From NCBI GenBank assembly GCA_949373095.1, contig CASIBY010000011.1:1-64000 (forward strand): a stretch of 64,000 nucleotides of DNA, in the 5' to 3' direction. The DNA is from Candidatus Poseidoniaceae archaeon (GTDB lineage Archaea; Thermoplasmatota; Poseidoniia; Poseidoniales; Poseidoniaceae). The notes under the pieces are model-generated. The model was not told where the DNA came from. It worked only from the letters and a program-made list of their open reading frames with translations, and searched no databases. This document shows positions 1-64,000 of this stretch, one piece after another. The stretch's first letter is position 1; each line of letters begins with the position of its first letter. The position numbers and the translations under genes are program-made.

Positions 1-2
1 TC

Positions 3-1339
3 GCCAATAAAATTGCCGACGGCCAGACGAAGGTTGGGATCATTGGTTTGGGATATGTTGGCCTACCAACAGCAATTGGTTTCCATGATGCAGGCTTTGA
101 AGTATGGGGCGTCGATGTTTCACAGCGAACCGTCGACATGGTGCTGGCTGGAAAAAACCCCACTGGTGACCCTGACGTTGACGATATCGTGCCCTGCTCC
201 CGGAACAGAACGATGGAACATCACCACTTCAACTGCTGAAGCCGTCCCGCACTGCGACGTCGTTTTGGTCACGGTTCCAACTCCCATCACCCACGATCTC
301 AAACCCGATTTGTCGTACGTCGAAGCAGCCGGGCGCGCTGTGTTCGAGTCCAGTCAAAAAGGGCTCAAACACCATTGTAGTACTCGAATCAACGGTTTAT
401 CCTGGCGTCACCGCACAAACATGGTTGCCGATCATTGAGGAATTGGGTCTTGTCATTGGAGAAGACCTTGAAATTGCATATTGTCCTGAACGGTTCAATC
501 CAGGCGATGCCGCACACGGCGTTCGTTCCGTCGCTCGCGTCATCGGCTGTTCAAACCCTGATGTTGGCGAGTCACTGGTTGCACTCTATCAGAAGTTGAC
601 TTCAGAAGACGTCCGCTATGTCGGCAAACTCGAAGTCGCCGAGGCTGCAAAGGTCATCGAAAACGTCCAACGGGACATCAACATCGCTCTTGTGAATGAA
701 CTTGCCCGCATTTTCCCCGCCCTCGATGTAGACGTCGAAGACGTACTTTCTGCAGCAGCTACCAAATGGAATTTTCACCGCTATACTCCAGGAGTTGGCG
801 TCGGAGGGCACTGCATTCCCGTTGACCCGTATTACATGATTCAACGGGCAGCCGATGTAGGCGTTCCCGCAGGCTTGATTACCGCAGCACGAGCCGTCAA
901 TCGGTCCATGCCGAACCACGTTGCTCAAGTCCTGATTGACATCCTATGGAAAGCAGGGTTGTCTGCAGAGAGCACAAAAGTCCTGTTCCTCGGATGGTCG
1001 TACAAGGCCGAAGTGGGCGACCCGCGTGAAACGCCTGCTGAGCCGTTGGCTGAAGCACTTCAAAACCGAGGCATTCAGGTCGGCGTGTTTGACCCCCACC
1101 TCAGCGAGGAGAGCCTTCCCGATTCAGTCGAGTACATTGGAGATATCAACGATGCAAAAGGCTTCAATCTCGCTGTTCTTGTCACGGCCCACAAAGTGTG
1201 TGTTGAACTTGATTGGAGCGCTTTGGCTTCGAATATGAACACTGCAATCTTGTACGATGGAAGGCGCGTGCTTGACCTTGAAGCCGTTGGAGCACAAGGT
1301 TGGGAAGTTTACGCAGTAGGTCGCCCGCTACAGCCATAG
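3..1339 (+). CDS. UDP-sugar (UDP-ManNAc/UDP-GlcNAc type) 6-dehydrogenase, 5' truncated, two frameshifts
   Basis: NAD-dependent nucleotide-sugar dehydrogenase that oxidises C6 of a UDP-hexosamine to a uronic acid for surface glycans. The reading is open at the window edge in frame 3, with the Rossmann start KVGIIGLGYVGLP. It moves to frame 1 near 190-215 and to frame 2 near 356-362, after which it runs intact to 1339. At the second site, removing one G from a GGG run at 360-362 restores a continuous family-like sequence. The central domain has ENVQRDINIALVNELA and the catalytic-Cys motif GVGVGGHCIPVDPYY. The C-terminal domain has the usual GWSYKAEVGDPRETP. The helix motif resembles WecC-type enzymes more than UDP-glucose dehydrogenase. 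It precedes a glycosyltransferase, consistent with a glycan cluster. Exact substrate unknown. Confidence 0.85.
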
Positions 1340-1398
1340 GGTGCGCTATATCTGCCACTGCAAGAAGCGCAACCAAACGCCCCGGGTTAGATTAATGA

Positions 1399-3211
1399 AT
1401 GGATTTGTTAGAGATGAGGGTCAAAAAGAGGTCCATTCTTACTGACATTTATCTTCATTTTCTCAACCTTTCCCGATTTATCCTCCTTCCGTTATATCAT
1501 AAACATCGCAAAATTATCCGTATTTCTATGAAACGGCCTACAAGATTGAATTCTATTAAAAATATGTCCTCGCTTATACTGAAATATTCACAAAAAAACC
1601 GCATATCAATGGGAATTATTGTTTGATGAATTTAAAAGGGAAATTATCCAATTTGGGAAAGATTGGTATGTTTGTTCTTGATGAGGGCATCCAAAAAAAA
1701 TCTACTATATGCGCTTGTTCGTGCGAATTACAACCCTCATAAAGGATTCAATGACCGCTTTCTTGATGCCATATTTGTAGAGGAATACGACCACCGAATC
1801 GCTAGATTCTTGATCATCAAAAGCCTACATCTTGGAGACTATGAACGAGCAAATATGTTGCTGAACCCCCTCCCGGTTGATCCTTGGACACAATATAATC
1901 ATCTTAAACTAAAAAGAAGGGTGGCCGCAAAAATTTTCAGTAACTCAATATACAAATCACTATTTCGGAAAAGAGACACTTTACTCTCATCAAATTCACC
2001 ACCTCATCACTTTCATATGACCTCGGATGAGAGCACAGACCTTTTTGTGATTGGCCAGTTGGAAGGTGAGATCCCCTCTTTCTACAATGAAGTTCTAGTA
2101 TCTTATTCATATTATGACTCCAAAGGTGAGTTGATTGAAAGTTTTCCCAATGAGCCCAAAAAGGGCGTATCCAAATCAAAAACCATAGGATATTATTCCT
2201 ATTTGCGAAACAGATGAAGATGGTTTTTTCTTTCTAATTACAACCCTCCCAGAAGGGTGTAAATATGTCCATCTCGAATTCAAGAATTGGAGGAATCCAG
2301 ATGACCGTATAAACTCATATAGCGACAATGCTATACTCTTGATTTTTACTAAAGAGACATGTAGGGATGTTGCTGATGAATTCGCTTGAGCACTCTTCCA
2401 GGTGGTATGAAGGAGTAAATTGGGACAATTATAGGATAGAAGTCTATACAAAAATATCCCGTGTTTTGGCGAACAGATTGTCTATGGACACGGGCTCCCT
2501 CTGGCTTATGGATGCAGTAAGAGCAGAGCAAAGTCATTCAAATGAAAACCGTGGTTTACTTGGAAAAACTCGCTAAGGTTGCTACTGGAATGAGTATTAC
2601 TCTATCAGTGGCCGGATAATCGCGATTCCATTTTTGACCGATTAAATGCATTGTTTGAATTAGAATCATACAGTAACCTGCCGTTGCTGCTCAACGAAAT
2701 GATGAGTGTTGGAGTTCAGCATTCAACGCGTGAGAACGCCCAAAATATGTTGCAATATGCGAATAAATTGTTGCTTGAAAGTTCCAACAAGGATATTGAC
2801 GTGTTGTTGATCAAGTCATCTCTTGAGCTAAAAATGGGAGACATTCAAAAATCATATAATACACTAGAGGGATATAACCATGAATCAAGGGTGAGGCGTA
2901 AGTTAGAAGTCATCTCTGAACAACTCGACCTTTTGAAAAATGAACCGAATTTCAATCATCCACAAATTAAGCCGTACAAACCAACATCTTCTATTGCTTA
3001 TTTGCTACACAATAGTTTACCGTATCACAGCGGAGGTTACGCTTGTAGGAGTCATGGATTGCTCTCTAATCTAATTGTTCATGGCGTCGACATAAAGCCG
3101 TTAACCAGGCACTGTTACCCTTGGGATTTCAAAGGATTTGAAAATGCCAAAACCCTAGAAAGCGAATTTGTATCAGCGCGTTCAATACTATCGGAGCCAA
3201 AATACAGGTGA
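1399..3211 (+). pseudogene. N-terminal part of a large glycosyltransferase, broken by several frameshifts
   Basis: No single frame is open here, yet consecutive frames carry protein-like sequence: 1663-2217 (frame 1), about 2195-2388 (frame 2), 2367-2576 (frame 3), 2542-2617 (frame 1) and 2594-3211 (frame 2). The last piece contains AYLLHNSLPYHSGGYACRSH and GVDIKPLTRHCYPW, the start of a GT4 donor/acceptor domain, and leads directly into the GT4 domain at 3168-4208. At least five one-base shifts lie between about 2190 and 3210. The stretch 1399-1660 has no convincing frame. The region is visibly richer in A+T than the rest of the window. Either a low-quality sequence stretch or a decayed acquired gene; the conserved frames favour sequence error. 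Confidence 0.5.
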
Positions 3212-4208
3212 ATCTCTCTCAAAAAATGGGTTGAAATCCTACTTGAATTATTATGTAAAGGCTGTGATGGAATTCTCTAATAAACACTCCATTGGACTCA
3301 TTCACGCCGCGTCAAATTATCGTAATGGAGTGGCGGCGGTTTTTGCAGCGAGATCCCTAAATGTGCCATCAATTTATGAGGTCCGAGGTTTTTGGGAGAT
3401 CACCCGAATTTCCAGGGAACCAGAGTGGAAACATTCCGAACATTTCCAATTGCAAGTTAAAATGGAAACACTGGCTTGCAAATATTCAGATCATGTCATC
3501 ACTCTCAATGAAAGTATGAAGAATGAACTCGTTACAAGAGGCATTCAACCTGAAAAGATCACAATTATTCAAAATGGAGTTGATACTGAGGTGTTTTCAC
3601 CGCTTGACCCCAACGAACGTCTTCTTGACTCCCTAAACTTACACAAGAAATTTTTGATTGGATATATCGGTTCAATTGTTGATTATGAAGGTCTTGATAT
3701 TTTGCTAGAAGCAATGGGTCTTCTTAGAAATAAACACCCAAATATTCACGCTCTTATTGTTGGAGATGGTACGGAAATGGAAAATTTGATTTCAAGGGTT
3801 TCATATTTAAATCTTCAAGAGAGCGTTACTTTCACTGGGCGAGTGCCCCATGAATCGGTAAACGACTACTACTCAATTATCGATGTAATGGTTTTCCCCC
3901 GAAGAGGACTTCCTGTGACCGAACTTGTAACTCCTTTGAAGCCTTTTGAGGCGATGGCAATGGGCAAATGTGTGATTTGTTCTGACGTAAATGCACTTAA
4001 AGAATTCATCATAAATGGTAACAACGGGGTATTATTTGAGAAGGATAATGTTGTTGACCTCGCCGGAAAAATGGATGAAGTGATAAGATCTAATTCAGCG
4101 AAGAAAATCGGGATCGATGCAAGAGAATGGGTTTTGGAGCACAGGGATTGGTCAAAAATAAGTGGAGATCTGAAGCGGCTATATGAACGGATTATGTTGG
4201 CACACTAA
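3168..4208 (+). CDS. Glycosyltransferase family 4, C-terminal catalytic part
   Basis: Retaining GT-B fold glycosyltransferase, probably adding a sugar to a surface polysaccharide or S-layer glycan. The visible sequence has the end of the N-terminal Rossmann domain (LIHAASNYRNGVAAVFAARS, IYEVRGFWE) and the family hinge IIQNGVDTEVFSP. The sugar-nucleotide domain follows: IGYIGSIVDYEGLDILLEA, ALIVGDGTE, and a divergent E-x7-E-like element around LKPFEAMAMGKCVICSD. The true start lies upstream: frame-2 sequence ending near 3205 continues into this frame, so the first residues of this open frame are artefactual. AT-rich composition and clustering with a UDP-sugar dehydrogenase suggest a laterally acquired glycan island. 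Acceptor unknown. Confidence 0.8.
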   Translation: MYQRVQYYRSQNTGESLSKNGLKSYLNYYVKAVMEFSNKHSIGLIHAASNYRNGVAAVFAARSLNVPSIYEVRGFWEITRISREPEWKHSEHFQLQVKMETLACKYSDHVITLNESMKNELVTRGIQPEKITIIQNGVDTEVFSPLDPNERLLDSLNLHKKFLIGYIGSIVDYEGLDILLEAMGLLRNKHPNIHALIVGDGTEMENLISRVSYLNLQESVTFTGRVPHESVNDYYSIIDVMVFPRRGLPVTELVTPLKPFEAMAMGKCVICSDVNALKEFIINGNNGVLFEKDNVVDLAGKMDEVIRSNSAKKIGIDAREWVLEHRDWSKISGDLKRLYERIMLAH

Positions 4209-4299
4209 CAATAATCAATTACCAAATATTTTGATGAGAATTACATCTTCTGCTCATGCGCAGATTCAAAGAAGAGGTGACGCCACGAGGGGTTGAGGC

Positions 4300-4623
4300 G
4301 TGGACATGGTCGGGACCGAATGGATTGAAGCAGAAGTGCTCAAAGCAGTTCCAGACGCCGTTGTTGAAGTCATTGACTTGCACCGCTCAGGCGACCATTT
4401 CCACGTGCGCATCATATCCCCTTCGTTTGATGGAATGCGCCCGCTCCAACGGCAAAAGCAAGTTCTTGCCGTTATGAAAGAACATATCCCACATCCAATT
4501 CACGCACTTGACCTCAAGTGCATGACGCCAGCCCAAGCAGAAACTGCAGGGGATACAGCGTTTGACCCCCACGGTGGAGGCCAAGGGGTACACATACGAC
4601 GCCTCCAAAACAACAAGGATTGA
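4300..4623 (+). CDS. BolA family protein
   Basis: Small BolA/IbaG-like protein of about 107 residues that in other organisms binds monothiol glutaredoxins through a shared [2Fe-2S] cluster and takes part in iron-sulfur trafficking. The core reads VEVIDLHRSGDHFHVRIISP, with the conserved His of the HFHV/R strand, followed by the F-x-G-x-x-P/L-x-x-R-Q helix region (FDGMRPLQRQKQVLAVM). The start is GTG at 4300 or ATG at 4306; the longer open frame from 4256 is in another frame. The stop is 5 bp before the CGFS glutaredoxin gene, which strongly supports function as a pair. Confidence 0.85.
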   Translation: MDMVGTEWIEAEVLKAVPDAVVEVIDLHRSGDHFHVRIISPSFDGMRPLQRQKQVLAVMKEHIPHPIHALDLKCMTPAQAETAGDTAFDPHGGGQGVHIRRLQNNKD

Positions 4624-4628
4624 GAAAT

Positions 4629-4949
4629 ATGAACTGGACACCTGAAGAATTGCAAGCACTCGTCGATGAACATTCAATTGTATTGTTCATGAAAGGAAAC
4701 CCAAATGAGCCACAATGCGGTTTTTCAAACCGTGCCGCACAAGTATTGCAGCAACTTGGCGAAGATTTCGCTTCACTCAACGTGCTTAGCAGTCCAGCTG
4801 CAATTCCATCCATCTGCGCCTGGTCAGACTTCCCAACCATGCCTCAAATCTTCGTTAACGGAGAACTTATTGGCGGGTCAGACATTGCTATGGAGATGCT
4901 TCAAGACGGCAGTCTTCGCCAAATGTATGACGAAGGCCGTTCAGCTTGA
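4629..4949 (+). CDS. Monothiol glutaredoxin, CGFS type (Grx4/Grx5-like)
   Basis: About 106 residues with the CGFS active site (EPQCGFSNRAA), the upstream IVLFMKGNP motif and the glutathione-binding MPQIFVNGELIGGSDI segment. CGFS glutaredoxins coordinate a [2Fe-2S] cluster with glutathione and hand it on, often with BolA. The gene follows bolA by 5 bp and is very probably cotranscribed. ATG at 4629 is preceded by an AAGGA-like ribosome site inside the end of bolA, so I prefer it to the upstream TTG at 4620. The pair is common in bacteria and eukaryotes and rarer in archaea, so acquisition by transfer is likely. Confidence 0.9.
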   Translation: MNWTPEELQALVDEHSIVLFMKGNPNEPQCGFSNRAAQVLQQLGEDFASLNVLSSPAAIPSICAWSDFPTMPQIFVNGELIGGSDIAMEMLQDGSLRQMYDEGRSA

Positions 4950-5008
4950 GTTCTAACGAACCCTTGCACTCTACAAAGATTCATCAGCGCTTGACGTGAC
5001 CTTTACCC

Positions 5009-5263
5009 ATGGTTCGGCCATCTCGTTGGAGCGAAGAGCGAAACGCTAATCGCGAACAAGCAAATTGGATTGTAGGCTGGTTGCGGCTAAACGGGCCAGC
5101 CTCGACACCGGAGATTATCACAGCACTCAATCAAGAAGGGCGCGAAGTGCGCGCTCACATTCTTCAGCGCGCTTTGCGCAAGTCACCCTTCATTCATCAG
5201 AAGGGTCGCACAGAAGGAGAAAAAGGTCAAGTTAGCGTTTGGGAGTGGAGGGTAGAGGATTGA
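5009..5263 (+). CDS. Small winged-helix-like protein of unknown function
   Basis: An 84-residue basic protein. The middle (IVGWLRLNGPASTPEIITALNQEGREVRAHILQRAL) has the helix spacing of a small helix-turn-helix domain, and the tail VSVWEWRVED could be a wing strand. Eight basic residues flank the fold. This similarity is by eye only; no named family is recognised. It is preceded by a 59-bp gap after the glutaredoxin gene and followed by the flippase gene 50-56 bp downstream. ATG at 5009 is the only start that covers the helical part. It could be a DNA-binding regulator, but the target is unknown. Confidence 0.6.
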   Translation: MVRPSRWSEERNANREQANWIVGWLRLNGPASTPEIITALNQEGREVRAHILQRALRKSPFIHQKGRTEGEKGQVSVWEWRVED

Positions 5264-5319
5264 TACCCGCTCAGGAAAATATACGCAGGGCTTGAAAGCG
5301 ACGAACGCCAGCAGTGAAC

Positions 5320-6777
5320 ATGGGCGCTCCAGCACCACCACGTCGCCCATCAAGTGGCCGTGATGCGGGATGGCTTGTTGGAGCCGACCTGGTTGCAGTT
5401 GCTCTTGCCTTCATCGGACAAATCGTCCTCACCCATGCTTTACTCGCTGAGCATTACGGCTGGATGGTCCTCGCCATTGACCTATTTGCATCGCTCTTCC
5501 TCGTCATCGATTTAGGCCTTCCAACCCTTCTTGCAAGAGACGGTAGCCGAGCCCCAGAATTGGTTTCATCTGCAATATGGCGAATCTATCGCTTACAATT
5601 GCTGGTAAGTATCCCATTTGTGTTCGTCGCTCTTGCCCTCCATCCGGAACGCTGGATTAATCTCACTCCGCCATCCTTAATACTGATATTTGCTGGACTC
5701 ATTGCACTGGCTCACGTTGCTTCTTACGCCCCGAGAAGCGGGTTAAGAGTGCTAGGAGAGGCGCGCCTAGAAGCGGCTTCAAAAGTCGCAGAGCGTTTGG
5801 TAACCACAATTGGTTACGTGACCCTATTCTATCAGGGAAGTACCTCAGTCGTAGCATATACGGCTGTCTTCCTTGCAGGCGCAGTCGTTGGTTGGCTCCT
5901 TGCGCTGGCCTTGGTCATGTTACAGTCGCCGAGCAATTCGGAATCAAGGGATTGGACCCACCTTCACCCATCATGGGCTTCAAACAAGGCGCTCTTGTAT
6001 GCAGCCTTACCGTTTGCAATTACTCTCGGAGTTCTTCCGTATGTTGTGCGAATTGAAAAATTTATGATCGCAGGAAGTCAAGGAAGTGAGGTGGCTGCCG
6101 TTTTCCACGTCGCACAATTGGCTTGGTTGGCTGGATTGGTAGTTCCCGCAGCGATGAGGGCAGCGTTACTTCCAGTACTCGGCGCATCAAGGGATGATGA
6201 GTTACGATATCATCAAGAAATGGAAAAAGCGGCTGACATGTCTTTTGGATTGCTGCCGTTTGGGCTCTTCGGTGGGGCGTTTTTAGTAGCTGTTTTTGCC
6301 CCGATAGCGTTTCCGTCAGAGTATCTGGATTCCACATATGGTGCATCGGCGGTCGACCTGTTCTATGTGCTGCTGTTTGGATGGGCAATGACGCTAATGG
6401 CTACACCAACATACACTGCTTTGATGGCCGGGGCGAACTCATGGCGTTTCACTCAATTTATCGTCGTAGTTCTGGCGGTTGCCGTTATTCTAGGGGCATT
6501 GTTCATTCTTGCCCTCCCATCAAATTCAACTCAACGGCTTTACGGCGCCGCCATCGCAAGCAGCATGACTGCTGCCTTCCTTCTTCTGTTTTCGTGGGCG
6601 ATGAGTGGTTCGTTCAAGGAAGTGAATCAACGGCGAGACGATTGGCTACTGATGGTCCTGTGTACGACATTTGCCGTTGTAGGTTTTGTGACCCATACGT
6701 ACTGGTGGGTCTTCGGTTTACCGTTGTTTATGTTCGTTCCACGAGGGTTGAAAGCAATTCGTTCCAAGCAAGCATGA
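5320..6777 (+). CDS. Polysaccharide flippase-like membrane protein (MATE/Wzx superfamily)
   Basis: About 485 residues with 12-14 predicted hydrophobic helices starting at residues near 20 (LVGADLVAVALAFIGQIVL). The pattern of paired helices, the early DLGLPTLLAR segment and the overall length match Wzx-type lipid-linked oligosaccharide flippases. These move glycan-lipid intermediates across the cytoplasmic membrane. The start is ATG 5320; a GTG two codons earlier at 5314 is possible. It ends convergently inside the end of a GT4 glycosyltransferase gene (about 50 bp overlap), and a second glycosyltransferase and a nucleotide-sugar dehydrogenase lie upstream. Substrate cannot be deduced. Confidence 0.75.
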   Translation: MGAPAPPRRPSSGRDAGWLVGADLVAVALAFIGQIVLTHALLAEHYGWMVLAIDLFASLFLVIDLGLPTLLARDGSRAPELVSSAIWRIYRLQLLVSIPFVFVALALHPERWINLTPPSLILIFAGLIALAHVASYAPRSGLRVLGEARLEAASKVAERLVTTIGYVTLFYQGSTSVVAYTAVFLAGAVVGWLLALALVMLQSPSNSESRDWTHLHPSWASNKALLYAALPFAITLGVLPYVVRIEKFMIAGSQGSEVAAVFHVAQLAWLAGLVVPAAMRAALLPVLGASRDDELRYHQEMEKAADMSFGLLPFGLFGGAFLVAVFAPIAFPSEYLDSTYGASAVDLFYVLLFGWAMTLMATPTYTALMAGANSWRFTQFIVVVLAVAVILGALFILALPSNSTQRLYGAAIASSMTAAFLLLFSWAMSGSFKEVNQRRDDWLLMVLCTTFAVVGFVTHTYWWVFGLPLFMFVPRGLKAIRSKQA

Positions 6778-7858
6778 CCGTTTCGTTTGAAGCAAAGGCG
6801 AGTGTTTCCTGAACAGATGCTTCCTTGGTCCATCCCTCTCGAAGTGCAGCCTCAATACCGTCAGCAAGTGCCGAAGGGGTCGCCTCACACACCCACGCCT
6901 CGGGCAGATAGGTTGCGACTTCACCAACATCTACGCTGACAACAGGAGTTCCACAGAGCAGAGATTCTCTCGCAACTAAGGGGCCAGCCTCTCTTTTTGA
7001 AGTGATTAACGTAACATCAGCAACCATCATTCGGTCGTGAACGATGTTACGAGGTTGTTGTTTGAGATGCGTAACCCCAACGACCCATCCGCGATGTTCC
7101 ATTTCCTCTCCGGTTTCTAAAGCGAGTAGGTGCTGTTTTTCAGGGCGGCGAGGGTCGGCTGGAAACAGAATATCCAACGCATCCTTTCGCCATCGACCTC
7201 GCCAGGAACGCAATTCTCGAGCCCAATCTCGCCCGATTTCAGTTGAACAAGGTACGGTCCGGAGTTCCCGTGGCGGTGATAAAAGACCGGCTGCAACATC
7301 ATGCAGTCGCTCAGTAGCACATACGAGGGCATCACACCCAGCAACGGCACGCCGCACATGTTTTCCAATACTTTTGTCGTGCAAAGCAACATCAAAGTCG
7401 TAGCCATGAACCACGCCGGTCCAAGGAATATTCCAACGCTCAGCCAACCGCTCGGCGAGAACACCTGCGGGCCACAAGGTGTGACATACGATTGCGTCAG
7501 GTCGCCATTCACCCAAAAAGCGCTCGACACTCTTGGCTTTGCGCCCTAAATTCCAGCGAGTTAGTGACGGATAGGGATGGTTAGGCAAGGCAAAGAAGCG
7601 GGGAGCAAAAATTGCCTGTTCATTGCGTATCCAAGTACGTGGAGCCTTCGAGACTCCGGCAAGTGTTGAACGACGCGCTTCTGTGAATTTTGGCATCCAC
7701 GGCAGCGGATTGATAACTCGGACTTCATGTCCGGCTTCTCGTAGCAACTTAACATGGTCTTCAACAAAGACACCCCTGCTCACATTTGTAGGCAAGGGGT
7801 AGAGCAAGGTCACGACAAGCAACTTGATGTTGACCCCTCCATCATTGCAATGCGTCAT
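6728..7858 (-). CDS. Glycosyltransferase family 4
   Basis: A 376-residue GT-B glycosyltransferase. The N-terminal domain starts with LLVVTLLYPLPTNVSRGVFVEDHVKLL..GHEV, typical of GT4. HGYDFDVALHD and the ALVCATERLHDVAAG segment close the first domain. The second domain has DILFPADPRRPEKQHLLAL (the family GRL-x-x-x-K loop replaced by a PADPRRPEKQ motif) and ESLLCGTPVVSVDVGEVATYL near the C-terminus. It acts at the cytosolic membrane face in glycan assembly. The start is uncertain: ATG 7858 overlaps the end of rpe by 17 bp, and a GTG about 24 bp inside is equally plausible. It overlaps the flippase gene tail to tail. Confidence 0.82.
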   Translation of the reverse strand: MTHCNDGGVNIKLLVVTLLYPLPTNVSRGVFVEDHVKLLREAGHEVRVINPLPWMPKFTEARRSTLAGVSKAPRTWIRNEQAIFAPRFFALPNHPYPSLTRWNLGRKAKSVERFLGEWRPDAIVCHTLWPAGVLAERLAERWNIPWTGVVHGYDFDVALHDKSIGKHVRRAVAGCDALVCATERLHDVAAGLLSPPRELRTVPCSTEIGRDWARELRSWRGRWRKDALDILFPADPRRPEKQHLLALETGEEMEHRGWVVGVTHLKQQPRNIVHDRMMVADVTLITSKREAGPLVARESLLCGTPVVSVDVGEVATYLPEAWVCEATPSALADGIEAALREGWTKEASVQETLAFASNETVMLAWNELLSTLVERT

Positions 7859-8513
7859 GGATGATGGCGAGGTTATCTGCCACGTTTGCTTTTTGATTAA
7901 AGAGGCCCGAGCCCACTACACAGTTGGTAACTCCCCATTCGCGGAGCATAGCGATGTTGTGTGCTTTCACGCCACCATCCACTTGAATTTGGACGGGGCG
8001 GCCTCCCGAAGCCACTTGCGCCTTGATGGCCTTTGACAGGGTACGAATTTTCTTTTCTACACTGGGAATGAACGACTGGCCCCCAAACCCTGGATTAACA
8101 CTCATGACGAGTACCATGTCCAGTTCTTCAAGCACTTCCAGTGCTGCTTCGACAGGTGTTCCCGGATTGAGAACAACGCCTACAGTAGCGCCCGCTTCTC
8201 GGATTGCAGTAACGGCTCGGTGCAGGTGAGTGACGGCTTCAACATGGATGGAAAGATGATTGCACCCAGCATCGATGTATTGCTGATACGACTCTTCGGC
8301 GTTTTCAATCATCAAATGAGCGTCGAAAATGGCATCGGGTCCGACTGCCTTTCGAAGGGAGCGAATGACCGGTGGGCCGAAGGTGAGGTTGGGGACGAAA
8401 TTCCCATCCATGACGTCAAGATGCAGCCAATTTAGGCCTGCATCAAGGGCTTCGGTACAATCTCCAGCAAGTGCGGATAAGTTAGCCGTGAGTACACTTG
8501 GTGCAATGATCAT
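7842..8513 (-). CDS. rpe: Ribulose-phosphate 3-epimerase
   Basis: A 223-residue TIM-barrel enzyme interconverting ribulose 5-phosphate and xylulose 5-phosphate in the non-oxidative pentose pathway. All signatures are present: IIAPSVLTANLSAL at the N-terminus, the metal-site LHLDVMDGNFVPNLTFGPPVI, DAHLMIENAEE, VLVMSVNPGFGGQSFIPSV and IQVDGGVKAHNI with the catalytic Asp. Length is normal. The gene is transcribed just ahead of the GT4 gene and overlaps it, so they may share a transcript. It is divergent from the thioredoxin gene across about 115 bp. Confidence 0.96.
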   Translation of the reverse strand: MIIAPSVLTANLSALAGDCTEALDAGLNWLHLDVMDGNFVPNLTFGPPVIRSLRKAVGPDAIFDAHLMIENAEESYQQYIDAGCNHLSIHVEAVTHLHRAVTAIREAGATVGVVLNPGTPVEAALEVLEELDMVLVMSVNPGFGGQSFIPSVEKKIRTLSKAIKAQVASGGRPVQIQVDGGVKAHNIAMLREWGVTNCVVGSGLFNQKANVADNLAIIHDALQ

Positions 8514-8629
8514 GGTATCCCTTAACGCAATCCAAGAGGCCGTGTCTCATGAGGCTTGCTCCCTTTCCGCCCATCTGGAACAGTCCAAAGACTCATAATG
8601 GGTCTTCTCAACGGCGTTTTGGTGAGTCA

Positions 8630-8959
8630 ATGGGTGAAGTAAGGAACGTTACCGATAGCGAATATGATGCAGCAGTGAGCGACAGCGAATGGGTCATTGT
8701 TGACTTTTGGGCGCCTTGGTGCAGCCCATGTAAGGCCATTGCCCCCGTACTTCAGGCTGTATCCGAAGAGCGCGACATCCTCGTCGCTAAAGTAGACACA
8801 GATTCTAATTCCGCCACAGCAGGCCGTCTCGGAGTCCGAAGCATCCCTGCACTTTTCATGTACCGAAATGGAACCATTGTCGGTCAAAAAACCGGCGCTA
8901 TGCCCAAGCCTGCTCTCCTCAAGTGGATTGACGAGCTTATGTCGGCTGACGACTTTTAA
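8630..8959 (+). CDS. Thioredoxin-like protein (WCSPC active site)
   Basis: About 109 residues with a complete thioredoxin fold: VIVDFWAPWCSPCKAIAPVLQ, the cis-Pro loop VRSIPALFMYRNG, and a C-terminal helix. It would reduce disulfides in cytosolic proteins. The active site is WCSPC where most thioredoxins have WCGPC, which may shift the redox potential. I start at ATG 8630 (MGEVRNV); the open frame back to 8549 adds a 27-residue extension with no thioredoxin similarity. It ends one base before the convergently read HTH-ATPase gene at 8960. Confidence 0.9.
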   Translation: MGEVRNVTDSEYDAAVSDSEWVIVDFWAPWCSPCKAIAPVLQAVSEERDILVAKVDTDSNSATAGRLGVRSIPALFMYRNGTIVGQKTGAMPKPALLKWIDELMSADDF

Positions 8960-10510
8960 TCAACCAAGTTTTGCTTTGCGGGCCGCTTTGTTTTCTCCCA
9001 CATCACGGAGTAATCGTTCTTTGAGGGCATCGTGAAGCCACATGCCCTGTTCCAATTCAAGAAGCAATCCGTGCTGTAACAAATTCTCAGGGGGGGCGCC
9101 GTTCCATCCAGTGCTGTCTGCAAGTACTTCCCACTTGACCGGAGACTCGGCTACGGCAAGAGTGGACAACAACTCTAGCTCAGGCCCTGGTAGCCGTGCA
9201 AGAATCTCCTCGTCAAGGAACCGTAACCAATCGCGATGGGTTGGTTGGCCGTAAATTTCTAACAATTCAAGAGCCAGTGGGTGGCCTCCCGTAGCCGCAT
9301 GAACTTCTGGAATCGGGGTGTTCTGTTCAACATCCAGTGCCGAAATCCATGCTTCAGTCGCTTCAAGAGAAAGACCAGAAAGCGGTAATTCACGAACATT
9401 ATCGCGAATATGAACGTCTCTCCGGTCGTAAACATTCAGTGTAGTTCGTGAAATGAATACCATTCGTAGTGGTGCTTTCTGTGCGATTTGGAGCAACGCA
9501 CCCAAGAGATGGCTTGCCTCCTTTGACACATGGTGAATATCGTCCAAAACGATGAGCCAGTAAGGTGGTGGCCCTCCAGCCCTGTCTTTGAACCGTTCAC
9601 GAATTGTGCTCGCATCCGTCAAGTAGGCGAGCAGGCGGCGTCGCCATGCATCAACATCCATTTCCGCCCCGGGCGTAAGAGGTAATGTTTCGATGAGGCG
9701 ATAAGGGTCGTGAGATTCGTCAATTCCAAAGCGATGAAGCAGACTTGTTGCAAGTCCTAAGGCTTGATCCCATGGTTGACAGGGGTACCAGCAAACAGAA
9801 AGATTCTGATGTTGTTCCATGTGCTGTTCAAGCCAATGTGCAACAAGGGTTGATTTCCCAATGCCCGCAATTCCATGGACGACCATACATGGCCTTCGGT
9901 CATCAAACCAAGTGTGTAGCAACTTCAACTCTTCATCTCGCCCGTAAACTGGCCGTGTCACAGGAGGAGCGGTCGCATAGGTCGCGTGAACTCCAACCAG
10001 CGGCATTAACCGCCCAGGTGCTGGGAAAACATCATCCTCAGCCCGACGAATGTTTCCAAAACGAATATCTCCGTAGGTTAGCACGCCTTCGTGTTGTGCG
10101 TGAAGGAGGATTTGAAGGAGCGTCAACTCAGTTTGGAGATGTGAGCCTGCCTCTTCTGCTTTGAGTTCTAAAAGTTCACCGTCAACATTGCGGATGAGTA
10201 TTTTTGTTTGATTCAAGACGTTATGCCGTTGCTCACCAAGGGCTTTGCCGTCTTCGGTCAACTGCCAGGTTTTTTGTCTTCGCTCCACGCCTTGAATGGA
10301 CCGAGTATGTTCCTCAACCATTCCATCTTTGAGTAAGTTTCGCATGGTTCTGCTCACGTTTGGAGGATGCTGTGCACATGCTTCAGCAATCCCTGGGCGC
10401 GTCATGGTTTGAGGGACAACGTATCGATCCGCCCAATCATAATGATTCAACAAATGCAAAAGTATTCGGTCTTGAGCGGCGACATTAACCTTGGGAATGT
10501 CTCCGCCCAT
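8960..10510 (-). CDS. Winged-helix plus AAA/STAND-like ATPase, putative signalling regulator
   Basis: A 516-residue cytosolic protein. Residues about 10-100 form a MarR-like winged helix (RPGIAEACAQHPPNVSRTMRNLLKDGMVEE, then RRQKTWQLTEDG). After a linker, PVYGRDEELKLL and the Walker A motif GIAGIGKST (about 214-222) begin an ATPase domain. Walker B is LIVLDDIHH (about 320), a sensor-like VFISRTT follows, and a GGHPLALELLEIYG motif matches the helical domain of NB-ARC/STAND ATPases. A C-terminal helical segment (ALKERLLRD) may be part of a winged-helix or repeat region. The order suggests an ATP-switched transcription regulator. Its ligand and targets are unknown. It stands alone between convergent and divergent neighbours. 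Confidence 0.75.
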   Translation of the reverse strand: MGGDIPKVNVAAQDRILLHLLNHYDWADRYVVPQTMTRPGIAEACAQHPPNVSRTMRNLLKDGMVEEHTRSIQGVERRQKTWQLTEDGKALGEQRHNVLNQTKILIRNVDGELLELKAEEAGSHLQTELTLLQILLHAQHEGVLTYGDIRFGNIRRAEDDVFPAPGRLMPLVGVHATYATAPPVTRPVYGRDEELKLLHTWFDDRRPCMVVHGIAGIGKSTLVAHWLEQHMEQHQNLSVCWYPCQPWDQALGLATSLLHRFGIDESHDPYRLIETLPLTPGAEMDVDAWRRRLLAYLTDASTIRERFKDRAGGPPPYWLIVLDDIHHVSKEASHLLGALLQIAQKAPLRMVFISRTTLNVYDRRDVHIRDNVRELPLSGLSLEATEAWISALDVEQNTPIPEVHAATGGHPLALELLEIYGQPTHRDWLRFLDEEILARLPGPELELLSTLAVAESPVKWEVLADSTGWNGAPPENLLQHGLLLELEQGMWLHDALKERLLRDVGENKAARKAKLG

Positions 10511-10618
10511 GAATAAGGACAGGCGCCATCTTGTTCAAGACTTTGTGCGTTAGTTTGATGATGTTTTGTTTGAGCATTGAAACAATAAACCCTTTATGTT
10601 GAAATTATTCCCAAGAGT

Positions 10619-13600
10619 ATGGCTCCCTACCGGACAGGCTCTTTCAAAAAGAAAAACCGTTCCGCATTTCTTTCTTTTCTCTTCATCGCCTCCTTGTTCC
10701 TTCCAATGGCTCTTGCAGCCGACTCGGATGGAGACGGCGTCCAAGACAGTTCGGATGATTGTCCATGGGCAGCAGGAACCTCTACGGTTGACAAGGACGG
10801 TTGCCCAGACCGTGACGGGGATGGAACTTCCGACTTTAATGACGGGTGGGCAATTGGAAACCCTAATTTTCAAAATGAATTTACAACCAGTTCCAGCAAC
10901 GATTACTACGGCGTGGATTTTTCTCCAAATGGTGAATTTATCGTAACCGGTTCAGAGGATGATTTTGTCCGCATTTGGAATGCGAGTACTTGGACCAATG
11001 TTCGTTCTGTTAACACAGGAACGAACGTCAATGGTGTTGACTTTTCTCCGGACGGACAATATGTGGCAGCGGCTCTCGATGACGATACCATTGGTATTTA
11101 CTATAGCAGTAATCTCACCTCCATTCATGGCGCCATCAGCGTAGATGTTGGCGGTTCAGACCAAGTCAATAGCGTGGAATTTTCACCTGACAGTTCAAGT
11201 GTAGCCGTTGCCATCGGCCGCTCAGGAAATAGCGGTACAAATGGAGAAGTTGCAGTCATCAATGTCATCACTGGGACTGAACTCTATGCTGTGAACCCTA
11301 ACGGTGAAGATCGTTTCTACGACCTAGCGTGGTCCCCGGATGGAATGCATATGGCTCTTGCAGGAAACGGCGACATTTACATTGTCAATACCACAACAAG
11401 AGCGACCACTTGGACCATCACAAATCCACCGGAGGCAGTGAATGCCATTGCGTGGTCTCCAGATGGCAATTTTATCTCGATGTGTGGGGGCTGGGAAGGT
11501 CAATCTGCTAGCTTTGACATGTATCAATACGGCAGCGGTTCTTGGTCAAGAATTTGGGAAAAAACCATTTCAACATCGTGTGCTTCAACCACTTTTTCCA
11601 ATGACGGATCTCAAGTTATTGCCGGCATGTATTGGTATCAAGCAGACGGTGCAACTGCGAGGGTATATCAGTCATACACTGGAAATCAAGTTGACTCCTT
11701 TAACGCCCCACGCCCAGGTGCATGCACCTCTGGCAACAACAACAATTGCGGTACGATTTACGGGGTAGCGTGGAGTCCTGATAGCACACACATCGTCACA
11801 GCGCACGGTAGAAATGACGAAGGCGTTTACTATTGGTTTGCTGACATTGATGCCGATAATGATGGATACAATACCACGGACCAAGGCGATGGCGTCGTTG
11901 ATATCTTCCCCGAAGACGGCACTCAATGGGACGATACAGATGGCGACGGATTCGGCGATAATCCATCCCCTGCTAACGAACCTGATTCTTGCCCAATTAT
12001 CCCAGGCACCTCAAACAAAGACCGCTTTGGCTGCCCAGATGGCGACGGTGATGGCTGGTCGGATGCCGGCGATTGGGCTCCAGCAGATGTCAAGCAGTGG
12101 GCTGATAGTGACAGTGACGGTTACGGCGACAATTACTACTTTGACCTCAATGAATACCAACTCCATCTCAATCAAACCGGAGATGCATTCCCGAATGAAG
12201 CTACACAGTGGAATGATACAGACGGAGATGGCTACGGAGACAATTACGAAAATGTTTCATGGGACATACTACGCCCTAGTTTCTGGCCTGGGCTCTTGCT
12301 TTCAAGCGCCAATCAACCGGATGCTTTCCCACTTGAGCGATCACAATATCTAGACAGCGATGGAGATTGGGTTGGAGACAATCCAAACAGCGACCGTCCA
12401 GACGGTTGCCCTTACACGTGGGGCGATTCGATTTACGACCGTCTTGGCTGTGTAGACACTGACGGAGATGGATATTCAGACCCTACGCCGGGATGGCCTG
12501 CTAAATCCGATTGCTATGGTGCAGATGCCTTCCCCAACGACATCACGCAGTGGTGCGACGAAGATAACGATGGATTTGGCAGCAATGCAACAGGAAACGA
12601 TTCTGATGATTGCCCTTCAGACTCCGGCACCTCATCTGTCGACCGAAGAGGTTGTCCAGATAGAGATGGTGACGGTTATTCCAATGCAGGAGACCCGTTC
12701 CCAGACGACGCAACACAATGGGCAGATCGTGACGGAGACAATCGCGGTGACAACCCTAACGGAACCAATGCAGACGCTTTCCCAGACGACACCAGTCAAT
12801 GGAAAGACAGCGACGGTGATGGTTACGGCGACAATCCCGGAGGAAACAATGGGGATGCATTCTGGGATGACAGCACCCAGTGGGCGGATGAAGACGGCGA
12901 TGGTTATGGTGACAATGCTGACGGAACCTACGGTGATGTTTGCCCGTTAGAATACGGAGAATCCAACCTCGCCATAACTCGGGGTTGCCCCGATACTGAC
13001 CTCGACGGCTACACAGACCCCGTTGACGCTTTCCCAGATGACCCGTTCCAGTGGGCTGACACCGACGGTGACGGCTACGGCGATAACGTCAAAGTACCCA
13101 GTGGCGATGACTGCGTAGATGTCGCAGGGACTTCGTTTGAGATGGCTCGTCAAGGTTGTCCTGACGCCGACGGTGATGGTTACGCCGATGTTGACGATGC
13201 ATTCCCGAACGATGCGGACCAGTATCTTGACACCGACGGCGATGGTTACGGCGACAATTACTTCTTTGTCAATGAAACAGTTGCGGACAAAGATAACCCA
13301 GGAGCGTTCCTCATTATCCGAAATCAGAGCGGCGATGCATTCCCGAACATTGTAAGTCAATGGTCGGATGTTGATGGCGATGGATGGGGCGACAATCTCA
13401 GCAGTTTCAACAGAGTTGACAATTTCCCATACCAGTCCTCACAGTGGAACGATTTTGATGGTGATGGCTATGGAGATAACACATTTTACACTCCACTCTA
13501 CAGCGATGAAAATGCAACCCCAGTCCCTGCATTCCAGCCCGATGAGTGCGCCAAGGAACCAGGAACATCAACCATCGATGTCTTTGGTTGCGTAGATTCT

Positions 13601-14077
13601 GATGGTGACGGAGTTTCAGATTTGAACGACCCATGTGTTTGGGACCCAGAAATCTTTGAAGGCGCTCGTAGTATCGTCACATGTGGCATTAAGAGCGATC
13701 CGAGCATCACCAATAACGGCGATGAGGACTCGGACACTCTCCTTTCTGGCAACTTGAATACTCTCACAATAATGGGTGGAGCGATCATCTTCCTCCTTGC
13801 GCTCATCTTCGTTGCTCAACTTGCAAAGACCGCAGGAAAGCGACGAGCCGTTCAACTAAAGCGGGATGAGCAGATGGTCCATGATGCGTTTGGTGAAGAA
13901 GAAGAACGCAAGCAAGCTTGGATTCAGCATTATCTTACTGAAGGGAACTATGCAGAAGCACGTGCATTGGGCTGGGAAGGAGATGAAATTCCAGAATGGA
14001 AACGCTATGAAATGCAGCAACAAGTAGCTCAAGAAGCAGCAATACCAACCATGCTAAGCCTTGACGATGTACTTTGA
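10619..14077 (+). CDS. Large surface protein: seven-bladed propeller plus calcium-binding type-3 repeats, membrane anchored
   Basis: A 1152-residue exported protein. Signal peptide at residues 1-33 (hydrophobic SAFLSFLFIASLFLPMALA). A short Asp-rich repeat is followed by seven WD40-like blades between about 95 and 405, each with (V/L)xFSPDG or AWSPDG strands. Residues about 410-1040 carry roughly twelve Asp-rich units of the form DTDGDGYGDN, mostly spaced by DAFPxDxTQW; such thrombospondin type-3-like loops bind calcium. A membrane helix near 1045-1065 (IMGGAIIFLLALIFVAQLA) precedes a charged cytosolic tail of about 85 residues. Paired cysteines in the CP and GC motifs could form disulfides. 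The next gene overlaps its end. A role in adhesion, sensing or capture of substrate is possible but unproven. Confidence 0.82.
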   Translation: MAPYRTGSFKKKNRSAFLSFLFIASLFLPMALAADSDGDGVQDSSDDCPWAAGTSTVDKDGCPDRDGDGTSDFNDGWAIGNPNFQNEFTTSSSNDYYGVDFSPNGEFIVTGSEDDFVRIWNASTWTNVRSVNTGTNVNGVDFSPDGQYVAAALDDDTIGIYYSSNLTSIHGAISVDVGGSDQVNSVEFSPDSSSVAVAIGRSGNSGTNGEVAVINVITGTELYAVNPNGEDRFYDLAWSPDGMHMALAGNGDIYIVNTTTRATTWTITNPPEAVNAIAWSPDGNFISMCGGWEGQSASFDMYQYGSGSWSRIWEKTISTSCASTTFSNDGSQVIAGMYWYQADGATARVYQSYTGNQVDSFNAPRPGACTSGNNNNCGTIYGVAWSPDSTHIVTAHGRNDEGVYYWFADIDADNDGYNTTDQGDGVVDIFPEDGTQWDDTDGDGFGDNPSPANEPDSCPIIPGTSNKDRFGCPDGDGDGWSDAGDWAPADVKQWADSDSDGYGDNYYFDLNEYQLHLNQTGDAFPNEATQWNDTDGDGYGDNYENVSWDILRPSFWPGLLLSSANQPDAFPLERSQYLDSDGDWVGDNPNSDRPDGCPYTWGDSIYDRLGCVDTDGDGYSDPTPGWPAKSDCYGADAFPNDITQWCDEDNDGFGSNATGNDSDDCPSDSGTSSVDRRGCPDRDGDGYSNAGDPFPDDATQWADRDGDNRGDNPNGTNADAFPDDTSQWKDSDGDGYGDNPGGNNGDAFWDDSTQWADEDGDGYGDNADGTYGDVCPLEYGESNLAITRGCPDTDLDGYTDPVDAFPDDPFQWADTDGDGYGDNVKVPSGDDCVDVAGTSFEMARQGCPDADGDGYADVDDAFPNDADQYLDTDGDGYGDNYFFVNETVADKDNPGAFLIIRNQSGDAFPNIVSQWSDVDGDGWGDNLSSFNRVDNFPYQSSQWNDFDGDGYGDNTFYTPLYSDENATPVPAFQPDECAKEPGTSTIDVFGCVDSDGDGVSDLNDPCVWDPEIFEGARSIVTCGIKSDPSITNNGDEDSDTLLSGNLNTLTIMGGAIIFLLALIFVAQLAKTAGKRRAVQLKRDEQMVHDAFGEEEERKQAWIQHYLTEGNYAEARALGWEGDEIPEWKRYEMQQQVAQEAAIPTMLSLDDVL

Positions 14078-14132
14078 GTTACACATAGAATGTACCGCTG
14101 ACCTTTCAAGGGATGAGCATCACTCATTTCGC

Positions 14133-16697
14133 ATGGGCGAGAGGGCGACAGGCCGCGTATCTCTTTTGGTAGGGATTCTCCTTGCCTCCCTACTCGTTGG
14201 CTTTTCTTCAGCGGATCCTGCGGACCTCTCGCTTCAAGCAACGCTCAACGAACCCGAAGACCAGTCGTGGTACAGCCCAGAACAACTGCTTTCTGTATCA
14301 ACAGCCTTTGTTAATTCAGGTCCTTCAGTTTCGTTTGATAATGACCCTTCATGTGATATTGTTCTGAATGTTTACTCGTCCACAGGAGAGCAAGTTCATG
14401 ATGGCAGTGAAGATTGTAGAGGCCTTTCCCGAGGCATCGACCTTTTCGCTGGAGAAACCAAAACCATGAACACCTTGGAATGGGACATGAAAAATGAACT
14501 AAATCAATGGCTTCCAAGCGGTTTTTACACCGTAGAAGCATACCACCCTTCTACCGGATTAAATGATACGAAGAATGTTCGAATTCAAACACCTGTCATC
14601 CTTCCTAACGACCTTGTGTTTTCAGTTACCAAGAACCAACGTACCACCGACTCATCAGGTCCTTCGCTCATTTCAGTGAACCTCAACAATCCAACCTCAG
14701 ACAGTATAGAGCTCTCATCCGTGGGTCCATGTTTCATTGAAGTTGAATTTGAAACCCTCCGCTCAATTGGAATGGAATGCTTCGCAGGGGTCAGCCTCAT
14801 CATGCCTGGGGAACAGTTGTTTGTTGGCCACGTGCTGCTTGAGCCTCAAGTGGAAACCAATGTGACCCTTTCCATCCCAGGTAATGACTTCCAATATTCA
14901 ACCTTAGTTTCAGGGAATGAAGTTCCTCTTCAGAGCGTAGAAGCGCTGCTCTCTATTGATCGTGCAGGCCGCACACTTAACGACTATTCCCGCGGAGAAA
15001 TGCTCGCGATGACACTGGATATGACCAGCACAAACAGTGCTGACCAAACTCTGGAATTTACATCTACATGTAAGGCTGAAATGTGGATTGTTGATGACTT
15101 TGGAACAGTTGTCTTTGACAGTAGGATCGAAAACCCTTGTAGTGAAATTGATTTGGAGATGGAACTCGCATCAGAAAGCCCACTTAATTTCCCACTACCT
15201 CAATGGAGCTTCTTCAAATCAGACGGATGCCTTGTGTCTCCGGGTACCTTTACCGTGATTGTTGAAATGCCACAATTTGCGTTGAGTACGAGCACAATCA
15301 TACACTACACGGACATGGTGGAGAATCCATGTACTCTTAACTCGGACTTGACACTCATCCCTATGATTACAGCGAACGACGAAACGTCGGTAGATTTTGC
15401 TGTGGGTGTGGAAAACGATAACGAAGAGATGTACTTGCGAATGGTCAACCCATGTACCTACACACTCACCTTCTACGACCAAAATCAAGCTCTCACCCAT
15501 CAACTCCAAACCTTGTGTAACGATTATTCTGGCCGAAAAATTTTGTTGAATTCGGGCTCTGAAAACACACCGTTCCAAACGGTCCCTGTTGCTATGATTC
15601 AAGAGGGAATGCCCATTATCCCCGATGGAATTTATACTCTAGAAATCGCTATTGAGAGTTCCCCCCGCATTACACACACCGTCCAGTTTGAGTGGCCGAT
15701 GACAGACGATTCATCGCAAACTCAAGAGGAAGTTGAATCCAGTGAAACCTTTGAATTAACGGGGACATGGAGCGGTATCCTTACCGAACAAGGGACCTGC
15801 TGGGTTTTGAACGCTAATGAGGAACAATACCTATTGTCTCACGCACGGGGATTAGCCTCATGGCAACCGACTTCTGAAGTTGAAGGAGTTTACGTTGTCT
15901 TCACTGAAACCTCTTCGCCATCATGTACGGGCTTCAATGCCCCATCAGTTGGAATTGTTGAGGTTGTGATGGAACAAACTCCTCAGTCCAACGTAGAAGA
16001 GGACTCAGAAGAAACAAACCTGATTGTCCCTATTTCTGAAACAACTCCTCCATCCGTTGTTACGGCTTTGAGCGTGGTTGCGACAACATCAATTCTTTCG
16101 TTGATTTTTATCGTGGCTGCTTCAAATGAAAGCCTACGAATTCCCTCAACTTTGGCTGGACTTTGGTTCCTCGGGCTGCTTGGAAAAACTCACGAAACTA
16201 CTGATGGAAGATACCAACGAGGACGATTGATGGGTTACCTAACTGCAAACCCAGGGTGTCATTTCCGCGCACTCATGGCCGCTTTGGATATGAGCAACGG
16301 CCAAATCACTCACCATCTTCGAATTCTCGAAGCCGAAGAGAACGTTTGGAGGAAAAAAGATGGACGTCTTGTCCGATTCTATCCCTTCACCAATCAACTT
16401 CATCCGAACATGGTTGATGACGACCTCCCAGTCCCGCCTCTTTCCCCCGACCCCAACAGTCTCCAAGGAAAAATCCTGAGCCTCTTGGATGAAGACGGCC
16501 AGTTGGGTGGATTCCCAACGCAGGCGGAACTTGCAAAACGACTTGAGAAGAGTCAGCAGTTGATTTCTCACCATCTCCGCACATTGCAGAAATATGGCCT
16601 GGTTGAACGCCGTAAAATGGGTGTCAAAAATCGATACAAACTCACTCGTGAGGCAATTTTCCTGTTGGAAACCAATACGGATTTTTCCAAAGACTGA
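14133..16697 (+). CDS. Membrane-anchored regulator: large ectodomain, one helix, two cytosolic winged helices
   Basis: About 854 residues from ATG 14133; an upstream in-frame start at 14061 would overlap the previous gene. Signal or signal-anchor segment VSLLVGILLASLLVG is followed by a cysteine-containing ectodomain of about 600 residues with repeated beta-rich units. The first (NVYSSTGEQVHDGSEDC..GETKTMNTLEWD..LPSGFYTVEA) resembles the BsuPI fold by eye. A membrane helix lies near 16045-16115. The cytosolic part has two ArsR/MarR-type winged helices: one at about 16215-16385 (QITHHLRILEAEENVW..GRLVRFYP) and one at 16460-16640 (QQLISHHLRTLQKYGLVE). The layout is that of a one-component transmembrane transcription factor. 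Signal and promoters are unknown; it adjoins the propeller protein on the same strand. Confidence 0.75.
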   Translation: MGERATGRVSLLVGILLASLLVGFSSADPADLSLQATLNEPEDQSWYSPEQLLSVSTAFVNSGPSVSFDNDPSCDIVLNVYSSTGEQVHDGSEDCRGLSRGIDLFAGETKTMNTLEWDMKNELNQWLPSGFYTVEAYHPSTGLNDTKNVRIQTPVILPNDLVFSVTKNQRTTDSSGPSLISVNLNNPTSDSIELSSVGPCFIEVEFETLRSIGMECFAGVSLIMPGEQLFVGHVLLEPQVETNVTLSIPGNDFQYSTLVSGNEVPLQSVEALLSIDRAGRTLNDYSRGEMLAMTLDMTSTNSADQTLEFTSTCKAEMWIVDDFGTVVFDSRIENPCSEIDLEMELASESPLNFPLPQWSFFKSDGCLVSPGTFTVIVEMPQFALSTSTIIHYTDMVENPCTLNSDLTLIPMITANDETSVDFAVGVENDNEEMYLRMVNPCTYTLTFYDQNQALTHQLQTLCNDYSGRKILLNSGSENTPFQTVPVAMIQEGMPIIPDGIYTLEIAIESSPRITHTVQFEWPMTDDSSQTQEEVESSETFELTGTWSGILTEQGTCWVLNANEEQYLLSHARGLASWQPTSEVEGVYVVFTETSSPSCTGFNAPSVGIVEVVMEQTPQSNVEEDSEETNLIVPISETTPPSVVTALSVVATTSILSLIFIVAASNESLRIPSTLAGLWFLGLLGKTHETTDGRYQRGRLMGYLTANPGCHFRALMAALDMSNGQITHHLRILEAEENVWRKKDGRLVRFYPFTNQLHPNMVDDDLPVPPLSPDPNSLQGKILSLLDEDGQLGGFPTQAELAKRLEKSQQLISHHLRTLQKYGLVERRKMGVKNRYKLTREAIFLLETNTDFSKD

Positions 16698-16815
16698 GTC
16701 AGTGTACCGGCTGTTTAGAGACTCAATTTGAACGCACCATTTTCGCTTGTCTAGAGCGGGGATTTGATAGCGTGAAGGCGGCTGGCCAAAATCGTCCAGT
16801 GGACGGTGAACACGA

Positions 16816-19644
16816 ATGTCAAGTGAAATGCTTCCCGTGAACGAAGTCGCCTGGCAGAAAAAATGGGCTGATGAAAACCTGTTCAAGGCTAACCTTACGG
16901 GAGATAAACCCAAATTCTACTGTCTTGAAATGTACCCTTATCCTTCTGGGAAAATGCATATGGGGCATGTGCGAAATTACTCCATAGGTGATGCCGTTGC
17001 CCGTTACAAGCGAATGATGGGTTTTGAAGTACTCTATCCAATGGGTTTTGATTCCTTTGGGATGCCCGCAGAAAATGCAGCGATGTCTGAAGGAGGACAC
17101 CCACATGACATCACGGAACGAAACATGGCTTCCATCACACAACAAATTAAGCGGATGGGATTCTCATACGATTGGAGTCGGACTTTGAAGAGCCACGATC
17201 CACGTTATTACAAGTGGAATCAATGGTTTTTCACAAAGTTCTTTGAAAGCGGACTAGCAAAGCGAGAATTTGCACCGGTCAACTGGTGCGAATCATGCAA
17301 CACCGTACTTGCAAATGAACAAGTGAAAGCTGGACGATGCTGGCGATGCAATGGTCCTGTTGAGCAAAAAGGAATGAGTCAATGGTTCATTGATTTGCCG
17401 TACTACGCACAGGAATTACTCGATGGGCTGGAGTCAATTAAATTCCCAGAACATGTGAAATCGCTTCAACGGGATTGGTTGGGTCGTTCAGAAGGTGCAG
17501 ACATCACGTTTCAAGTGGTTGATTCCGACCTGAGCTTTGAAGTGTTTACCACACGCCCTGACACTCTCTTTGGAGCGACATTCGTCACCCTTGCACCCGA
17601 ACACCCACTCTCGCACCAGCTTGTAGAGGGGACTGAATTTGAAACGGATTGGAAGGCTCTGCACGACGAAGTCGTCAACATGTCTGAATTTGACCGAATT
17701 AAGAACATGAACAAAAAGAAAGGATTCTTCTCGGGACGATATGCAGTCCATCCTTTGACTGGAGAACAAGTTCCGATCTGGTTTGGTAATTTCGTCATTG
17801 CCACTTACGGAACAGGTGGCGTAATGGCAGTTCCCGCACACGATGAGCGCGACCATGATTTCGCAAAAATGTATGAGATTCCAATCAAGCGAGTTTTGGT
17901 TATGAGCGAAGGCGCAGATGCTGATGCTCCGATGAACGCAGCAGAAGTTGATGACGGGTGGATGGTCAACTCCGATTTGGAGGGCTTCGATGGTTTGTAC
18001 GGCCAAGAAGCTCGTGACGCCGTGTGCAATGCGCTTGAATCCAAAAGCCTCGGGATGCGTAGGGTCAACTGGAAAATACGCCCCTGGCTGGTCTCACGCC
18101 AACGATATTGGGGGACACCTATTCCAATTATTCACTGTGATACTTGTGGACCAGTCCCAGTTCCTGAACAAGATTTGCCTGTTGAACTCCCACGGGATGT
18201 TGTATTTGGACAAGGCAACCCCCTTGAAACATCTGAAACGTTCATTCACGCTCCATGTCCTAAATGTGGAGGTAAAGGTCGCAGAGAGACAGATACCATG
18301 GACACATTCATGGATTCATCATGGTATTTCCTGCGTTACACTGACGCTCTTAACGACGATGCCTGTTTTGAAAAACCTCTGGCTGACCAGTGGATGAATG
18401 TTGATTTCTACTGCGGCGGTATTGAACATGCCCAGATGCATTTGATCTACGCTCGGTTCATGACCAAAGCATTGCGAGACCTTGGCCTAACGAGTGTAGA
18501 CGAACCATTTAAGGAACTGCTTTGCCAGGGAATGGTCAACAAATCTGCTCCTTACTGTGCATCTTGTAGTGTTACGCATACGGTTGACCGAGCAGGTTCA
18601 CCTTGCCCGCATTGCAATCAACCTCTTACAGAGCGTTCCGCCAAGATGAGCAAATCTACCGGTAACACCGTTTCTCCCGAAGCGATGATTGAGTTGTATG
18701 GTGCAGATACTGTGCGTCTCTTCATCCTCTTTGCAGCAAATCCGACCGCTGGGATGGATTGGTCAGATGCTGCGCTCGAAGCCAACCACCGCGTCATGCT
18801 TCAACTCCAAGCCATGCCTGAGCAACTCAGTCAGTGGAAAGGAGAAGCAAGTTCCATGGATGCTTGGCTTGTAACACGTTTCAAGAAGCGAGTTCACGAA
18901 TTCACTGATGCCATGGAGACCTACGATCTACGCCGTGCTGTTGAACTCTCACATTATGAAATTATCAAGGACATCAATTGGTATGTGCGCCGAGGTGGAG
19001 AAAACCCCGATGTGGCTGCTGGAATTTTACCTCAATGGGCTCAAATGATTTCAATTTCCACACCTCATCTTGCTGAGGAATGGTGGATGGAATTGCCTGA
19101 ACGAAGTGAATCCTTCGCGGCTAGCAGCTATCTTCAATCACCTCAGCTAGTGAGCGATGAGGAACATCTCATCCTCGCCGGTGAACAATACATTCGGGAC
19201 TTCTTGGAACAGGCGCGCAAGGTCCAGAATATTGCAGAGCGTCATTTAGGGGGTTCCGCAGCATCTGCAACGGTGGTTCTCTCTCCTTCGTGGAAAAGAG
19301 AAATGGCTCGCTCAGCCCTCAACTTCATCCATGAAGGAGGTCATCCAAAGCAATTTGTTCCTATTCTAGCCCAAATGCCGATGGCTCAAGGAGAACGAAA
19401 GGGCGAAATGATGGGCTTCTGGGGGAAGAAGATGCTCCCTCAAGTGTTCAAGTGGGATGATGAATCACGTCAAGTCATTCTCTCATCACTTGACGAAAAA
19501 GAGGTTCTTGAAGCAGCCTCAACATTCATTGCGTCTGATTTAGGGCTTGAATCTGTAATTGTAGTTGAAGGCGAGAGTGAAGACGATACCACAGAACGAG
19601 CAAGGTCAGCAATGCCTCTTTCTCCGGCTATTGTCTACGCTTGA
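16816..19644 (+). CDS. leuS: Leucyl-tRNA synthetase, bacterial type
   Basis: A 942-residue class I synthetase charging tRNA-Leu. The HIGH-type motif is PYPSGKMHMGHVRNYSIGD (around residue 48), a zinc site follows (CESCNTVLANEQ..CWRC), then the editing domain (TTRPDTLFGATFV, GTGGVMAVPAHDERD) and KMSKSTGNTVSP near residue 610. The order, with the editing domain inserted after the first zinc site, and these block sequences are those of bacterial LeuRS rather than the archaeal/eukaryal form. An additional CASC..CPHC knuckle sits just before KMSKS. The gene stops one base before the convergent surface-protein gene. Transfer from bacteria is the likely origin; no archaeal LeuRS is present in the window. 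Confidence 0.95.
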   Translation: MSSEMLPVNEVAWQKKWADENLFKANLTGDKPKFYCLEMYPYPSGKMHMGHVRNYSIGDAVARYKRMMGFEVLYPMGFDSFGMPAENAAMSEGGHPHDITERNMASITQQIKRMGFSYDWSRTLKSHDPRYYKWNQWFFTKFFESGLAKREFAPVNWCESCNTVLANEQVKAGRCWRCNGPVEQKGMSQWFIDLPYYAQELLDGLESIKFPEHVKSLQRDWLGRSEGADITFQVVDSDLSFEVFTTRPDTLFGATFVTLAPEHPLSHQLVEGTEFETDWKALHDEVVNMSEFDRIKNMNKKKGFFSGRYAVHPLTGEQVPIWFGNFVIATYGTGGVMAVPAHDERDHDFAKMYEIPIKRVLVMSEGADADAPMNAAEVDDGWMVNSDLEGFDGLYGQEARDAVCNALESKSLGMRRVNWKIRPWLVSRQRYWGTPIPIIHCDTCGPVPVPEQDLPVELPRDVVFGQGNPLETSETFIHAPCPKCGGKGRRETDTMDTFMDSSWYFLRYTDALNDDACFEKPLADQWMNVDFYCGGIEHAQMHLIYARFMTKALRDLGLTSVDEPFKELLCQGMVNKSAPYCASCSVTHTVDRAGSPCPHCNQPLTERSAKMSKSTGNTVSPEAMIELYGADTVRLFILFAANPTAGMDWSDAALEANHRVMLQLQAMPEQLSQWKGEASSMDAWLVTRFKKRVHEFTDAMETYDLRRAVELSHYEIIKDINWYVRRGGENPDVAAGILPQWAQMISISTPHLAEEWWMELPERSESFAASSYLQSPQLVSDEEHLILAGEQYIRDFLEQARKVQNIAERHLGGSAASATVVLSPSWKREMARSALNFIHEGGHPKQFVPILAQMPMAQGERKGEMMGFWGKKMLPQVFKWDDESRQVILSSLDEKEVLEAASTFIASDLGLESVIVVEGESEDDTTERARSAMPLSPAIVYA

Positions 19645-22338
19645 TCACTCGCTTTCATTGTCCCTCGATGGGATTGCGATGTCTTGTGGACGCTTAGGTG
19701 GCAGCGGGGGGAGTTCAGGACGACGCATTGTTGTAACCAGCGCCCACCCTCCAAGAGCGGCAGCAAGGACGAACAAGACCGTTGTGAAACTGACCCCGTC
19801 TCCGTCGCTATTACCAGATGCTGCTTCCAAATCTACGGTGCATCCACGAATATCAACCACCTCTCCCGAACCTGTGTTAAGGCAGAAATCATATGCATTG
19901 CTAACTCCATCACTGTCATCATCAAGTTGATATTGACTGCATCCATTGATATTTGCAGTTTCTGTGATTTCGGTCAATGGACAATTATCAAGAACATCGA
20001 AAACTCCATCTTGGTCGTCATCATCATCCTCTACAGAATCAATACAGCCGTCTGAATCAACATCTTGGCCAGCCCCTGAAACTCCAATAATGCCTTTGGG
20101 GCATCGGTCAATAGGATCTTTGAATCCATCATTGTCATCATCATCATCTTCAGTACTATCAAGGCAACCATCTTCGTCGTGGTCAACAGTAGAACCGTCG
20201 AGAAACCAGCCTTTTTCTCCTAACACACAGGCATCAAAGGGGTCCTTGACACCATCATTGTCGTCGTCCTCATCCATGGTCACGTCCAAGCAACCATCAC
20301 GGTCGTAATCGTTAGCAAGAGTTGATGTCCAAGGAGTGAGGTCATTGGGGCAGGTATCGGCAGGAATACTGATTCCATCTCCATCTTTGTCATCATCACA
20401 CGGGTCACCTATACCGTCGCCGTCAAGGTCAGATTGTGTCGGGTTTGCAGCAGCAGGACAGTTGTCCAATTGGTCCACAAATCCATCTTCATCGAGGTCT
20501 TCATCCGAACATCCATCGCTCTCAACATCGTTTTCGAGGGTAGATATCCACCCTACTGGACCTTTAGGGCACAGGTCATTGCTATCAAAAACGCCATCAG
20601 CATCATCGTCATAATCTTCTGTTGCATCACGGCACCCATCGCTATCATGGTCGGTAATTGAGTTGCTGAACCAGCCAACAAAACTCGTGTCACAATCATC
20701 TTCTAAGTCAGATTTCCCATCGTTATCATCGTCATCATCACACAGGTCCCCATATACGTCTAGGTCGAAATTAGCTTGGTCTGGGTTCGTTATCTTTGGA
20801 CAATTGTCGATTCCGTCAAGAACACCATCTGTGTCGAGGTCTGTGACGTACATCCAAATCCCCATGTCAAAGGAATTGCGCTGGTCAAATTCATGGTTGA
20901 TGATGATGGCATCAGCATTGGAAATAAATCCGACAACAGGAGACCCTTCAGCATTAAAAGCAAGTTCAATGGCTAAATCGTTCCCGGGCCCACCTGCTGC
21001 AATAGCCCAGTCCCATGACCCGTTAACGAGCCTTTGAGCGAGAAACATGTCGTAATGTTCTGCGTCATTGTAACCGTCTTGATCGGTCAGTAAATTATCT
21101 CCCAATTGGAAACTTCCAGTCATTGAACCAAGGATTATGGCATCTCCCTGAGGGGTTATTTTCAGCCCTACAGCATGCTCTGCTCCGGTTCCTCCAAACG
21201 AGTCAGCGGAGGTCCATACTCCATCACTACTTATGGTAGCGTCGAAGAAATCATACCATTGTGGTACTAATGTAGATAGATTGTCAAACATCATTTGTTG
21301 ATTGAAATCACCTACAATTCGTAATCCTCCGTTGGATAGTCCAACACAATCCTTCAGTGTTTCATCACCCATTCCGCCTGCGCTATTAGCCCAAAGCCAT
21401 CCATCTACACCGTAATGAGCCACAACGATGTCCGTTGAGCCATTATTGGAGGCTACAATATCATCGAAAGCGATAAATTGTTCAAAGTTCAACGCAAAAT
21501 AGGTTGAACCGAAACCATCCTCACAAAGACATCCAATCGTTTCGATGGGACCTGTAGAAAAGGTAGAATGATGCGCAATGACCGTTCCAGTGGAGTCGTG
21601 TACGACAACTGCTGCTTGTTCGATTTCTCCACCTATTATGGTTCCACTATCAACCACTATCGAACCACGATGGTTGACAGCCAAATGGATTTGATTGCTC
21701 TGTGTTACCATGAGATCCATGACGAAAATCTCATGTTCATTAGAAATCGAACTTGCCCACAACCAATCACCTTCTTGGCTAAGACCTGCTAAAAAAGCAC
21801 CGCCAAGGTCTGATTCAGAGGTTTGTATCGGAGGTAATTGCCCCAATGTCATGTTGCATGTTTCCAAGTAGGTCATGCCGCAGAAAACGCCTGCAACAAC
21901 AATCGTTCCGTCGGCGAGCATAGCAGAATGGCTGATTATATCAAGGCCTGGACTGCTTCCAGAAAGTGTTCGATTCCACGTACCGTTTTCATTAATCCAG
22001 GCCACAAAGAAATCTTCTCCAAAACCGCTATCATTGCTGGCATATCCTTCAACATTGCCATGGAATTCAATACTCGATTCAAACGAACCAGTTACTAAGA
22101 AGAGGCCATTTTCAAGAGGAATCATACCGCCAATTCGTTCAACGCTCTTACCGCCGGCTCCAACCATCCATCCAGCAGTACTATTATTTCCAGTAGAATT
22201 GAAGATAATCTCCGTTTCGAAGCGTTCTGGAATTTCAAAAGAATCCCCCGGAGGAATAAGGCTCACGGTAAGTAAAAAGGCCACCAAGAGAGGCGTTAGA
22301 GCACGGAAGCGCATGCTATCAGCAGGTATGTCTTCCAT
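19645..22338 (-). CDS. Secreted calcium-repeat surface protein with C-terminal membrane anchor
   Basis: About 890 residues. The likely start is ATG 22314 (MRFRALTPLLVAFLLTVSL), giving a clean signal peptide; the frame opens eight codons earlier. Residues about 50-500 contain repeated units such as GGMGDETLKDCVGLSNGG and FGGTGAEHAVGLKITPQGDAI, which look like SBBP-type beta-propeller strands. The second half has many Asp-rich type-3 repeats (DNDGVKDPFDACV, EDGCLDSTEDDDDD, NCP) that should bind calcium, with regularly spaced cysteines. A final helix (TTVLFVLAAALGGWALVTTM) anchors it, leaving a short proline-rich tail. The architecture resembles the 1152-aa protein upstream but the ectodomains differ. 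Confidence 0.8.
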   Translation of the reverse strand: MEDIPADSMRFRALTPLLVAFLLTVSLIPPGDSFEIPERFETEIIFNSTGNNSTAGWMVGAGGKSVERIGGMIPLENGLFLVTGSFESSIEFHGNVEGYASNDSGFGEDFFVAWINENGTWNRTLSGSSPGLDIISHSAMLADGTIVVAGVFCGMTYLETCNMTLGQLPPIQTSESDLGGAFLAGLSQEGDWLWASSISNEHEIFVMDLMVTQSNQIHLAVNHRGSIVVDSGTIIGGEIEQAAVVVHDSTGTVIAHHSTFSTGPIETIGCLCEDGFGSTYFALNFEQFIAFDDIVASNNGSTDIVVAHYGVDGWLWANSAGGMGDETLKDCVGLSNGGLRIVGDFNQQMMFDNLSTLVPQWYDFFDATISSDGVWTSADSFGGTGAEHAVGLKITPQGDAIILGSMTGSFQLGDNLLTDQDGYNDAEHYDMFLAQRLVNGSWDWAIAAGGPGNDLAIELAFNAEGSPVVGFISNADAIIINHEFDQRNSFDMGIWMYVTDLDTDGVLDGIDNCPKITNPDQANFDLDVYGDLCDDDDDNDGKSDLEDDCDTSFVGWFSNSITDHDSDGCRDATEDYDDDADGVFDSNDLCPKGPVGWISTLENDVESDGCSDEDLDEDGFVDQLDNCPAAANPTQSDLDGDGIGDPCDDDKDGDGISIPADTCPNDLTPWTSTLANDYDRDGCLDVTMDEDDDNDGVKDPFDACVLGEKGWFLDGSTVDHDEDGCLDSTEDDDDDNDGFKDPIDRCPKGIIGVSGAGQDVDSDGCIDSVEDDDDDQDGVFDVLDNCPLTEITETANINGCSQYQLDDDSDGVSNAYDFCLNTGSGEVVDIRGCTVDLEAASGNSDGDGVSFTTVLFVLAAALGGWALVTTMRRPELPPLPPKRPQDIAIPSRDNESE

Positions 22339-22412
22339 AAGAACCCCTCGCGTTGCGGTATTTACATCAGCACAGGCGAGGTTTCAAGGAGCGTCGCCGA
22401 CGAAGGCGCCTT

Positions 22413-23447
22413 ATGGGTCGTCAAGGATCACGAGATCGACGGTCATCGCACCGTTCCAACCAAAATAAGAGATACGGAAGTGCCCGTAAATCTACGCTTG
22501 AAGAACGTCATCGTTCTGAAGTCGAAATAATGGACGGAAAGGCAAATCAACGCTTTTCATCCGAACCAGCCCCAATGGGGTTTCCAACTGAAATGGAAGA
22601 GCCCCGTACGTTTTCATTTGATTGGACGTTGTCCCCAGTCCCGCTCGCATCCGAAGAGCAAGTGGCTGGAGCAGTCATGCGCCGTGGAGAATTTGGATGG
22701 GTTGAGGACGAACGATTGGACGAGATTGCAGCCTTTGTTGAAGGTCAAAACATGTCCCTTGACCAGGCGCTTTCACTCCGCTCAGCCCTCCTTCAGCAAA
22801 AGACAGTGTATTCTCATGGAAAATTGAAGTCCAAAGCCAGGCAAATGGCTGCAAAATACAGAGAAGGGGCTACGATTGTAGAACTGTCCAAGGATTTTGA
22901 TTTCCCACCAATGAACGTCTTCCGAGTCGTCTTGGAAGCCAACGGCTGGTCAAAAAAGAAAATTAAGGAAAGTCTTCGTTCACCTTCCTCAATGAAGCAA
23001 CGAGAACAGGATGAATTCAAGGCAGCCGAGGCAGCCGACCGAGTTTCAAATGTAGACCAGTCTGAAACACAGGTGAGAGCAGATTTGTTTGAAGACATTC
23101 TTTCAGATTGGTTTGAAGCCCAAGGAGTTCGAATCCGCCGACAACCCGAGATGGTCGCAGAACAGATGGCTGAGCACGGGCGGCCTATTCGTACTCCTGA
23201 CTTGCTGTTCTTGGATCACGTCATCATCAATGGATGCCCAGTGGCATGGATTGATGCTAAACACTTCTATGGTGGTGATGTTGATTTTCAGCGAAAGAAA
23301 ACAAAGAAACAGATGCTTCGATATATTGAGGAATGGGGAAGTGGGGCTATTGTTTACCGCCACGGCTTCTCTGAGAACCTCTACATCCCTGGGGTGACGA
23401 TGTTGGATGCTAGTCCTCTTGATCTCTCAGCTTTTGATGAGTCGTAG
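22413..23447 (+). CDS. TPD-motif nuclease-like protein (CDIN1/C15orf41 family)
   Basis: About 344 residues from ATG 22413 (an upstream start at 22353 is possible). The arginine-rich N-terminus is followed by a helical middle, with VYSHGKLKSKARQMAAKYREGATI and a helix-turn-helix-like stretch. The C-terminal domain contains RTPDLLFLD and GCPVAWIDAKHFYGG, matching the TPD sequence motif of the PD-(D/E)xK-like family that includes human CDIN1. The DAK triad part is visible and the earlier D of TPD is in place. The family occurs in archaea and eukaryotes; its biochemical role in archaea is not established. The gene overlaps pantoate kinase tail to tail by 38 bp. Confidence 0.8.
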   Translation: MGRQGSRDRRSSHRSNQNKRYGSARKSTLEERHRSEVEIMDGKANQRFSSEPAPMGFPTEMEEPRTFSFDWTLSPVPLASEEQVAGAVMRRGEFGWVEDERLDEIAAFVEGQNMSLDQALSLRSALLQQKTVYSHGKLKSKARQMAAKYREGATIVELSKDFDFPPMNVFRVVLEANGWSKKKIKESLRSPSSMKQREQDEFKAAEAADRVSNVDQSETQVRADLFEDILSDWFEAQGVRIRRQPEMVAEQMAEHGRPIRTPDLLFLDHVIINGCPVAWIDAKHFYGGDVDFQRKKTKKQMLRYIEEWGSGAIVYRHGFSENLYIPGVTMLDASPLDLSAFDES

Positions 23448-24459
23448 TGACTGGCGCAACACCGGTGAGCAATACTCCTCTTCCAGCCGCTTGGAGAAGT
23501 TTTCCGAGGCGCTCATATTCTTCAATTCCAGGAACATCTTCCAAGTTTCGAGGTAAAACCGCTACGGAGGTTCCTAGCATGCATAAGCGAACGGCAAGAT
23601 GGCCCTGTAGTCCCAGCTCGACCAGCGTAGTGGCGACTTTTCCGTGAAGTTGTGCTCGGACTGCCTCGTCCATCATTCCAGATTGTTGAGCAAATAGCTG
23701 AGATTGTTGAAGTAAATCCTTCCATCTTCCTCTTTCCCACTCGCCAACTCTCAGCGCCTCCATACATGACAACCCTGCACGAGTAATGGAGCGTTGCCAT
23801 TCTGGGTTGTCAATGTAATCTGAGGTATGTTTAGCACCACCATCATCCCACACAAGCAACACCGGAATCTCTGCCGAGAAACTCACGGCTTGACCCGGCC
23901 ATCCAGGGGCTCCGGGTTGCAATCGCAACTCGATTCCTCCCACAGAAGCTCCTAACACATCACCGAGTCCAGCACCATGTTGGCGCTCGATTCGGTGAGC
24001 GATCTTGTAATACTGATTCAAACGACCACGGCCCGTTAACTGATGGAGGACATTTCCCATTGCCATGAGGCCAGCCGCTGACATACCAAACCCTTGGCTG
24101 AGAGGACACTCAACGTTAATCTCGGCTTCAAGACCTTCATGTGGCCGCAGTAGCGTTGCTTCTCGACACCCTTCTATGAGGTCGAGATACAGGCTTGGGT
24201 TTTCTACAGCCTCACCTTGAGCATCGGTGACGGTCAGATGAACTTCTGCATTCTTCGCATGAGCCTGTTTTCCTTCGGGCTGACTTCCGGCTTGAGGCTC
24301 TGCAGAGTGGTGGTCTTCTTTGATTAGGCGAGCATTGATGATAACGCCATGATGGATGGTAAAACCTGCTCCAAGACTACCCTGTGAACGAGGTAAACGA
24401 GGTGTCTTGTCAATTGAAAACAAGAGGGTGATGTGGCCGCCGCTACGATGTTCAATCAA
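23410..24459 (-). CDS. Pantoate kinase (archaeal GHMP type)
   Basis: A 349-residue GHMP-superfamily kinase that phosphorylates pantoate to 4-phosphopantoate in the archaeal coenzyme A pathway. The N-terminus has SGGHITLLFSI..GSLGAGFTIHHGVII, like characterised archaeal PoK, and the ATP-binding motif PLSQGFGMSAAGLMAMGN. A later AGLGDVLGASVGGIELR corresponds to GHMP motif 2, and a GTSVAV segment to motif 3. An insert around residues 50-75 (Gln/Ala/Lys-rich) is unusual. The gene lies 59 bp after rpo3 on the same strand; whether phosphopantothenate synthetase is nearby cannot be seen. Confidence 0.85.
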   Translation of the reverse strand: MIEHRSGGHITLLFSIDKTPRLPRSQGSLGAGFTIHHGVIINARLIKEDHHSAEPQAGSQPEGKQAHAKNAEVHLTVTDAQGEAVENPSLYLDLIEGCREATLLRPHEGLEAEINVECPLSQGFGMSAAGLMAMGNVLHQLTGRGRLNQYYKIAHRIERQHGAGLGDVLGASVGGIELRLQPGAPGWPGQAVSFSAEIPVLLVWDDGGAKHTSDYIDNPEWQRSITRAGLSCMEALRVGEWERGRWKDLLQQSQLFAQQSGMMDEAVRAQLHGKVATTLVELGLQGHLAVRLCMLGTSVAVLPRNLEDVPGIEEYERLGKLLQAAGRGVLLTGVAPVTTTHQKLRDQED

Positions 24460-24518
24460 TGGCTCACCCTGTCGCGGAGATAGAGCCCCATGTCAAGAAG
24501 GCTGTGTGAGTATTGGCT

Positions 24519-25460
24519 TCAAGCCAATGCGGATTTCACGTCTTCACCGAGAGCGACAAAGCGTTGGTTGAGTTCACCAAGTGCCATGTTGAAGGCGGTG
24601 ACTGGATCCAAACTTCCATCGGTCTCGTATGAGAAGACGTAAGCGTTCTCAATGGTTTCCATGACAATGGCATCATCAAACTCGCCATCACGGCCAGTAC
24701 CTTCACCGACTTGGTGAAGTGCCTTCTCTAGGTCAATCACTTGATTGATATCGGTAATTTTTTTATCCTTTCCGAACAACTTTGCGTTGATTGGAGAGCC
24801 GTCTGTGGTTTTGAGTCCTAAGTCAAAGAGAATGCTTGCCTTCTTTGGCTTCTTGAGGATAGCAACTTGCTGTGGTCGGAAACCGACCGCTGCTGCAGGA
24901 GTCCATTTTGCGTGGTCTCGGCCTCGGCCAAGAACTGCGAATGCATAGAATTCAAGGAATTGTCCCGGAGCAAGTAGGGTAAGTGGGATTTGCTTGTGTT
25001 CTGGGAGGATATCAAAGACAGGGTCGGAGATGGTAGTAATGTCTCCAGCATATACTGTCTTGTAAGGTTCATCAGAGTCTGCAGATGGTCCACGTGCTGA
25101 AAGGGTGTAGAGAACCTGGCACATTGGGCAACCCTTGTCCTTCTCAACGACATCACGGCAGTTGTCACATTCGTCAGGGAATACGAGTCCTTCTTCAGGA
25201 TGTGTAGGAATGGGGATCATGGCTAGTCGGTGTGCAAGAACTTCATCAGGCAAAACGTTCACGGATTCCACAACATCACCTTTGTTGTCTTGTGTGACAC
25301 CTTGGGAAAAGTCGACTCGTGTAATTGCCAGTTTAGGCACATCTGCAATAAGGGCACGACGAATAGCGTTCACTTGTGCAGCATCAGTATTACTGATCAG
25401 GATTCGGATTTCATGACCACGAGGCCAGCCTTCTACGATTTCAGTCTTCATGGTAATCAC
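24519..25460 (-). CDS. rpo3: DNA-directed RNA polymerase subunit Rpo3 (D)
   Basis: A 313-residue archaeal counterpart of the bacterial alpha N-terminal domain; it dimerises with Rpo11 to nucleate polymerase assembly. Signatures include NTDAAQVNAIRRALIADVPKLAI and HRLAMIPIPTHPE at the N-terminus and TDGSLDPVTAFNMALGELNQ at the C-terminus. An inserted domain carries CDNC and CPMC separated by ten residues, the place where some archaeal Rpo3 proteins bind an iron-sulfur cluster. At 313 residues it is longer than most (about 260). It ends the S13-S4-S11 ribosomal operon, 9 bp after rps11. Confidence 0.97.
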   Translation of the reverse strand: MITMKTEIVEGWPRGHEIRILISNTDAAQVNAIRRALIADVPKLAITRVDFSQGVTQDNKGDVVESVNVLPDEVLAHRLAMIPIPTHPEEGLVFPDECDNCRDVVEKDKGCPMCQVLYTLSARGPSADSDEPYKTVYAGDITTISDPVFDILPEHKQIPLTLLAPGQFLEFYAFAVLGRGRDHAKWTPAAAVGFRPQQVAILKKPKKASILFDLGLKTTDGSPINAKLFGKDKKITDINQVIDLEKALHQVGEGTGRDGEFDDAIVMETIENAYVFSYETDGSLDPVTAFNMALGELNQRFVALGEDVKSALA

Positions 25461-25469
25461 CTGTTTTCA

Positions 25470-25856
25470 TCAGACACGGCGTCCACGACGTCCACCTTTC
25501 TTCTTGGTGCCGTCGTGAGCGATTGGTGTGACATCTTCGATACGAGAGATGGTCATACCAGCACGGGTCAAGGCTCGGATAGCCGCTTGTGCACCAGGCC
25601 CTGTGTTATTGGAGAGGTTACCTCCTGGGGCTCGGTATTTGACGATAAGTTCGGTAAATTCTTTCTCGCGAAGTGCGTCTGCAAGACGTTCTGCTGAACG
25701 AGTTGCTGCGAATTGACCGCCCTTGTCCTTTCCTGCTTTGACAACTTCGCCACCATTACAGGTGATAATGGTCTCAGCTCCGGTAAGGTCGGTTGCGGTC
25801 ATCAGAATGTTGTTGTATGAACTAAAGATGTTGACGATAGCTTTGCGGGACATCAC
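25470..25856 (-). CDS. rps11: Ribosomal protein S11 (uS11)
   Basis: A 128-residue small-subunit platform protein. Typical blocks: VNIFSSYNNILMTATDLTGAETI, GGQFAATRSAERLADA, YRAPGGNLSNNTGPGAQAAI and DVTPIAHDGTKKKGGRRGRRV at the basic C-terminus. Normal length for archaea. Its start overlaps the end of rps4 by 4 bp, so translation is likely coupled; rpo3 follows after 9 bp. Confidence 0.98.
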   Translation of the reverse strand: MMSRKAIVNIFSSYNNILMTATDLTGAETIITCNGGEVVKAGKDKGGQFAATRSAERLADALREKEFTELIVKYRAPGGNLSNNTGPGAQAAIRALTRAGMTISRIEDVTPIAHDGTKKKGGRRGRRV

Positions 25857-26509
25857 TTAGCACCTCCGGCTTGTTCTGTGTTTGCGGCTTCACCAGCAGC
25901 TTGTACTTCTTCAGCAAATTCTGGTGTTGCGACGGGATCCACTTCTTCATCTTCTTCGTTGTATTCAGCGGAATCACGGCGGCCTTCGATAGCCTTGCGA
26001 ATAGCGTGTTCTGGATTGTTAAGTGGAGAGGACGAGTGGTAGCGCAAATCTCCTTCTTCGTCACGAGAGACAGGGTAAGAAGGAATGCTGACCTTTTGCT
26101 CTCCGACACAGATTTGTCCATGGGTCACGAGTTGGCGGGCTTGCTTCATTGAACATGCAAGTCCTTTGTAGTATACTTGAGCCTGGAGTCGGCGACTAAG
26201 AATTTCTTCGGTACCAAGAGACAAAATGTCGTCAAGGCTGGCGTTGGATTCAATGAGTCCCTTCTTGTAAAGCGAATGAAGCAAGTCATCCATCTCACGC
26301 TTTCCGTGACCTTCAGTGGTGTCCACTGTTCCAATCAGGCGCATAGCCTGACGTCGATGACGGCGGAGTTGGGATTTTGCCTTCCAAATCTCACGCATGT
26401 TCTTGAGGCCATGATTGGCCTTGATAGCGTGTTCTTCTTCAATTCGTCCAGCCTTCCACGGGTGGGAAGGGGTGTCAAATTTAGGTCGTGAAAACTTTGG
26501 CTCTCCCAT
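25853..26509 (-). CDS. rps4: Ribosomal protein S4 (uS4)
   Basis: A 218-residue protein that nucleates 16S rRNA folding. It has the archaeal S4 N-terminus (YSxPKFDTPSHPWKAGRIEEEH-like; here FSRPKFDTPSHPWKAGRIEE) and an S4 RNA-binding domain at about 115-180 (SRRLQAQVYYKGLACSMKQA, RQLVTHGQICVG). The C-terminal 40 residues are acidic and alanine/glutamate-rich, longer than in most archaea. The gene sits in the standard S13-S4-S11-Rpo3 order, 13 bp after rps13. Confidence 0.97.
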   Translation of the reverse strand: MGEPKFSRPKFDTPSHPWKAGRIEEEHAIKANHGLKNMREIWKAKSQLRRHRRQAMRLIGTVDTTEGHGKREMDDLLHSLYKKGLIESNASLDDILSLGTEEILSRRLQAQVYYKGLACSMKQARQLVTHGQICVGEQKVSIPSYPVSRDEEGDLRYHSSSPLNNPEHAIRKAIEGRRDSAEYNEEDEEVDPVATPEFAEEVQAAGEAANTEQAGGAK

Positions 26510-26522
26510 ACTTCATTCCTCC

Positions 26523-26993
26523 TCATACCTTCTTTCGGCTCACACCAAGGGTGAGTCCACCACGGCCGTTTGAACGTCCGCGCTGTCCACGGACCTTGTT
26601 GCCCGATGCGTGGCGTACACCACGGTAACACTTCATGGTACGAAGACGGTTGACATCGTCTTCGAGGGTGAATCGTACTTGTTGGCCGGTAAGGTGAATT
26701 TCATCACCGGTCTCAAGGTCACGTTGCCGGTTAAGCATCCACAATGGTGCTTTTTCAGCGTAGTTTTCGATTGCAAGGCGGAGTTCTTCTTGTTGCTCAA
26801 TTGAAAGGAATCCAGCAAGTTGGTGGGCATCAAAACCTGTGTTCCTACAGATTTGAGTAGCGGTTCGGTGGCCGACTCCTTTCACTGAGGTTAGGGCGGT
26901 AGCCAGGGGCTTAAGTCCGTCCATATCGGTATCTGCCATACGTAGGATATACGAGAAGTCTTCTCCTAGCTCCTCATCCTTTGGTCGTGCCAT
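26523..26993 (-). CDS. rps13: Ribosomal protein S13 (uS13)
   Basis: A 156-residue head protein contacting the 50S subunit and tRNA. The HhH-like motif is ALTSVKGVGHRTATQICRNTG and the C-terminal tail GVRHASGNKVRGQRGRSNGRGG binds rRNA. The ATG at 26993 is preceded seven bases upstream by GAGGTG (complement of 27001-27006), a strong ribosome site. It is first in the S13-S4-S11-Rpo3 operon. Confidence 0.98.
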   Translation of the reverse strand: MARPKDEELGEDFSYILRMADTDMDGLKPLATALTSVKGVGHRTATQICRNTGFDAHQLAGFLSIEQQEELRLAIENYAEKAPLWMLNRQRDLETGDEIHLTGQQVRFTLEDDVNRLRTMKCYRGVRHASGNKVRGQRGRSNGRGGLTLGVSRKKV

Positions 26994-27048
26994 GTTCTTT
27001 CACCTCAACGCTTACACATAGTGTCAAGCAGGCCTCCGACTTGCCTCC

Positions 27049-27061
27049 CGTATATGAAGAC
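27049..27061 (-). promoter_or_regulatory. Possible TATA element of the rps13 operon
   Basis: Read on the minus strand, TTCATATACG lies about 58 bp before the rps13 start, leaving room for an untranslated leader of about 30 bases with the GAGGTG ribosome site. It is a weak match to an archaeal TATA box and is placed only by position. Confidence 0.3.
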
Positions 27062-27120
27062 CGCGATGGTGACATTGGCGCCACTGAGTCTCAAAAGAAA
27101 TGATTTTGGGGATAGGTTTT

Positions 27121-28413
27121 TCACGATTCTGAATGACAAACGCACAACAGCAAGACATCACCGTTCGGATGCTGGGTCACGAAACCATCTCGTTCTCCGT
27201 GCCTCCGACTCAACTGGCGGTCAAGCGAACCCTGCCATTTGGGTTGGTCAGCGGGGTCAAGGCTCAGTCGGAGCGTGAGTGATTTCATATTATGCTCCAG
27301 TGCTATTTCCACCAATCCGTCAATGGTCTCATCGGAAAGCGGTTCGCGAATCAACGCTACGACACGGCCGGTTGCTTGGACCAACAATGCATTGCGTTGA
27401 TCTCCCAGGCGAAGAGGGTGGTCATGATGCAATTGAGGGCGTCGCCCTTCAACACTGCCCCATCTGGTCATCGTCTCCTTCGATACCGCCTCAAGCCACG
27501 TCCCAACCAAACCGCTTTCAAGCAGTGCAGCGTCTAAAATACTCACATATTCGCCTCGCTTTGGAGGATGGATGAGGTGTTTAGGAAGTTGAGAATCGCC
27601 ACCATTCTTGCCCGATGTTGAAAGAATCAAAGGTTGTTCACCAAGCTTGGGAGGTATTCGTACGAAACGGCGAGATGTGTTTTTTGCCGATGCTGCCCCC
27701 AGCCATAATGCCAGTCGGTCAACACGCCCACGCCCACGCGACGTCCAAACCCAGGTGCGTTCAATGTCTGGCCAGACATTGTCAACCAACCCTTCCACTT
27801 CATCACGCTGGGATGGAGTCAAACGGGGGGAGAGGTCCAGAAGCAATCCTGGCCCACGTTGGTGTTTTGCAAAAAATGGTTCCCAGGCGGAAAAAACTAC
27901 GTCCAAACGAGGTTGCATTTCATCAAGACCGTGCGTTCTACTGTTGCGAGGGCGTGCAGGGTCAAGGTGGAGCAAAGCCACTGCATTGTCTGAATCCATC
28001 CCTAAAGCAGCCAGAGCCCCCGAAGCATCGGTTCCGTCCCCTACTAGAATCCGGCTCTCTCTGAACCATCGCTTCATTTCTGCCTTTTGTTGACGTGCTA
28101 CGATGTGTAGATTTTTGGCGCTGGCTTGAGCGCGAAGGGGTGAAAGTTCAATGCCAATAGCGGGCCTGCTGAGGACAGACGCATGAGCAGCGAGTTGGAG
28201 CCCACTGCCGCAGGCACAATCCACAATGAGTCCCTCTGCGAGGTCACATTGACTGAGCATCATGGACCGGGCCGTGGCCACCTGCCAGGGAGTTGAGAGC
28301 GGTTGGCCATCTTTTGCATGATAGAAGAGCATCCCGCGGGGGGCGGTTTTGTCTTGTGCCTGTTCAGTTAAACCTTCATCGCCAATCAGAGAAGGGTCAA
28401 GGACAGTATGCAT
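27121..28413 (-). CDS. Class I SAM methyltransferase with THUMP-like C-terminal domain
   Basis: A 430-residue protein. The Rossmann methyltransferase core has VDCACGSGLQLAAHASVL (SAM motif I), AIGIELSPLRAQASAKN (motif II) and LLHLDPARPRNSRTHGL, in which DPAR takes the place of the DPPx catalytic motif. After a lysine/arginine-rich middle, the last 150 residues (HPPKRGEYVSILDAALLESGLVG..) resemble the THUMP-like domain found with this methyltransferase type. The substrate is probably RNA, but no specific position can be assigned. It follows pyrE by 9 bp on the same strand. Confidence 0.72.
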   Translation of the reverse strand: MHTVLDPSLIGDEGLTEQAQDKTAPRGMLFYHAKDGQPLSTPWQVATARSMMLSQCDLAEGLIVDCACGSGLQLAAHASVLSRPAIGIELSPLRAQASAKNLHIVARQQKAEMKRWFRESRILVGDGTDASGALAALGMDSDNAVALLHLDPARPRNSRTHGLDEMQPRLDVVFSAWEPFFAKHQRGPGLLLDLSPRLTPSQRDEVEGLVDNVWPDIERTWVWTSRGRGRVDRLALWLGAASAKNTSRRFVRIPPKLGEQPLILSTSGKNGGDSQLPKHLIHPPKRGEYVSILDAALLESGLVGTWLEAVSKETMTRWGSVEGRRPQLHHDHPLRLGDQRNALLVQATGRVVALIREPLSDETIDGLVEIALEHNMKSLTLRLSLDPADQPKWQGSLDRQLSRRHGERDGFVTQHPNGDVLLLCVCHSES

Positions 28414-28422
28414 TCTAAACCC

Positions 28423-29022
28423 TCACAAATCAGCAATGTGGCTTCGGGTTAGTAAACTCTCGAAGTGCAGGCCGGCTTTAGCAAACGCTTCCTCGGCACC
28501 TTCTTCGCGGTCCACGATGCTGATGACTCCAACCACTTCACATTCTGTATCGGCGTGAATTCGTTCCACGGCCTTGATCGATGAACCACCGGTCGTTGTA
28601 ACATCTTCAACAACGACAACCCTTCCACCTCCTTCTAGCGAAGAGCCTTCGATTCCAGGCGGGTTGTTTGTTTTACGGCCACCCCGTCCTTTTGGCTCCT
28701 TCCGTACCATGAACCCACGGAGCGTGTTCTCTGCATCGGGGGAGGTGATGACAATGGCTGTTAGGGGAACTGCTCCGAGTTCTAATCCTCCTACAAAATC
28801 GGCTTCAAGGGCCTTCATTCGGACGTTGAGGAGAGAACCCAGTATGCCAGCAGCCTCCGGGTGCATCATCACTGGCTTGGTATCAAAAAACCAGCGTGAG
28901 TTCCGTCCACTAGCGAGAGTAAACGCATCATCACTACCTCCGTCAAGAAATGCCAAATCGTGAACCAATGCAGCAAGTCGGCTCCATTGAGGGTGAGCGA
29001 GAACGCTTTCGTGAACGGCCAT
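28423..29022 (-). CDS. pyrE: Orotate phosphoribosyltransferase
   Basis: A 199-residue type I phosphoribosyltransferase converting orotate and PRPP to OMP in pyrimidine synthesis. The PRPP-binding signature VVVVEDVTTTGGSSIKAVE is complete, the substrate lobe has FTLASGRNSRWFFDTKPV, and the flexible loop is VRKEPKGRGGRKT. Length is usual. It is read divergently from the DP2 gene across about 120 bp and leads into the methyltransferase gene. Confidence 0.95.
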   Translation of the reverse strand: MAVHESVLAHPQWSRLAALVHDLAFLDGGSDDAFTLASGRNSRWFFDTKPVMMHPEAAGILGSLLNVRMKALEADFVGGLELGAVPLTAIVITSPDAENTLRGFMVRKEPKGRGGRKTNNPPGIEGSSLEGGGRVVVVEDVTTTGGSSIKAVERIHADTECEVVGVISIVDREEGAEEAFAKAGLHFESLLTRSHIADL

Positions 29023-29144
29023 GACAAAGGGTTAGGACTTCACGCCATGAACTTTCCTTCCCTTGATTTTTCATCCATGAGTCGCTCCTTCAAAGTTCAC
29101 CGTGTTGATGATAAAGGGTCGCCAATAAGAGAAATTGAGCGACG

Positions 29145-32100
29145 ATGGCGACGGGGAAGGACGACGGAAAAAAGGCCGAGCATAATCCGTTGCTTGGCCT
29201 TGACATCTCTCGTCTAGAGCATGAAATGGAAGTCTATCATCAGTGGATGGACGAGCGCGCTGACGACGCCTATCGGATCGCAGAGGAAATTCGTTCGTTA
29301 GGGTATGATTATCGCGATCATGTTGAAATTCCTAGGGCTGCAGACCTTGCTGGGCGTACAGAGAAACTCCTTGTTGAATATCTTCAAGGATATGAAGTCG
29401 CAGAAGATATCAGAGTTATGCTTGATGAGCATGACCGAGAAACAACCTCCATCATGATGGCTCAATCTGTTGCAAGAGGTTTTCGCGAACAGGGGTATGA
29501 CTTACAGACGGCCATTGATGTAGGTTTGCGCGTAGGACTGGCGATTCTTACCGAAGCGGTCTTAGTTGCTCCATTGGAGGGAATCAGCGAGGTTCGTCTT
29601 CTGAACAATGTCGACGGTTCCCAATTTGTTTCTGTCCATTTCGCAGGACCTATTCGGGCAGCAGGCGGAACCGCACAGGCTCTTGCCGTATTGATTGCAG
29701 ACATGATTCGAAGAGAACTCAAGGTTGGCCACTACCAGCCAACAGACCCAGAAGTTGAGCGAGTGAAAGAAGAATTCGGACTCTACCGAGGAAACCTCCA
29801 ATACCGGCCCTCTCCCGAGGAGATTGACGAAATTGTCCGTGCTTGCCCGGTCATGATCAACGGCGAATCTACTGAACGCATCGAATGTGCTGGATACGGC
29901 CGGGTTCGCAACATTGACGAGGCCAGAATCCGCGGTGGTGTTTTGCTGGTCATCGGAGAAGGAATGTGTCTCAAAGCACCTAAGATTCAGAAACACACAG
30001 AGCGACTTAAGGTGCCTGGCTGGGACTTCATTTCTAAATTCGCATCTCGTGGAAAAGAAAAACAAACAGAGGAAGGAGAGGTTTTCAAATCCAGAAAAGT
30101 CCCTCCCATTACAAAATTCATGAAGGACATCATCGCTGGCCGACCGGTATTTGGTGGTCCACTAAAGGCCGGCGGGTTTCGGTTGCGATACGGCCGAGCC
30201 CGACCATCTGGATTGGCAGCTGCCTCAACCAATCCTGCGTCAATGCTTGCGTTGGATGATTTCATCACCATCGGGACACAAATGAAAATCGAACGACCTG
30301 GAAAGGCATGTGCAATCACTCCATCGGATGAGACCGATGGTCCTTGGGTTGTTCTTGAGGACGGACGTTTCGCACGTTTTGATGACGCACCAAGTTTTGC
30401 TCGTGTCCGCGCAAATGTCAAGCAGATTTGGGATAATGGAGAACTTGTTATTGGATATGGAGAATTCATGGAGAACAACAAAAATTTGGTTCCAGCAGGA
30501 TACTGTACGGATTGGTGGGCCAGCGATTTGATTGAAGCTTTTGTTCACCCTGAAGATGTTGACGCGTTTGTATCGATTCTAAACGGCAACCGCAGCGATT
30601 GGCCCGAGGGTTGCCCTGGCATTCACCCTTCAGAAGCAGAAGACGGAGACGCCCAGTATCACGTTCGCCGAAAGTGGCATCAAAAATTACGTAACACTAC
30701 GGTTGATTGGGAGGCTGCTAAAGCGATATCACGTCGTTTCGCGACCTCGCTCCCTCCCCCTCACAACCCCTGGTTTCTCGACCTCCCCCTCGAGTGGCTT
30801 CCACCGGCTCTCACTATGTTTGCAGAGGCAAAAATTGAACCCTATGGGGTGGTTTCACATTCGGTACAGCCGCTTGCAGATGACGTGCAAACTTTCCCAC
30901 TACCACATGACAAACAACTCCGAATTACGGGTGGAGTTCGCGGATGGGATGCCGCTACATTAGAGGAATTACAACCCGAGATAACACCCTTGCCGGAGGA
31001 AACAGAACTACCCGGCCTTCAAATTCAACCCGAACCTTCTGTGTTTCAGTCATCTGTTCCAGAGGGGTGGGCTCTTATCCAACACGGCATGGCTAAGGCC
31101 ACGGCCATGATTTTGGGGCTCCCACACCACCATGATGGAGACGATCTGGTCATCACTGCCGGGTGGCCTGCGGCCCTCGAAGGACTTGGTTTCGGCATTG
31201 AAGGCGAACAACCGTTGCGGTTGAAAGACGGTCACAAGGTAGCTCATGACCGCCTTAATCAACTCAAACAAGCCAAGGAAATTCTTGACGAAGAACGTGA
31301 ACGGTTGTCGCAATTAGAAAAAGAGCGAGCGACCATTCGTATCGCTTCCGAAACCGGGGCTCGGCAACGTGGCTTAGGAATTGCTGAAACCGATAAGGTG
31401 GGCCGCGAAGCTGCAGCATCAATTCCTGATGAAGGCCCTAAAGACAAACAAGCCTACATTTCAGCGCAGCGATTGGAAGATGACCATGCGGTCGATGGGA
31501 TTCTACCCTTGGTGCGTACATTATCTGAATTCAGGTGGGAACACAGCGCTCCAGTTCGCATAGGTTGCAGAATGGGCCGTCCCGAAAAGGCAGCTCCTCG
31601 TGTAATGAACCCTAGGACCAACGCGCTCTTCCCCATTGAATTGAATGGAGGCAATCAACGCCTCCTCAGCAATGCCATTGACAAAAGTTCCATCCGTATT
31701 CAACTCGGCCGACGGGTATGCAGCAAATGTGGAAAAGAATCGCCCTTCCTCCGATGCCATCACCGTTCAAAGGATGACTTCGGCGAAGAGCGCGCAGGTG
31801 AGGCTTGTGAAGGTTCAACCAAAATGACATCAGCCAAAGCCAACTCACGCCGCCGAGGAGAAGTCCAAACCGTTCGGATTGATTCCATGGTTGAAGACGC
31901 ACGAATTCGTCTTGGCATTGACCGTTTACCGAATCAAGTGAAGTGCATGAAGAAACTCAACAGTCGGGACCAAACTCCTGAAGCCATCGAAAAAGGAATC
32001 CTTAGGGCAAAGCATGATCTGCCGGTGTTCCGAGATGGAACGGTCCGCTACGATATGAGCGATGTACCTGTGACTCACTTCCGCCCACGTGAAATTGATG

Positions 32101-33260
32101 TGCCTTGGAAAAAACTCCACACTCTTGGCTACACACATGATTACCTCGGAAAGCCCCTGCAGAACGATGAACAGGTGCTGGAAATGTTCCCACAAGATTT
32201 CATTGTAGCAAAGAATGCAGGGGACTTCTTTGTTCGCACCGCCCGTTACATCGATGAACTACTGGTGAGGTATTACAAGGCTGAGCCATACTATAACGTG
32301 ACAAAGCCAGATGATCTAGTTGGCCATCTCATCTGTGCTCTTGCGCCCCACACCAGTGGAGGTGTCCTATCTCGCATCATTGGATGGGCTGATTGTTCGG
32401 GCGGGTACGCTCATCCACTCTTCCACGCAGCCAAGCGAAGAAACTGCGACGGCGATGAAGATGCCATCCTGCTATTGATGGACGGCTTGTTGAATTTCAG
32501 CAGAGAAATCTTGCCTGCAAACCGTGGCGGGCAGATGGATGCTCCGCTGGTACTGACGACTCGGCTTAACCCTACGGAAGTAGACAAAGAAGCCTTGAAC
32601 GTGGATTCTGGTTGGTTCTATGAACGAGATTTCTATGAAACAACGCTCAACCAACCCCATCCAAAGACCATCGCTCACCGAATGGATTTCGTGGAACGTC
32701 GTCTTGGAAGTATTGCGGCAGTTCGCGGATATGGGTTCACCCATGACTGCCACTCAATCGATGAAGGGCCTGCACTATCAGCGTACAAAACCCTAGATAC
32801 CATGATCGATAAAATGAACGGCCAACTTGCACTTGGTCATCGTCTTCGTGGCGTTGATGTTCGGACGGTCGCATCAAGCGTGGTCCGTTCTCACTTTCTC
32901 CCCGATTTACGTGGTAACCTGAATGCATACGGCCGACAAAAGGTTCGTTGTTTGAAATGTGCTCATTCCTATCGTAGGATGCCGCTTTCCGGTAAGTGCA
33001 TTCAACCTGAGAAATCAAAGGGCAGAGGGCTTTCAAGCGTTGGTGTTGCTAAGTCGGAAGGAGATTTATGCGGAGGCAATCTTGCTCTGACCGTTTCAGA
33101 AGGTGCTGTTCGAAAATACATCAAGGTCACACGTTTCGTTATGGACCATTATGGGGTGGATACTTACACGAGACAAAACGTTGAGTGGCTTGCAGATAGT
33201 GTCGATTCGTTGTTTAACAATGACCGTGCAAAACAACTGTCACTGTCCGATTTCCTGTGA
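29145..33260 (+). CDS. polC: DNA polymerase D large subunit DP2
   Basis: A 1371-residue catalytic subunit of the archaeal replicative polymerase PolD; DP1 supplies the proofreading nuclease. The N-terminal domain carries YFxGPIRAAGGTAQA-type sequence (here VHFAGPIRAAGGTAQALAVL). The catalytic double-psi barrel shows NCDGDEDAILLLMDGLLNFS with the metal-binding Asp pair at about 1107. Zinc sites are CSKC..CHH and CLKC..C. An EK-rich coiled insert lies near 690-770. The C-terminus, KQLSLSDFL, fits a PCNA-interacting box. The catalytic motif is not interrupted by an intein, unlike many DP2 genes. ATG 29145 is chosen as the first start ahead of conserved sequence. Confidence 0.97.
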   Translation: MATGKDDGKKAEHNPLLGLDISRLEHEMEVYHQWMDERADDAYRIAEEIRSLGYDYRDHVEIPRAADLAGRTEKLLVEYLQGYEVAEDIRVMLDEHDRETTSIMMAQSVARGFREQGYDLQTAIDVGLRVGLAILTEAVLVAPLEGISEVRLLNNVDGSQFVSVHFAGPIRAAGGTAQALAVLIADMIRRELKVGHYQPTDPEVERVKEEFGLYRGNLQYRPSPEEIDEIVRACPVMINGESTERIECAGYGRVRNIDEARIRGGVLLVIGEGMCLKAPKIQKHTERLKVPGWDFISKFASRGKEKQTEEGEVFKSRKVPPITKFMKDIIAGRPVFGGPLKAGGFRLRYGRARPSGLAAASTNPASMLALDDFITIGTQMKIERPGKACAITPSDETDGPWVVLEDGRFARFDDAPSFARVRANVKQIWDNGELVIGYGEFMENNKNLVPAGYCTDWWASDLIEAFVHPEDVDAFVSILNGNRSDWPEGCPGIHPSEAEDGDAQYHVRRKWHQKLRNTTVDWEAAKAISRRFATSLPPPHNPWFLDLPLEWLPPALTMFAEAKIEPYGVVSHSVQPLADDVQTFPLPHDKQLRITGGVRGWDAATLEELQPEITPLPEETELPGLQIQPEPSVFQSSVPEGWALIQHGMAKATAMILGLPHHHDGDDLVITAGWPAALEGLGFGIEGEQPLRLKDGHKVAHDRLNQLKQAKEILDEERERLSQLEKERATIRIASETGARQRGLGIAETDKVGREAAASIPDEGPKDKQAYISAQRLEDDHAVDGILPLVRTLSEFRWEHSAPVRIGCRMGRPEKAAPRVMNPRTNALFPIELNGGNQRLLSNAIDKSSIRIQLGRRVCSKCGKESPFLRCHHRSKDDFGEERAGEACEGSTKMTSAKANSRRRGEVQTVRIDSMVEDARIRLGIDRLPNQVKCMKKLNSRDQTPEAIEKGILRAKHDLPVFRDGTVRYDMSDVPVTHFRPREIDVPWKKLHTLGYTHDYLGKPLQNDEQVLEMFPQDFIVAKNAGDFFVRTARYIDELLVRYYKAEPYYNVTKPDDLVGHLICALAPHTSGGVLSRIIGWADCSGGYAHPLFHAAKRRNCDGDEDAILLLMDGLLNFSREILPANRGGQMDAPLVLTTRLNPTEVDKEALNVDSGWFYERDFYETTLNQPHPKTIAHRMDFVERRLGSIAAVRGYGFTHDCHSIDEGPALSAYKTLDTMIDKMNGQLALGHRLRGVDVRTVASSVVRSHFLPDLRGNLNAYGRQKVRCLKCAHSYRRMPLSGKCIQPEKSKGRGLSSVGVAKSEGDLCGGNLALTVSEGAVRKYIKVTRFVMDHYGVDTYTRQNVEWLADSVDSLFNNDRAKQLSLSDFL

Positions 33261-33261
33261 T

Positions 33262-33885
33262 TCAGCGGAGCGGTTCTCTCCAAGGCGAATCGTTTTCGGG
33301 AAGTTGTTCCAAATCGGGCATCCCTCTTGTGATTCGCTTGAATGGGGTTCGTTCAACAGGACGTTGTTGCTTTGTGCTTTGGAGGCGGGCTGTCAGGGCT
33401 CTGATCCCTTGTTCTGCAAATGCGAGCCCAACAAGAAGTAGGCTGAGTACAATGTGCCCTTCAAGTTGGTACGCTGCAAAGGGTTTGATGTAGAGTTCTT
33501 GTTGGGTAACAATACCCTCATCTTTGACAGTCTCTATGGTATAGGTTCCAGGTTCCAATTTACCGTTCCATTGGGGGACCTCTTCGCCTAAGTCTCCGTT
33601 CCAAGAAGTGATTTCTGTTTGGTTGTTAAGTAGAATAGAATAGCCAATTGCACCCGAATCAGTGTCCCCTGCTGAGAAGGTGACTGCCATTCTTGCAGGT
33701 AATGCACGGTCAAGGTCTGCAACTGGGGCGACGACGACTTCTCGGTAGGTTTGAGTTTGAGAAGGCGAGTTGACCTCGTTGGGAGCCTCCTGTGAAGCCA
33801 CAGCAGACCAGAGGCTATTGACGACGAGAACTGCAACGAACCACATGACCGGATTTATCCAGGCATTCCCTTTCGTCATAGCCAA
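33262..33885 (-). CDS. Two-helix membrane protein of unknown function
   Basis: About 205 residues; the start is ATG 33885 or 33879. A signal-like helix (VMWFVAVLVVNSLWSAVA) is followed by an external beta-rich region of about 120 residues, which includes VAPVADLDRALPARMAVTFSAG and a EPGTYTIETV strand. A second helix (YQLEGHIVLSLLLVGLAFAE) leads to a basic cytosolic tail. No family recognised. It ends 2 bp after the end of DP2 on the opposite strand and lies downstream of the MptE-like gene. It may be a lipid- or sugar-binding membrane factor, but there is no direct evidence. Confidence 0.65.
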   Translation of the reverse strand: MAMTKGNAWINPVMWFVAVLVVNSLWSAVASQEAPNEVNSPSQTQTYREVVVAPVADLDRALPARMAVTFSAGDTDSGAIGYSILLNNQTEITSWNGDLGEEVPQWNGKLEPGTYTIETVKDEGIVTQQELYIKPFAAYQLEGHIVLSLLLVGLAFAEQGIRALTARLQSTKQQRPVERTPFKRITRGMPDLEQLPENDSPWREPLR

Positions 33886-33952
33886 CGATTAACCCTTCAC
33901 CTTCATATGGTTATGTTCTAGGGCTAGAAAATGAACTATTGTTCAAAAAGGT

Positions 33953-34690
33953 CTATTCTTGAGTTATAAAATGCCTAAAATCAACATGTAAGCATTCTAA
34001 GATTTTCCTCATCCATGTCAATTTTCTAATTTTTTGCTCCTCATCAGTACTCCCAGACCAAGAGCCAATTTTGCCAGTTGAAAAACCAACCAACTCCACT
34101 TTATTCAGGTCAATCCCTAGCCAATGGAGAAAGCATGCTGCGCGGTCCCCATCAGTGAACCCACCGGGATTGTGCATGCCGCCGTAGGAATCGTTGGTCT
34201 GATGTGTTAAAATCAAAGGAGGTTGTCCGTTTTCAGCCCATTGAGGTAACAGCCTCTCCCACCGATGTTGGTTGTCCCCGTGGGCATGGACCACCAAGGT
34301 TACGCCAGCCGAAGCAGCACGGTCCAAATGTTCTGCCCCGTCGAGGTCGGTGACGACACAAACGGGATTGATACCGTCTGGAAATGCACCGACGGCTCCG
34401 TCAGCCGCGATGTAAGAGGTTCCATCAGGCCATTGGCGATTCAAGTCCCCCTTGACCGTAGCCGCCCCAACCAACACGATATGTCGCGCTTTGCGCAACT
34501 CGTCCTGGATCTGATTGAGAGTGTATTGTCGAGCATCGTTGGACCAATGCGGAACACCGAGAGGTTCCGAGGTTTGAAACAGCTGATAGAGTCCATTGGC
34601 GCTCTTAACATCGTCCTCATAGGGCCAGCCAAAGGCGGCACGTACATCGTTTTGAATGTCAACCACTTGCGTAAGAAGCGATTCATCCAT
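33953..34690 (-). CDS. 6-hydroxymethylpterin pyrophosphokinase MptE-like protein
   Basis: About 245 residues from ATG 34690 (MDESLLTQ; the frame opens eight codons earlier). The core has IVLVGAATVKGDL, YIAADGAVGAF, VCVVTDLDGAEHLD, a HAHGDN motif and ILTHQTNDSYG..GGFTDGDRA. These match the DUF115/MptE family, which in archaea transfers pyrophosphate to 6-hydroxymethyl-7,8-dihydropterin for tetrahydro(methano)pterin or folate synthesis. It is divergent from priL with about 80 bp between starts. Pathway partners are not visible here. Confidence 0.82.
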   Translation of the reverse strand: MDESLLTQVVDIQNDVRAAFGWPYEDDVKSANGLYQLFQTSEPLGVPHWSNDARQYTLNQIQDELRKARHIVLVGAATVKGDLNRQWPDGTSYIAADGAVGAFPDGINPVCVVTDLDGAEHLDRAASAGVTLVVHAHGDNQHRWERLLPQWAENGQPPLILTHQTNDSYGGMHNPGGFTDGDRAACFLHWLGIDLNKVELVGFSTGKIGSWSGSTDEEQKIRKLTWMRKILECLHVDFRHFITQE

Positions 34691-34768
34691 GGCGCCTCCA
34701 ACCGTCACAGCCACAAGAAACCATCTCCAACATTGAACTTCATAATCCGTGGCCGCTGAGGTAGGCCT

Positions 34769-36010
34769 ATGCCCGTCCCAACCTTACCCCCGGTTTTGAC
34801 GGATGAAGTCACCTTTGCACGCTATCCGTTTCTTCCACAAGCGGCCCAATGGATTCGGGACATGGCACAGCGTCATTCAATTGACCTCAACGAACTGCTC
34901 GATGGCCCGTGGATGGAAAAAGCCCGTCAACGAGCTCGGATTCGTCTCATTGATTCAGTACAATCGAAAGAAGGTGTTCAGGTGGTTGGTGGAGACATTC
35001 ACACCGAGGAAGGACGGCTCATAGAGGCGTTTTCGTTCTATTATGCCCGTCTCGTCGTCTGCGCAAGCGAAGACGAACGATTGATTGCTCGGTGGGCGCA
35101 AGCGGAAGCAGCTCGTGCAGAACAACTGTTGATTCAAGATGAAGTCAATTTACCGGTTCTTGCTGAAACCTACATCTCGGAAGCAGTCCGAGCCTCACAG
35201 TCTGCAGGTTCAGCAGTTGTAGCATCTTCCTCAATGAGCATGCGTCAATTACGGCAAGGTAACTCTTCAATCTGGAAAATCGGACTCTCCGATTTCATTG
35301 AAATCTGTCCTAAAATCACTGGAGACCGTTGGCGGCTTCCCAACGTTGACCTGAAAGACGGTTGGGTAACACTCCATAATGAACGACAATACACATCGTC
35401 AGCCAAACTTGCACGGTTGCTTCGAGAGCGTATCAAGAGAGGCATTGAGCAAGAGGCGTTAGAGAAGATGGCTGAGGTCACGACAGATTTGGCCGTTCGC
35501 CTTGCTGAGCCAGTGGGAATCGTTCGTAATTTGATGGCTAATAAAGCGAGTGAAGCCATCGCCTTGGTTGGAGCAGAAGAGAGCGATTGGCCTCCTTGCA
35601 TGCAAAAAATCATTGCTGAACTCACTAACGGAGTCAACGTTAACCACTTTGGACGCCTCTTCTTAGCATCAATGGCCGCTACTCTTGCACTTCCGCAAGA
35701 GGCTTGTGTAGGCTTTTTCAGAGGGGCTCCAGATTTTAGTGAATCAACAACTTCCTATCAAGTAGAGCATGTTTACCAGCACGAGTACACTCCTGCTGGA
35801 TGTGGGAAACTGAAGATCAATCACAATTGCCCCGTCCTCCCTGGAGACAATCGAACCTGCGACCAACCCTGGATGGACCATCCTCTGAAGTACATACGAG
35901 CAACACAGCGATGGAAGCGCCTTACATCAAGGCCGGCAGAATCGGTTGAAAAGGAACCTGCCCAGCCCGAAGGTTCCGCAGAACACAACCCCTCTTCTGA
36001 TGACGATTGA
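34769..36010 (+). CDS. priL: DNA primase large subunit PriL
   Basis: A 413-residue iron-sulfur subunit of the archaeal primase that works with PriS to start primers. The N-terminus (ARYPFLPQAAQWIRD) and the C-terminal 4Fe-4S domain are clear: cysteines at about 277, 345, 354 and 364, in DWPPCMQ, AGCGKLKINHNC and RTCDQPW. The stretch HFGRLFLASMAATLALP is the conserved helix just after the first Cys. The last 35 residues are acidic and probably disordered. The start follows the divergent MptE-like gene by 78 bp; the acyltransferase gene begins 51 bp downstream. Confidence 0.93.
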   Translation: MPVPTLPPVLTDEVTFARYPFLPQAAQWIRDMAQRHSIDLNELLDGPWMEKARQRARIRLIDSVQSKEGVQVVGGDIHTEEGRLIEAFSFYYARLVVCASEDERLIARWAQAEAARAEQLLIQDEVNLPVLAETYISEAVRASQSAGSAVVASSSMSMRQLRQGNSSIWKIGLSDFIEICPKITGDRWRLPNVDLKDGWVTLHNERQYTSSAKLARLLRERIKRGIEQEALEKMAEVTTDLAVRLAEPVGIVRNLMANKASEAIALVGAEESDWPPCMQKIIAELTNGVNVNHFGRLFLASMAATLALPQEACVGFFRGAPDFSESTTSYQVEHVYQHEYTPAGCGKLKINHNCPVLPGDNRTCDQPWMDHPLKYIRATQRWKRLTSRPAESVEKEPAQPEGSAEHNPSSDDD

Positions 36011-36061
36011 ATCCAGAGCGACAGAGATGTTGCTAAAAGGTAAGGTAGACTTCCACCTATC

Positions 36062-37657
36062 ATGCGGTGGTTGCAAGACCCATCTGGGGGCCAAGAGTCA
36101 AAGGTTCCCTTATCCTACCGTATCGTACGCCGTTTCTATCGTTTCCTCACTAATATTTGGTTTCGGGAAATTAACATTGTTGACGATGAAAACCTCCCAC
36201 CTGAAGGCGGTCTGTTGTTCATCACATGGCACCCAAGTGGCTTGATTGACCCCATGCTGATGACTGCAGCCCTACCGGGTAAATTGACGACTATTGCGAA
36301 ACACACTCTGTTCAAAATTCCCATACTAGGGCGCATATTGAAAACATCGGGAGTGGTTCCAGTTGAGCGTCCAAGAGATTCGGATGACAAACAAGCATCA
36401 CGGGCGAGAAATGCTGCCATGCTTTCTGAAATGTCGGTACAAATTGCCCATGGAGGACGGGTTTTGATTTTCCCAGAGGGAACGACACATGCTGAATCGG
36501 GCGTGAAACGCGTACGTTCAGGGGCGGCAAGAATTCTCCTTCATGCTCGTCGTGAGGCTCAAGAAAAAGGACTGCCTGAGCCACAATTGGTTCCGATTGG
36601 TCTTCATTATTCCGAATCACATACGTTCCGTGAACGAGCTGCTGTGGTTATTGAACGGGTAATGGATTTGAACCCAATACCTGCAACAGTGCCGGATTCC
36701 TTCGAGCAGGACCGTTTGGACCGGATGTGGATTGAAGAGGTTACTAAGGCCATTGATGTTGAATTGCAGAGGGCAAACTTGTCGAAAACCTCCTGGAGGG
36801 AACGGACCATGATTTGGAAAGGTCGGAGCCTTGCCTACGCCGAAAAGAACCGGATTGCAGGCGGAAAATTGGTCAAGCCGACCTATGCTGAATCCGTTTT
36901 AGGTGCTCGCCGGTTGCGAGCAGGTTGGGAATACATGATGGTTCACCAGCCTGAGGAAACCAAACAGTTGGCTGAAGACTGCGAAACCCATTTCTCAGAA
37001 TTGACACGAAGAGACATCACGCCTTACGATGTTGATGCTCGTCCAGAAACACTCTCAGCAATGGGTTATCTCAAGGTGCTTACCGTGTGGCTGTGGGCGC
37101 TTGTATGGATGTTTGGGCTTGTTACATGGAGTGCAATTGCAGGGAATTATCCACCGTACAAAGGGAACGGTCTTCTGAGCTGGCTGATGAAAAAACGAGA
37201 GATTGATACCTCTGTAATTGGAACCATCAAAGTGCTCTCAGCCATTGTGTTCTTTCCACTCTGGTGGATGGTTGCGTCTGCATTCGTCACGTGGTCACTT
37301 CTAAGTGCTTCAAGTCCGATAAATTCTCTTCTTCTGTCCCACTGGTTGCTTGAATATGTCACGTACTTACCAGCCGTTGGCGTATTCCTTCTCTTCTTGG
37401 TTTGGTGGCCTATGTCCGCTCGATTGCATTTGAAGTTGTATGCTCGCCTTGTCCGCAGTTCCCGAGATTTGAAGCGATGGAAGATTTGGAAGGACGATGA
37501 TACTAACTGGGATGAATTAGTAAAAGTTCAGAGAGAACTCGCCGCTCGTTTGGTCAAAACAGGTGCTGGGCTTATTCTGCCGGGGGACGCTGATTGGAAC
37601 GATCCACCATCTGGAAAAGATGACATGGTCTCAGTACAAGTGCGACCAACCGCTTGA
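36062..37657 (+). CDS. PlsC/SCT1-like acyltransferase with C-terminal membrane helices
   Basis: A 531-residue protein. The acyltransferase domain (about 1-235) has WHPSGLIDPML (H-x5-D catalytic block), PILGRILKTSGVVPVER, FPEGTTHAESGVKRVRSGAARI and VPIGLHYSESHTFRERA. This order and the H-x5-D spacing fit the SCT1/GPT2-like branch of glycerol-phosphate acyltransferases. The second half has four hydrophobic helices near 340-470. Archaeal membranes normally use ether-linked isoprenoids, so an ester-forming enzyme is notable; the product here is not determined. It follows priL and precedes a DUF373 membrane protein. Confidence 0.85.
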   Translation: MRWLQDPSGGQESKVPLSYRIVRRFYRFLTNIWFREINIVDDENLPPEGGLLFITWHPSGLIDPMLMTAALPGKLTTIAKHTLFKIPILGRILKTSGVVPVERPRDSDDKQASRARNAAMLSEMSVQIAHGGRVLIFPEGTTHAESGVKRVRSGAARILLHARREAQEKGLPEPQLVPIGLHYSESHTFRERAAVVIERVMDLNPIPATVPDSFEQDRLDRMWIEEVTKAIDVELQRANLSKTSWRERTMIWKGRSLAYAEKNRIAGGKLVKPTYAESVLGARRLRAGWEYMMVHQPEETKQLAEDCETHFSELTRRDITPYDVDARPETLSAMGYLKVLTVWLWALVWMFGLVTWSAIAGNYPPYKGNGLLSWLMKKREIDTSVIGTIKVLSAIVFFPLWWMVASAFVTWSLLSASSPINSLLLSHWLLEYVTYLPAVGVFLLFLVWWPMSARLHLKLYARLVRSSRDLKRWKIWKDDDTNWDELVKVQRELAARLVKTGAGLILPGDADWNDPPSGKDDMVSVQVRPTA

Positions 37658-37768
37658 ACTTGCTCGTACCTTCTAGAGTCAAAAGGAATCAGGCACAGCA
37701 CGGACAAAAATGCACAAGGTTTTGAATGAAAGGTCGTCAGTGGACTAACAAGGAGCGGAGTTGAAGCG

Positions 37769-38890
37769 ATGACCAGAACTCTTGTATTGACGGTTGACCG
37801 GGATAACGACCTTGGCATCAAGACTTCAATTCGAGGGCCCGTTGTCGGCCGGAGGCAAGTCCTCACCGCTGCTTTGAAACTCGGGATTGCAGACCCTGAA
37901 GAAAGCGACACAAACGCAATTCTTGGAGCATTGTCTCAACACGACGCCTTGGTTGAAGCCAAGGGAGAGGAAGATGAGATCGAAATCGCTATTCTTACCG
38001 GTGATGAAAAGGTTGGAATGCGCTCAGACCGAGCCGTGGCAGCTCAACTTGAGGAAGTAGTCTCCTTGTTTCAACCAGATGAAGCCATTCTTGTTACAGA
38101 CGGTGCTGAAGATGAAAGCGTCCTACCCATCATACAATCTCAAGTCCGCATTGACCATGTTCAGAAGATTATTGTCAAGCAATCGAAGGGTATTGAAGGG
38201 ACGTACTATTACATCGTAAAAGCCCTTGAAGACCCAAAATGGCGCTCAAAAATCATGATTCCACTTGGTGCGGTCATGGCCATATTGGGACTCGGAATCA
38301 TGCTACCCAACGAAATCGGCGGGATTGTCATCGGTGCCCTCCCCTTGGTCCTCGGGCTGTACATCTTCAGCAAAGGTGCAGGAATTGAATCCACGGTTAA
38401 TCGTGTAATTCAAGAAATGCGAGAAAATGCCGACGCTGCGATGTTTTCCTCGCTTCTTTGGACGGCCACTCTTTTTAGTGCTATTTTCGCCGTAGCGGAA
38501 GGGTGGCGTGCATTCAGCCAGCAAGATGTCAATTCGGCAGCGCAGTCCGTTGTATGGTTGAACGTGATTCACTCTTCACTCGCCTGGATTATCATTGCCT
38601 TCTTGACATCAACAGCTGGATTCATGCTTCTTCGTTTGAAGCGTGGGTCGTTTTCCGGTAGTCTGATTGTCCTTAGCGTGTTTGGCATGGTCGTCTACTC
38701 CTTCCTCAACACGGCTCTCGATATCGCCATCCGTGTACTAGAGGGGTCATCTTACGAATTCAGCGTTAACATGATTCTCAACGACTTGACAACCCCATTG
38801 ATTTGGGTGGTTGTGCTCTGGATGGTAATGACTGTTGTCCGAACGCTCCAAGCAAAACAAGCCCAAGCTGACCGATATTGGGGAATTTGA
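37769..38890 (+). CDS. DUF373 family membrane protein
   Basis: A 373-residue archaeal family of unknown function. The cytosolic N-terminal half starts LVLTVDRDNDLGIKTSIRGPVVGR and includes ILTGDEKVGMRSDRAVAAQL, AILVTDGAEDESVLPIIQS and IIVKQSKGIEGTYYYI, all typical of DUF373. The C-terminal half has six hydrophobic helices. It is separated by 111 bp from the acyltransferase. The CBS-domain gene ends one base after it, convergently. Confidence 0.92.
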   Translation: MTRTLVLTVDRDNDLGIKTSIRGPVVGRRQVLTAALKLGIADPEESDTNAILGALSQHDALVEAKGEEDEIEIAILTGDEKVGMRSDRAVAAQLEEVVSLFQPDEAILVTDGAEDESVLPIIQSQVRIDHVQKIIVKQSKGIEGTYYYIVKALEDPKWRSKIMIPLGAVMAILGLGIMLPNEIGGIVIGALPLVLGLYIFSKGAGIESTVNRVIQEMRENADAAMFSSLLWTATLFSAIFAVAEGWRAFSQQDVNSAAQSVVWLNVIHSSLAWIIIAFLTSTAGFMLLRLKRGSFSGSLIVLSVFGMVVYSFLNTALDIAIRVLEGSSYEFSVNMILNDLTTPLIWVVVLWMVMTVVRTLQAKQAQADRYWGI

Positions 38891-39355
38891 TCACAGAATA
38901 AAACGCGGCATCACTTTTGCAAGTGTGTTGTGACCAACGACTCCAACGAGGGTCCCTTCCCGGTCTACGACTCCAAGTTGGTTAATGTCATGTGTAAGCA
39001 TCAATGCTCCTGCCTTCAATAGCGGTGTGTCTACTCTTACGGTCAACGGCGGATGGTTCAACAGTTGCTGTGCGGGAATGGAATGCATCCAAGCAATATC
39101 TCTGTTAACGGTTTTACGAGCGATCAATTTGAGTAAATCAACAGCATGAAGTCGGCCCATGGGCGCTCCTTCATGGTCGACGATGAAGATGTGGTCCCAG
39201 TTGTTCTGCGTCAAAGAATCCAATACCAGCGCCATTGAGTCGGAATCGAGCATGGAATGAGCATGCTGCATGGTTTGGCCACAGGTGACATTTCTCGCTG
39301 CTTGAGCGCCAGGTGAGCGGCGCGTGGATTTACGGTTTCGGGCCTTGGTCGCCAT
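38891..39355 (-). CDS. CBS-domain protein
   Basis: A 154-residue protein with a basic N-terminus followed by a CBS pair at about 25-150: MALVLDSLTQNNWDHIFIVDHEGAPMGRL and then TPLLKAGALMLTHDINQLGVVDREGTLVGVV. CBS pairs bind adenosyl nucleotides and act as energy or redox sensors. No other domain is attached, so a partner protein is implied. Gene context gives no clear partner; it ends next to the DUF373 gene. Confidence 0.88.
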   Translation of the reverse strand: MATKARNRKSTRRSPGAQAARNVTCGQTMQHAHSMLDSDSMALVLDSLTQNNWDHIFIVDHEGAPMGRLHAVDLLKLIARKTVNRDIAWMHSIPAQQLLNHPPLTVRVDTPLLKAGALMLTHDINQLGVVDREGTLVGVVGHNTLAKVMPRFIL

Positions 39356-39497
39356 GGGTTCTCAGCCGTGTCCCGCAACCTACCCTTTTTGAAGCCTTCC
39401 TTTTTTCCACTTCCCCGAAGAACATTTCCGGATACCCGCGATAAATGCATGCACACATTGCCTCAACTGATAAATTGAAGAAACCATTGGGACGACT

Positions 39498-39920
39498 ATG
39501 GGAACAGTTCCACATGATGAAATCAATGCCCTTCGGGCAATGGATGGTTATGAGCAGATGCTTGAAATCGACCGCCTCACTCGTGTTTACCAAACAGATG
39601 AAGCCACCATTCGGAGTGCTCTTTCATCCGGGCCTGGCCTCAATGCTCCTCCTTCAACACCCGCTCCAGCGTGGGACCCCTCCCAGAAAACCAGCCCGCT
39701 CCCTCCTCCTGCGGCTCCTTCTCATGTCGGACCGACCATGGTGAATAGGGAACAGTTCCGGTACGAATACGACCCAAGTCGTGAGGCTGCACAACGCCGA
39801 GAACAGATCAATCAAGCCATTCTCTGCTCTGCTTGTGGTGTTGCACTAGGGATTCCAGATGTTCGACCGATAAAGGTCACTTGTCCAGCTTGTTTGTTTG
39901 AAGCAACCTATACTGAATGA
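39498..39920 (+). CDS. Small protein with C-terminal zinc ribbon
   Basis: A 140-residue protein. A helical N-terminus (DEINALRAMDGYEQMLEIDRLTRVYQTDE) leads to a proline-rich linker. The C-terminus has CSACGVALGIPDVRPIKVTCPAC, two CxxC knuckles that should bind zinc. ATG 39498 begins MGTVPHDEINA. The stop overlaps the next open frame by up to 23 bp. Function unknown; zinc ribbons of this kind often bind nucleic acid or proteins. Confidence 0.7.
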   Translation: MGTVPHDEINALRAMDGYEQMLEIDRLTRVYQTDEATIRSALSSGPGLNAPPSTPAPAWDPSQKTSPLPPPAAPSHVGPTMVNREQFRYEYDPSREAAQRREQINQAILCSACGVALGIPDVRPIKVTCPACLFEATYTE

Positions 39921-39957
39921 ACGCATCCTTGATGTGGGATGCTCAGGAGGGGTGCTC

Positions 39958-40701
39958 ATGCGTGACGGCTCTCCTCGCCTTTGGCCCTATTCTCCGGCGA
40001 ATTCTCCAATTGCACTCCCTGACCGTCCGATATTATGCAGTGCAAACGAAGTCGTCACGCTTTTCAACTCTGATGATGTTCCCGACTTCACTACCAAATT
40101 GGACGGGAAGGCCCTCACGAGTTACTTGGCAGGGTATGGGACAGAGAATGACTCTCTAGATGCAGTTTTAGGAGCTCAAGGGGTCGCTCCAATGGCTCAA
40201 CGGCGCCCGATCTTACTACTCGGGGAGCTTGCCAATCCCTACCGTCTTCAGGACATCAACATTGGCCCCTTGCCCGTATTCCCCGTTCGAATTGAAGATG
40301 TCTGCAGGACATGGGCTGACGGCTTAGATACTCGTGAAGCCTATCCGGGGGTCCATCACGTAACGCTAGCACGAACTCCCGGTTGGTGGGAGCATTCTCA
40401 TCTCGGGATGGCAACGGTTGAACAGATGAAAGCATTGATTGGATGGCTTGAGAACGGGGTTCGCGGCTCATGGCGACCGGTGAAATTAGCGGAAGGGAGC
40501 ATCCGTCTTGATGTTGAATCAGATTTAGAGCCCCCCACAAAGCAAGACATCACTTGGGACGGAGTGGTTGAGCGTGTCGAACTGACGATGCCTGCCCCGA
40601 CCGGTCCAATGATTGACCTTACAACGTTGATGGTGCCGATTCATACCCGACAAGGGTGCTACAATCACCGCGGTAGGCTTTCGCCCGATGCGCTCACATG
40701 A
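39958..40701 (+). CDS. Hypothetical protein
   Basis: About 247 residues from ATG 39958 (MRDGSPRLWPYSP); the frame runs back to 39898 in the tail of the preceding gene. The stretch RRPILLLGELANPYRLQDINIGPLP, a WWEHSHLGMATVEQMKALIGWLENG segment and a PPTKQDITWDGVVERVEL segment suggest a mixed alpha/beta enzyme-like fold. No named family recognised. It overlaps ribD tail to tail by 37 bp. Confidence 0.6.
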   Translation: MRDGSPRLWPYSPANSPIALPDRPILCSANEVVTLFNSDDVPDFTTKLDGKALTSYLAGYGTENDSLDAVLGAQGVAPMAQRRPILLLGELANPYRLQDINIGPLPVFPVRIEDVCRTWADGLDTREAYPGVHHVTLARTPGWWEHSHLGMATVEQMKALIGWLENGVRGSWRPVKLAEGSIRLDVESDLEPPTKQDITWDGVVERVELTMPAPTGPMIDLTTLMVPIHTRQGCYNHRGRLSPDALT

Positions 40702-41867
40702 ACCAGCGGGACTTCCACGACAACCTCTTTCAGAAAAGGCTCATCCCATCGTTGGGATGATGTATCTAAGCGTCCAGTGACGTACTTCTGGATATAGTGC
40801 TCGACGTGTCTCTTCGCCCCAAACCAGTTCATGGGAGGGCTATGAGCCCGGCCTTTTCCGAGCACGTCCGCCGTGATTCCAGACGGAACAGGTGACCCGT
40901 GTTCATGCTTTGATCGGACGAGGTAGAACTCGTCGACCAACCCTTCGTCTAAGAATTTGTGAATAGTGGTCGGGCCACCTTCTACGAGAACACGCTGAAT
41001 ATTTTGGTCACCCAATTGATTGAGCAACGATGGTAATCCAGCAAAAGAGGACTGAACCAACATGGCCTCGCCCCCGTCGGTGAGAAGTTGAGCGTTCGGA
41101 GGGCACCGCCCGTTCGGGTCGATGACGACTCTGAGCGGTTGCCGCTTTGGTTGACCAATGCGCACGGTAAGGAGAGGGTCGTCACGAATAACCGTCTCAA
41201 CTCCGACGAGAATAGCGTCGCAATCCTGTCGTAACTCGTGAACCTTCTCGAGGCAACCGGGCGAGGTAAAGCGCCCAGCATCCAAAGAGCGATCGTCAAC
41301 AGAACCCTTTGCATCAACGGCAAGCTTGACCGTAACAATGGGTTTTCGGTGCTCACACCAGTGGAGGAACGGCCGCATTAGTTCTGCGGCTTCATCCGCC
41401 ATCAACCCCATCGATGTAGGAATTCCTGCGTTTTCAAGTACGTGTTGCCCTTTTCCTCGAACGGTTGGATTTGGGTCTTCATGAGCAATAATCACTTCTT
41501 GAACACCAGCCCACATCAGTGCCTCGGTACAGGGAGGGGTTCTTCCGAAATGATTGCACGGCTCAAGGGTCACGTAAGCAACTGCACCGTTTGGCGAGTG
41601 TCCCTTTGCTTCCGCATCATGAATCGCCATTTGTTCAGCGTGAAGTCCTCCAAGATGGTCGTGCCATCCTTCGGCAATAACCTTGCTATCTTTTACCAAA
41701 ACGCAGCCTACTAGCGGGTTCGGGCTCACTTGACCTCGCCCCCGTTCAGCGACTAAAAGAGCCCGTTCCATGAAGAAACGCTCCTGCTCAGTCCAGGTTC
41801 TGCCCATGGTAGAACGACATGGCTTTGGTTCAAGACACCTTGCATCTTTCTTTACGAGCCCTTTCAT
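40665..41867 (-). CDS. ribD: Bifunctional RibD: pyrimidine deaminase / reductase
   Basis: A 400-residue fusion catalysing two successive steps of riboflavin synthesis. The N-terminal cytidine-deaminase-fold domain has GLHAEQMAIHDAE and VTLEPCNHFGRTPPCTEAL, binding catalytic zinc. The C-terminal RibD reductase domain has PIVTVKLAVDAKGSVDDRS, ILVGVETVIRDDPLLTVR and VLVEGGPTTIHKFLDEGLVDE. A fused deaminase-reductase is the bacterial arrangement; many archaea make the reductase alone and reduce first. The start at 41867 is preferred because of a TATA-like element 45 bp upstream; an alternative is ATG 41807. Confidence 0.93.
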   Translation of the reverse strand: MKGLVKKDARCLEPKPCRSTMGRTWTEQERFFMERALLVAERGRGQVSPNPLVGCVLVKDSKVIAEGWHDHLGGLHAEQMAIHDAEAKGHSPNGAVAYVTLEPCNHFGRTPPCTEALMWAGVQEVIIAHEDPNPTVRGKGQHVLENAGIPTSMGLMADEAAELMRPFLHWCEHRKPIVTVKLAVDAKGSVDDRSLDAGRFTSPGCLEKVHELRQDCDAILVGVETVIRDDPLLTVRIGQPKRQPLRVVIDPNGRCPPNAQLLTDGGEAMLVQSSFAGLPSLLNQLGDQNIQRVLVEGGPTTIHKFLDEGLVDEFYLVRSKHEHGSPVPSGITADVLGKGRAHSPPMNWFGAKRHVEHYIQKYVTGRLDTSSQRWDEPFLKEVVVEVPLVHVSASGESLPR

Positions 41868-41906
41868 AGATTAAATTTGAAGTTATGGAGGGGGGTCGTA
41901 AGGCGG

Positions 41907-41922
41907 CATATATTCAGTTTGA
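41907..41922 (-). promoter_or_regulatory. Possible TATA box of ribD
   Basis: The minus strand reads TTCAAACTGAATATATG here, with the TATA-like AATATATG about 45 bp before the ribD start. A transcription start would lie roughly 20 bp from the ATG. The inverted repeat at 41913-41933 overlaps its upstream edge. Confidence 0.45.
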
Positions 41923-41933
41923 ATAAAACTGAA
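41913..41933. promoter_or_regulatory. 8-bp perfect inverted repeat, possible operator
   Basis: TTCAGTTT and AAACTGAA are separated by GAATA. The repeat lies in the 137-bp space between the divergent ribD and diacylglycerol-kinase-like genes and overlaps the likely ribD TATA box, which is where a repressor would act. The bound protein is unknown. Confidence 0.45.
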
Positions 41934-42004
41934 CGCGAAGTGAATAATAACAAAATATGAAAAATTAGCGAATCATTCAAGGCTCCAGTGCCACTGTAGT
42001 GGCT

Positions 42005-43072
42005 ATGGGCTCCGATTCTCAGAACCTCACAACTCCTGCCCGAATTGAGTTTGAAGCCGATATCGTCTCGCGAATTAAAAAGGGAGTTCACAAACCTATT
42101 TTTGCTCCAATATTTACCAAAAAAGGCTCAAAGGGGACCCGACCAAAACGAGTTCACCTCCTGGTAAACCCATACTCTGGAAAACGAAAGGGCAGAAAGA
42201 TCGCTGATGAGGTGACAACAAAGCTTCGTGAGGAAGGAGTCAATGTAGAAGCACACTATTCAGCATACAGTGGCCACCTCGTCACCCTTGCATCCGAACT
42301 TGTTGTCAAATCAGGAGACCTCATTGTTTCAGTTGGTGGGGATGGAACATTTTCAGAAGTTCTAACAGGCCGGATGATGTTAGAATCGGCAAAAAAAGAA
42401 TCATTTGCGGTTATTCCTGCCGGGACAGGCAATTCCGTAGCATATGACCTCAAATTAAACGATGTAGACACTGCAATAAACGCCATTCTCAACGGTACAA
42501 AGCACGCGTTGGACCTGGCCCGAGTCGAATTGACCGAAGGGCTTCCAGGTTCAGAGGGCGAGCGCATGGTTCGCTACAGCCACAACCTCGTGACGTGGGG
42601 CCTGGGAGTCGACTCCAACATCAAGGCTGAAAAAATGCGATGGCTCGGGCCGGTCCGGTACGATTTAGGCATCCTGATGGCCATCATGGCCAACGGCCGC
42701 CGTCATGCAACACTGACGCTTGACGGTGTGGAAATGGACGATGACTTCACGCTCTTTTTGATTCAGAACAGTCAAACAGGCGGGTCTGAGCTACCCCTTG
42801 CGCCAGGAGCCTCCCTTGATGACGGAAAGATGGACATCGGAATTTTGAAGAAAATGCCTCGAAGAGGCATACTCAAGGCATTTGGAATGCTGAAGAAGGA
42901 CGGGCGCCATGTCTTTCATCCGCAGGTGGATTATCACCGTTTCAACCGCCTCGAGATCACAACAGAACAGCCGACTGCGATCAACATTGATGGGGAAAAT
43001 CTTGGTTCAACTCCGCTCAGAATGGAAGTATTGCCTTCAATTGTTAACGTAATGATTCCGTTATCAGAATGA
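42005..43072 (+). CDS. Diacylglycerol/sphingosine kinase-family lipid kinase
   Basis: About 355 residues from ATG 42005. The kinase domain has VHLLVNPYSGKRKGRKIADEV, SVGGDGTFSEVLTG (the GGDGT nucleotide site) and VIPAGTGNSVAYDLKL (the PxGTGND-like motif). A C-terminal beta domain follows, with GASLDDGKMDIGIL. It phosphorylates a lipid hydroxyl; the exact substrate in archaea is unknown. The gene overlaps the lipoprotein gene end by 9 bp, convergently, and diverges from ribD. Confidence 0.88.
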   Translation: MGSDSQNLTTPARIEFEADIVSRIKKGVHKPIFAPIFTKKGSKGTRPKRVHLLVNPYSGKRKGRKIADEVTTKLREEGVNVEAHYSAYSGHLVTLASELVVKSGDLIVSVGGDGTFSEVLTGRMMLESAKKESFAVIPAGTGNSVAYDLKLNDVDTAINAILNGTKHALDLARVELTEGLPGSEGERMVRYSHNLVTWGLGVDSNIKAEKMRWLGPVRYDLGILMAIMANGRRHATLTLDGVEMDDDFTLFLIQNSQTGGSELPLAPGASLDDGKMDIGILKKMPRRGILKAFGMLKKDGRHVFHPQVDYHRFNRLEITTEQPTAINIDGENLGSTPLRMEVLPSIVNVMIPLSE

Positions 43073-44011
43073 AAAGTCAGAAAAGTCATCTTCAGGCTCT
43101 TCATCAAAAACCCTAGGTGAAGGTTCTTCGACAACTTCAGTAGGGGCCTTTTTGACGGCCTTTCTACGACGCACGGGAGGTTTCTTGACCGGAGCGTCTT
43201 GTTGAGGTGGGCTCCGAGACGAGGGAGGACTTCGAGACGAAGGAGGTGCTGAGGAGGTTACAGAAGATGTTCTCCGTTCGCCAAAGGAGGATGGGAGAGA
43301 GGAGGACTCACTAGCCTGTTGGTTGACCTCTTCCATCTCTTGAGCAGCCTCGGTAACGACAACTGAACTCTTTCGTTCTGGTGGTCCAGAAGACCCTCCC
43401 CTAGATGGTATCGCAGTTGAGGCCAGTACGCTGTCAAGGTCGAACCCACCAAGGGAATCTTCTTCCTTTGCTGGTGAAGATGAAGCAGGTTTCGCTTTCT
43501 TTTCCTCTTTCTTCTCGTCCTTCCTACGTTCTTTTTCCATTCGGCTCTTACGCTCTTCGGGTGATTCCATTCCTGCCTTCTTTGCGGATTTGATGTCTTC
43601 TTTGACCTGTGCAACCTTGTCAAGCCCGTCCGAACCAAGCAAGGTACGCATTGTCCCCTTTGCAGAATTGAGTACCATTCCTTTTGAAACGATGAATGCA
43701 CCAACGCCGCCGCCAAGGCCAACAACGAGGAAGAACATGATGAATCCAGCACGGCCCAAGAATGGAACGTCACCTTGGACCCATTCGTCATCAGCTTCTC
43801 CATCCATGCTAACAGTAGCACCATCAAGAGTGATACCGGTTACCGCAATAAAATACCTATCAAGGTTCATCGCCTTGTCAACACCCATGGAACAATCAGG
43901 CCTCAAAAATTGGTCGAAACTGTCCCTGTAGTACCCTCCGCCCGATTCATTAGCATCGATCATGAATCCTTTGATCGTTACAGGTTGATGCCATTCACCC
44001 ATGGCAGTCAA
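43064..44011 (-). CDS. Membrane protein with charged Ser/Pro/Lys-rich tail; C-terminal part of a frameshifted lipoprotein
   Basis: The open frame of 315 residues begins inside an ectodomain (MGEWHQPVTIKGFMIDANESGG), then has one membrane helix (FIMFFLVVGLGGGVGAFIVS) at about 85-110. A long cytosolic tail follows: KKxxKK-type clusters, serine-rich stretches and a basic PPVRRRKAVKK patch. The last residues are acidic. Sequence upstream continues in other frames to a lipoprotein signal at 44555, so this open frame is probably not the true N-terminus. No family recognised. The tail could bind a polymer or another protein, but this is speculation. Confidence 0.7.
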   Translation of the reverse strand: MTAMGEWHQPVTIKGFMIDANESGGGYYRDSFDQFLRPDCSMGVDKAMNLDRYFIAVTGITLDGATVSMDGEADDEWVQGDVPFLGRAGFIMFFLVVGLGGGVGAFIVSKGMVLNSAKGTMRTLLGSDGLDKVAQVKEDIKSAKKAGMESPEERKSRMEKERRKDEKKEEKKAKPASSSPAKEEDSLGGFDLDSVLASTAIPSRGGSSGPPERKSSVVVTEAAQEMEEVNQQASESSSLPSSFGERRTSSVTSSAPPSSRSPPSSRSPPQQDAPVKKPPVRRRKAVKKAPTEVVEEPSPRVFDEEPEDDFSDFSF

Positions 44012-44555
44012 GCCATCATGAACGTTTTCTGTAGGCCGGAATTAACCCTAATACGAACCATTGTGATTCAGAATCACTGTTGATTTCGTCGAGGTCAATA
44101 CTGCCAGCCCCTGTTTCTGGCGACAAGGGGTTCGACCAAAGTCTTCACGTCAATCCGTCGCTCCTTCTCCGTCGACAACGGTTGCGGCCTCATCAAATGA
44201 CATCTCTTGAATGGCTACAGCAGTAGTAACGCCGTAATTCAACTTACTACCGCCCAGAAGCGGGTCGTGTGTGTCATAGAATGCACTGGCAGCCAGAGTA
44301 TCCAGTGAATGAGATTGCTGTCCCCTCACCAACAGTGAGGTCAGGTTCCTCGCCGCTAGGATTACATCCTACGGCCTGCATGTCAGAAACCGTAGTTTTC
44401 GTTCCCGATAGAGTGGAAACAACATCGATGTCGTCCTTAGCAAATGAGACACTGACGGCATTATCTCCGTCTCCCCATGCAGATGTTGAGGGGCCAAAGC
44501 ACCCAGCAAGCAACATACTGGCGATGAACAACAGGACGAGAACACCTCTGCGCAT
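44012..44555 (-). pseudogene. Lipoprotein N-terminal region, frameshifted continuation of the gene at 43064-44011
   Basis: ATG 44555 starts MRRGVLVLLFIASMLLAGC, a lipoprotein signal with LAGC at residues 16-19. The frame reads about 85 residues, then continues in other frames: near 44310 to DTLAASAFYDTHDPLLGGSK, near 44155 to RIDVKTLVEP, near 44120 to ETGAGSIDLDEINSDSESQW, and near 44015 into the frame at 44011. Four one-base shifts in 550 bp in an otherwise smooth protein suggest sequence errors. If repaired it would be one gene of roughly 490 residues. Confidence 0.55.
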
Positions 44556-44632
44556 GGACCGTGGAGGGGGCGTGGAGTTTGAGAAGTCTTCCCTCAATCT
44601 TTACGGGCATGCGACCTAAGAAACAGGCCAAA

Positions 44633-44718
44633 TGGCGCAGTCGGAGAGATTTGAACTCCCGAGTCACGGGGACACCGGATTTCAAATCCGGCGCAATACC
44701 AGGCTATGCGACGACTGC
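44633..44718 (-). tRNA. tRNA-Ser (UGA anticodon)
   Basis: Minus-strand cloverleaf. The acceptor stem pairs GCAGTCG (44712-44718) with CGACTGC (44637-44643). The anticodon loop TTTGAAA is closed by CCGGA/TCCGG, with anticodon TGA at 44682-44684. A long variable arm (CCCCGTGACTCGGG) marks a class II tRNA, and GTTCAAATC is the T-loop. A G discriminator and genome-encoded CCA follow at 44633-44636. It reads serine UCN codons. Confidence 0.95.
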
Positions 44719-44771
44719 TTTATTGGAGGCGGGAGGTTTCCCTCTTTTTCCCCTTTCGCTTGTTCACTGTC

Positions 44772-45767
44772 TCACTCGGAGTTCTCTTTTGAGGGTCGAA
44801 CAACGACAGCGAGGCAGAGTGCTAGAGTAGACAAAACGAAGGTCATGCCTGGTGTTTCCAGAGGGTCACTATCACCCAGGCCGTCATTTTCGAGTACTTC
44901 TCTAAGGTCTGCAGTGAAGTCTGGAACCTTCCAATTGTCTCCCGTCCAAACGACGAGCGGCTGACGATTTTCATTGATGATATAGGTAATGGTTGAGTGG
45001 CCGACATTGAAATCCTCACTGACTTCTTCCACGCAGGAGGTTCTGTCCCCTCCATCCCATGTATAGCCGTCATCACACATGCAGTGCAGACCTTCTCCTG
45101 TTCCCATTTCCCAGCCATGACCGCTGCATACCTCTTCGGTAGAATTCTTCACTGGGGCTGGAATATCCGACGCATTCACAATTGAAGGGGCCCAAGCAAG
45201 ATGCTTTGGTTCCACAATACCATCCATCCCAACAGGGGAAGTGTCCCAGGTCGCATTGGTAGAGTTCCATTCATAGAGGCTCCACCACCAAGAACTATCT
45301 GCTGGAGCATCTTCATCTCCAAGAGAAGTCATGTAATGGCCATACGATGAGTCAGCGATCGTAACATTGACGCCTGCATCGTTGAGTGCACCTTTCGTGA
45401 TTTGGTATCCATCAAAGGTGTCAATACTTGTTTGAACTTCTGTTCCATTGTTCCACATAATGGTCATACTTGCTTCACCTTCGACGAGTGGTGCGGAGAG
45501 ATTAGAGCGATTGAGGCTTGAGGGCATCCAAGCAATATGTTGGTTTTCTCGAAGCGCATCGATGTCGTCAATGCCAACTTGTGAGGCTGCCCAGAGGTTG
45601 GTTGATTGATTCCAAACATTAAGTTCCCAATACCATGAATCCCCTGGTGCTTCCTCGCCACCGATTCCAGTGACATAATGTCCGTATTGTGACATTGATG
45701 CGTTGATCTCAATTTGATGTTGATTCGCTAGGGTTTCAGTTAGCGTCCAACCTGAAAGGCCGAACAT
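44772..45767 (-). CDS. C-terminal extension of a SCO1-type protein: two DUF4430-like repeats, EGF-like module, membrane anchor
   Basis: An intact open frame of 331 residues that begins MFGLSGWTLTETLANQH, the end of the SCO1 domain encoded upstream in another frame. Two repeats have the pattern YGHYVTGIGGEEAPGDSWYWELNVWN and YGHYMTSLGDEDAPADSSWWW, like DUF4430/cobalamin-binding-type modules. A cysteine cluster (CSGHG..LHCMCDDGYTWDGG..C) looks like an EGF-like fold. A final helix (MTFVLSTLALCLAVVV) anchors the protein. The combination is unusual. Function may be in extracellular copper or cofactor handling for the adjacent oxidase, which is inference. Confidence 0.7.
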   Translation of the reverse strand: MFGLSGWTLTETLANQHQIEINASMSQYGHYVTGIGGEEAPGDSWYWELNVWNQSTNLWAASQVGIDDIDALRENQHIAWMPSSLNRSNLSAPLVEGEASMTIMWNNGTEVQTSIDTFDGYQITKGALNDAGVNVTIADSSYGHYMTSLGDEDAPADSSWWWSLYEWNSTNATWDTSPVGMDGIVEPKHLAWAPSIVNASDIPAPVKNSTEEVCSGHGWEMGTGEGLHCMCDDGYTWDGGDRTSCVEEVSEDFNVGHSTITYIINENRQPLVVWTGDNWKVPDFTADLREVLENDGLGDSDPLETPGMTFVLSTLALCLAVVVRPSKENSE

Positions 45768-46283
45768 GTGAGCGGAAGCATTTCCAGCTTGTGTTCACGA
45801 CGGTTACAGAGGCTTCACCGGGGTGGTAATCCATTACGTGAGCATCGATGACGCTCTCTTGAACAACCACACCAAAAGTCTTCCAGACCGGAGCCAACTC
45901 TTCAGCTGGTTCCTGTAAGGTGAGGCCATTCTACTCCATGAATCCCGGTAAAATCTTTGAGGCGTTCAGGAGAATCATATCGCGGGTCAACGGTAATGGA
46001 AATGAAGGTGACATCGTCTTTTTCGGTGTCTGTGAGTTCCCCATCAACACTTTTCAACAAGCTGAGTGATAACCGGACATACGTCTGGGCATCGGGTGAA
46101 GATAAAAGCAACAACTGTTACCTCATTGCTATCTTCATAGAACGAGAACTCATCCCCCATCTGGTCGGTGAGTACAAAGTCTTCAACAGGGCTTCGAGCG
46201 AGTTTGCTGCCTTTGTAGGCAGCAGCTGGCATAAGCAAGAGACAAGTAAGTAGAAGCGCCAATAAGGTCCGGTTAGTGTTCAT
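45768..46283 (-). pseudogene. SCO1/SenC copper chaperone domain, frameshifted (upstream part of the same gene)
   Basis: ATG 46283 starts MNTNRTLLALLLTCLLLMPA, an export signal, and lies 11 bp after the subunit IV gene. The SCO1 thioredoxin fold follows: VVAFIFTRCPDVCPVITQ with the copper-binding CxxxC, then in the next frame VDGELTDTEKDDVTFISITVDPRYDSPERLKDF. Frames change near 46075, 45905 and 45797. The late conserved His is in HVMDYHPGEASVTVVN. SCO1 delivers copper to the CuA site of subunit II, which fits the operon. The shifts look like base-calling errors since each continuation is conserved. Confidence 0.75.
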
Positions 46284-46294
46284 TGAAAACCCTC

Positions 46295-46671
46295 TCAACG
46301 GTTTGTTGCATAATCGGATGAAAGTGGTGTGCACCATGCTGGAAGTCCTGTGACTCCCTCAGGGTTGGACAAACCAATCCCCCAAAGCATAAGCAAAACG
46401 AAGATTACCCGGGAACAATGCAGTTCTCGTATAAATTCGAGGATCACCCTTCAAGTGCATGAAATAAGCTGAGATCCCGTATCCTTTGACGATTCCAACA
46501 CCGATGAGGATGGCCCATACTGCTTTCAGAGGGGATGCCAGAGAAAAAGACCGCTGCGACTTCAAACAATGTGAAGACCATGAGGACAATAAAGTTCCAA
46601 AAGTAGATGTCCTTTCCAAGCAATCCGTCAAAGATGTTTTCAATAATTCCGTGTGTTTCGTGTTCTCCCAT
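46295..46671 (-). CDS. Cytochrome c oxidase subunit IV-like protein, two frameshifts
   Basis: ATG 46671 follows the subunit I/III fusion by 9 bp with a GAGGTGA ribosome site overlapping its stop. The first frame reads MGEHETHGIIENIFDGLLGK and a helix (YFWNFIVLMVFTLFEVAAVF). After a shift near 46530 it continues PLKAVWAILIGVGIVKGYGISAYFMHLKGDP, and after a shift near 46395 VIFVLLMLWGIGLSNPEG. Three helices and the YFMHLKGD motif match the small subunit IV (CtaF/COX4-like) of caa3-type oxidases. About 120 residues when repaired. Confidence 0.8.
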
Positions 46672-46680
46672 GTTCTCACC

Positions 46681-49600
46681 TCAATACAAGTAGAAGGCTG
46701 GGAAGATAACGACCCACGCCAAATCAACAAAGTGCCAGTACAAGCCAAAGTATTCGATACCCTGGGCGTTGTCCTCATTAAACTCAACCGTGTCCGCTTT
46801 GAACACAAGGTAGAGCATGACCAAAAGGCCGATGAAGACGTGGAGGCCGTGAGCCCCGGTAGATACGTAAAAGATGCTACCTGCTTGGGTTCCGATGGTA
46901 AATCCTTCAGCAACCAAGTGGCTCCATTCAATCAACTTCAGAACGATAAACATTGAACCGAGTAAGAGAGTTGCTAAGAGGTAGTTTCGGACAGCGGCTT
47001 TCTTAGTTGGCATGAGTTTGCCCATAAAGCCGGTTGGAGCTTCCCAGTTGGCATTCTTAGCCGTCTTCAAGGCGAGGACGATGGTGTACGATGACACGAT
47101 GAGTGCAAAGGTGTTGATCGCTCCAGGAAGGAGAGTCATGAAGTCACCCTGTCCACCTAATCCTCCGAGTTCTGCACCGTCTGGGCGAAGGAAGTCGGAT
47201 GCGGTCAACATGTCAACTTGTTCACAGTTTCCTGCTTCTACTTGCCACCCTGTGCACCACTCGGTACGCATGCGGAGGTAGGAGGAAAAGAAGGTGGCGA
47301 ACACCATGATTTCAGACATGATGAAGACCCACAAACCTGCTTTGCGAATGTGCTGGCCTTCAAATGGTGCTGAGGTTGCAATCTGTTCTCCATTGCCGAT
47401 GAACGGCAGGTCTTCTCTCCACCAGTTTGAAACACCCAGTACGATAACGAGTAATCCAAACATGCTGAGTCCAAGTCCGCCTAATTCGGCTTCATTACCT
47501 GAGAGCATGTCGCTTAGTGTAGCTTGGAATTCAGGGAATCCCATCAAGAACAACATGATACCAAGTGCGAAAACGATCGGTGAACCTGACCCGTGATGTT
47601 CATGGTCATCTCCTCCATAAATGGAAGCCCCGTGACTCTCGTCTTCTTCAGGTTGTATTGAGTTGACGAAACCACCAAGGCCGATGAAACTGGCATAGGT
47701 GACACACATCAAGAGAATTGTAATTCCGGCAGTTCTCCAGGTGAGGTAGGAAAGGTGTGCTTCAACTTCATGATGGTGTGCATCGTCCTTTATGTCTTTG
47801 AGAGAGTCCTTGTTGGCCTTGAGGGCAGCAATTTCTTCGGTCGATGCATTGTTTGCTTTCGCATTCTCATAGCTGAGTTTTGCATCTTCGTAGTCGTGCT
47901 TTGCATCATCATACTCGTGCACGGCTTCTTCGTAGGCATGGTGCCTCATGTTGGCTACACCAACTCCCATGGTAGCAAAGGCAAGAATACCAATGACGAG
48001 GAAGGTACTGCCCATCAAGACAGCTCGCATCCAGATGCTGTTTTCCACGTGCGCTTCTCCGCTACTCATTCTTCTCCCTCCAGCTTGCCGACGACCGATT
48101 CCTTTCGGCTCGGCTTTCAGCAGTTTGTCAATGAGTTTTTCACCCGTATCGGGCTTGTGATGTCCGTAGCGTTCGTTCATGTCACCTTGTACGGGGTCCT
48201 CGTGGAACGACGGAGTAGGTGGGGGCGAGGTAGTGGACCATTCGAGTGACCATCCGCCCCACGGGTCTTTGCCCACGGGTTCTCCTCGGCGAGAGGAGTA
48301 GATGATGTTCCAAAGCAGGAGGATTTGGCTCAGGCCGAAGATGAATGCAAAGGTCGACACAGCCATGTTGTACTCCGCAAATCCAGATTCAACAGTGTAA
48401 CTGTGGGTACGTCGGGGCATGCCCATGATTCCAAGAGCGTGCATTGGCCAGAACGCTGCGTTGTACGATGCAAAGCCAACGAGGAAATGCCAAAGACCCA
48501 GGGTCTCGTTCATCTTACGGCCTGTGGCCTTAGGGAACCAGTAGTAAATTCCGGAAAACAGTGCGAAGACAGTTCCGCCGATGAAGACGTAGTGGAAGTG
48601 AGCTACGACGAAGTACGAATCGTGGAAGTGAATGTCCATACCAGAAACAGGGAAGAACATTCCAGATATTCCACCTAGCGTGAACGTCACGATGAAGCCC
48701 AGTGACCAAAGCGTGTGGGTCTTCATTACCAACGAACCGCCCCACAGGGTAGCAAGCCAATTGAAGATTTTAGCACCCGTTGGTATCGCTACGAACATAG
48801 TAGTGATCATGAAGACGGCTCTCCAGAACGGGTCCATACCCGATGTGAGCATGTGGTGCCCCCATACTACGAATCCAACGATTCCAATACCGGCCATGGC
48901 GAAAACCATCGACTTGTATCCAAAGATCGAACGGCGAGCAGAAGTCGCAAGAACCTCAGATACAATACCGAAGGCAGGTACAATCACCACGTAGACTTCT
49001 GGATGACCGAAGAACCAGAACAAATGCTGGAAGAGCAGTGGATCTCCACCTGCTACGAAGAAGGTGGTTCCAATGGTGTGGTCAAAGAGCAAGAAGGCGA
49101 CGCCAATGATAAAGGCTGGAAGTGACATATAGAGCATAAACACGCTGATGAAGACCGACCATGAGAAGAGCGGCATTTTCATCCATGTAACTCCCTTTGC
49201 ACGCATGGTGAATACGGTCGTGATGAAGTTTACACCCCCGAGTGTTGAGGATGCACCAAGCATGAGGACACCTGAGATAAACGCCGTAGTTCCTGGGTTT
49301 GAACCATAATTCGCAAGTTCAGCACCCAGGTTCGATTCCGTAAGTGAAGAGTAAGGAGGGTACATGACCCATGTGATATCAGCAGCTTCTCCAGACCAGA
49401 TTCCAGTAAAGATGAGTGGTGTTGAGAAGACGAGGAGCCAAAGTCCCATAGCGTTGATTCTTGGGAACGCCAAGTCCTTTGCTCCGATTTGCAGAGGAAG
49501 GACATAATTCATGAATCCAGCAATCATTGGCATGGCGGCAAGGAAAATCATAGTTGTTCCGTGAAGTGTGAAGTAAGAATTGTATTCATCATAGGTGAGG

Positions 49601-50403
49601 AAATCGTTCTCAGGCACAGCGAGTTGTATTCGGAACAAGAGAGCAAGGAGGCCTCCAACAAGGAAGAAGAAGAATCCGAACAAGAAGTACATGATTCCGA
49701 CTTGCTTGTGGTCTGTCGTGGTGAGCCACGGCTTGAGGAAGTCCCAGAACCGCTGCATGGTGAACGTATCCGGTGAGCGTCGGTAAAAGACCCAGAGAAT
49801 TCCAACAAAGATGAGTCCAACGGCAAGGCCGATGGCGGTGATGAAGATGACCAGAGCGCTTGCACTTGGGGCAAGTGCTCCAGCGTTGATTCCAGCAATG
49901 GAAACGCTTGCTTCATTCCAATAGTCTCCTCCGGAGCCTGCACCACCGTTTACAGCGTTTCCGTAAATGGTCATCTCAACGTTTTCATCATCAGCTGCAG
50001 GAGCTGTCCATTCAAACGTCCATGAGCGGACAGTGTTTGCTTCCGTGGTGTGGGTAAGTCCACCGTCCATCTCTTGTCCAAGCGTGTTGGGGATAGCAAC
50101 AATACTTCCGTGGGTTGTCAAAATTCGATATCCTCCAGCTCGTCCGTTCCAGTCGTCGCCACCGCCGTCATGGAGTTCCATGACATCGTTGATGACGGTC
50201 ACGGTGAAGGTGTAGGTTTCACTGGCGTTGTATACTTCAGGAAGCCCATCGACAACGACGCTTGTATCCGGTGAGGCTCCTCCGTGACAAGAACAACCTT
50301 GGTCACCAGCAGAACCGATTCCTGATGGAATGGCAGTAAATTGTGGTGTTGCAACGAGCGCAAGGAGAAGGACCCCCAATATGATTGAAACTCGCGCACG
50401 CAT
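46681..50403 (-). CDS. Fused cytochrome c oxidase subunits I and III with N-terminal CxCH domain
   Basis: A 1240-residue fusion. Residues 1-24 are a signal, and C37, C39, H40 (GCSCHGG) begin a choice-of-anchor V/reeler-like beta domain up to about 175, anchored by a helix (180-205). The subunit I core has H281 (heme a), FFGHPEVYVVIVPAFG (H467 and Y471 at CuB), GHHML (H516, H517) and HFHYVFIGG (H602, H604). It lacks the cysteine-bearing variants of B-type enzymes, so I read it as A-type. A charged linker with a coiled coil (about 820-875) precedes a subunit III-like domain (about 1015-1240, ending HFVDLAWVVIFPAFYLY). The start overlaps the subunit II stop by one base. Confidence 0.93.
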   Translation of the reverse strand: MRARVSIILGVLLLALVATPQFTAIPSGIGSAGDQGCSCHGGASPDTSVVVDGLPEVYNASETYTFTVTVINDVMELHDGGGDDWNGRAGGYRILTTHGSIVAIPNTLGQEMDGGLTHTTEANTVRSWTFEWTAPAADDENVEMTIYGNAVNGGAGSGGDYWNEASVSIAGINAGALAPSASALVIFITAIGLAVGLIFVGILWVFYRRSPDTFTMQRFWDFLKPWLTTTDHKQVGIMYFLFGFFFFLVGGLLALLFRIQLAVPENDFLTYDEYNSYFTLHGTTMIFLAAMPMIAGFMNYVLPLQIGAKDLAFPRINAMGLWLLVFSTPLIFTGIWSGEAADITWVMYPPYSSLTESNLGAELANYGSNPGTTAFISGVLMLGASSTLGGVNFITTVFTMRAKGVTWMKMPLFSWSVFISVFMLYMSLPAFIIGVAFLLFDHTIGTTFFVAGGDPLLFQHLFWFFGHPEVYVVIVPAFGIVSEVLATSARRSIFGYKSMVFAMAGIGIVGFVVWGHHMLTSGMDPFWRAVFMITTMFVAIPTGAKIFNWLATLWGGSLVMKTHTLWSLGFIVTFTLGGISGMFFPVSGMDIHFHDSYFVVAHFHYVFIGGTVFALFSGIYYWFPKATGRKMNETLGLWHFLVGFASYNAAFWPMHALGIMGMPRRTHSYTVESGFAEYNMAVSTFAFIFGLSQILLLWNIIYSSRRGEPVGKDPWGGWSLEWSTTSPPPTPSFHEDPVQGDMNERYGHHKPDTGEKLIDKLLKAEPKGIGRRQAGGRRMSSGEAHVENSIWMRAVLMGSTFLVIGILAFATMGVGVANMRHHAYEEAVHEYDDAKHDYEDAKLSYENAKANNASTEEIAALKANKDSLKDIKDDAHHHEVEAHLSYLTWRTAGITILLMCVTYASFIGLGGFVNSIQPEEDESHGASIYGGDDHEHHGSGSPIVFALGIMLFLMGFPEFQATLSDMLSGNEAELGGLGLSMFGLLVIVLGVSNWWREDLPFIGNGEQIATSAPFEGQHIRKAGLWVFIMSEIMVFATFFSSYLRMRTEWCTGWQVEAGNCEQVDMLTASDFLRPDGAELGGLGGQGDFMTLLPGAINTFALIVSSYTIVLALKTAKNANWEAPTGFMGKLMPTKKAAVRNYLLATLLLGSMFIVLKLIEWSHLVAEGFTIGTQAGSIFYVSTGAHGLHVFIGLLVMLYLVFKADTVEFNEDNAQGIEYFGLYWHFVDLAWVVIFPAFYLY

Positions 50404-51407
50404 CAGTAGTCATCTCCGTTTTCAGAATTTCCGGTCTTCAATACACCGGTGTCTTCGTAGCAATCATTACCTTCTGCAGCGACAATTTTGACATCACCTG
50501 TCATGTAAGCATGTTGATTTCCGCAGTATTCTGCACATTTGATGGGGAACATTCCAGGGTCATCAGGCATAACGGTCATCCATGTACCCTCTGCGTGGCC
50601 AGGAACCAAATCTTCTTTGACACCCCACTCAGGGAGCCAGAATGAATGCTGAACTCCGACATAATTTGGGTTTGATTCGTCGCTAGGTAGTGATTTCATG
50701 TTGAATACAACGAATGTGTCACAAGGTAGAATCATGGGTTCATTTGCTGCGGATGAGAATTTGTGATCCACGGGGATGTGCATCCAGGTGTGAAGGACAT
50801 CTCCGTCTGCGTTAGTCACCTCAATGAATGAGTAGTATGTTGGATTAAAATAATCAATTCCACTGTTTTCTTCTCTCGGATCAAGTTCCAAGGAAGAGGT
50901 GAGTTGGTCAAGGGCATAGTCGCTTGCAACTCCCTCTACGGTGACGGTGACATTGGTCGCTTCTGAACCGCTGGCGTTGACGTAAAGGTTGCCCAGATTT
51001 AACCAGTCAACGTTGATTGAGGTAAGTGCTTCATCGTCTTCCCACGTAAGGCTGTCTTCGTATTCAAAGTCCCAAAACCATTGTTTTCCAGTGATTTTCA
51101 TGTTGTGTGCTTTATCATCATCAGGGATGACCCATACTGCGGCGTTTGAGGACACTGCGAGGACAATAAGCCACAAAACGATGACAGTTGGCGCGAGGTA
51201 AAACACGATTTCCAAAGGTGTATTGTGCCTGTCGACTGGGAATGACCCCACTTCAATATGGTCAATGTCAGTCGTATCTGGCTCAACCCCGTCGCGGTAT
51301 CGCAGCATAGCGAGGAACATCCACCCGAAGGTCACAATTCCAACGAGAATTGACCAAAACATGAATTTATCATAAAGAACAGAGAATACCGTATCTTCCG
51401 CGACCAT
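50403..51407 (-). CDS. coxB: Cytochrome c oxidase subunit II
   Basis: About 334 residues from ATG 51407 (MVAEDT); the frame opens nine codons earlier at 51434. Two membrane helices (FMFWSILVGIVTFGWMFLA, EIVFYLAPTVIVLWLIVL) are followed by a cupredoxin domain. The CuA site is complete: YVGVQHSFWLP and CAEYCGNQHAYM (C-x3-C-x3-H-x2-M). A region of about 80 residues between KQWFWDFEYEDS and the CuA strands is longer than in compact bacterial forms. It is first in the oxidase operon, with an AAGGTGA ribosome site five bases before the ATG. Confidence 0.96.
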   Translation of the reverse strand: MVAEDTVFSVLYDKFMFWSILVGIVTFGWMFLAMLRYRDGVEPDTTDIDHIEVGSFPVDRHNTPLEIVFYLAPTVIVLWLIVLAVSSNAAVWVIPDDDKAHNMKITGKQWFWDFEYEDSLTWEDDEALTSINVDWLNLGNLYVNASGSEATNVTVTVEGVASDYALDQLTSSLELDPREENSGIDYFNPTYYSFIEVTNADGDVLHTWMHIPVDHKFSSAANEPMILPCDTFVVFNMKSLPSDESNPNYVGVQHSFWLPEWGVKEDLVPGHAEGTWMTVMPDDPGMFPIKCAEYCGNQHAYMTGDVKIVAAEGNDCYEDTGVLKTGNSENGDDY

Positions 51408-51421
51408 GGAATCACCTTGAT

Positions 51422-51435
51422 TATGCGGCCGCATA
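51422..51435. promoter_or_regulatory. 14-bp perfect palindrome upstream of coxB
   Basis: TATGCGGCCGCATA is fully self-complementary and lies 15 bp upstream of the coxB ATG. It could be an operator for the oxidase operon or a chance restriction-site-like palindrome. No second copy was noticed in the window. Confidence 0.3.
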
Positions 51436-51620
51436 GCCCCTCCTTAAGCGTTTGTTGCAAGGGACTAGAAGCACCCCTTCTTTCCATATCCCTCGCGCGG
51501 CTCACCAGCCTTCCGTTTCGCGTATTTTTTGATATGAAACACAAAAAAAGAGTCACAACAAGAGGGGGTGGACCCACGCTGCCAGGAGACAATAAAAAGC
51601 CGGCCGGAAAGTGAGCAGAT

Positions 51621-51941
51621 ATGGACGTCGGGACCTGTCTGATTCAGACTCTCGATGGAGCTCTTTTGATGGAGGTCGAAATTCAACCCGGTTCATCCCA
51701 ACAGGGAGTCACTGGTTTCAATGAATGGCGATCACGATTGGTCATTTCGGTGAAGGCTGAGGCAAAGCAGGGACAAGCTAATCGCGCAGTTATCCATGTC
51801 ATCGCTCAGCAGTTTCATCTAAGAACATCTGATGTGACTGTAGTAACAGGTCACCGTTCACGTAAGAAACGCTTGCGGCTTGAATCGCTTGCTCTTGCTG
51901 ACCTTTTGGTACGACTCAACGAAGTTTTGGAGGGCGGTTGA
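51621..51941 (+). CDS. DUF167 (YggU) family protein
   Basis: A 106-residue protein. The family core VEIQPGSSQQGVTGFNEWRSRLVISVKAEAKQGQANRAVI is recognisable, followed by IAQQFHLRTSDVTVVTGHRSRKKRLRLES. Members are small alpha/beta proteins of unknown role, found in bacteria, archaea and eukaryotes. It overlaps the following Toprim gene by 1-4 bp, so the pair is very likely cotranscribed. It is divergent from the oxidase operon. Confidence 0.9.
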   Translation: MDVGTCLIQTLDGALLMEVEIQPGSSQQGVTGFNEWRSRLVISVKAEAKQGQANRAVIHVIAQQFHLRTSDVTVVTGHRSRKKRLRLESLALADLLVRLNEVLEGG

Positions 51942-52432
51942 TGGACGATGACTCCTTTCATGGTTTCCGCAGGGGTTCTGCAAATGCCGAACAACGCTGG
52001 TGGGATGCTGCTCGGGCGCTTGCAGAGGCACGCCAGCGCAATCGCACCCATAATTGTGCAATTCTAGTGGAAGGTCTTCGTGACCGCAGGACATTGGTTC
52101 GTCTCGGGTTCACGGGTCCGATAGAACTTCTCAATCGTGGCTGGAGCGTGGACAATGTACTGGTGTATTTGGTTGATACATACGGAAGAAGGCATGATGA
52201 CGACAACGGACCGACTATCATGGTATTGATGGATTGGGACCGTACGGGTGGGCGGCTTCAAAATACATGTCGTCGTAATCTTGAATCACTGGATGTATCC
52301 TTTGATGAATCGCTGCATAGAACGCTCCTTCGTTGCTTAAAACCGGAGACAAAAACCGTTGAGGGGATTTCTGGGTTAACAGATGTACTAAGGCCTATCA
52401 TCGATCAGTTGGACGAGGGTTCACTGGACTGA
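51941..52432 (+). CDS. Toprim-domain protein, RNase M5-like
   Basis: About 163 residues. The Toprim fold shows the catalytic Glu motif ILVEGLRDRRTLVRLGFTGPI and the Asp pair in IMVLMDWDRTGGRL. Toprim domains of this single-domain form act as nucleases or primase-related enzymes; the closest general type is RNase M5/small Toprim proteins. The N-terminus (WWDAARALAEARQRNRTHN) is helical and basic. It shares its start with the DUF167 stop. Its end overlaps the Lrp gene by 28 bp on the other strand. Confidence 0.8.
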   Translation: MDDDSFHGFRRGSANAEQRWWDAARALAEARQRNRTHNCAILVEGLRDRRTLVRLGFTGPIELLNRGWSVDNVLVYLVDTYGRRHDDDNGPTIMVLMDWDRTGGRLQNTCRRNLESLDVSFDESLHRTLLRCLKPETKTVEGISGLTDVLRPIIDQLDEGSLD

Positions 52433-52887
52433 GCGGGTTGAGGTAGAGGGTCTTCTTTGACGGTATTGAGGACAACATGTGTGAAAGAGCGGTCAACGCC
52501 ATCAAGCGTAAACACCGTCTTTGTTAAATTGTCTAAGTCTTCACGATCTTTGACTCTTGCAAGAACCATTGAATCCCAATCACCGGTGACGTCGTAAACA
52601 GCAAAGACGCGTGGGTCAGCAGCGATTTTCTGTTGGACATCAATCACGCGCCCCTTGGCGATTCTTAGACCAGCCATAATGGTCATGGTCCACCCGATCT
52701 TTTCTGGGTTGAGGACGGCGGAGTAACCCGAAATTACTCCTTCTTCTTCCAAGCGCTTGATGCGATTTGTAACGGTCCCTTGAGCTACGCCAAGTTTGCG
52801 CGCAAGTTGCCGTTGGCTTTGGCGAGCATCGGTGTTGAGTAGGGAGAGTAAGTTCCGGTCGGTCTCATCCAAATCCATGGTCATCAA
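52405..52887 (-). CDS. Lrp/AsnC-family transcription regulator
   Basis: About 157-160 residues; ATG 52887, 52884 or 52878 could serve as the start. The HTH (DRNLLSLLNTDARQSQRQLARKLGVAQGTVTNRIKRLEEEGVI) is followed by an effector (RAM) domain with VFAVYDVTGDWDSMVLARVKDREDLDNL. Such proteins form octamers and respond to amino acids or related small molecules. It overlaps the upstream membrane protein gene by 4 bp, suggesting a shared transcript. Confidence 0.93.
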   Translation of the reverse strand: MMTMDLDETDRNLLSLLNTDARQSQRQLARKLGVAQGTVTNRIKRLEEEGVISGYSAVLNPEKIGWTMTIMAGLRIAKGRVIDVQQKIAADPRVFAVYDVTGDWDSMVLARVKDREDLDNLTKTVFTLDGVDRSFTHVVLNTVKEDPLPQPAQSSEPSSN

Positions 52888-54056
52888 TCAAGAGCAACCG
52901 TGCTGCTATCTTCAAGACTTCCCTTACCTTCTGTTGTAGCAGAAGAGGGCGGAAGCCACACATGTTGTCTCCATGACCCCATTTCATCAACTTCTAAACC
53001 GACTTCAAATCGGCAATCTTCTTCATGGTGCTGGGAAAACTGGATGGTAAATTCTTTTTCTTCCGTCGGTTGAAGCGATGGTTTAGGCGGTCGCCCTTTG
53101 AACTTCCATGGGGCCTCAACGGTCCAATCCTGTGTGCGAAACGCCAATGTTCCTGCTTTGAGCTTGACCATGAGTGTGGTTGGTGATGATGCAGACCAAA
53201 CTGCTTTAATCCGAGGAATACCCTCTTCGCGCTTTCTTGAATTTGCTACGACTGCGCTGCAAATAACGAAGGCGACTGCTATCAAAATGATCGGCGTCCA
53301 TTGCCCTCCAGCGGTTGTGTGTTGATACGGAGAAGGCAGCGGCCCAGAAGTGAGTGAGAGTATGCGCATAGGGGCATCAGTGTCTTCTGTTTCGTTGAAC
53401 ATCATGAGGCTATAACGCCATCCTGTTGAGATTTGGCGAAGGTCAACTCCAGCAGCAGCCAAGTGGTCGGAAGAAAGAGAAAATGTAGTTTCTGTTACGT
53501 TGTTTGCCTCAAGAGAGAATCCAACCTCGGGTCGCATTTCATGAACGATATCAACGCCTCGTCGCCCGTGATGGTCTTCACTGGCATCCTCGGTCAGAAC
53601 AATGTAAAGGAGCGTATCGTTGGAAAGATTGACCAAAGGAGTAATTTCCAGATGAAACTGAATGAACCAATAACCAACCTCGCCCGCCATGACTTCAACA
53701 TCACCTGTGAGCGATATATGCTCTTCCGAATCAACAGGATGGCTGAACACCATAGGTTCATCAACGGTTGAGACGTTTAAACCAAGTTGCTCTGCACGGT
53801 ATAATGCATCGTCGTCAGGCCAATCAGAACCCGTGGGTTCACTCCAAGACCACCAGACCCACCGCACCGTATCTTCATCCTGGCTTGGAGTATAGTCTGG
53901 CGAATCTTCTGCCACAAATACCTCTTCAAGCATACTGTATTGTGCTGTGCTAATTGGCGAGGATGCATGGATCACAAGTGGCGTTTGGGCCCACCCTAGC
54001 GGTGAAAACAGACAAATGAGAATGACTGCAACGACTACAGAGGTCTTCTTGTTCAT
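52884..54056 (-). CDS. Exported single-helix membrane protein, unknown function
   Basis: A 390-residue protein. Signal peptide MNKKTSVVVAVILICLFSPLGWA. The ectodomain of about 230 residues has tryptophan-rich VRWVWWSWSEPTGSDWPDDD and beta-rich regions, with several N-x-S/T sites. A membrane helix (GGQWTPIILIAVAFVICSAVV) at about 255-275 is followed by a cytosolic beta-rich domain of 115 residues. No family recognised. It leads into the Lrp gene by a 4-bp overlap and ends close to the NSUN methyltransferase gene. A sensor role is possible, but there is no direct proof. Confidence 0.7.
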   Translation of the reverse strand: MNKKTSVVVAVILICLFSPLGWAQTPLVIHASSPISTAQYSMLEEVFVAEDSPDYTPSQDEDTVRWVWWSWSEPTGSDWPDDDALYRAEQLGLNVSTVDEPMVFSHPVDSEEHISLTGDVEVMAGEVGYWFIQFHLEITPLVNLSNDTLLYIVLTEDASEDHHGRRGVDIVHEMRPEVGFSLEANNVTETTFSLSSDHLAAAGVDLRQISTGWRYSLMMFNETEDTDAPMRILSLTSGPLPSPYQHTTAGGQWTPIILIAVAFVICSAVVANSRKREEGIPRIKAVWSASSPTTLMVKLKAGTLAFRTQDWTVEAPWKFKGRPPKPSLQPTEEKEFTIQFSQHHEEDCRFEVGLEVDEMGSWRQHVWLPPSSATTEGKGSLEDSSTVALD

Positions 54057-54059
54057 GAT

Positions 54060-55841
54060 TTATTCCTCCTCATCTCGCCACGGAAGGTCAAGTTTTCTGC
54101 GAAGGAGGTTTTGCTCTGAAAGGTCGACCATGAGCGTTACCCGAGCACCGGCCCATACCGAAATCATTTCTGTCCTCGGGCCGAGTTCAGTTGTAAGCAA
54201 AAAGGCGCCCTTAGGGAGTTCATCACAACCCAGTTCTTCTTCAAACTCAGCGACCATTGGCGCCCAACCTTGTAGAAGACGACTAAACGTTCCTAGGTCA
54301 ACATCCATTGTATTCTTCGTGATGACATCGCTTAGAAGGTAGAGTGCTTCTTGTCGGGTACGCCAAGAATTTTTCTTCAATGTAAACGCTGGCATTCCAA
54401 CATGAACGGCCCGCAGGGGGTGGAAGGTTCCCTTTGGCCAGAGTTCACCTTTGTTGTTGGGGCATTCTCGGTCATAGAGCCGTTCTGCCACCATCGGAGG
54501 GGCGATATTCATCCGTTTACCACGCTGCCATACAGAGTAGGGTGAATCATCCATTCCATAGACTGAAAAGACATCGTTCTGAACGTCCTCGTCCGCTCGA
54601 ACAACAGTGTTTCTGTCATGGGGAGGGGCATTCCTAACCTTTGGTTCCCAGCCTGCATCGTTGCGCAATTGTCTTCTTGAACGGAATGTTTGAGCAATGC
54701 CTTCAGGTGAGGCTTCTGGACGATGACGTAACACAGCGAGAAAGAAGCCGCCAGTGTCGTTATCCATGTGCCACAACCTTCTGCAACCGGGCAACACTTC
54801 TTTCAGGTGTTGCTCAAATGCAACTTCACTTTCTTCAAGTTGTTCAATTCGTTCATCAGGACAAAGGTGGGCGATGTCAAGGAACGGTAAGGATTCACGG
54901 GCGTCTCCCACTTCGGTTGGTTGACCATTCTCGTCAAAACAAGGCCATTCGCTTAAGCCAGGATGGAGGGTTAGGCCAGGAAGGCGCTCATCATCGATGG
55001 GTATCAATTCCAAGTAGGGACACCTTCGAAGGATTTCAGCCACAACAGCTTCGTTTTCAATTGGGTCAATACTGCATGTCGAGTAGACTAAATGTCCGCC
55101 TGGAGAGAGCAAAGCAGCTCCACGCATGGCTATTTCTAGCTGCATCTTGAACATTCGTCGGCCTTCTTTTGGCGTCCAGTTCCACCAAACATCGCGATTC
55201 TTCCGGGTCGTAGCAGTTCCGGTACACGGGACATCTGCAACTACGGCATCAAATCCAGGAGGAGGAATTCGGCCGAGATGGCGCCCATCGTGTTGTGTGA
55301 TGACCATGTTGGCCAAACTCAATCGGCTTCGATTGCTGACAAGCATGTTGAGTCGGCCAGATACTGGTTCATTGGCAACGACGACTCCATTCGGATGGAG
55401 GGCTTCAGCCATTTGCGTTGCTTTGGAGCCGGGTGCTGCGCAGAGATCCAAGGCGAGCGTTTCCTGCGTCAATTCAAGGAGTTGGACAGGAAGCATACTT
55501 GCGGCTTCTTGACGGGTGATGCGTCCTGTTTCATGCAATAGAGCCATCATCCGTTGCGCAATACCTTCGGGGGCTCTTCCGCGAGCAAACGGCATGACCC
55601 AACCCGATTCATCAGGCATCCATGAAAGAGGAGTTCCTCCAAGTTGCTTCACTTGTTCAAGTGTCCATTCTCGGTCGGAGCGATGGACGGAGATGCGGAG
55701 AGTTTCTGGAAGTGGGGATAGGGCTGATGCCATCCACGGTTCAGGGTCGACTCCCAAATGTTTGACCATGGATGTCAAGGCACAGGTTGCAGCTTGAACC
55801 CGCCTTTCTTCCTCGTTGTCGGTCGGTCCACGCACGCTCAT
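54060..55841 (-). CDS. NSUN/RsmB-family RNA m5C methyltransferase
   Basis: About 593 residues from ATG 55841 (MSVRGPTDNEEERR); the frame is open from 55925. The SAM methyltransferase domain has LALDLCAAPGSKATQMAEAL (motif I), VVANEPVSGRLNMLVSNRSRL and DAVVADVPCTGTATTRKNR with the motif IV Cys, plus LVYSTCSIDPIENEAVV with the catalytic Cys. The C-terminal part (about 330 onward) is like the Trm4/NSUN2 extension, with PUA-like strands near HVGMPAFTLKKNSWR. It probably methylates cytosine C5 in tRNA or rRNA. It lies 4 bp after the exported protein gene. Confidence 0.9.
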   Translation of the reverse strand: MSVRGPTDNEEERRVQAATCALTSMVKHLGVDPEPWMASALSPLPETLRISVHRSDREWTLEQVKQLGGTPLSWMPDESGWVMPFARGRAPEGIAQRMMALLHETGRITRQEAASMLPVQLLELTQETLALDLCAAPGSKATQMAEALHPNGVVVANEPVSGRLNMLVSNRSRLSLANMVITQHDGRHLGRIPPPGFDAVVADVPCTGTATTRKNRDVWWNWTPKEGRRMFKMQLEIAMRGAALLSPGGHLVYSTCSIDPIENEAVVAEILRRCPYLELIPIDDERLPGLTLHPGLSEWPCFDENGQPTEVGDARESLPFLDIAHLCPDERIEQLEESEVAFEQHLKEVLPGCRRLWHMDNDTGGFFLAVLRHRPEASPEGIAQTFRSRRQLRNDAGWEPKVRNAPPHDRNTVVRADEDVQNDVFSVYGMDDSPYSVWQRGKRMNIAPPMVAERLYDRECPNNKGELWPKGTFHPLRAVHVGMPAFTLKKNSWRTRQEALYLLSDVITKNTMDVDLGTFSRLLQGWAPMVAEFEEELGCDELPKGAFLLTTELGPRTEMISVWAGARVTLMVDLSEQNLLRRKLDLPWRDEEE

Positions 55842-55906
55842 CCCTTCGGCCTCTTCTCTTTGGGCCTTCCGCCACGTACAAAGAGTACCGGCTTCCGTTG
55901 GAGCAC

Positions 55907-57241
55907 ATGCTCGGAGACGTGGCACCGTGGTATTTGCCTCTCTTGTTCGGGGGGTGTATGCTCTGGTGTTTTGCGCCCAGTCTTCTGCCTTGGTGTGAAG
56001 AAAAGGGTTGGTTGGGACTCATCTACAAGTGGAGCCCACCCGCCATGGTTGGTGGATTGCTTCTTTACAGAGCAAATGCGATATTTTCCTTAGATTCCAA
56101 CCATCTTGAAGTGGCAACAATTTTGACGCCCTCATCTACGAGAACGGAGCAACTGACGTTGATATTTACGGGCCAAGGAGCGATAGAGGGAGCACTTTTA
56201 TCCCTCATGTTATTCTCTCTCTTGAGCCCAAAATTGCCCAGCTTACGAACTGTCGGTAGTGAACACCGTCAAGCGATTCAGCAAGGTCTGATGCGTCACA
56301 GTGGATGGTGGATTTTGATTTGCGTTGTTCTTTTATTTCCGGATTCAAGATATTTTGAACCCTCATCTTTGCCTGGTTCACCCACCGTCTCATTAGCATC
56401 ATGGTGGACCCTAGCATCCATTGTTTGCTTTTCTCTTCTGCTCATTATGTCGGGAGAAATCGTAGCGTCAACTTCTCTTTTAACGACGAATGATTCAACT
56501 TCTCTTCTCTTTCATAGAGCCGTTCTCAAACTTCTCATTCTTCTCCCTGTCGCATGTTATGCAATGGCACAAACCGATGTTTTGAGTGAGGCATGGTGGG
56601 CTCGACCTCTCCACGATTCAAATCAGACCGTTGCGTTGATGATCCTCGTTTACAGTCTTCTCATTTGTTGTGTTCATGCACCTGCTGCTTGGATGGAATC
56701 GGGATTGGGTCAAGGGGACGGCCAGAGTGTTTCAATGACCTGGGTGTATGGAGGCGTGGTAGTTTTGACTTTTCTCATATCAATTGGTTCAGTCAGCCAT
56801 GTAGCCTTGTTTGGTACGGGTACCCAAATATTGTTGGTCAGTTTACGATTGGCATCCTTTGTTTCCTTAGCAGGAGCATTGAGCATGCTACTCCCTACTA
56901 TGGGTTACGATTCTGCCCACAGACCTGAATTATGGTGGCTTCGTTTTACTCTGTATCTTGCCGTCCCGGTGGGCACCTTGTTTTCTGTCTCGTTTTGGCT
57001 GCTGATTCCTTTGGTTTTTGCCGCAGGTGTCCTCACGCTAAATTTACCCTGGATTCTAGAAGAACATTCCTTTGAGTTGTTTCGAAAGCCCCTTCTCGGG
57101 TGGACAATATTTCTCGGATTAACCGCTGTTCTCGGGTCTATCTTTGCTATGTCCTATGTGGTGATGGTGCTTCTATTTGGAGCAATTCTCATTGCTAATG
57201 CGTTCTTTGTGACACTTGGAATGAAGCGCTGGACGCAATAA
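55907..57241 (+). CDS. Polytopic membrane protein of unknown function
   Basis: About 444 residues from ATG 55907 (MLGDVAPWYLPLLFGGC), beginning 65 bp from the divergent NSUN gene. Ten to twelve hydrophobic segments are spaced along it. A soluble loop occurs near residues 85-100. No transporter motif recognised; few charged residues lie in the membrane segments. The next gene starts 8 bp downstream, so they may be cotranscribed. It could be a permease or a membrane enzyme. Confidence 0.65.
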   Translation: MLGDVAPWYLPLLFGGCMLWCFAPSLLPWCEEKGWLGLIYKWSPPAMVGGLLLYRANAIFSLDSNHLEVATILTPSSTRTEQLTLIFTGQGAIEGALLSLMLFSLLSPKLPSLRTVGSEHRQAIQQGLMRHSGWWILICVVLLFPDSRYFEPSSLPGSPTVSLASWWTLASIVCFSLLLIMSGEIVASTSLLTTNDSTSLLFHRAVLKLLILLPVACYAMAQTDVLSEAWWARPLHDSNQTVALMILVYSLLICCVHAPAAWMESGLGQGDGQSVSMTWVYGGVVVLTFLISIGSVSHVALFGTGTQILLVSLRLASFVSLAGALSMLLPTMGYDSAHRPELWWLRFTLYLAVPVGTLFSVSFWLLIPLVFAAGVLTLNLPWILEEHSFELFRKPLLGWTIFLGLTAVLGSIFAMSYVVMVLLFGAILIANAFFVTLGMKRWTQ

Positions 57242-57249
57242 TATCTCTG

Positions 57250-57705
57250 ATGAAAACCGCTCGCGGGCCATACCATCCATCGCGCTTCTTATTAGTGCAA
57301 CAAGAAGCGATTCAATTCAAGTCTTCGGACTTTAGGGATGGGACCCTCATGGCACGAGCCTTTCGATCAGGAGTAGAAACGAACAAAAAAGTGAGAATGC
57401 CGTTGCGACATCGAGTATGGCAACCCATACGTGATTTGCAATCGCTGACCACTCGTGCACAACGAACTGGCAAGGGCATGGGTCCTTTAGTGGAGGTTCC
57501 GGCATTGGTTCGCATCGAAAACGAACACTGGATATTTGAGCGCATTGACCAAACTACGTTGAACCAACTTACGCATCGTTTGGTTGTTGCTGATGAGCAC
57601 GGTGAGCAAATTCTTGGGGTAACAGAAAATCTTCACGTTGCGCTAGAAGTTGCAAAACGCATGGCTGAGTTAGAACAGCGTGTTGTTATGATTCAGTCGC
57701 TTTGA
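57250..57705 (+). CDS. Hypothetical soluble protein
   Basis: A 151-residue protein that starts MKTARGPYHPSRFLLVQQEAI. Beta-rich and basic, with VEVPALVRIENEHWIFERID and a final amphipathic helix (LHVALEVAKRMAELEQR). No family recognised. It lies 8 bp after the polytopic membrane protein and ends 5 bp before secG on the other strand, so it is probably the second gene of a pair. Confidence 0.65.
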   Translation: MKTARGPYHPSRFLLVQQEAIQFKSSDFRDGTLMARAFRSGVETNKKVRMPLRHRVWQPIRDLQSLTTRAQRTGKGMGPLVEVPALVRIENEHWIFERIDQTTLNQLTHRLVVADEHGEQILGVTENLHVALEVAKRMAELEQRVVMIQSL

Positions 57706-57710
57706 GCGAA

Positions 57711-57908
57711 TCAGGCAAAGAGGCCCCAAATGGCTTGTAGGACGCCTTGGTTGACGAGGTAAAAGAATCCACCAAGACCAATGCAGGCAAGATAGACTTG
57801 AGCGGGGGTAATCTTCCACGAGTCTTCCGATTCTTCATCGAAATAACGAATCAATCCAGCAGCTTGTTGAATACCACTGCCATCGTTCTTCTTCTTCTTC
57901 GTTGCCAT
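57711..57908 (-). CDS. secG: Sec61 beta / SecG preprotein translocase subunit
   Basis: A 65-residue tail-anchored protein. The archaeal Sec61-beta signature QQAAGLIRYFDEE precedes one membrane helix (VYLACIGLGGFFYLVNQGVL). The N-terminus is lysine-rich (MATKKKKNDGSG). ATG 57908 is preferred over 57917. It is a non-essential third subunit of the SecYE channel. It is read on the same strand as, and 57 bp after, the hypothetical gene at 57965. Confidence 0.92.
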   Translation of the reverse strand: MATKKKKNDGSGIQQAAGLIRYFDEESEDSWKITPAQVYLACIGLGGFFYLVNQGVLQAIWGLFA

Positions 57909-57964
57909 GGCGACCACTTGTGGCGAGAAACCTCCCCCTTATCAACGCGACGCGACAATCCTAC

Positions 57965-58855
57965 TCATTCTTCTTCATGTGATGATGAGGTTAAATCCAC
58001 AAAGGGTACCTCTTCAGGAGAGGGTTCAACCGGCACAATGCGCCCCATTTCATCCATGGAGGAGGACTCCTTCACATCCAGAATATCATCGGGGGACGCT
58101 AAAATTTCCGCGGGAGCATCAATCGCTACAGGTGATGAGCGGGGGTCGATTGCAATCAATTCAGCTTCAGCACGAGCAAGGGCGCGTTCCAATCCCGGTG
58201 CATTTTCATCGTGGAGGGCTTCCTTCGCCATGTGGAGTTCATGATCAATTTGGTTATGGAGGCTATCCAAATCTTCGCCTTCGAACTGAGCGAAAACTAC
58301 ATCGCTTCGTTGCTTAAGACGTTCGATTTGCTCTTGTAAATCCGCTTTTGCTCTGCTTCTGTGAGCCAACCAATTTCGTTCATTTTCTTTAGTGGATTGG
58401 CCTTCTTTCAAACGAGAGAGCCATTTCTGAGCACTACGAGTGTGCGAAAACTCCCAAGGTTTGTGGCCAAGTGCACTCATGGTATCAAACATGATTCTTG
58501 CACGTTCACGTACCGGCCCCGTGAGCGTAATGACGTTGAGATAGCCCGAATTAAACAGACCAAAAGCCCAATAACTCCGAGAGGCAATATGTACGGTGAT
58601 GTCTCCACTTTGGGTGACAAGAGTCCAACGCTGTTCGTTAAACCCAGGGGCTTCTTTCATTTCGGGAGTTTCTGGATGAGGCAACTGCGCAAGCAATGTC
58701 GCCGCTACATTTCCAAGATAAACCACCTTATGTGGTGCGTTGAAGTGTTTACTGCGGAGAAGCGAACTACTGAGGTCCATTCGATGACTTGCATCTGCTT
58801 GCTTGACCTGGGCGATAAGAACGCTCTTGGCGGGATCCAAAGTTGGCTCTGCCAT
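57965..58855 (-). CDS. Hypothetical protein with helical middle and acidic tail
   Basis: About 296 residues from ATG 58855 (MAEPTLDPAKSVLIAQ); the frame opens at 58897. The N-terminal half looks alpha/beta, with HFNAPHKVVYLGNVAATLLAQL and DITVHIASRSYWAFGLFNSG. The middle (RAKADLQEQIERLKQRSDVVF..ELHMAKEALHDENAPG) is strongly helical, probably coiled coil. The end is acidic and proline-rich. No family recognised. It precedes secG on the same strand. Confidence 0.62.
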   Translation of the reverse strand: MAEPTLDPAKSVLIAQVKQADASHRMDLSSSLLRSKHFNAPHKVVYLGNVAATLLAQLPHPETPEMKEAPGFNEQRWTLVTQSGDITVHIASRSYWAFGLFNSGYLNVITLTGPVRERARIMFDTMSALGHKPWEFSHTRSAQKWLSRLKEGQSTKENERNWLAHRSRAKADLQEQIERLKQRSDVVFAQFEGEDLDSLHNQIDHELHMAKEALHDENAPGLERALARAEAELIAIDPRSSPVAIDAPAEILASPDDILDVKESSSMDEMGRIVPVEPSPEEVPFVDLTSSSHEEE

Positions 58856-58960
58856 GCTCTGACCAAGAGGTTCATTGTCATGAAGAAACCGCTTCATAGT
58901 TCAGTTACAACAGGAGGAAGGTTGAAGTCCGGCGTCAAACAAGCACATAGCAGTGGTATA

Positions 58961-59434
58961 ATGGCTCGTAAAGCATCTTCATCCCCCAAAGATTTGACAT
59001 CGCTCCCTGGAGTCGGTGCAGCAACTGCCAATAAACTAGCATCTGCGAAAATTGATTCAATATCAAAATTGGCCAAATCAACCCCTAACTCTCTCCAGAA
59101 GGCGGGGCTTTCAGTTGCAGTAGCCAAAAAAGCCCTTGCCGCTGCAAAGGCGGCAACTAAAGTAAAAGAATCCGCATCAAAAGTCAAGGAATCAGTGAAG
59201 AGCACGACCAAAAAGGCGGCTTCTGCTGCCAAGAAAAAAGCATCTTCAGCAGCGACTAAGGCAAAGAAAAGTACTCAAAAAGTCATGAAGAAATCCCAAG
59301 ATGTCGCTGAAGATGTCGTTGAGAAAACAAAAGCGGTTTCCTCTCTCAAAACAAAAAAGGAATCTGACCGCAAGGGTCCAACCATTAAGGTTCCAAAATC
59401 TGTAAAGGACATGCCTTGGTTCAAAAAGCGATGA
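58961..59434 (+). CDS. Helix-hairpin-helix protein with Lys/Ala-rich H1-like tail
   Basis: A 157-residue basic protein beginning MARKASSSPKDL. Residues about 10-60 form a helix-hairpin-helix DNA-binding domain (LTSLPGVGAATANKLASAKIDSISKLAKS, then GLSVAVAKKALAAAKA). The rest is a Lys/Ala/Ser repeat (KSTTKKAASAAKKKASSAAT) resembling histone H1 tails, ending SVKDMPWFKKR. A TTG at 58922, next to an AGGAGGA sequence, is an alternative start in the same frame; an open frame running back to 58361 overlaps the opposite-strand gene and is not supported. It probably binds DNA non-specifically. Confidence 0.82.
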   Translation: MARKASSSPKDLTSLPGVGAATANKLASAKIDSISKLAKSTPNSLQKAGLSVAVAKKALAAAKAATKVKESASKVKESVKSTTKKAASAAKKKASSAATKAKKSTQKVMKKSQDVAEDVVEKTKAVSSLKTKKESDRKGPTIKVPKSVKDMPWFKKR

Positions 59435-59477
59435 AATCACCGTTAACTTTGAAGACCTTCATTGTTGAAGGATAACC

Positions 59478-59660
59478 ATGCCACGAAGGAAATACGGTCG
59501 TTTGAGGAAGGCCGTTGAAATGCCTTCGAAAGAAAACTGTTCACGATGCCGCTCAGGAAAGTTTTGCCCGATTGTAGGGCACCATGGGCAAACCATTCAG
59601 CCCACACGCTCTTGGACAGGACCTTCACACATATCCAAGCGGAAAAAATCAACCTCATAG
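59478..59660 (+). CDS. Small zinc-finger-like protein
   Basis: A 60-residue basic protein, MPRRKYGRLRKAVEMPSK, with a cysteine/histidine cluster CSRCRSGKFCPIVGHHG that could bind one zinc ion. It follows the HhH protein by 43 bp on the same strand and overlaps the end of the xerA gene by 6 bp on the other strand. Small and unsupported by a recognised family, so it is a candidate only. Confidence 0.42.
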   Translation: MPRRKYGRLRKAVEMPSKENCSRCRSGKFCPIVGHHGQTIQPTRSWTGPSHISKRKKSTS

Positions 59661-60758
59661 TTTGGTTTCAATTCCACTTGCACTTGTTGATGGTGTCGTA
59701 TCGACCATCTGTACTTCAGGCTGCTCGGGCTGACCCATGTTTTCTCGTAGGGCTTGTGCACGATGGTACACTTCTCTCAGAGTTTGGTCTGAGATCTCAA
59801 GGTAAACACGAGTTGTTGCGATGGTTGCATGGCCCATAAGGCGCTGAATAGTGACTAAATCTGCACCGCGTTCAAGCAAACCTGTTGCGAAGTTATGGCG
59901 GAGAACGTGTGGGGTCAACTTTCCTTTCGGAAGATTTGATTGTTCACCTAATGCATCCATCATCCGTTGAACACTACGAGGTTGCAGTCGTCGTCCATGC
60001 CGATTGACCAAACAGGCATCCTCTGATTCATCAACCAGTGCGGTTCGTATTGGTAGCCATGCTTGAAGCCGTTCTAGGGTTCGTTCAGTGAACAATACCA
60101 TTCGGTCTTTGTCTCCTTTTCCTCCTCGGATAAGGGCTGAAGCATCATCCACATCAATGTCGTCAAGGTTGAGGTCACAGACTTCACTGACCCTCATTCC
60201 TGTGTCCAACATCATTGTCACGAGGAACGCAGTTGCAGGATTTTCACTCAAAGAAGCGGTTTCCAACACGGTAGTTAGTTCACGCCGGGTTAGTGTTCGT
60301 GGTAGTCGTTTTCCAGTACGCGCACGCTGCAGATGTTCGGGCCAAATGAGTCCCAGCCAGCGAAGAAGATGTCGTGCTGCGGCAAGTCTTGCGTTGTAAG
60401 TGGTGGGACGCAGCCCAGCGATCGAGTGAGCCCAGAGGTCAATCCTTCCATTCATCGGTTCCATTCGTTGCGCAAGGGATTCAATACTGAGAGTTTCGTA
60501 TTCGGATTCGCTCAAGACTTGCTCCTGATGCAAAGCGGTTTCAACGAGACTACGAAGTCCATAGAAGTATGATTTCTGGGTATTCACTGATTTATTTTCG
60601 GCATGCAACTGCCGTTTGTAACATTCAGCCCAGGGAAGATGGCGAAGATGCGTGAGCCGCGCTGGAAGCTTCAGTTCTTCCTCAACCAACCGCTGTTGGC
60701 TCGGCCTCATGGCCTTTGGTTGTGGCGTTCGCGTTTCACGTTCATTCATTGGCGTCAC
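59655..60758 (-). CDS. xerA: XerA-like tyrosine recombinase
   Basis: A 367-residue integrase-family recombinase. An N-terminal SAM-like domain (SVNTQKSYFYGLRSLVETAL) precedes the catalytic domain with TGMRVSEVCDLNLDDID (Arg), GGKGDKDRMVLF (Lys), HVLRHNFATGLL (HxxR), GHATIATTRVY (His and the nucleophilic Tyr). Archaeal XerA resolves chromosome dimers at a dif site; it could also be a mobile-element integrase. No flanking att sites or other mobile genes are visible, favouring a housekeeping role. Confidence 0.88.
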   Translation of the reverse strand: MTPMNERETRTPQPKAMRPSQQRLVEEELKLPARLTHLRHLPWAECYKRQLHAENKSVNTQKSYFYGLRSLVETALHQEQVLSESEYETLSIESLAQRMEPMNGRIDLWAHSIAGLRPTTYNARLAAARHLLRWLGLIWPEHLQRARTGKRLPRTLTRRELTTVLETASLSENPATAFLVTMMLDTGMRVSEVCDLNLDDIDVDDASALIRGGKGDKDRMVLFTERTLERLQAWLPIRTALVDESEDACLVNRHGRRLQPRSVQRMMDALGEQSNLPKGKLTPHVLRHNFATGLLERGADLVTIQRLMGHATIATTRVYLEISDQTLREVYHRAQALRENMGQPEQPEVQMVDTTPSTSASGIETKL

Positions 60759-60905
60759 CGCCTCTCGCCGAAGCGAGTATGCATCCCATGTCCCGGAGGA
60801 CGTTGTGGAATGACAAACCGTCTTTATGAAACCATCGTCATACTGGTGAGTAAGCCCTCAATTGAAGGCTAGCGCCGTTAAAGCCGAGTTAAGAAAAGTT
60901 TGAGG

Positions 60906-60936
60906 CCCACATCTGCGCCTAAGAGCAGATGAGGGC
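60906..60936 (-). terminator. Stem-loop followed by T-rich tract, possible MC1 terminator
   Basis: CATCTGC and GCAGATG enclose an 8-base loop, and the stem extends with CCC/GGG across one A-A mismatch. On the minus strand it lies about 55 bp past the MC1 stop and is followed within about 10-15 bases by ACTTTTCTT. This could end the MC1 transcript ahead of xerA. The same hairpin could instead be part of a small structured RNA. Confidence 0.4.
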
Positions 60937-60990
60937 GCTGTTCAACTTGATGGTTCAAGCTGGATGGCTGTAAAGAAGGGCTCGGGGCAC

Positions 60991-61257
60991 TCAAAGGTGC
61001 TCGATGCCTTGCTTCTTGACGTTGGCCTTCTTGATCTTGTCTGGGAGCCAGTCTGGTCCGCCTGCTGGCTTGTCAACCATACTGATGCTGCCTGTGAAGA
61101 CGTGGACACGCTTGGTGCCACGCTCTCGTAGGCGGATGTTGTTGTGTCCGCGTGTTGCAGCCTTAAGGGCCGCACCGCGGGGTTGTTTGCTCGCAAAAAC
61201 CTGGCTCGTATCTTTTCCATTCTCCATGAGAACGAAGTATTTTTTTCCGTCTGACAT
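60991..61257 (-). CDS. Chromosomal protein MC1
   Basis: An 88-residue DNA-bending architectural protein. It has KYFVLMENGKDTSQVF, KQPRGAALKAATRG, NIRLRERGTKRVHVFTGS and GPDWLPDKIKKANVKKQGI, matching MC1 of methanogens and haloarchaea. A very strong ribosome site (TCGGAGGA) and an archaeal promoter lie just upstream, in keeping with high expression. Such proteins bind and kink DNA as monomers and can replace histones. No histone gene is seen in the window. Confidence 0.93.
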   Translation of the reverse strand: MSDGKKYFVLMENGKDTSQVFASKQPRGAALKAATRGHNNIRLRERGTKRVHVFTGSISMVDKPAGGPDWLPDKIKKANVKKQGIEHL

Positions 61258-61292
61258 TTGGATTTCCTCCGATTACGCCTTAACTCAACGAG

Positions 61293-61310
61293 CATATAAT
61301 ACTTTTCCCG
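61293..61310 (-). promoter_or_regulatory. BRE/TATA promoter of the MC1 gene
   Basis: The minus strand reads CGGGAAAAG then TATTATATG, a good archaeal BRE-TATA pair, about 36-53 bp before the MC1 start. The ribosome site GGAGGA lies at 61264-61270 on the same strand, within a short leader. Confidence 0.7.
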
Positions 61311-61412
61311 AAAAAAGGCAAGACTGCGCCACATATAGAGTTCAGTGCCCCTTTCCGGACCATGGTTTTGAAGAAATCTAACTCGGTAGAGCGGTTACAG
61401 ATGAATGCAATT

Positions 61413-61646
61413 TTAAAATTCTGCCCCTGCTAGAGTTTTGGTATCAATTACCCCTGGGACTTGACGGATGTGTTCAACAACCGCCTTTGCGATAGTAGCT
61501 AGGTCATCAGCAATGAGCTTGACAATCAAATCGTGATCTCCAAACAATACTGTGGCGTCGTTGACATGAGGAAGGGCTTTGATCAACTCGTACACACTTT
61601 GTTCGGTTCCAGGTTGGACATTAATCAATACGTATCCGACGGCCAT
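61413..61646 (-). CDS. Stand-alone Lrp-type RAM (effector) domain protein
   Basis: About 77 residues from ATG 61646 (MAVGYVLINVQPGTEQSVYE). The sequence is a complete AsnC/Lrp effector domain: VYELIKALPHVNDATVLFGDHDLIVKLIADD and VVEHIRQVPGVIDTKTL, with no HTH. Stand-alone RAM proteins may modulate full-length Lrp regulators such as the one at 52405 or bind amino acids by themselves. It ends 155 bp before the MC1 promoter region. Confidence 0.88.
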   Translation of the reverse strand: MAVGYVLINVQPGTEQSVYELIKALPHVNDATVLFGDHDLIVKLIADDLATIAKAVVEHIRQVPGVIDTKTLAGAEF

Positions 61647-61679
61647 GCTGCTCAAGTCAAGGGCTGCCTTCCGTCTTCA

Positions 61680-64000
61680 TCATCCTTCCGTTCCAATATC
61701 ATGGAGGTCCAATTTGGCCCTCTGCTCAGATACATAGTCGTCCCATTGCTCTGTAGTCCACCCATCCGGGATTGGTCCTTCAAGCCACTGGGCATACTGT
61801 TCTTGTGTCCAGCCTTCGGGAATACTGTCCGGCTCAATTCGTTCCTCTTGTTGTGGTTCAGCCTCGGTTTGATCCATGAGGTCATCGTTGTCAAACAAAG
61901 ATTCGACATCGTGTCCTGAGTTTTCTTCAACATCCCAATCAAGTTCTTCAGTAGATTTTTTGTTGGCTCTCAATGCGAATCCTATAGCACCGAATATAAC
62001 CGTTAAGGTTAGCAAACCAATCAGCGCAACTGCTTGAATAGAACGAGTATCATCTTGCTTTTTTGATTCACCCTGGGTTAGATCATCAGATGTACAATTG
62101 AAGCATATTTCTTGAGGCCCTACGGTAACATTGGCTGTTTGAGTGACGCGAACACCTTGCTCGTCAAGGCACCCCACCTCTAGGCTAAGCGTTTGATTTG
62201 CCAGAGAGCCGGGAATGGGGTAAATCCAACTCAATTTCGTTTCAAAAAATATTTCTTCTCCCGCCATCGTTGCCGATTGCGTGAGCATTGCACCCGATGG
62301 GTCGTGTATGGTAAATGAGCAAATGACTGTATGCAGACCGTCCTCATCGCCGACAGGCAATGTGATGACAATGTCTTCCCCCGGCATGGCGGGTGAGGAA
62401 TTGAATTCTCCAAGGAATGTTGGTGCATGCTGGAATCTCATCTCAACGGTAAGGGATGTTGGCAGTCGGTCAACATCTTGTATGTTCATAACAATCTTCC
62501 CTGGGCCATCCGAAAACGAATTGTCGACCTTAATGCGGAAGTAATACCATTCCATATCGGTTGAGTTCTCATCAATAACGCAGGCCTCAGGGGTTATGCC
62601 TTCTCCCCACACTGGCTCGTCGGTTAATGGGGCAACTATTGAACGGCCTGACTGACTAAGTCGGCCACTTGGAGTCTCAAGAGGACGGTCGCTGTGTACG
62701 CCGACGACCAATGTAGCCGTTTGACCAAAGGACATGTTGCGTGTTGGCCCCTCATCATCACATACATCGAAGAAGACTACCTCTGGTAGGGTGAACTCAA
62801 AGGGAATGCTCAACGTTGCATCGGCAGTCCCGCCGTGGAGGCCGTTACCGGTTATGTCAATGACGAGTTCCCCTGATTCCAATGCGGTTGGAATTTGACT
62901 TAGGGGAATACTCAGTGTATCAACTCCTTGAGGTATATCTAATGGAATTTGAAACATTTCATTGCCTGGCCAGTAAACCATTACATCGCCAATAAATGGA
63001 GTGATTGGGTCATCAATATCTGAAACTTGAACGATGAGTTGCTCCCTTCCATGTCCTACCACAGTGTCAAGGGCAGTACCGTTACTGTCTGTGATGAAGA
63101 GCGATAGTTCAGGATTTACATCATCAATCCAAAGTATTCGCTCCAATAACAAGGACCCTTCATTTGACCGAACTTGAACTTCAATATCCTCAAGAGACAT
63201 ACCCAACTCAAGTGATAGATTTGAACTGTAGCAGTACACATTGGTGCCGTGAAGTACAACAGATGTTGTGTTGGTCATGTTTCCTCGTGAGGCAGAGAAT
63301 ATCGGGGGTGCTTGCATGACATCAAAATCCACGTCGGTAGCACAACTGGTCAAGGTGTAAGAACGGTGCCGCAAAAGGCCTTCATTGGGTTTGTTGGTAA
63401 GAGTTGATGCGCGGTTCCAAGAGAGCGGGTCTAAGCCGGATACATGAGGTCCGTACCATGTTTGCGGAGCGTCAACAACCCGTGTGACATTCAGATAGGT
63501 TGCTTCGTCGCTCATGTTTGCGATGTCATAGACGCGTATTTGTAATGCGATTTCTCCAAGTTCTACGTCTGTCGGTACAGTGAGTGTTGCCTGCCAACGG
63601 GAACTGTCTATTTTGCCCATAGTTTGCTGAATCCAGAGACTTTCATTCACAGATTCGTTTTCTGGGACAATCTGCCAACTCATTGTTGCCGCCGTCACAT
63701 TACTGTCATCTTGAGCCTGGACTGTACATACAGTATATCCTCCTCTTGTCAGAGTTGGTGCATTGCAATAACCTTTGATGATGTTCGGAGCATCATTAGC
63801 AAAAAGGGATAATGACACCATGTTGTTTTCAAACTGCTGCTCATGAGAGGCATTGATGTACCGAATCCGAATCTCAAAATATCCAGACTGCGTTGGCTCA
63901 AAGGTGAGATTAACGATTGTTCTGCTACCGTACTGGTCTCCTGAAGGCATTGCGAGAGGCGATTCGTTAAGGACGACGTTTCCAATTCGAGACTGAATAA
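61680..64000 (-). CDS. Large surface protein with Ig-like ectodomain and repeated GWTxEQY/W cytosolic tail, 5' truncated
   Basis: The frame is open to the window edge, so the true start lies outside (over 770 residues here). The ectodomain has many beta-sandwich-like segments such as LTFEPTQSGYFEIRIRYINA, with cysteine-rich strands. One helix (IQAVALIGLLTLTVIFGAIGF) lies about 100 residues from the end. The cytosolic tail has PEGWTQEQYAQWLEGP and then PDGWTTEQWDDYVSEQ, two copies of one motif. No enzyme motif recognised; the tail may bind a partner protein. It ends 33 bp after the RAM-protein start. Confidence 0.72.
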   Translation of the reverse strand, partial: IQSRIGNVVLNESPLAMPSGDQYGSRTIVNLTFEPTQSGYFEIRIRYINASHEQQFENNMVSLSLFANDAPNIIKGYCNAPTLTRGGYTVCTVQAQDDSNVTAATMSWQIVPENESVNESLWIQQTMGKIDSSRWQATLTVPTDVELGEIALQIRVYDIANMSDEATYLNVTRVVDAPQTWYGPHVSGLDPLSWNRASTLTNKPNEGLLRHRSYTLTSCATDVDFDVMQAPPIFSASRGNMTNTTSVVLHGTNVYCYSSNLSLELGMSLEDIEVQVRSNEGSLLLERILWIDDVNPELSLFITDSNGTALDTVVGHGREQLIVQVSDIDDPITPFIGDVMVYWPGNEMFQIPLDIPQGVDTLSIPLSQIPTALESGELVIDITGNGLHGGTADATLSIPFEFTLPEVVFFDVCDDEGPTRNMSFGQTATLVVGVHSDRPLETPSGRLSQSGRSIVAPLTDEPVWGEGITPEACVIDENSTDMEWYYFRIKVDNSFSDGPGKIVMNIQDVDRLPTSLTVEMRFQHAPTFLGEFNSSPAMPGEDIVITLPVGDEDGLHTVICSFTIHDPSGAMLTQSATMAGEEIFFETKLSWIYPIPGSLANQTLSLEVGCLDEQGVRVTQTANVTVGPQEICFNCTSDDLTQGESKKQDDTRSIQAVALIGLLTLTVIFGAIGFALRANKKSTEELDWDVEENSGHDVESLFDNDDLMDQTEAEPQQEERIEPDSIPEGWTQEQYAQWLEGPIPDGWTTEQWDDYVSEQRAKLDLHDIGTEG

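Follow-up and report, generated by a model that had tools for sequence, protein, structure and literature searches.

What does the long reading frame at positions 46681-50403 (minus strand) encode, and what might its N-terminal part do? The window, a 64,000-nucleotide stretch of a Candidatus Poseidoniaceae archaeon contig (CASIBY010000011.1), carries here a single open frame of 1240 amino acids. A sequence-only reading had described it as oxidase subunits I and III fused in one chain, with an added N-terminal CxCH domain that might accept electrons or bind a metal at the outer face.

The COX1 core (PF00115) was found at residues 235-688 with 474 bits against a cut-off of 34.8 (E 5.8e-142), and a COX3 match (PF00510, E 1.8e-14) at residues 1133-1239. 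The choice-of-anchor V domain proposed for the N-terminus was confirmed with NCBIfam NF041895 (choice_anch_V), which scored 80.1 bits at residues 23-166, well over its cut-off of 42. GCSCHGG lies at residues 36-42 of the frame. The features of the locus are collected in Table 1.

Table 1. Features of the oxidase locus, in window coordinates.
Feature	Position	Strand	Basis
COX2 with CuA-type motif (CAEYCGNQHAYM)	50403..51434	-	PF00116, TIGR02866
Signal peptide (~residues 1-25) and CxCH choice_anch_V domain (to ~residue 182) of COX1	49858..50403	-	NF041895; AF2 model
CSCH motif, residues 37-40, putative cofactor attachment	50284..50295	-	Kept in 34/34 COX1-fused domains and 80/80 named loci
His118, distant invariant His, putative second ligand	50050..50052	-	34/34 COX1-fused domains; 154/154 in profile alignment
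Extra membrane helix linking CxCH domain and COX1 (~residues 183-208)	49780..49857	-	Hydropathy peak 169-209
COX1 core, residues 235-688	48340..49701	-	PF00115
Site of private extra base joining the COX1 and COX3 frames	48091..48105	-	Alignments, 4/4 closest relatives
COX3, N-terminally extended, start as in relatives (ATG, window residue 779)	46681..48069	-	Relatives' ATGA overlap; PF00510
SCO gene, in two frames in the window	45902..46337	-	PF02630 positions 2-44, then 43-92 in next frame

In a search of the loci examined with a profile built from such CxCH domains, the G-C, C-H and distant His positions were invariant in all 154 distinct domains. CxCH itself was present in 142 of 143 domains. 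The one exception, which comes from this family too, carries the standard CGGCH, an observation that speaks for a haem reading. CX3CH relatives also exist, and bacterial members may have CXXCH. Judged from these alignments, the conservation of CxCH is beyond chance. The window domain has CSCH and lacks the CXXCH haem motif; c-type haem sites are defined by CXXCH, and the departure of CxCH from it speaks against a haem reading. The COX1 protein gave no cytochrome c family match in Pfam (E≤1) or NCBIfam.

AF2 folds residues 24-182 into a beta-sandwich, with a pLDDT of 80.8. Foldseek with this model returned Ig-like folds of a general kind, including the reeler domain of F-spondin. The match to 3coo_B had an E of 8e-4 and TM values of 0.46/0.51, and many Ig-like folds had lower E. 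No reeler match was found for the COX1 protein in Pfam at E≤1, and a sequence profile search of solved structures gave Spondin-1 weakly (E 0.44), plus unrelated matches only. Long surface proteins for which no respiratory role is evident carry this domain as well. This occurrence, and the low confidence of the CxCH segment in the AF2 model, weigh against a respiratory reading. Plasmid records gave no match to the window domain. In the open-licence literature we did not find the names "choice-of-anchor V" and "MXAN_6652", "CXCH" together with heme and cytochrome c, or "CX1CH"; among the matches listed there for reeler, cytochrome, archaea and heme, none was on point by title.

The CxCH domain was present on COX1 in 51 of the 59 genomes of the order and in all four class-mates examined from a third family. 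The unusual N-terminal domain on subunit I is thus real, kept in each of the three families examined in the class. A sister CxCH protein was found in 57/59 genomes, where it comes first in the Rieske/cytochrome b operon. At the 30 sister loci examined, DUF7318 adjoins in 30 and a Rieske-motif gene in 29; the Rieske-motif protein had no Pfam match at E 0.01 in either of two species tested, a point against the redox reading. Sister proteins match NF041894 (the MXAN_6652 family) below its cut-off, and plasmid records searched with the sister protein gave two matches only, both with E 3. The second oxidase of one genome (G061) has a COX1 without the CxCH domain and a separate CxCH gene adjoining it. 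In another genome (G091), three CxCH genes come before a molybdopterin oxidoreductase.

Of the 292 genomes of the phylum, 126 have the CcmC/CcmF family (PF01578) of the Ccm haem-attachment system, among them all 87 of the class. Standard cytochrome c was nearly absent across the three families searched (PF00034, PF13442 and PF02167). PF00034 was present in 1/292 genomes of the phylum, cytochrome c1 (PF02167) in 0/59, and PF13442 over its cut-off in 0/31; sub-cut-off PF13442 matches occurred in 14 of these 31, the best with an E of 0.002 and a stop inside. Outside the class, choice_anch_V tracked Ccm (20/26 versus 19/179), and where it scored over cut-off Ccm was present in 12/12, both with shared ancestry ignored. 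CcmE was found in 23 of 31 genomes but not in the window's own genome; this result, and the possibility of other Ccm substrates beyond the three families searched, count against a haem reading. In part of a published survey, cytochrome c families (PF00034 or PF01322) are reported missing from all Thermoplasmatota (PMC9287336). An archaeal Ccm paper (PMC9084895) makes no mention of Thermoplasmatota in its main text. According to a review, System I yielded a product carrying an extra sulphur once the Cys spacing was altered (PMC3601427), which also counts against a haem reading.

The proposal of electron acceptance or metal binding at the outer face is now better supported, as a putative role, because the sister domain lies in the Rieske/cytochrome b operon and Ccm is kept without its usual substrates. 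We infer the cofactor, its ligands and the electron path as follows. At its N-terminus COX1 carries a secreted beta-sandwich domain that a single additional membrane helix keeps at the outer face, the same side as the CuA of subunit II. This domain most likely holds a single redox cofactor. The cofactor would probably be a haem that Ccm attaches through a shortened Cx1CH, the second ligand being the distant His. Electrons would pass from this domain to CuA. The sister CxCH protein takes the place of cytochrome c1 in the Rieske/cytochrome b operon and would stand in for it in complex III. In Poseidoniia, complexes III and IV would therefore be connected through this pair, either directly or by way of a blue-copper shuttle.

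Alternatively, CxCH could be a structural site (disulphide or zinc) in a domain that merely docks donors, for example halocyanin, or other partners. Long surface proteins with the same domain fit this idea, as do the general Ig-like folds found by Foldseek, including the F-spondin reeler domain. The descriptions of NF041895 and NF041894 denote anchored surface proteins and name no respiratory role, and halocyanin was strongly transcribed in one MGII family according to part of PMC9723583. However, a structural role needs no C-H step plus a distant His that never varies. CxCH genes are also placed in bc and oxidase operons, choice_anch_V is associated with Ccm, and the five of 59 genomes that lack PF00127 still keep bc-type CxCH proteins. 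We consider the docking role unlikely.

The Cys-Cys-His-His set could also bind copper or another metal instead of haem, making the domain a copper electron carrier or an aid for loading CuA. Two Cys and two His are invariant, and the beta-sandwich is unlike the helical cytochrome c fold. A gene named as SCO-like by reading lies directly before a CxCH gene in genome G043, and blue-copper proteins (PF00127) are present in 54/59 genomes. Copper binding, however, leaves unexplained why Ccm genes are kept without standard cytochromes, and it leaves the CGGCH and CX3CH relatives unexplained as well. We rate it as slightly less probable still.

As to the join of subunits I and III, in all 28 relatives' loci having a COX1 stop this stop is a TGA overlapping the start of COX3 (ATGA), and no fusion occurred among the 69 named loci where COX3 was matched; several genomes are common to both counts. 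The relatives' COX3 starts at the equivalent of window residue 779, the place where, by the sequence-only reading itself, a separate start would speak against the fusion. Alignment with the four closest relatives (4/4) shows a single surplus base in the window near 48,097. It belongs to a set of 11 private one-base insertions that lie within 44.0-48.1 kb (versus 4/4 relatives). Seven further insertion sites lie at 40.68-40.86 kb (versus 3/3 relatives), and the SCO gene is split too, with a private insertion at ~46061. The charged, coiled-coil-like stretch taken earlier for the I-III linker (~residues 820-885) lies inside COX3, between its hydrophobic helices 789-820 and 891-914, and therefore is not the I-III join. 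On these comparisons a one-base sequence error is the most likely cause of the apparent fusion: the continuous frame of the earlier description stands as an open frame, but not as a fusion, since the relatives have two overlapping genes. Another frame that looked fused, of 1287 aa in genome G004, was rejected as well, since its COX1 stops after 767 aa. Subunit I-III fusions occur in some bacteria and the frame as given, open through the join, resembles one, but one private extra base accounts for the likeness, the window retains the ATG of COX3 together with a GGAGG-like site, and a genuine fusion in this strain is highly improbable. It should not be cited as biology. The gene is best explained as coding for subunit I of an A1-type haem-copper oxidase, ~777 aa long, with COX3 next to it as a gene of its own that overlaps it.

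Our main reading is therefore of separate COX1 and COX3 genes and a CxCH redox domain, probably with a Ccm-attached haem, that links complex III to complex IV. We give it a probability of about 0.58. The extra outer domain on COX1 may be an overlooked electron-carrying cytochrome.

In caa3 oxidases, a cytochrome c domain is carried on subunit II. The window protein would be alike in its tethered outer-face electron carrier if the cofactor is haem, whereas its domain is a beta-sandwich at the N-terminus of subunit I with CxCH instead of CXXCH. The window COX2 has no fused cytochrome c domain, its meaningful matches in Pfam and NCBIfam being to COX2 families alone. Cytochrome f of the b6f complex is a c-type cytochrome rich in beta structure; its haem site is N-terminal, and it fills the place of c1 alongside Rieske protein and cytochrome b. 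The likeness is by analogy only, and cytochrome f has CXXCH. The COX1 core, CuA-type COX2 and separate COX3 are shared with A1-type aa3 cytochrome c oxidase (CtaD/CoxA), but the window subunit I adds the CxCH domain and a membrane helix and scores below the TIGR02891 equivalog cut-off (628 versus 671 bits). Poseidoniales coxA is assigned to the A1 subfamily in part of PMC9287336.

MGII archaea are described, in a portion of PMC6336850, as having cytochrome b and Rieske proteins without a canonical bc1. The presence of the CxCH domain in both complexes offers one testable answer to how MGII hand electrons from complex III to complex IV. The wider reading, on which we are evenly divided, is that Poseidoniia and some other Thermoplasmatota have unrecognised beta-sandwich cytochromes with Cx1CH in complexes III and IV, and with them a complete cytochrome-based chain. 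The conserved CxCH domain suggests that searches for CXXCH only may miss cytochromes. If the reading is true, a cytochrome-based chain would operate in a phylum reported to be without cytochrome c.

The sequence-only reading took the 1240-codon frame of the window for a fusion of oxidase subunits I and III. However, a whole-protein search of 59 Poseidoniales genomes returned COX1 and COX3 as separate matches in relatives, even 98% identical ones. In all 28 distinct loci of relatives that include the COX1 stop, a TGA, this codon overlaps the ATG or TTG start of COX3; the loci are L003–L031 and L047, except L027 and L030, whose contigs end too early. COX1 measured from the first Met is 758–793 aa long in 27 of the 28, L019 being left out with its start masked. 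Among the best 80 of 139 named loci from a public scan, several of whose genomes are shared with the 28-locus set, the domain and COX1 are in frame in 78 of the 78 loci containing COX1, and COX3, found in 69, is fused to COX1 in none. Compared with its four closest relatives, the window has one extra base at the junction. The COX3 start lies at window residue 779, near which the sequence-only reading had itself put the separate start that would refute a fusion. The charged stretch at residues ~820–885, earlier described as a coiled-coil linker between the subunits, sits inside the COX3 extension between two hydrophobic helices. The I-III fusion is not supported and is most likely an error. A PF00115 search found no second COX1 in the window's own genome, which is 82% complete.

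Features of the long frame and its upstream neighbor
Feature	Position	Strand	Source
1240-codon open frame	46681-50403	-	reading frame
choice_anch_V (NF041895)	residues 23-166	-	NCBIfam, 80.1 bits vs cut-off 42
COX1 in 1240-codon frame	residues 235-688	-	Pfam/NCBIfam
COX3 in 1240-codon frame	C-terminus	-	Pfam/NCBIfam
COX2 with CuA-type motif, directly upstream of frame	50403-51434

To locate frame-breaking gaps, the window was aligned with relatives' loci. Against L041 there are exactly 11; each is a single base inserted in the window, at places from 44,033 to 48,097, and the same 11 places were found again against L040, L042 and L043, with further gaps against the two more distant relatives. 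Seven more insertion sites lie at 40,683–40,859, seen against 3 of 3 relatives covering that stretch. Against the closest relatives, private one-base insertions are many at 40683–40859 and 44033–46534. The control pair L040 and L041, which share 96.2% identity with one another and are less close to the window (91–93%), has no frame-breaking gap in 11.9 kb. More distant control pairs have 18 (L040-L042), 21 (L040-L043) and 11 (L042-L043), none of them where COX1 and COX3 join in the window. Through the insertions, SCO is split across two frames (PF02630 positions 2–44 and 43–92), the ribD 3′ end is changed, and a COX4-like gene, so called from reading the sequence and without a Pfam match, seems to be broken. 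The long frame thus comes from an assembly or sequencing artefact or else, with lower probability, from a private mutation.

The N-terminal domain, in contrast to the fusion, is real and old. Its assignment to choice-of-anchor V stands. Among named records, the closest are genome bins of Candidatus Poseidoniales or Poseidonia; the best of them, SI074_bin128, matches the domain at 100% identity after rounding. Domain-bearing COX1 occurs in at least 51 of the 59 genomes among the matches listed, 30 in one family and 21 in the other. G040 has only a frame beginning at residue 198, and G002, G003, G013, G016, G020, G037 and G051 lack a COX1-spanning match among those listed; these bins may be incomplete at the COX1 locus. 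The fusion of domain and COX1 was also found in 4 of 4 genomes examined from the third family of the class Poseidoniia (G061, G131, G143 and G208, COX1 by Pfam) and in G083, a genome not of this class; G041, G058, G293 and G298 have further fused copies. G005 has, besides its first copy, a second, more distant COX1 without the domain (C6:1329-2918, L051).

C37, C39, H40 and H118 are kept in 34 of 34 domains of a first set, and a profile search of the collected loci gave 154 distinct domains, every one of which has G-C, C-H and the distant His. Of 143 domains counted with duplicates removed differently, 142 have CxCH spacing; the sampling was not random, the profile having been built from such domains. 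The one exception, L083 (G239), is a long surface protein with a standard CGGCH in its choice_anch_V domain. CX3CH proteins (QCGGACHGD) occur at L037 (own genome, C25), L100:1505-2638, L101:6177-7397 and L107:7012-8100, with weak choice_anch_V matches (L107, 31.8 bits, under cut-off), and adjoin a small membrane protein and a long surface protein that has CxCH.

The domain is predicted to be a beta-sandwich (mean pLDDT 80.8; five models 45.8–80.8) with a low-confidence CxCH segment. Among the many Ig-like folds that Foldseek returned was, though not in first place, the reeler domain of F-spondin, the likeness first proposed.

Five choice_anch_V matches in the own genome score over cut-off, the window's included. 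One sister heads an operon encoding the CxCH protein, a DUF7318-like protein (above cut-off in L105, below in L062), a Rieske-motif protein, cytochrome b and a 940-aa protein. The Rieske-motif protein is named by CTHLCC...CICHSSRFD and had no Pfam match at E 0.01 in L105 or L062. The 940-aa protein (L062:1362-4184, L105:7022-9844) has 4Fe-4S and CCG (HdrD-like) domains and is an unusual partner of complex III. Of 59 genomes, 57 encode relatives of this bc-type protein; in the 30 loci examined out of these 57, CxCH is kept and DUF7318 is next in all, the Rieske gene is next in 29, and the distant His is found in 27 by a simple pattern and in all by profile alignment. In a second oxidase operon of G061 (L089:4653-8249), COX1 lacks the domain and a separate CxCH gene adjoins it; an oxidase operon of G298 encodes the fused domain as well as a separate CxCH protein. 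In G091, three tandem CxCH genes lie directly upstream of a molybdopterin oxidoreductase (L096:4874-9787). Since the family also includes long, repeat-bearing surface proteins, the domain is not solely respiratory.

PF01578 (CcmC/CcmF) was found in 126 of 292 Thermoplasmatota genomes (124 over cut-off), among them all 87 from the class (families of 42, 39 and 6); our lists contain no class genome without it. Outside the class, Ccm occurs in 20 of 26 genomes with choice_anch_V versus 19 of 179 without, a co-occurrence whose p-values ignore shared ancestry. In the six without Ccm the domain match is weak (E no better than 8e-6); with choice_anch_V over cut-off, Ccm is present in 12 of 12. Our cytochrome c search covered three families only: PF00034 in 1 of the same 292 genomes, PF13442 in none of 31 over cut-off (14 have matches below it), and cytochrome c1 PF02167 in 0 of 59. 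These counts agree with the consulted parts of published surveys, in which PF00034 and PF01322 are missing from all Thermoplasmatota (PMC9287336) and Marine Group II has cytochrome b and Rieske proteins but not canonical bc1 (PMC6336850). An archaeal survey, by its consulted part, used CxxCH as search motif and would therefore be blind to CxCH (PMC4429474).

Haem is our best guess for the putative cofactor. We know of no c-type cytochrome with CxCH spacing. CcmE was not found in the own genome and seven others (8 of 31 in all), which counts against haem, as does the abnormal System I product that the consulted part of PMC3601427 reports when haem-motif spacing is altered. A docking role for the domain is unlikely, and copper in place of haem slightly more so. 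Blue-copper proteins, which have been proposed as the carriers instead and are present in 54 of 59 genomes, may shuttle between the two CxCH sites. The best-supported explanation, with a probability of roughly 0.58, is that subunit I carries a putative Ccm-matured, cytochrome-like electron-transfer domain and that the sister protein would take the c1 position. Given the CxCH spacing, the System I result, CcmE, the three-family search and the putative cofactor, we stop short of classing the domain as a c-type cytochrome, yet it most likely works like one, and gene context ties it to complexes III and IV.
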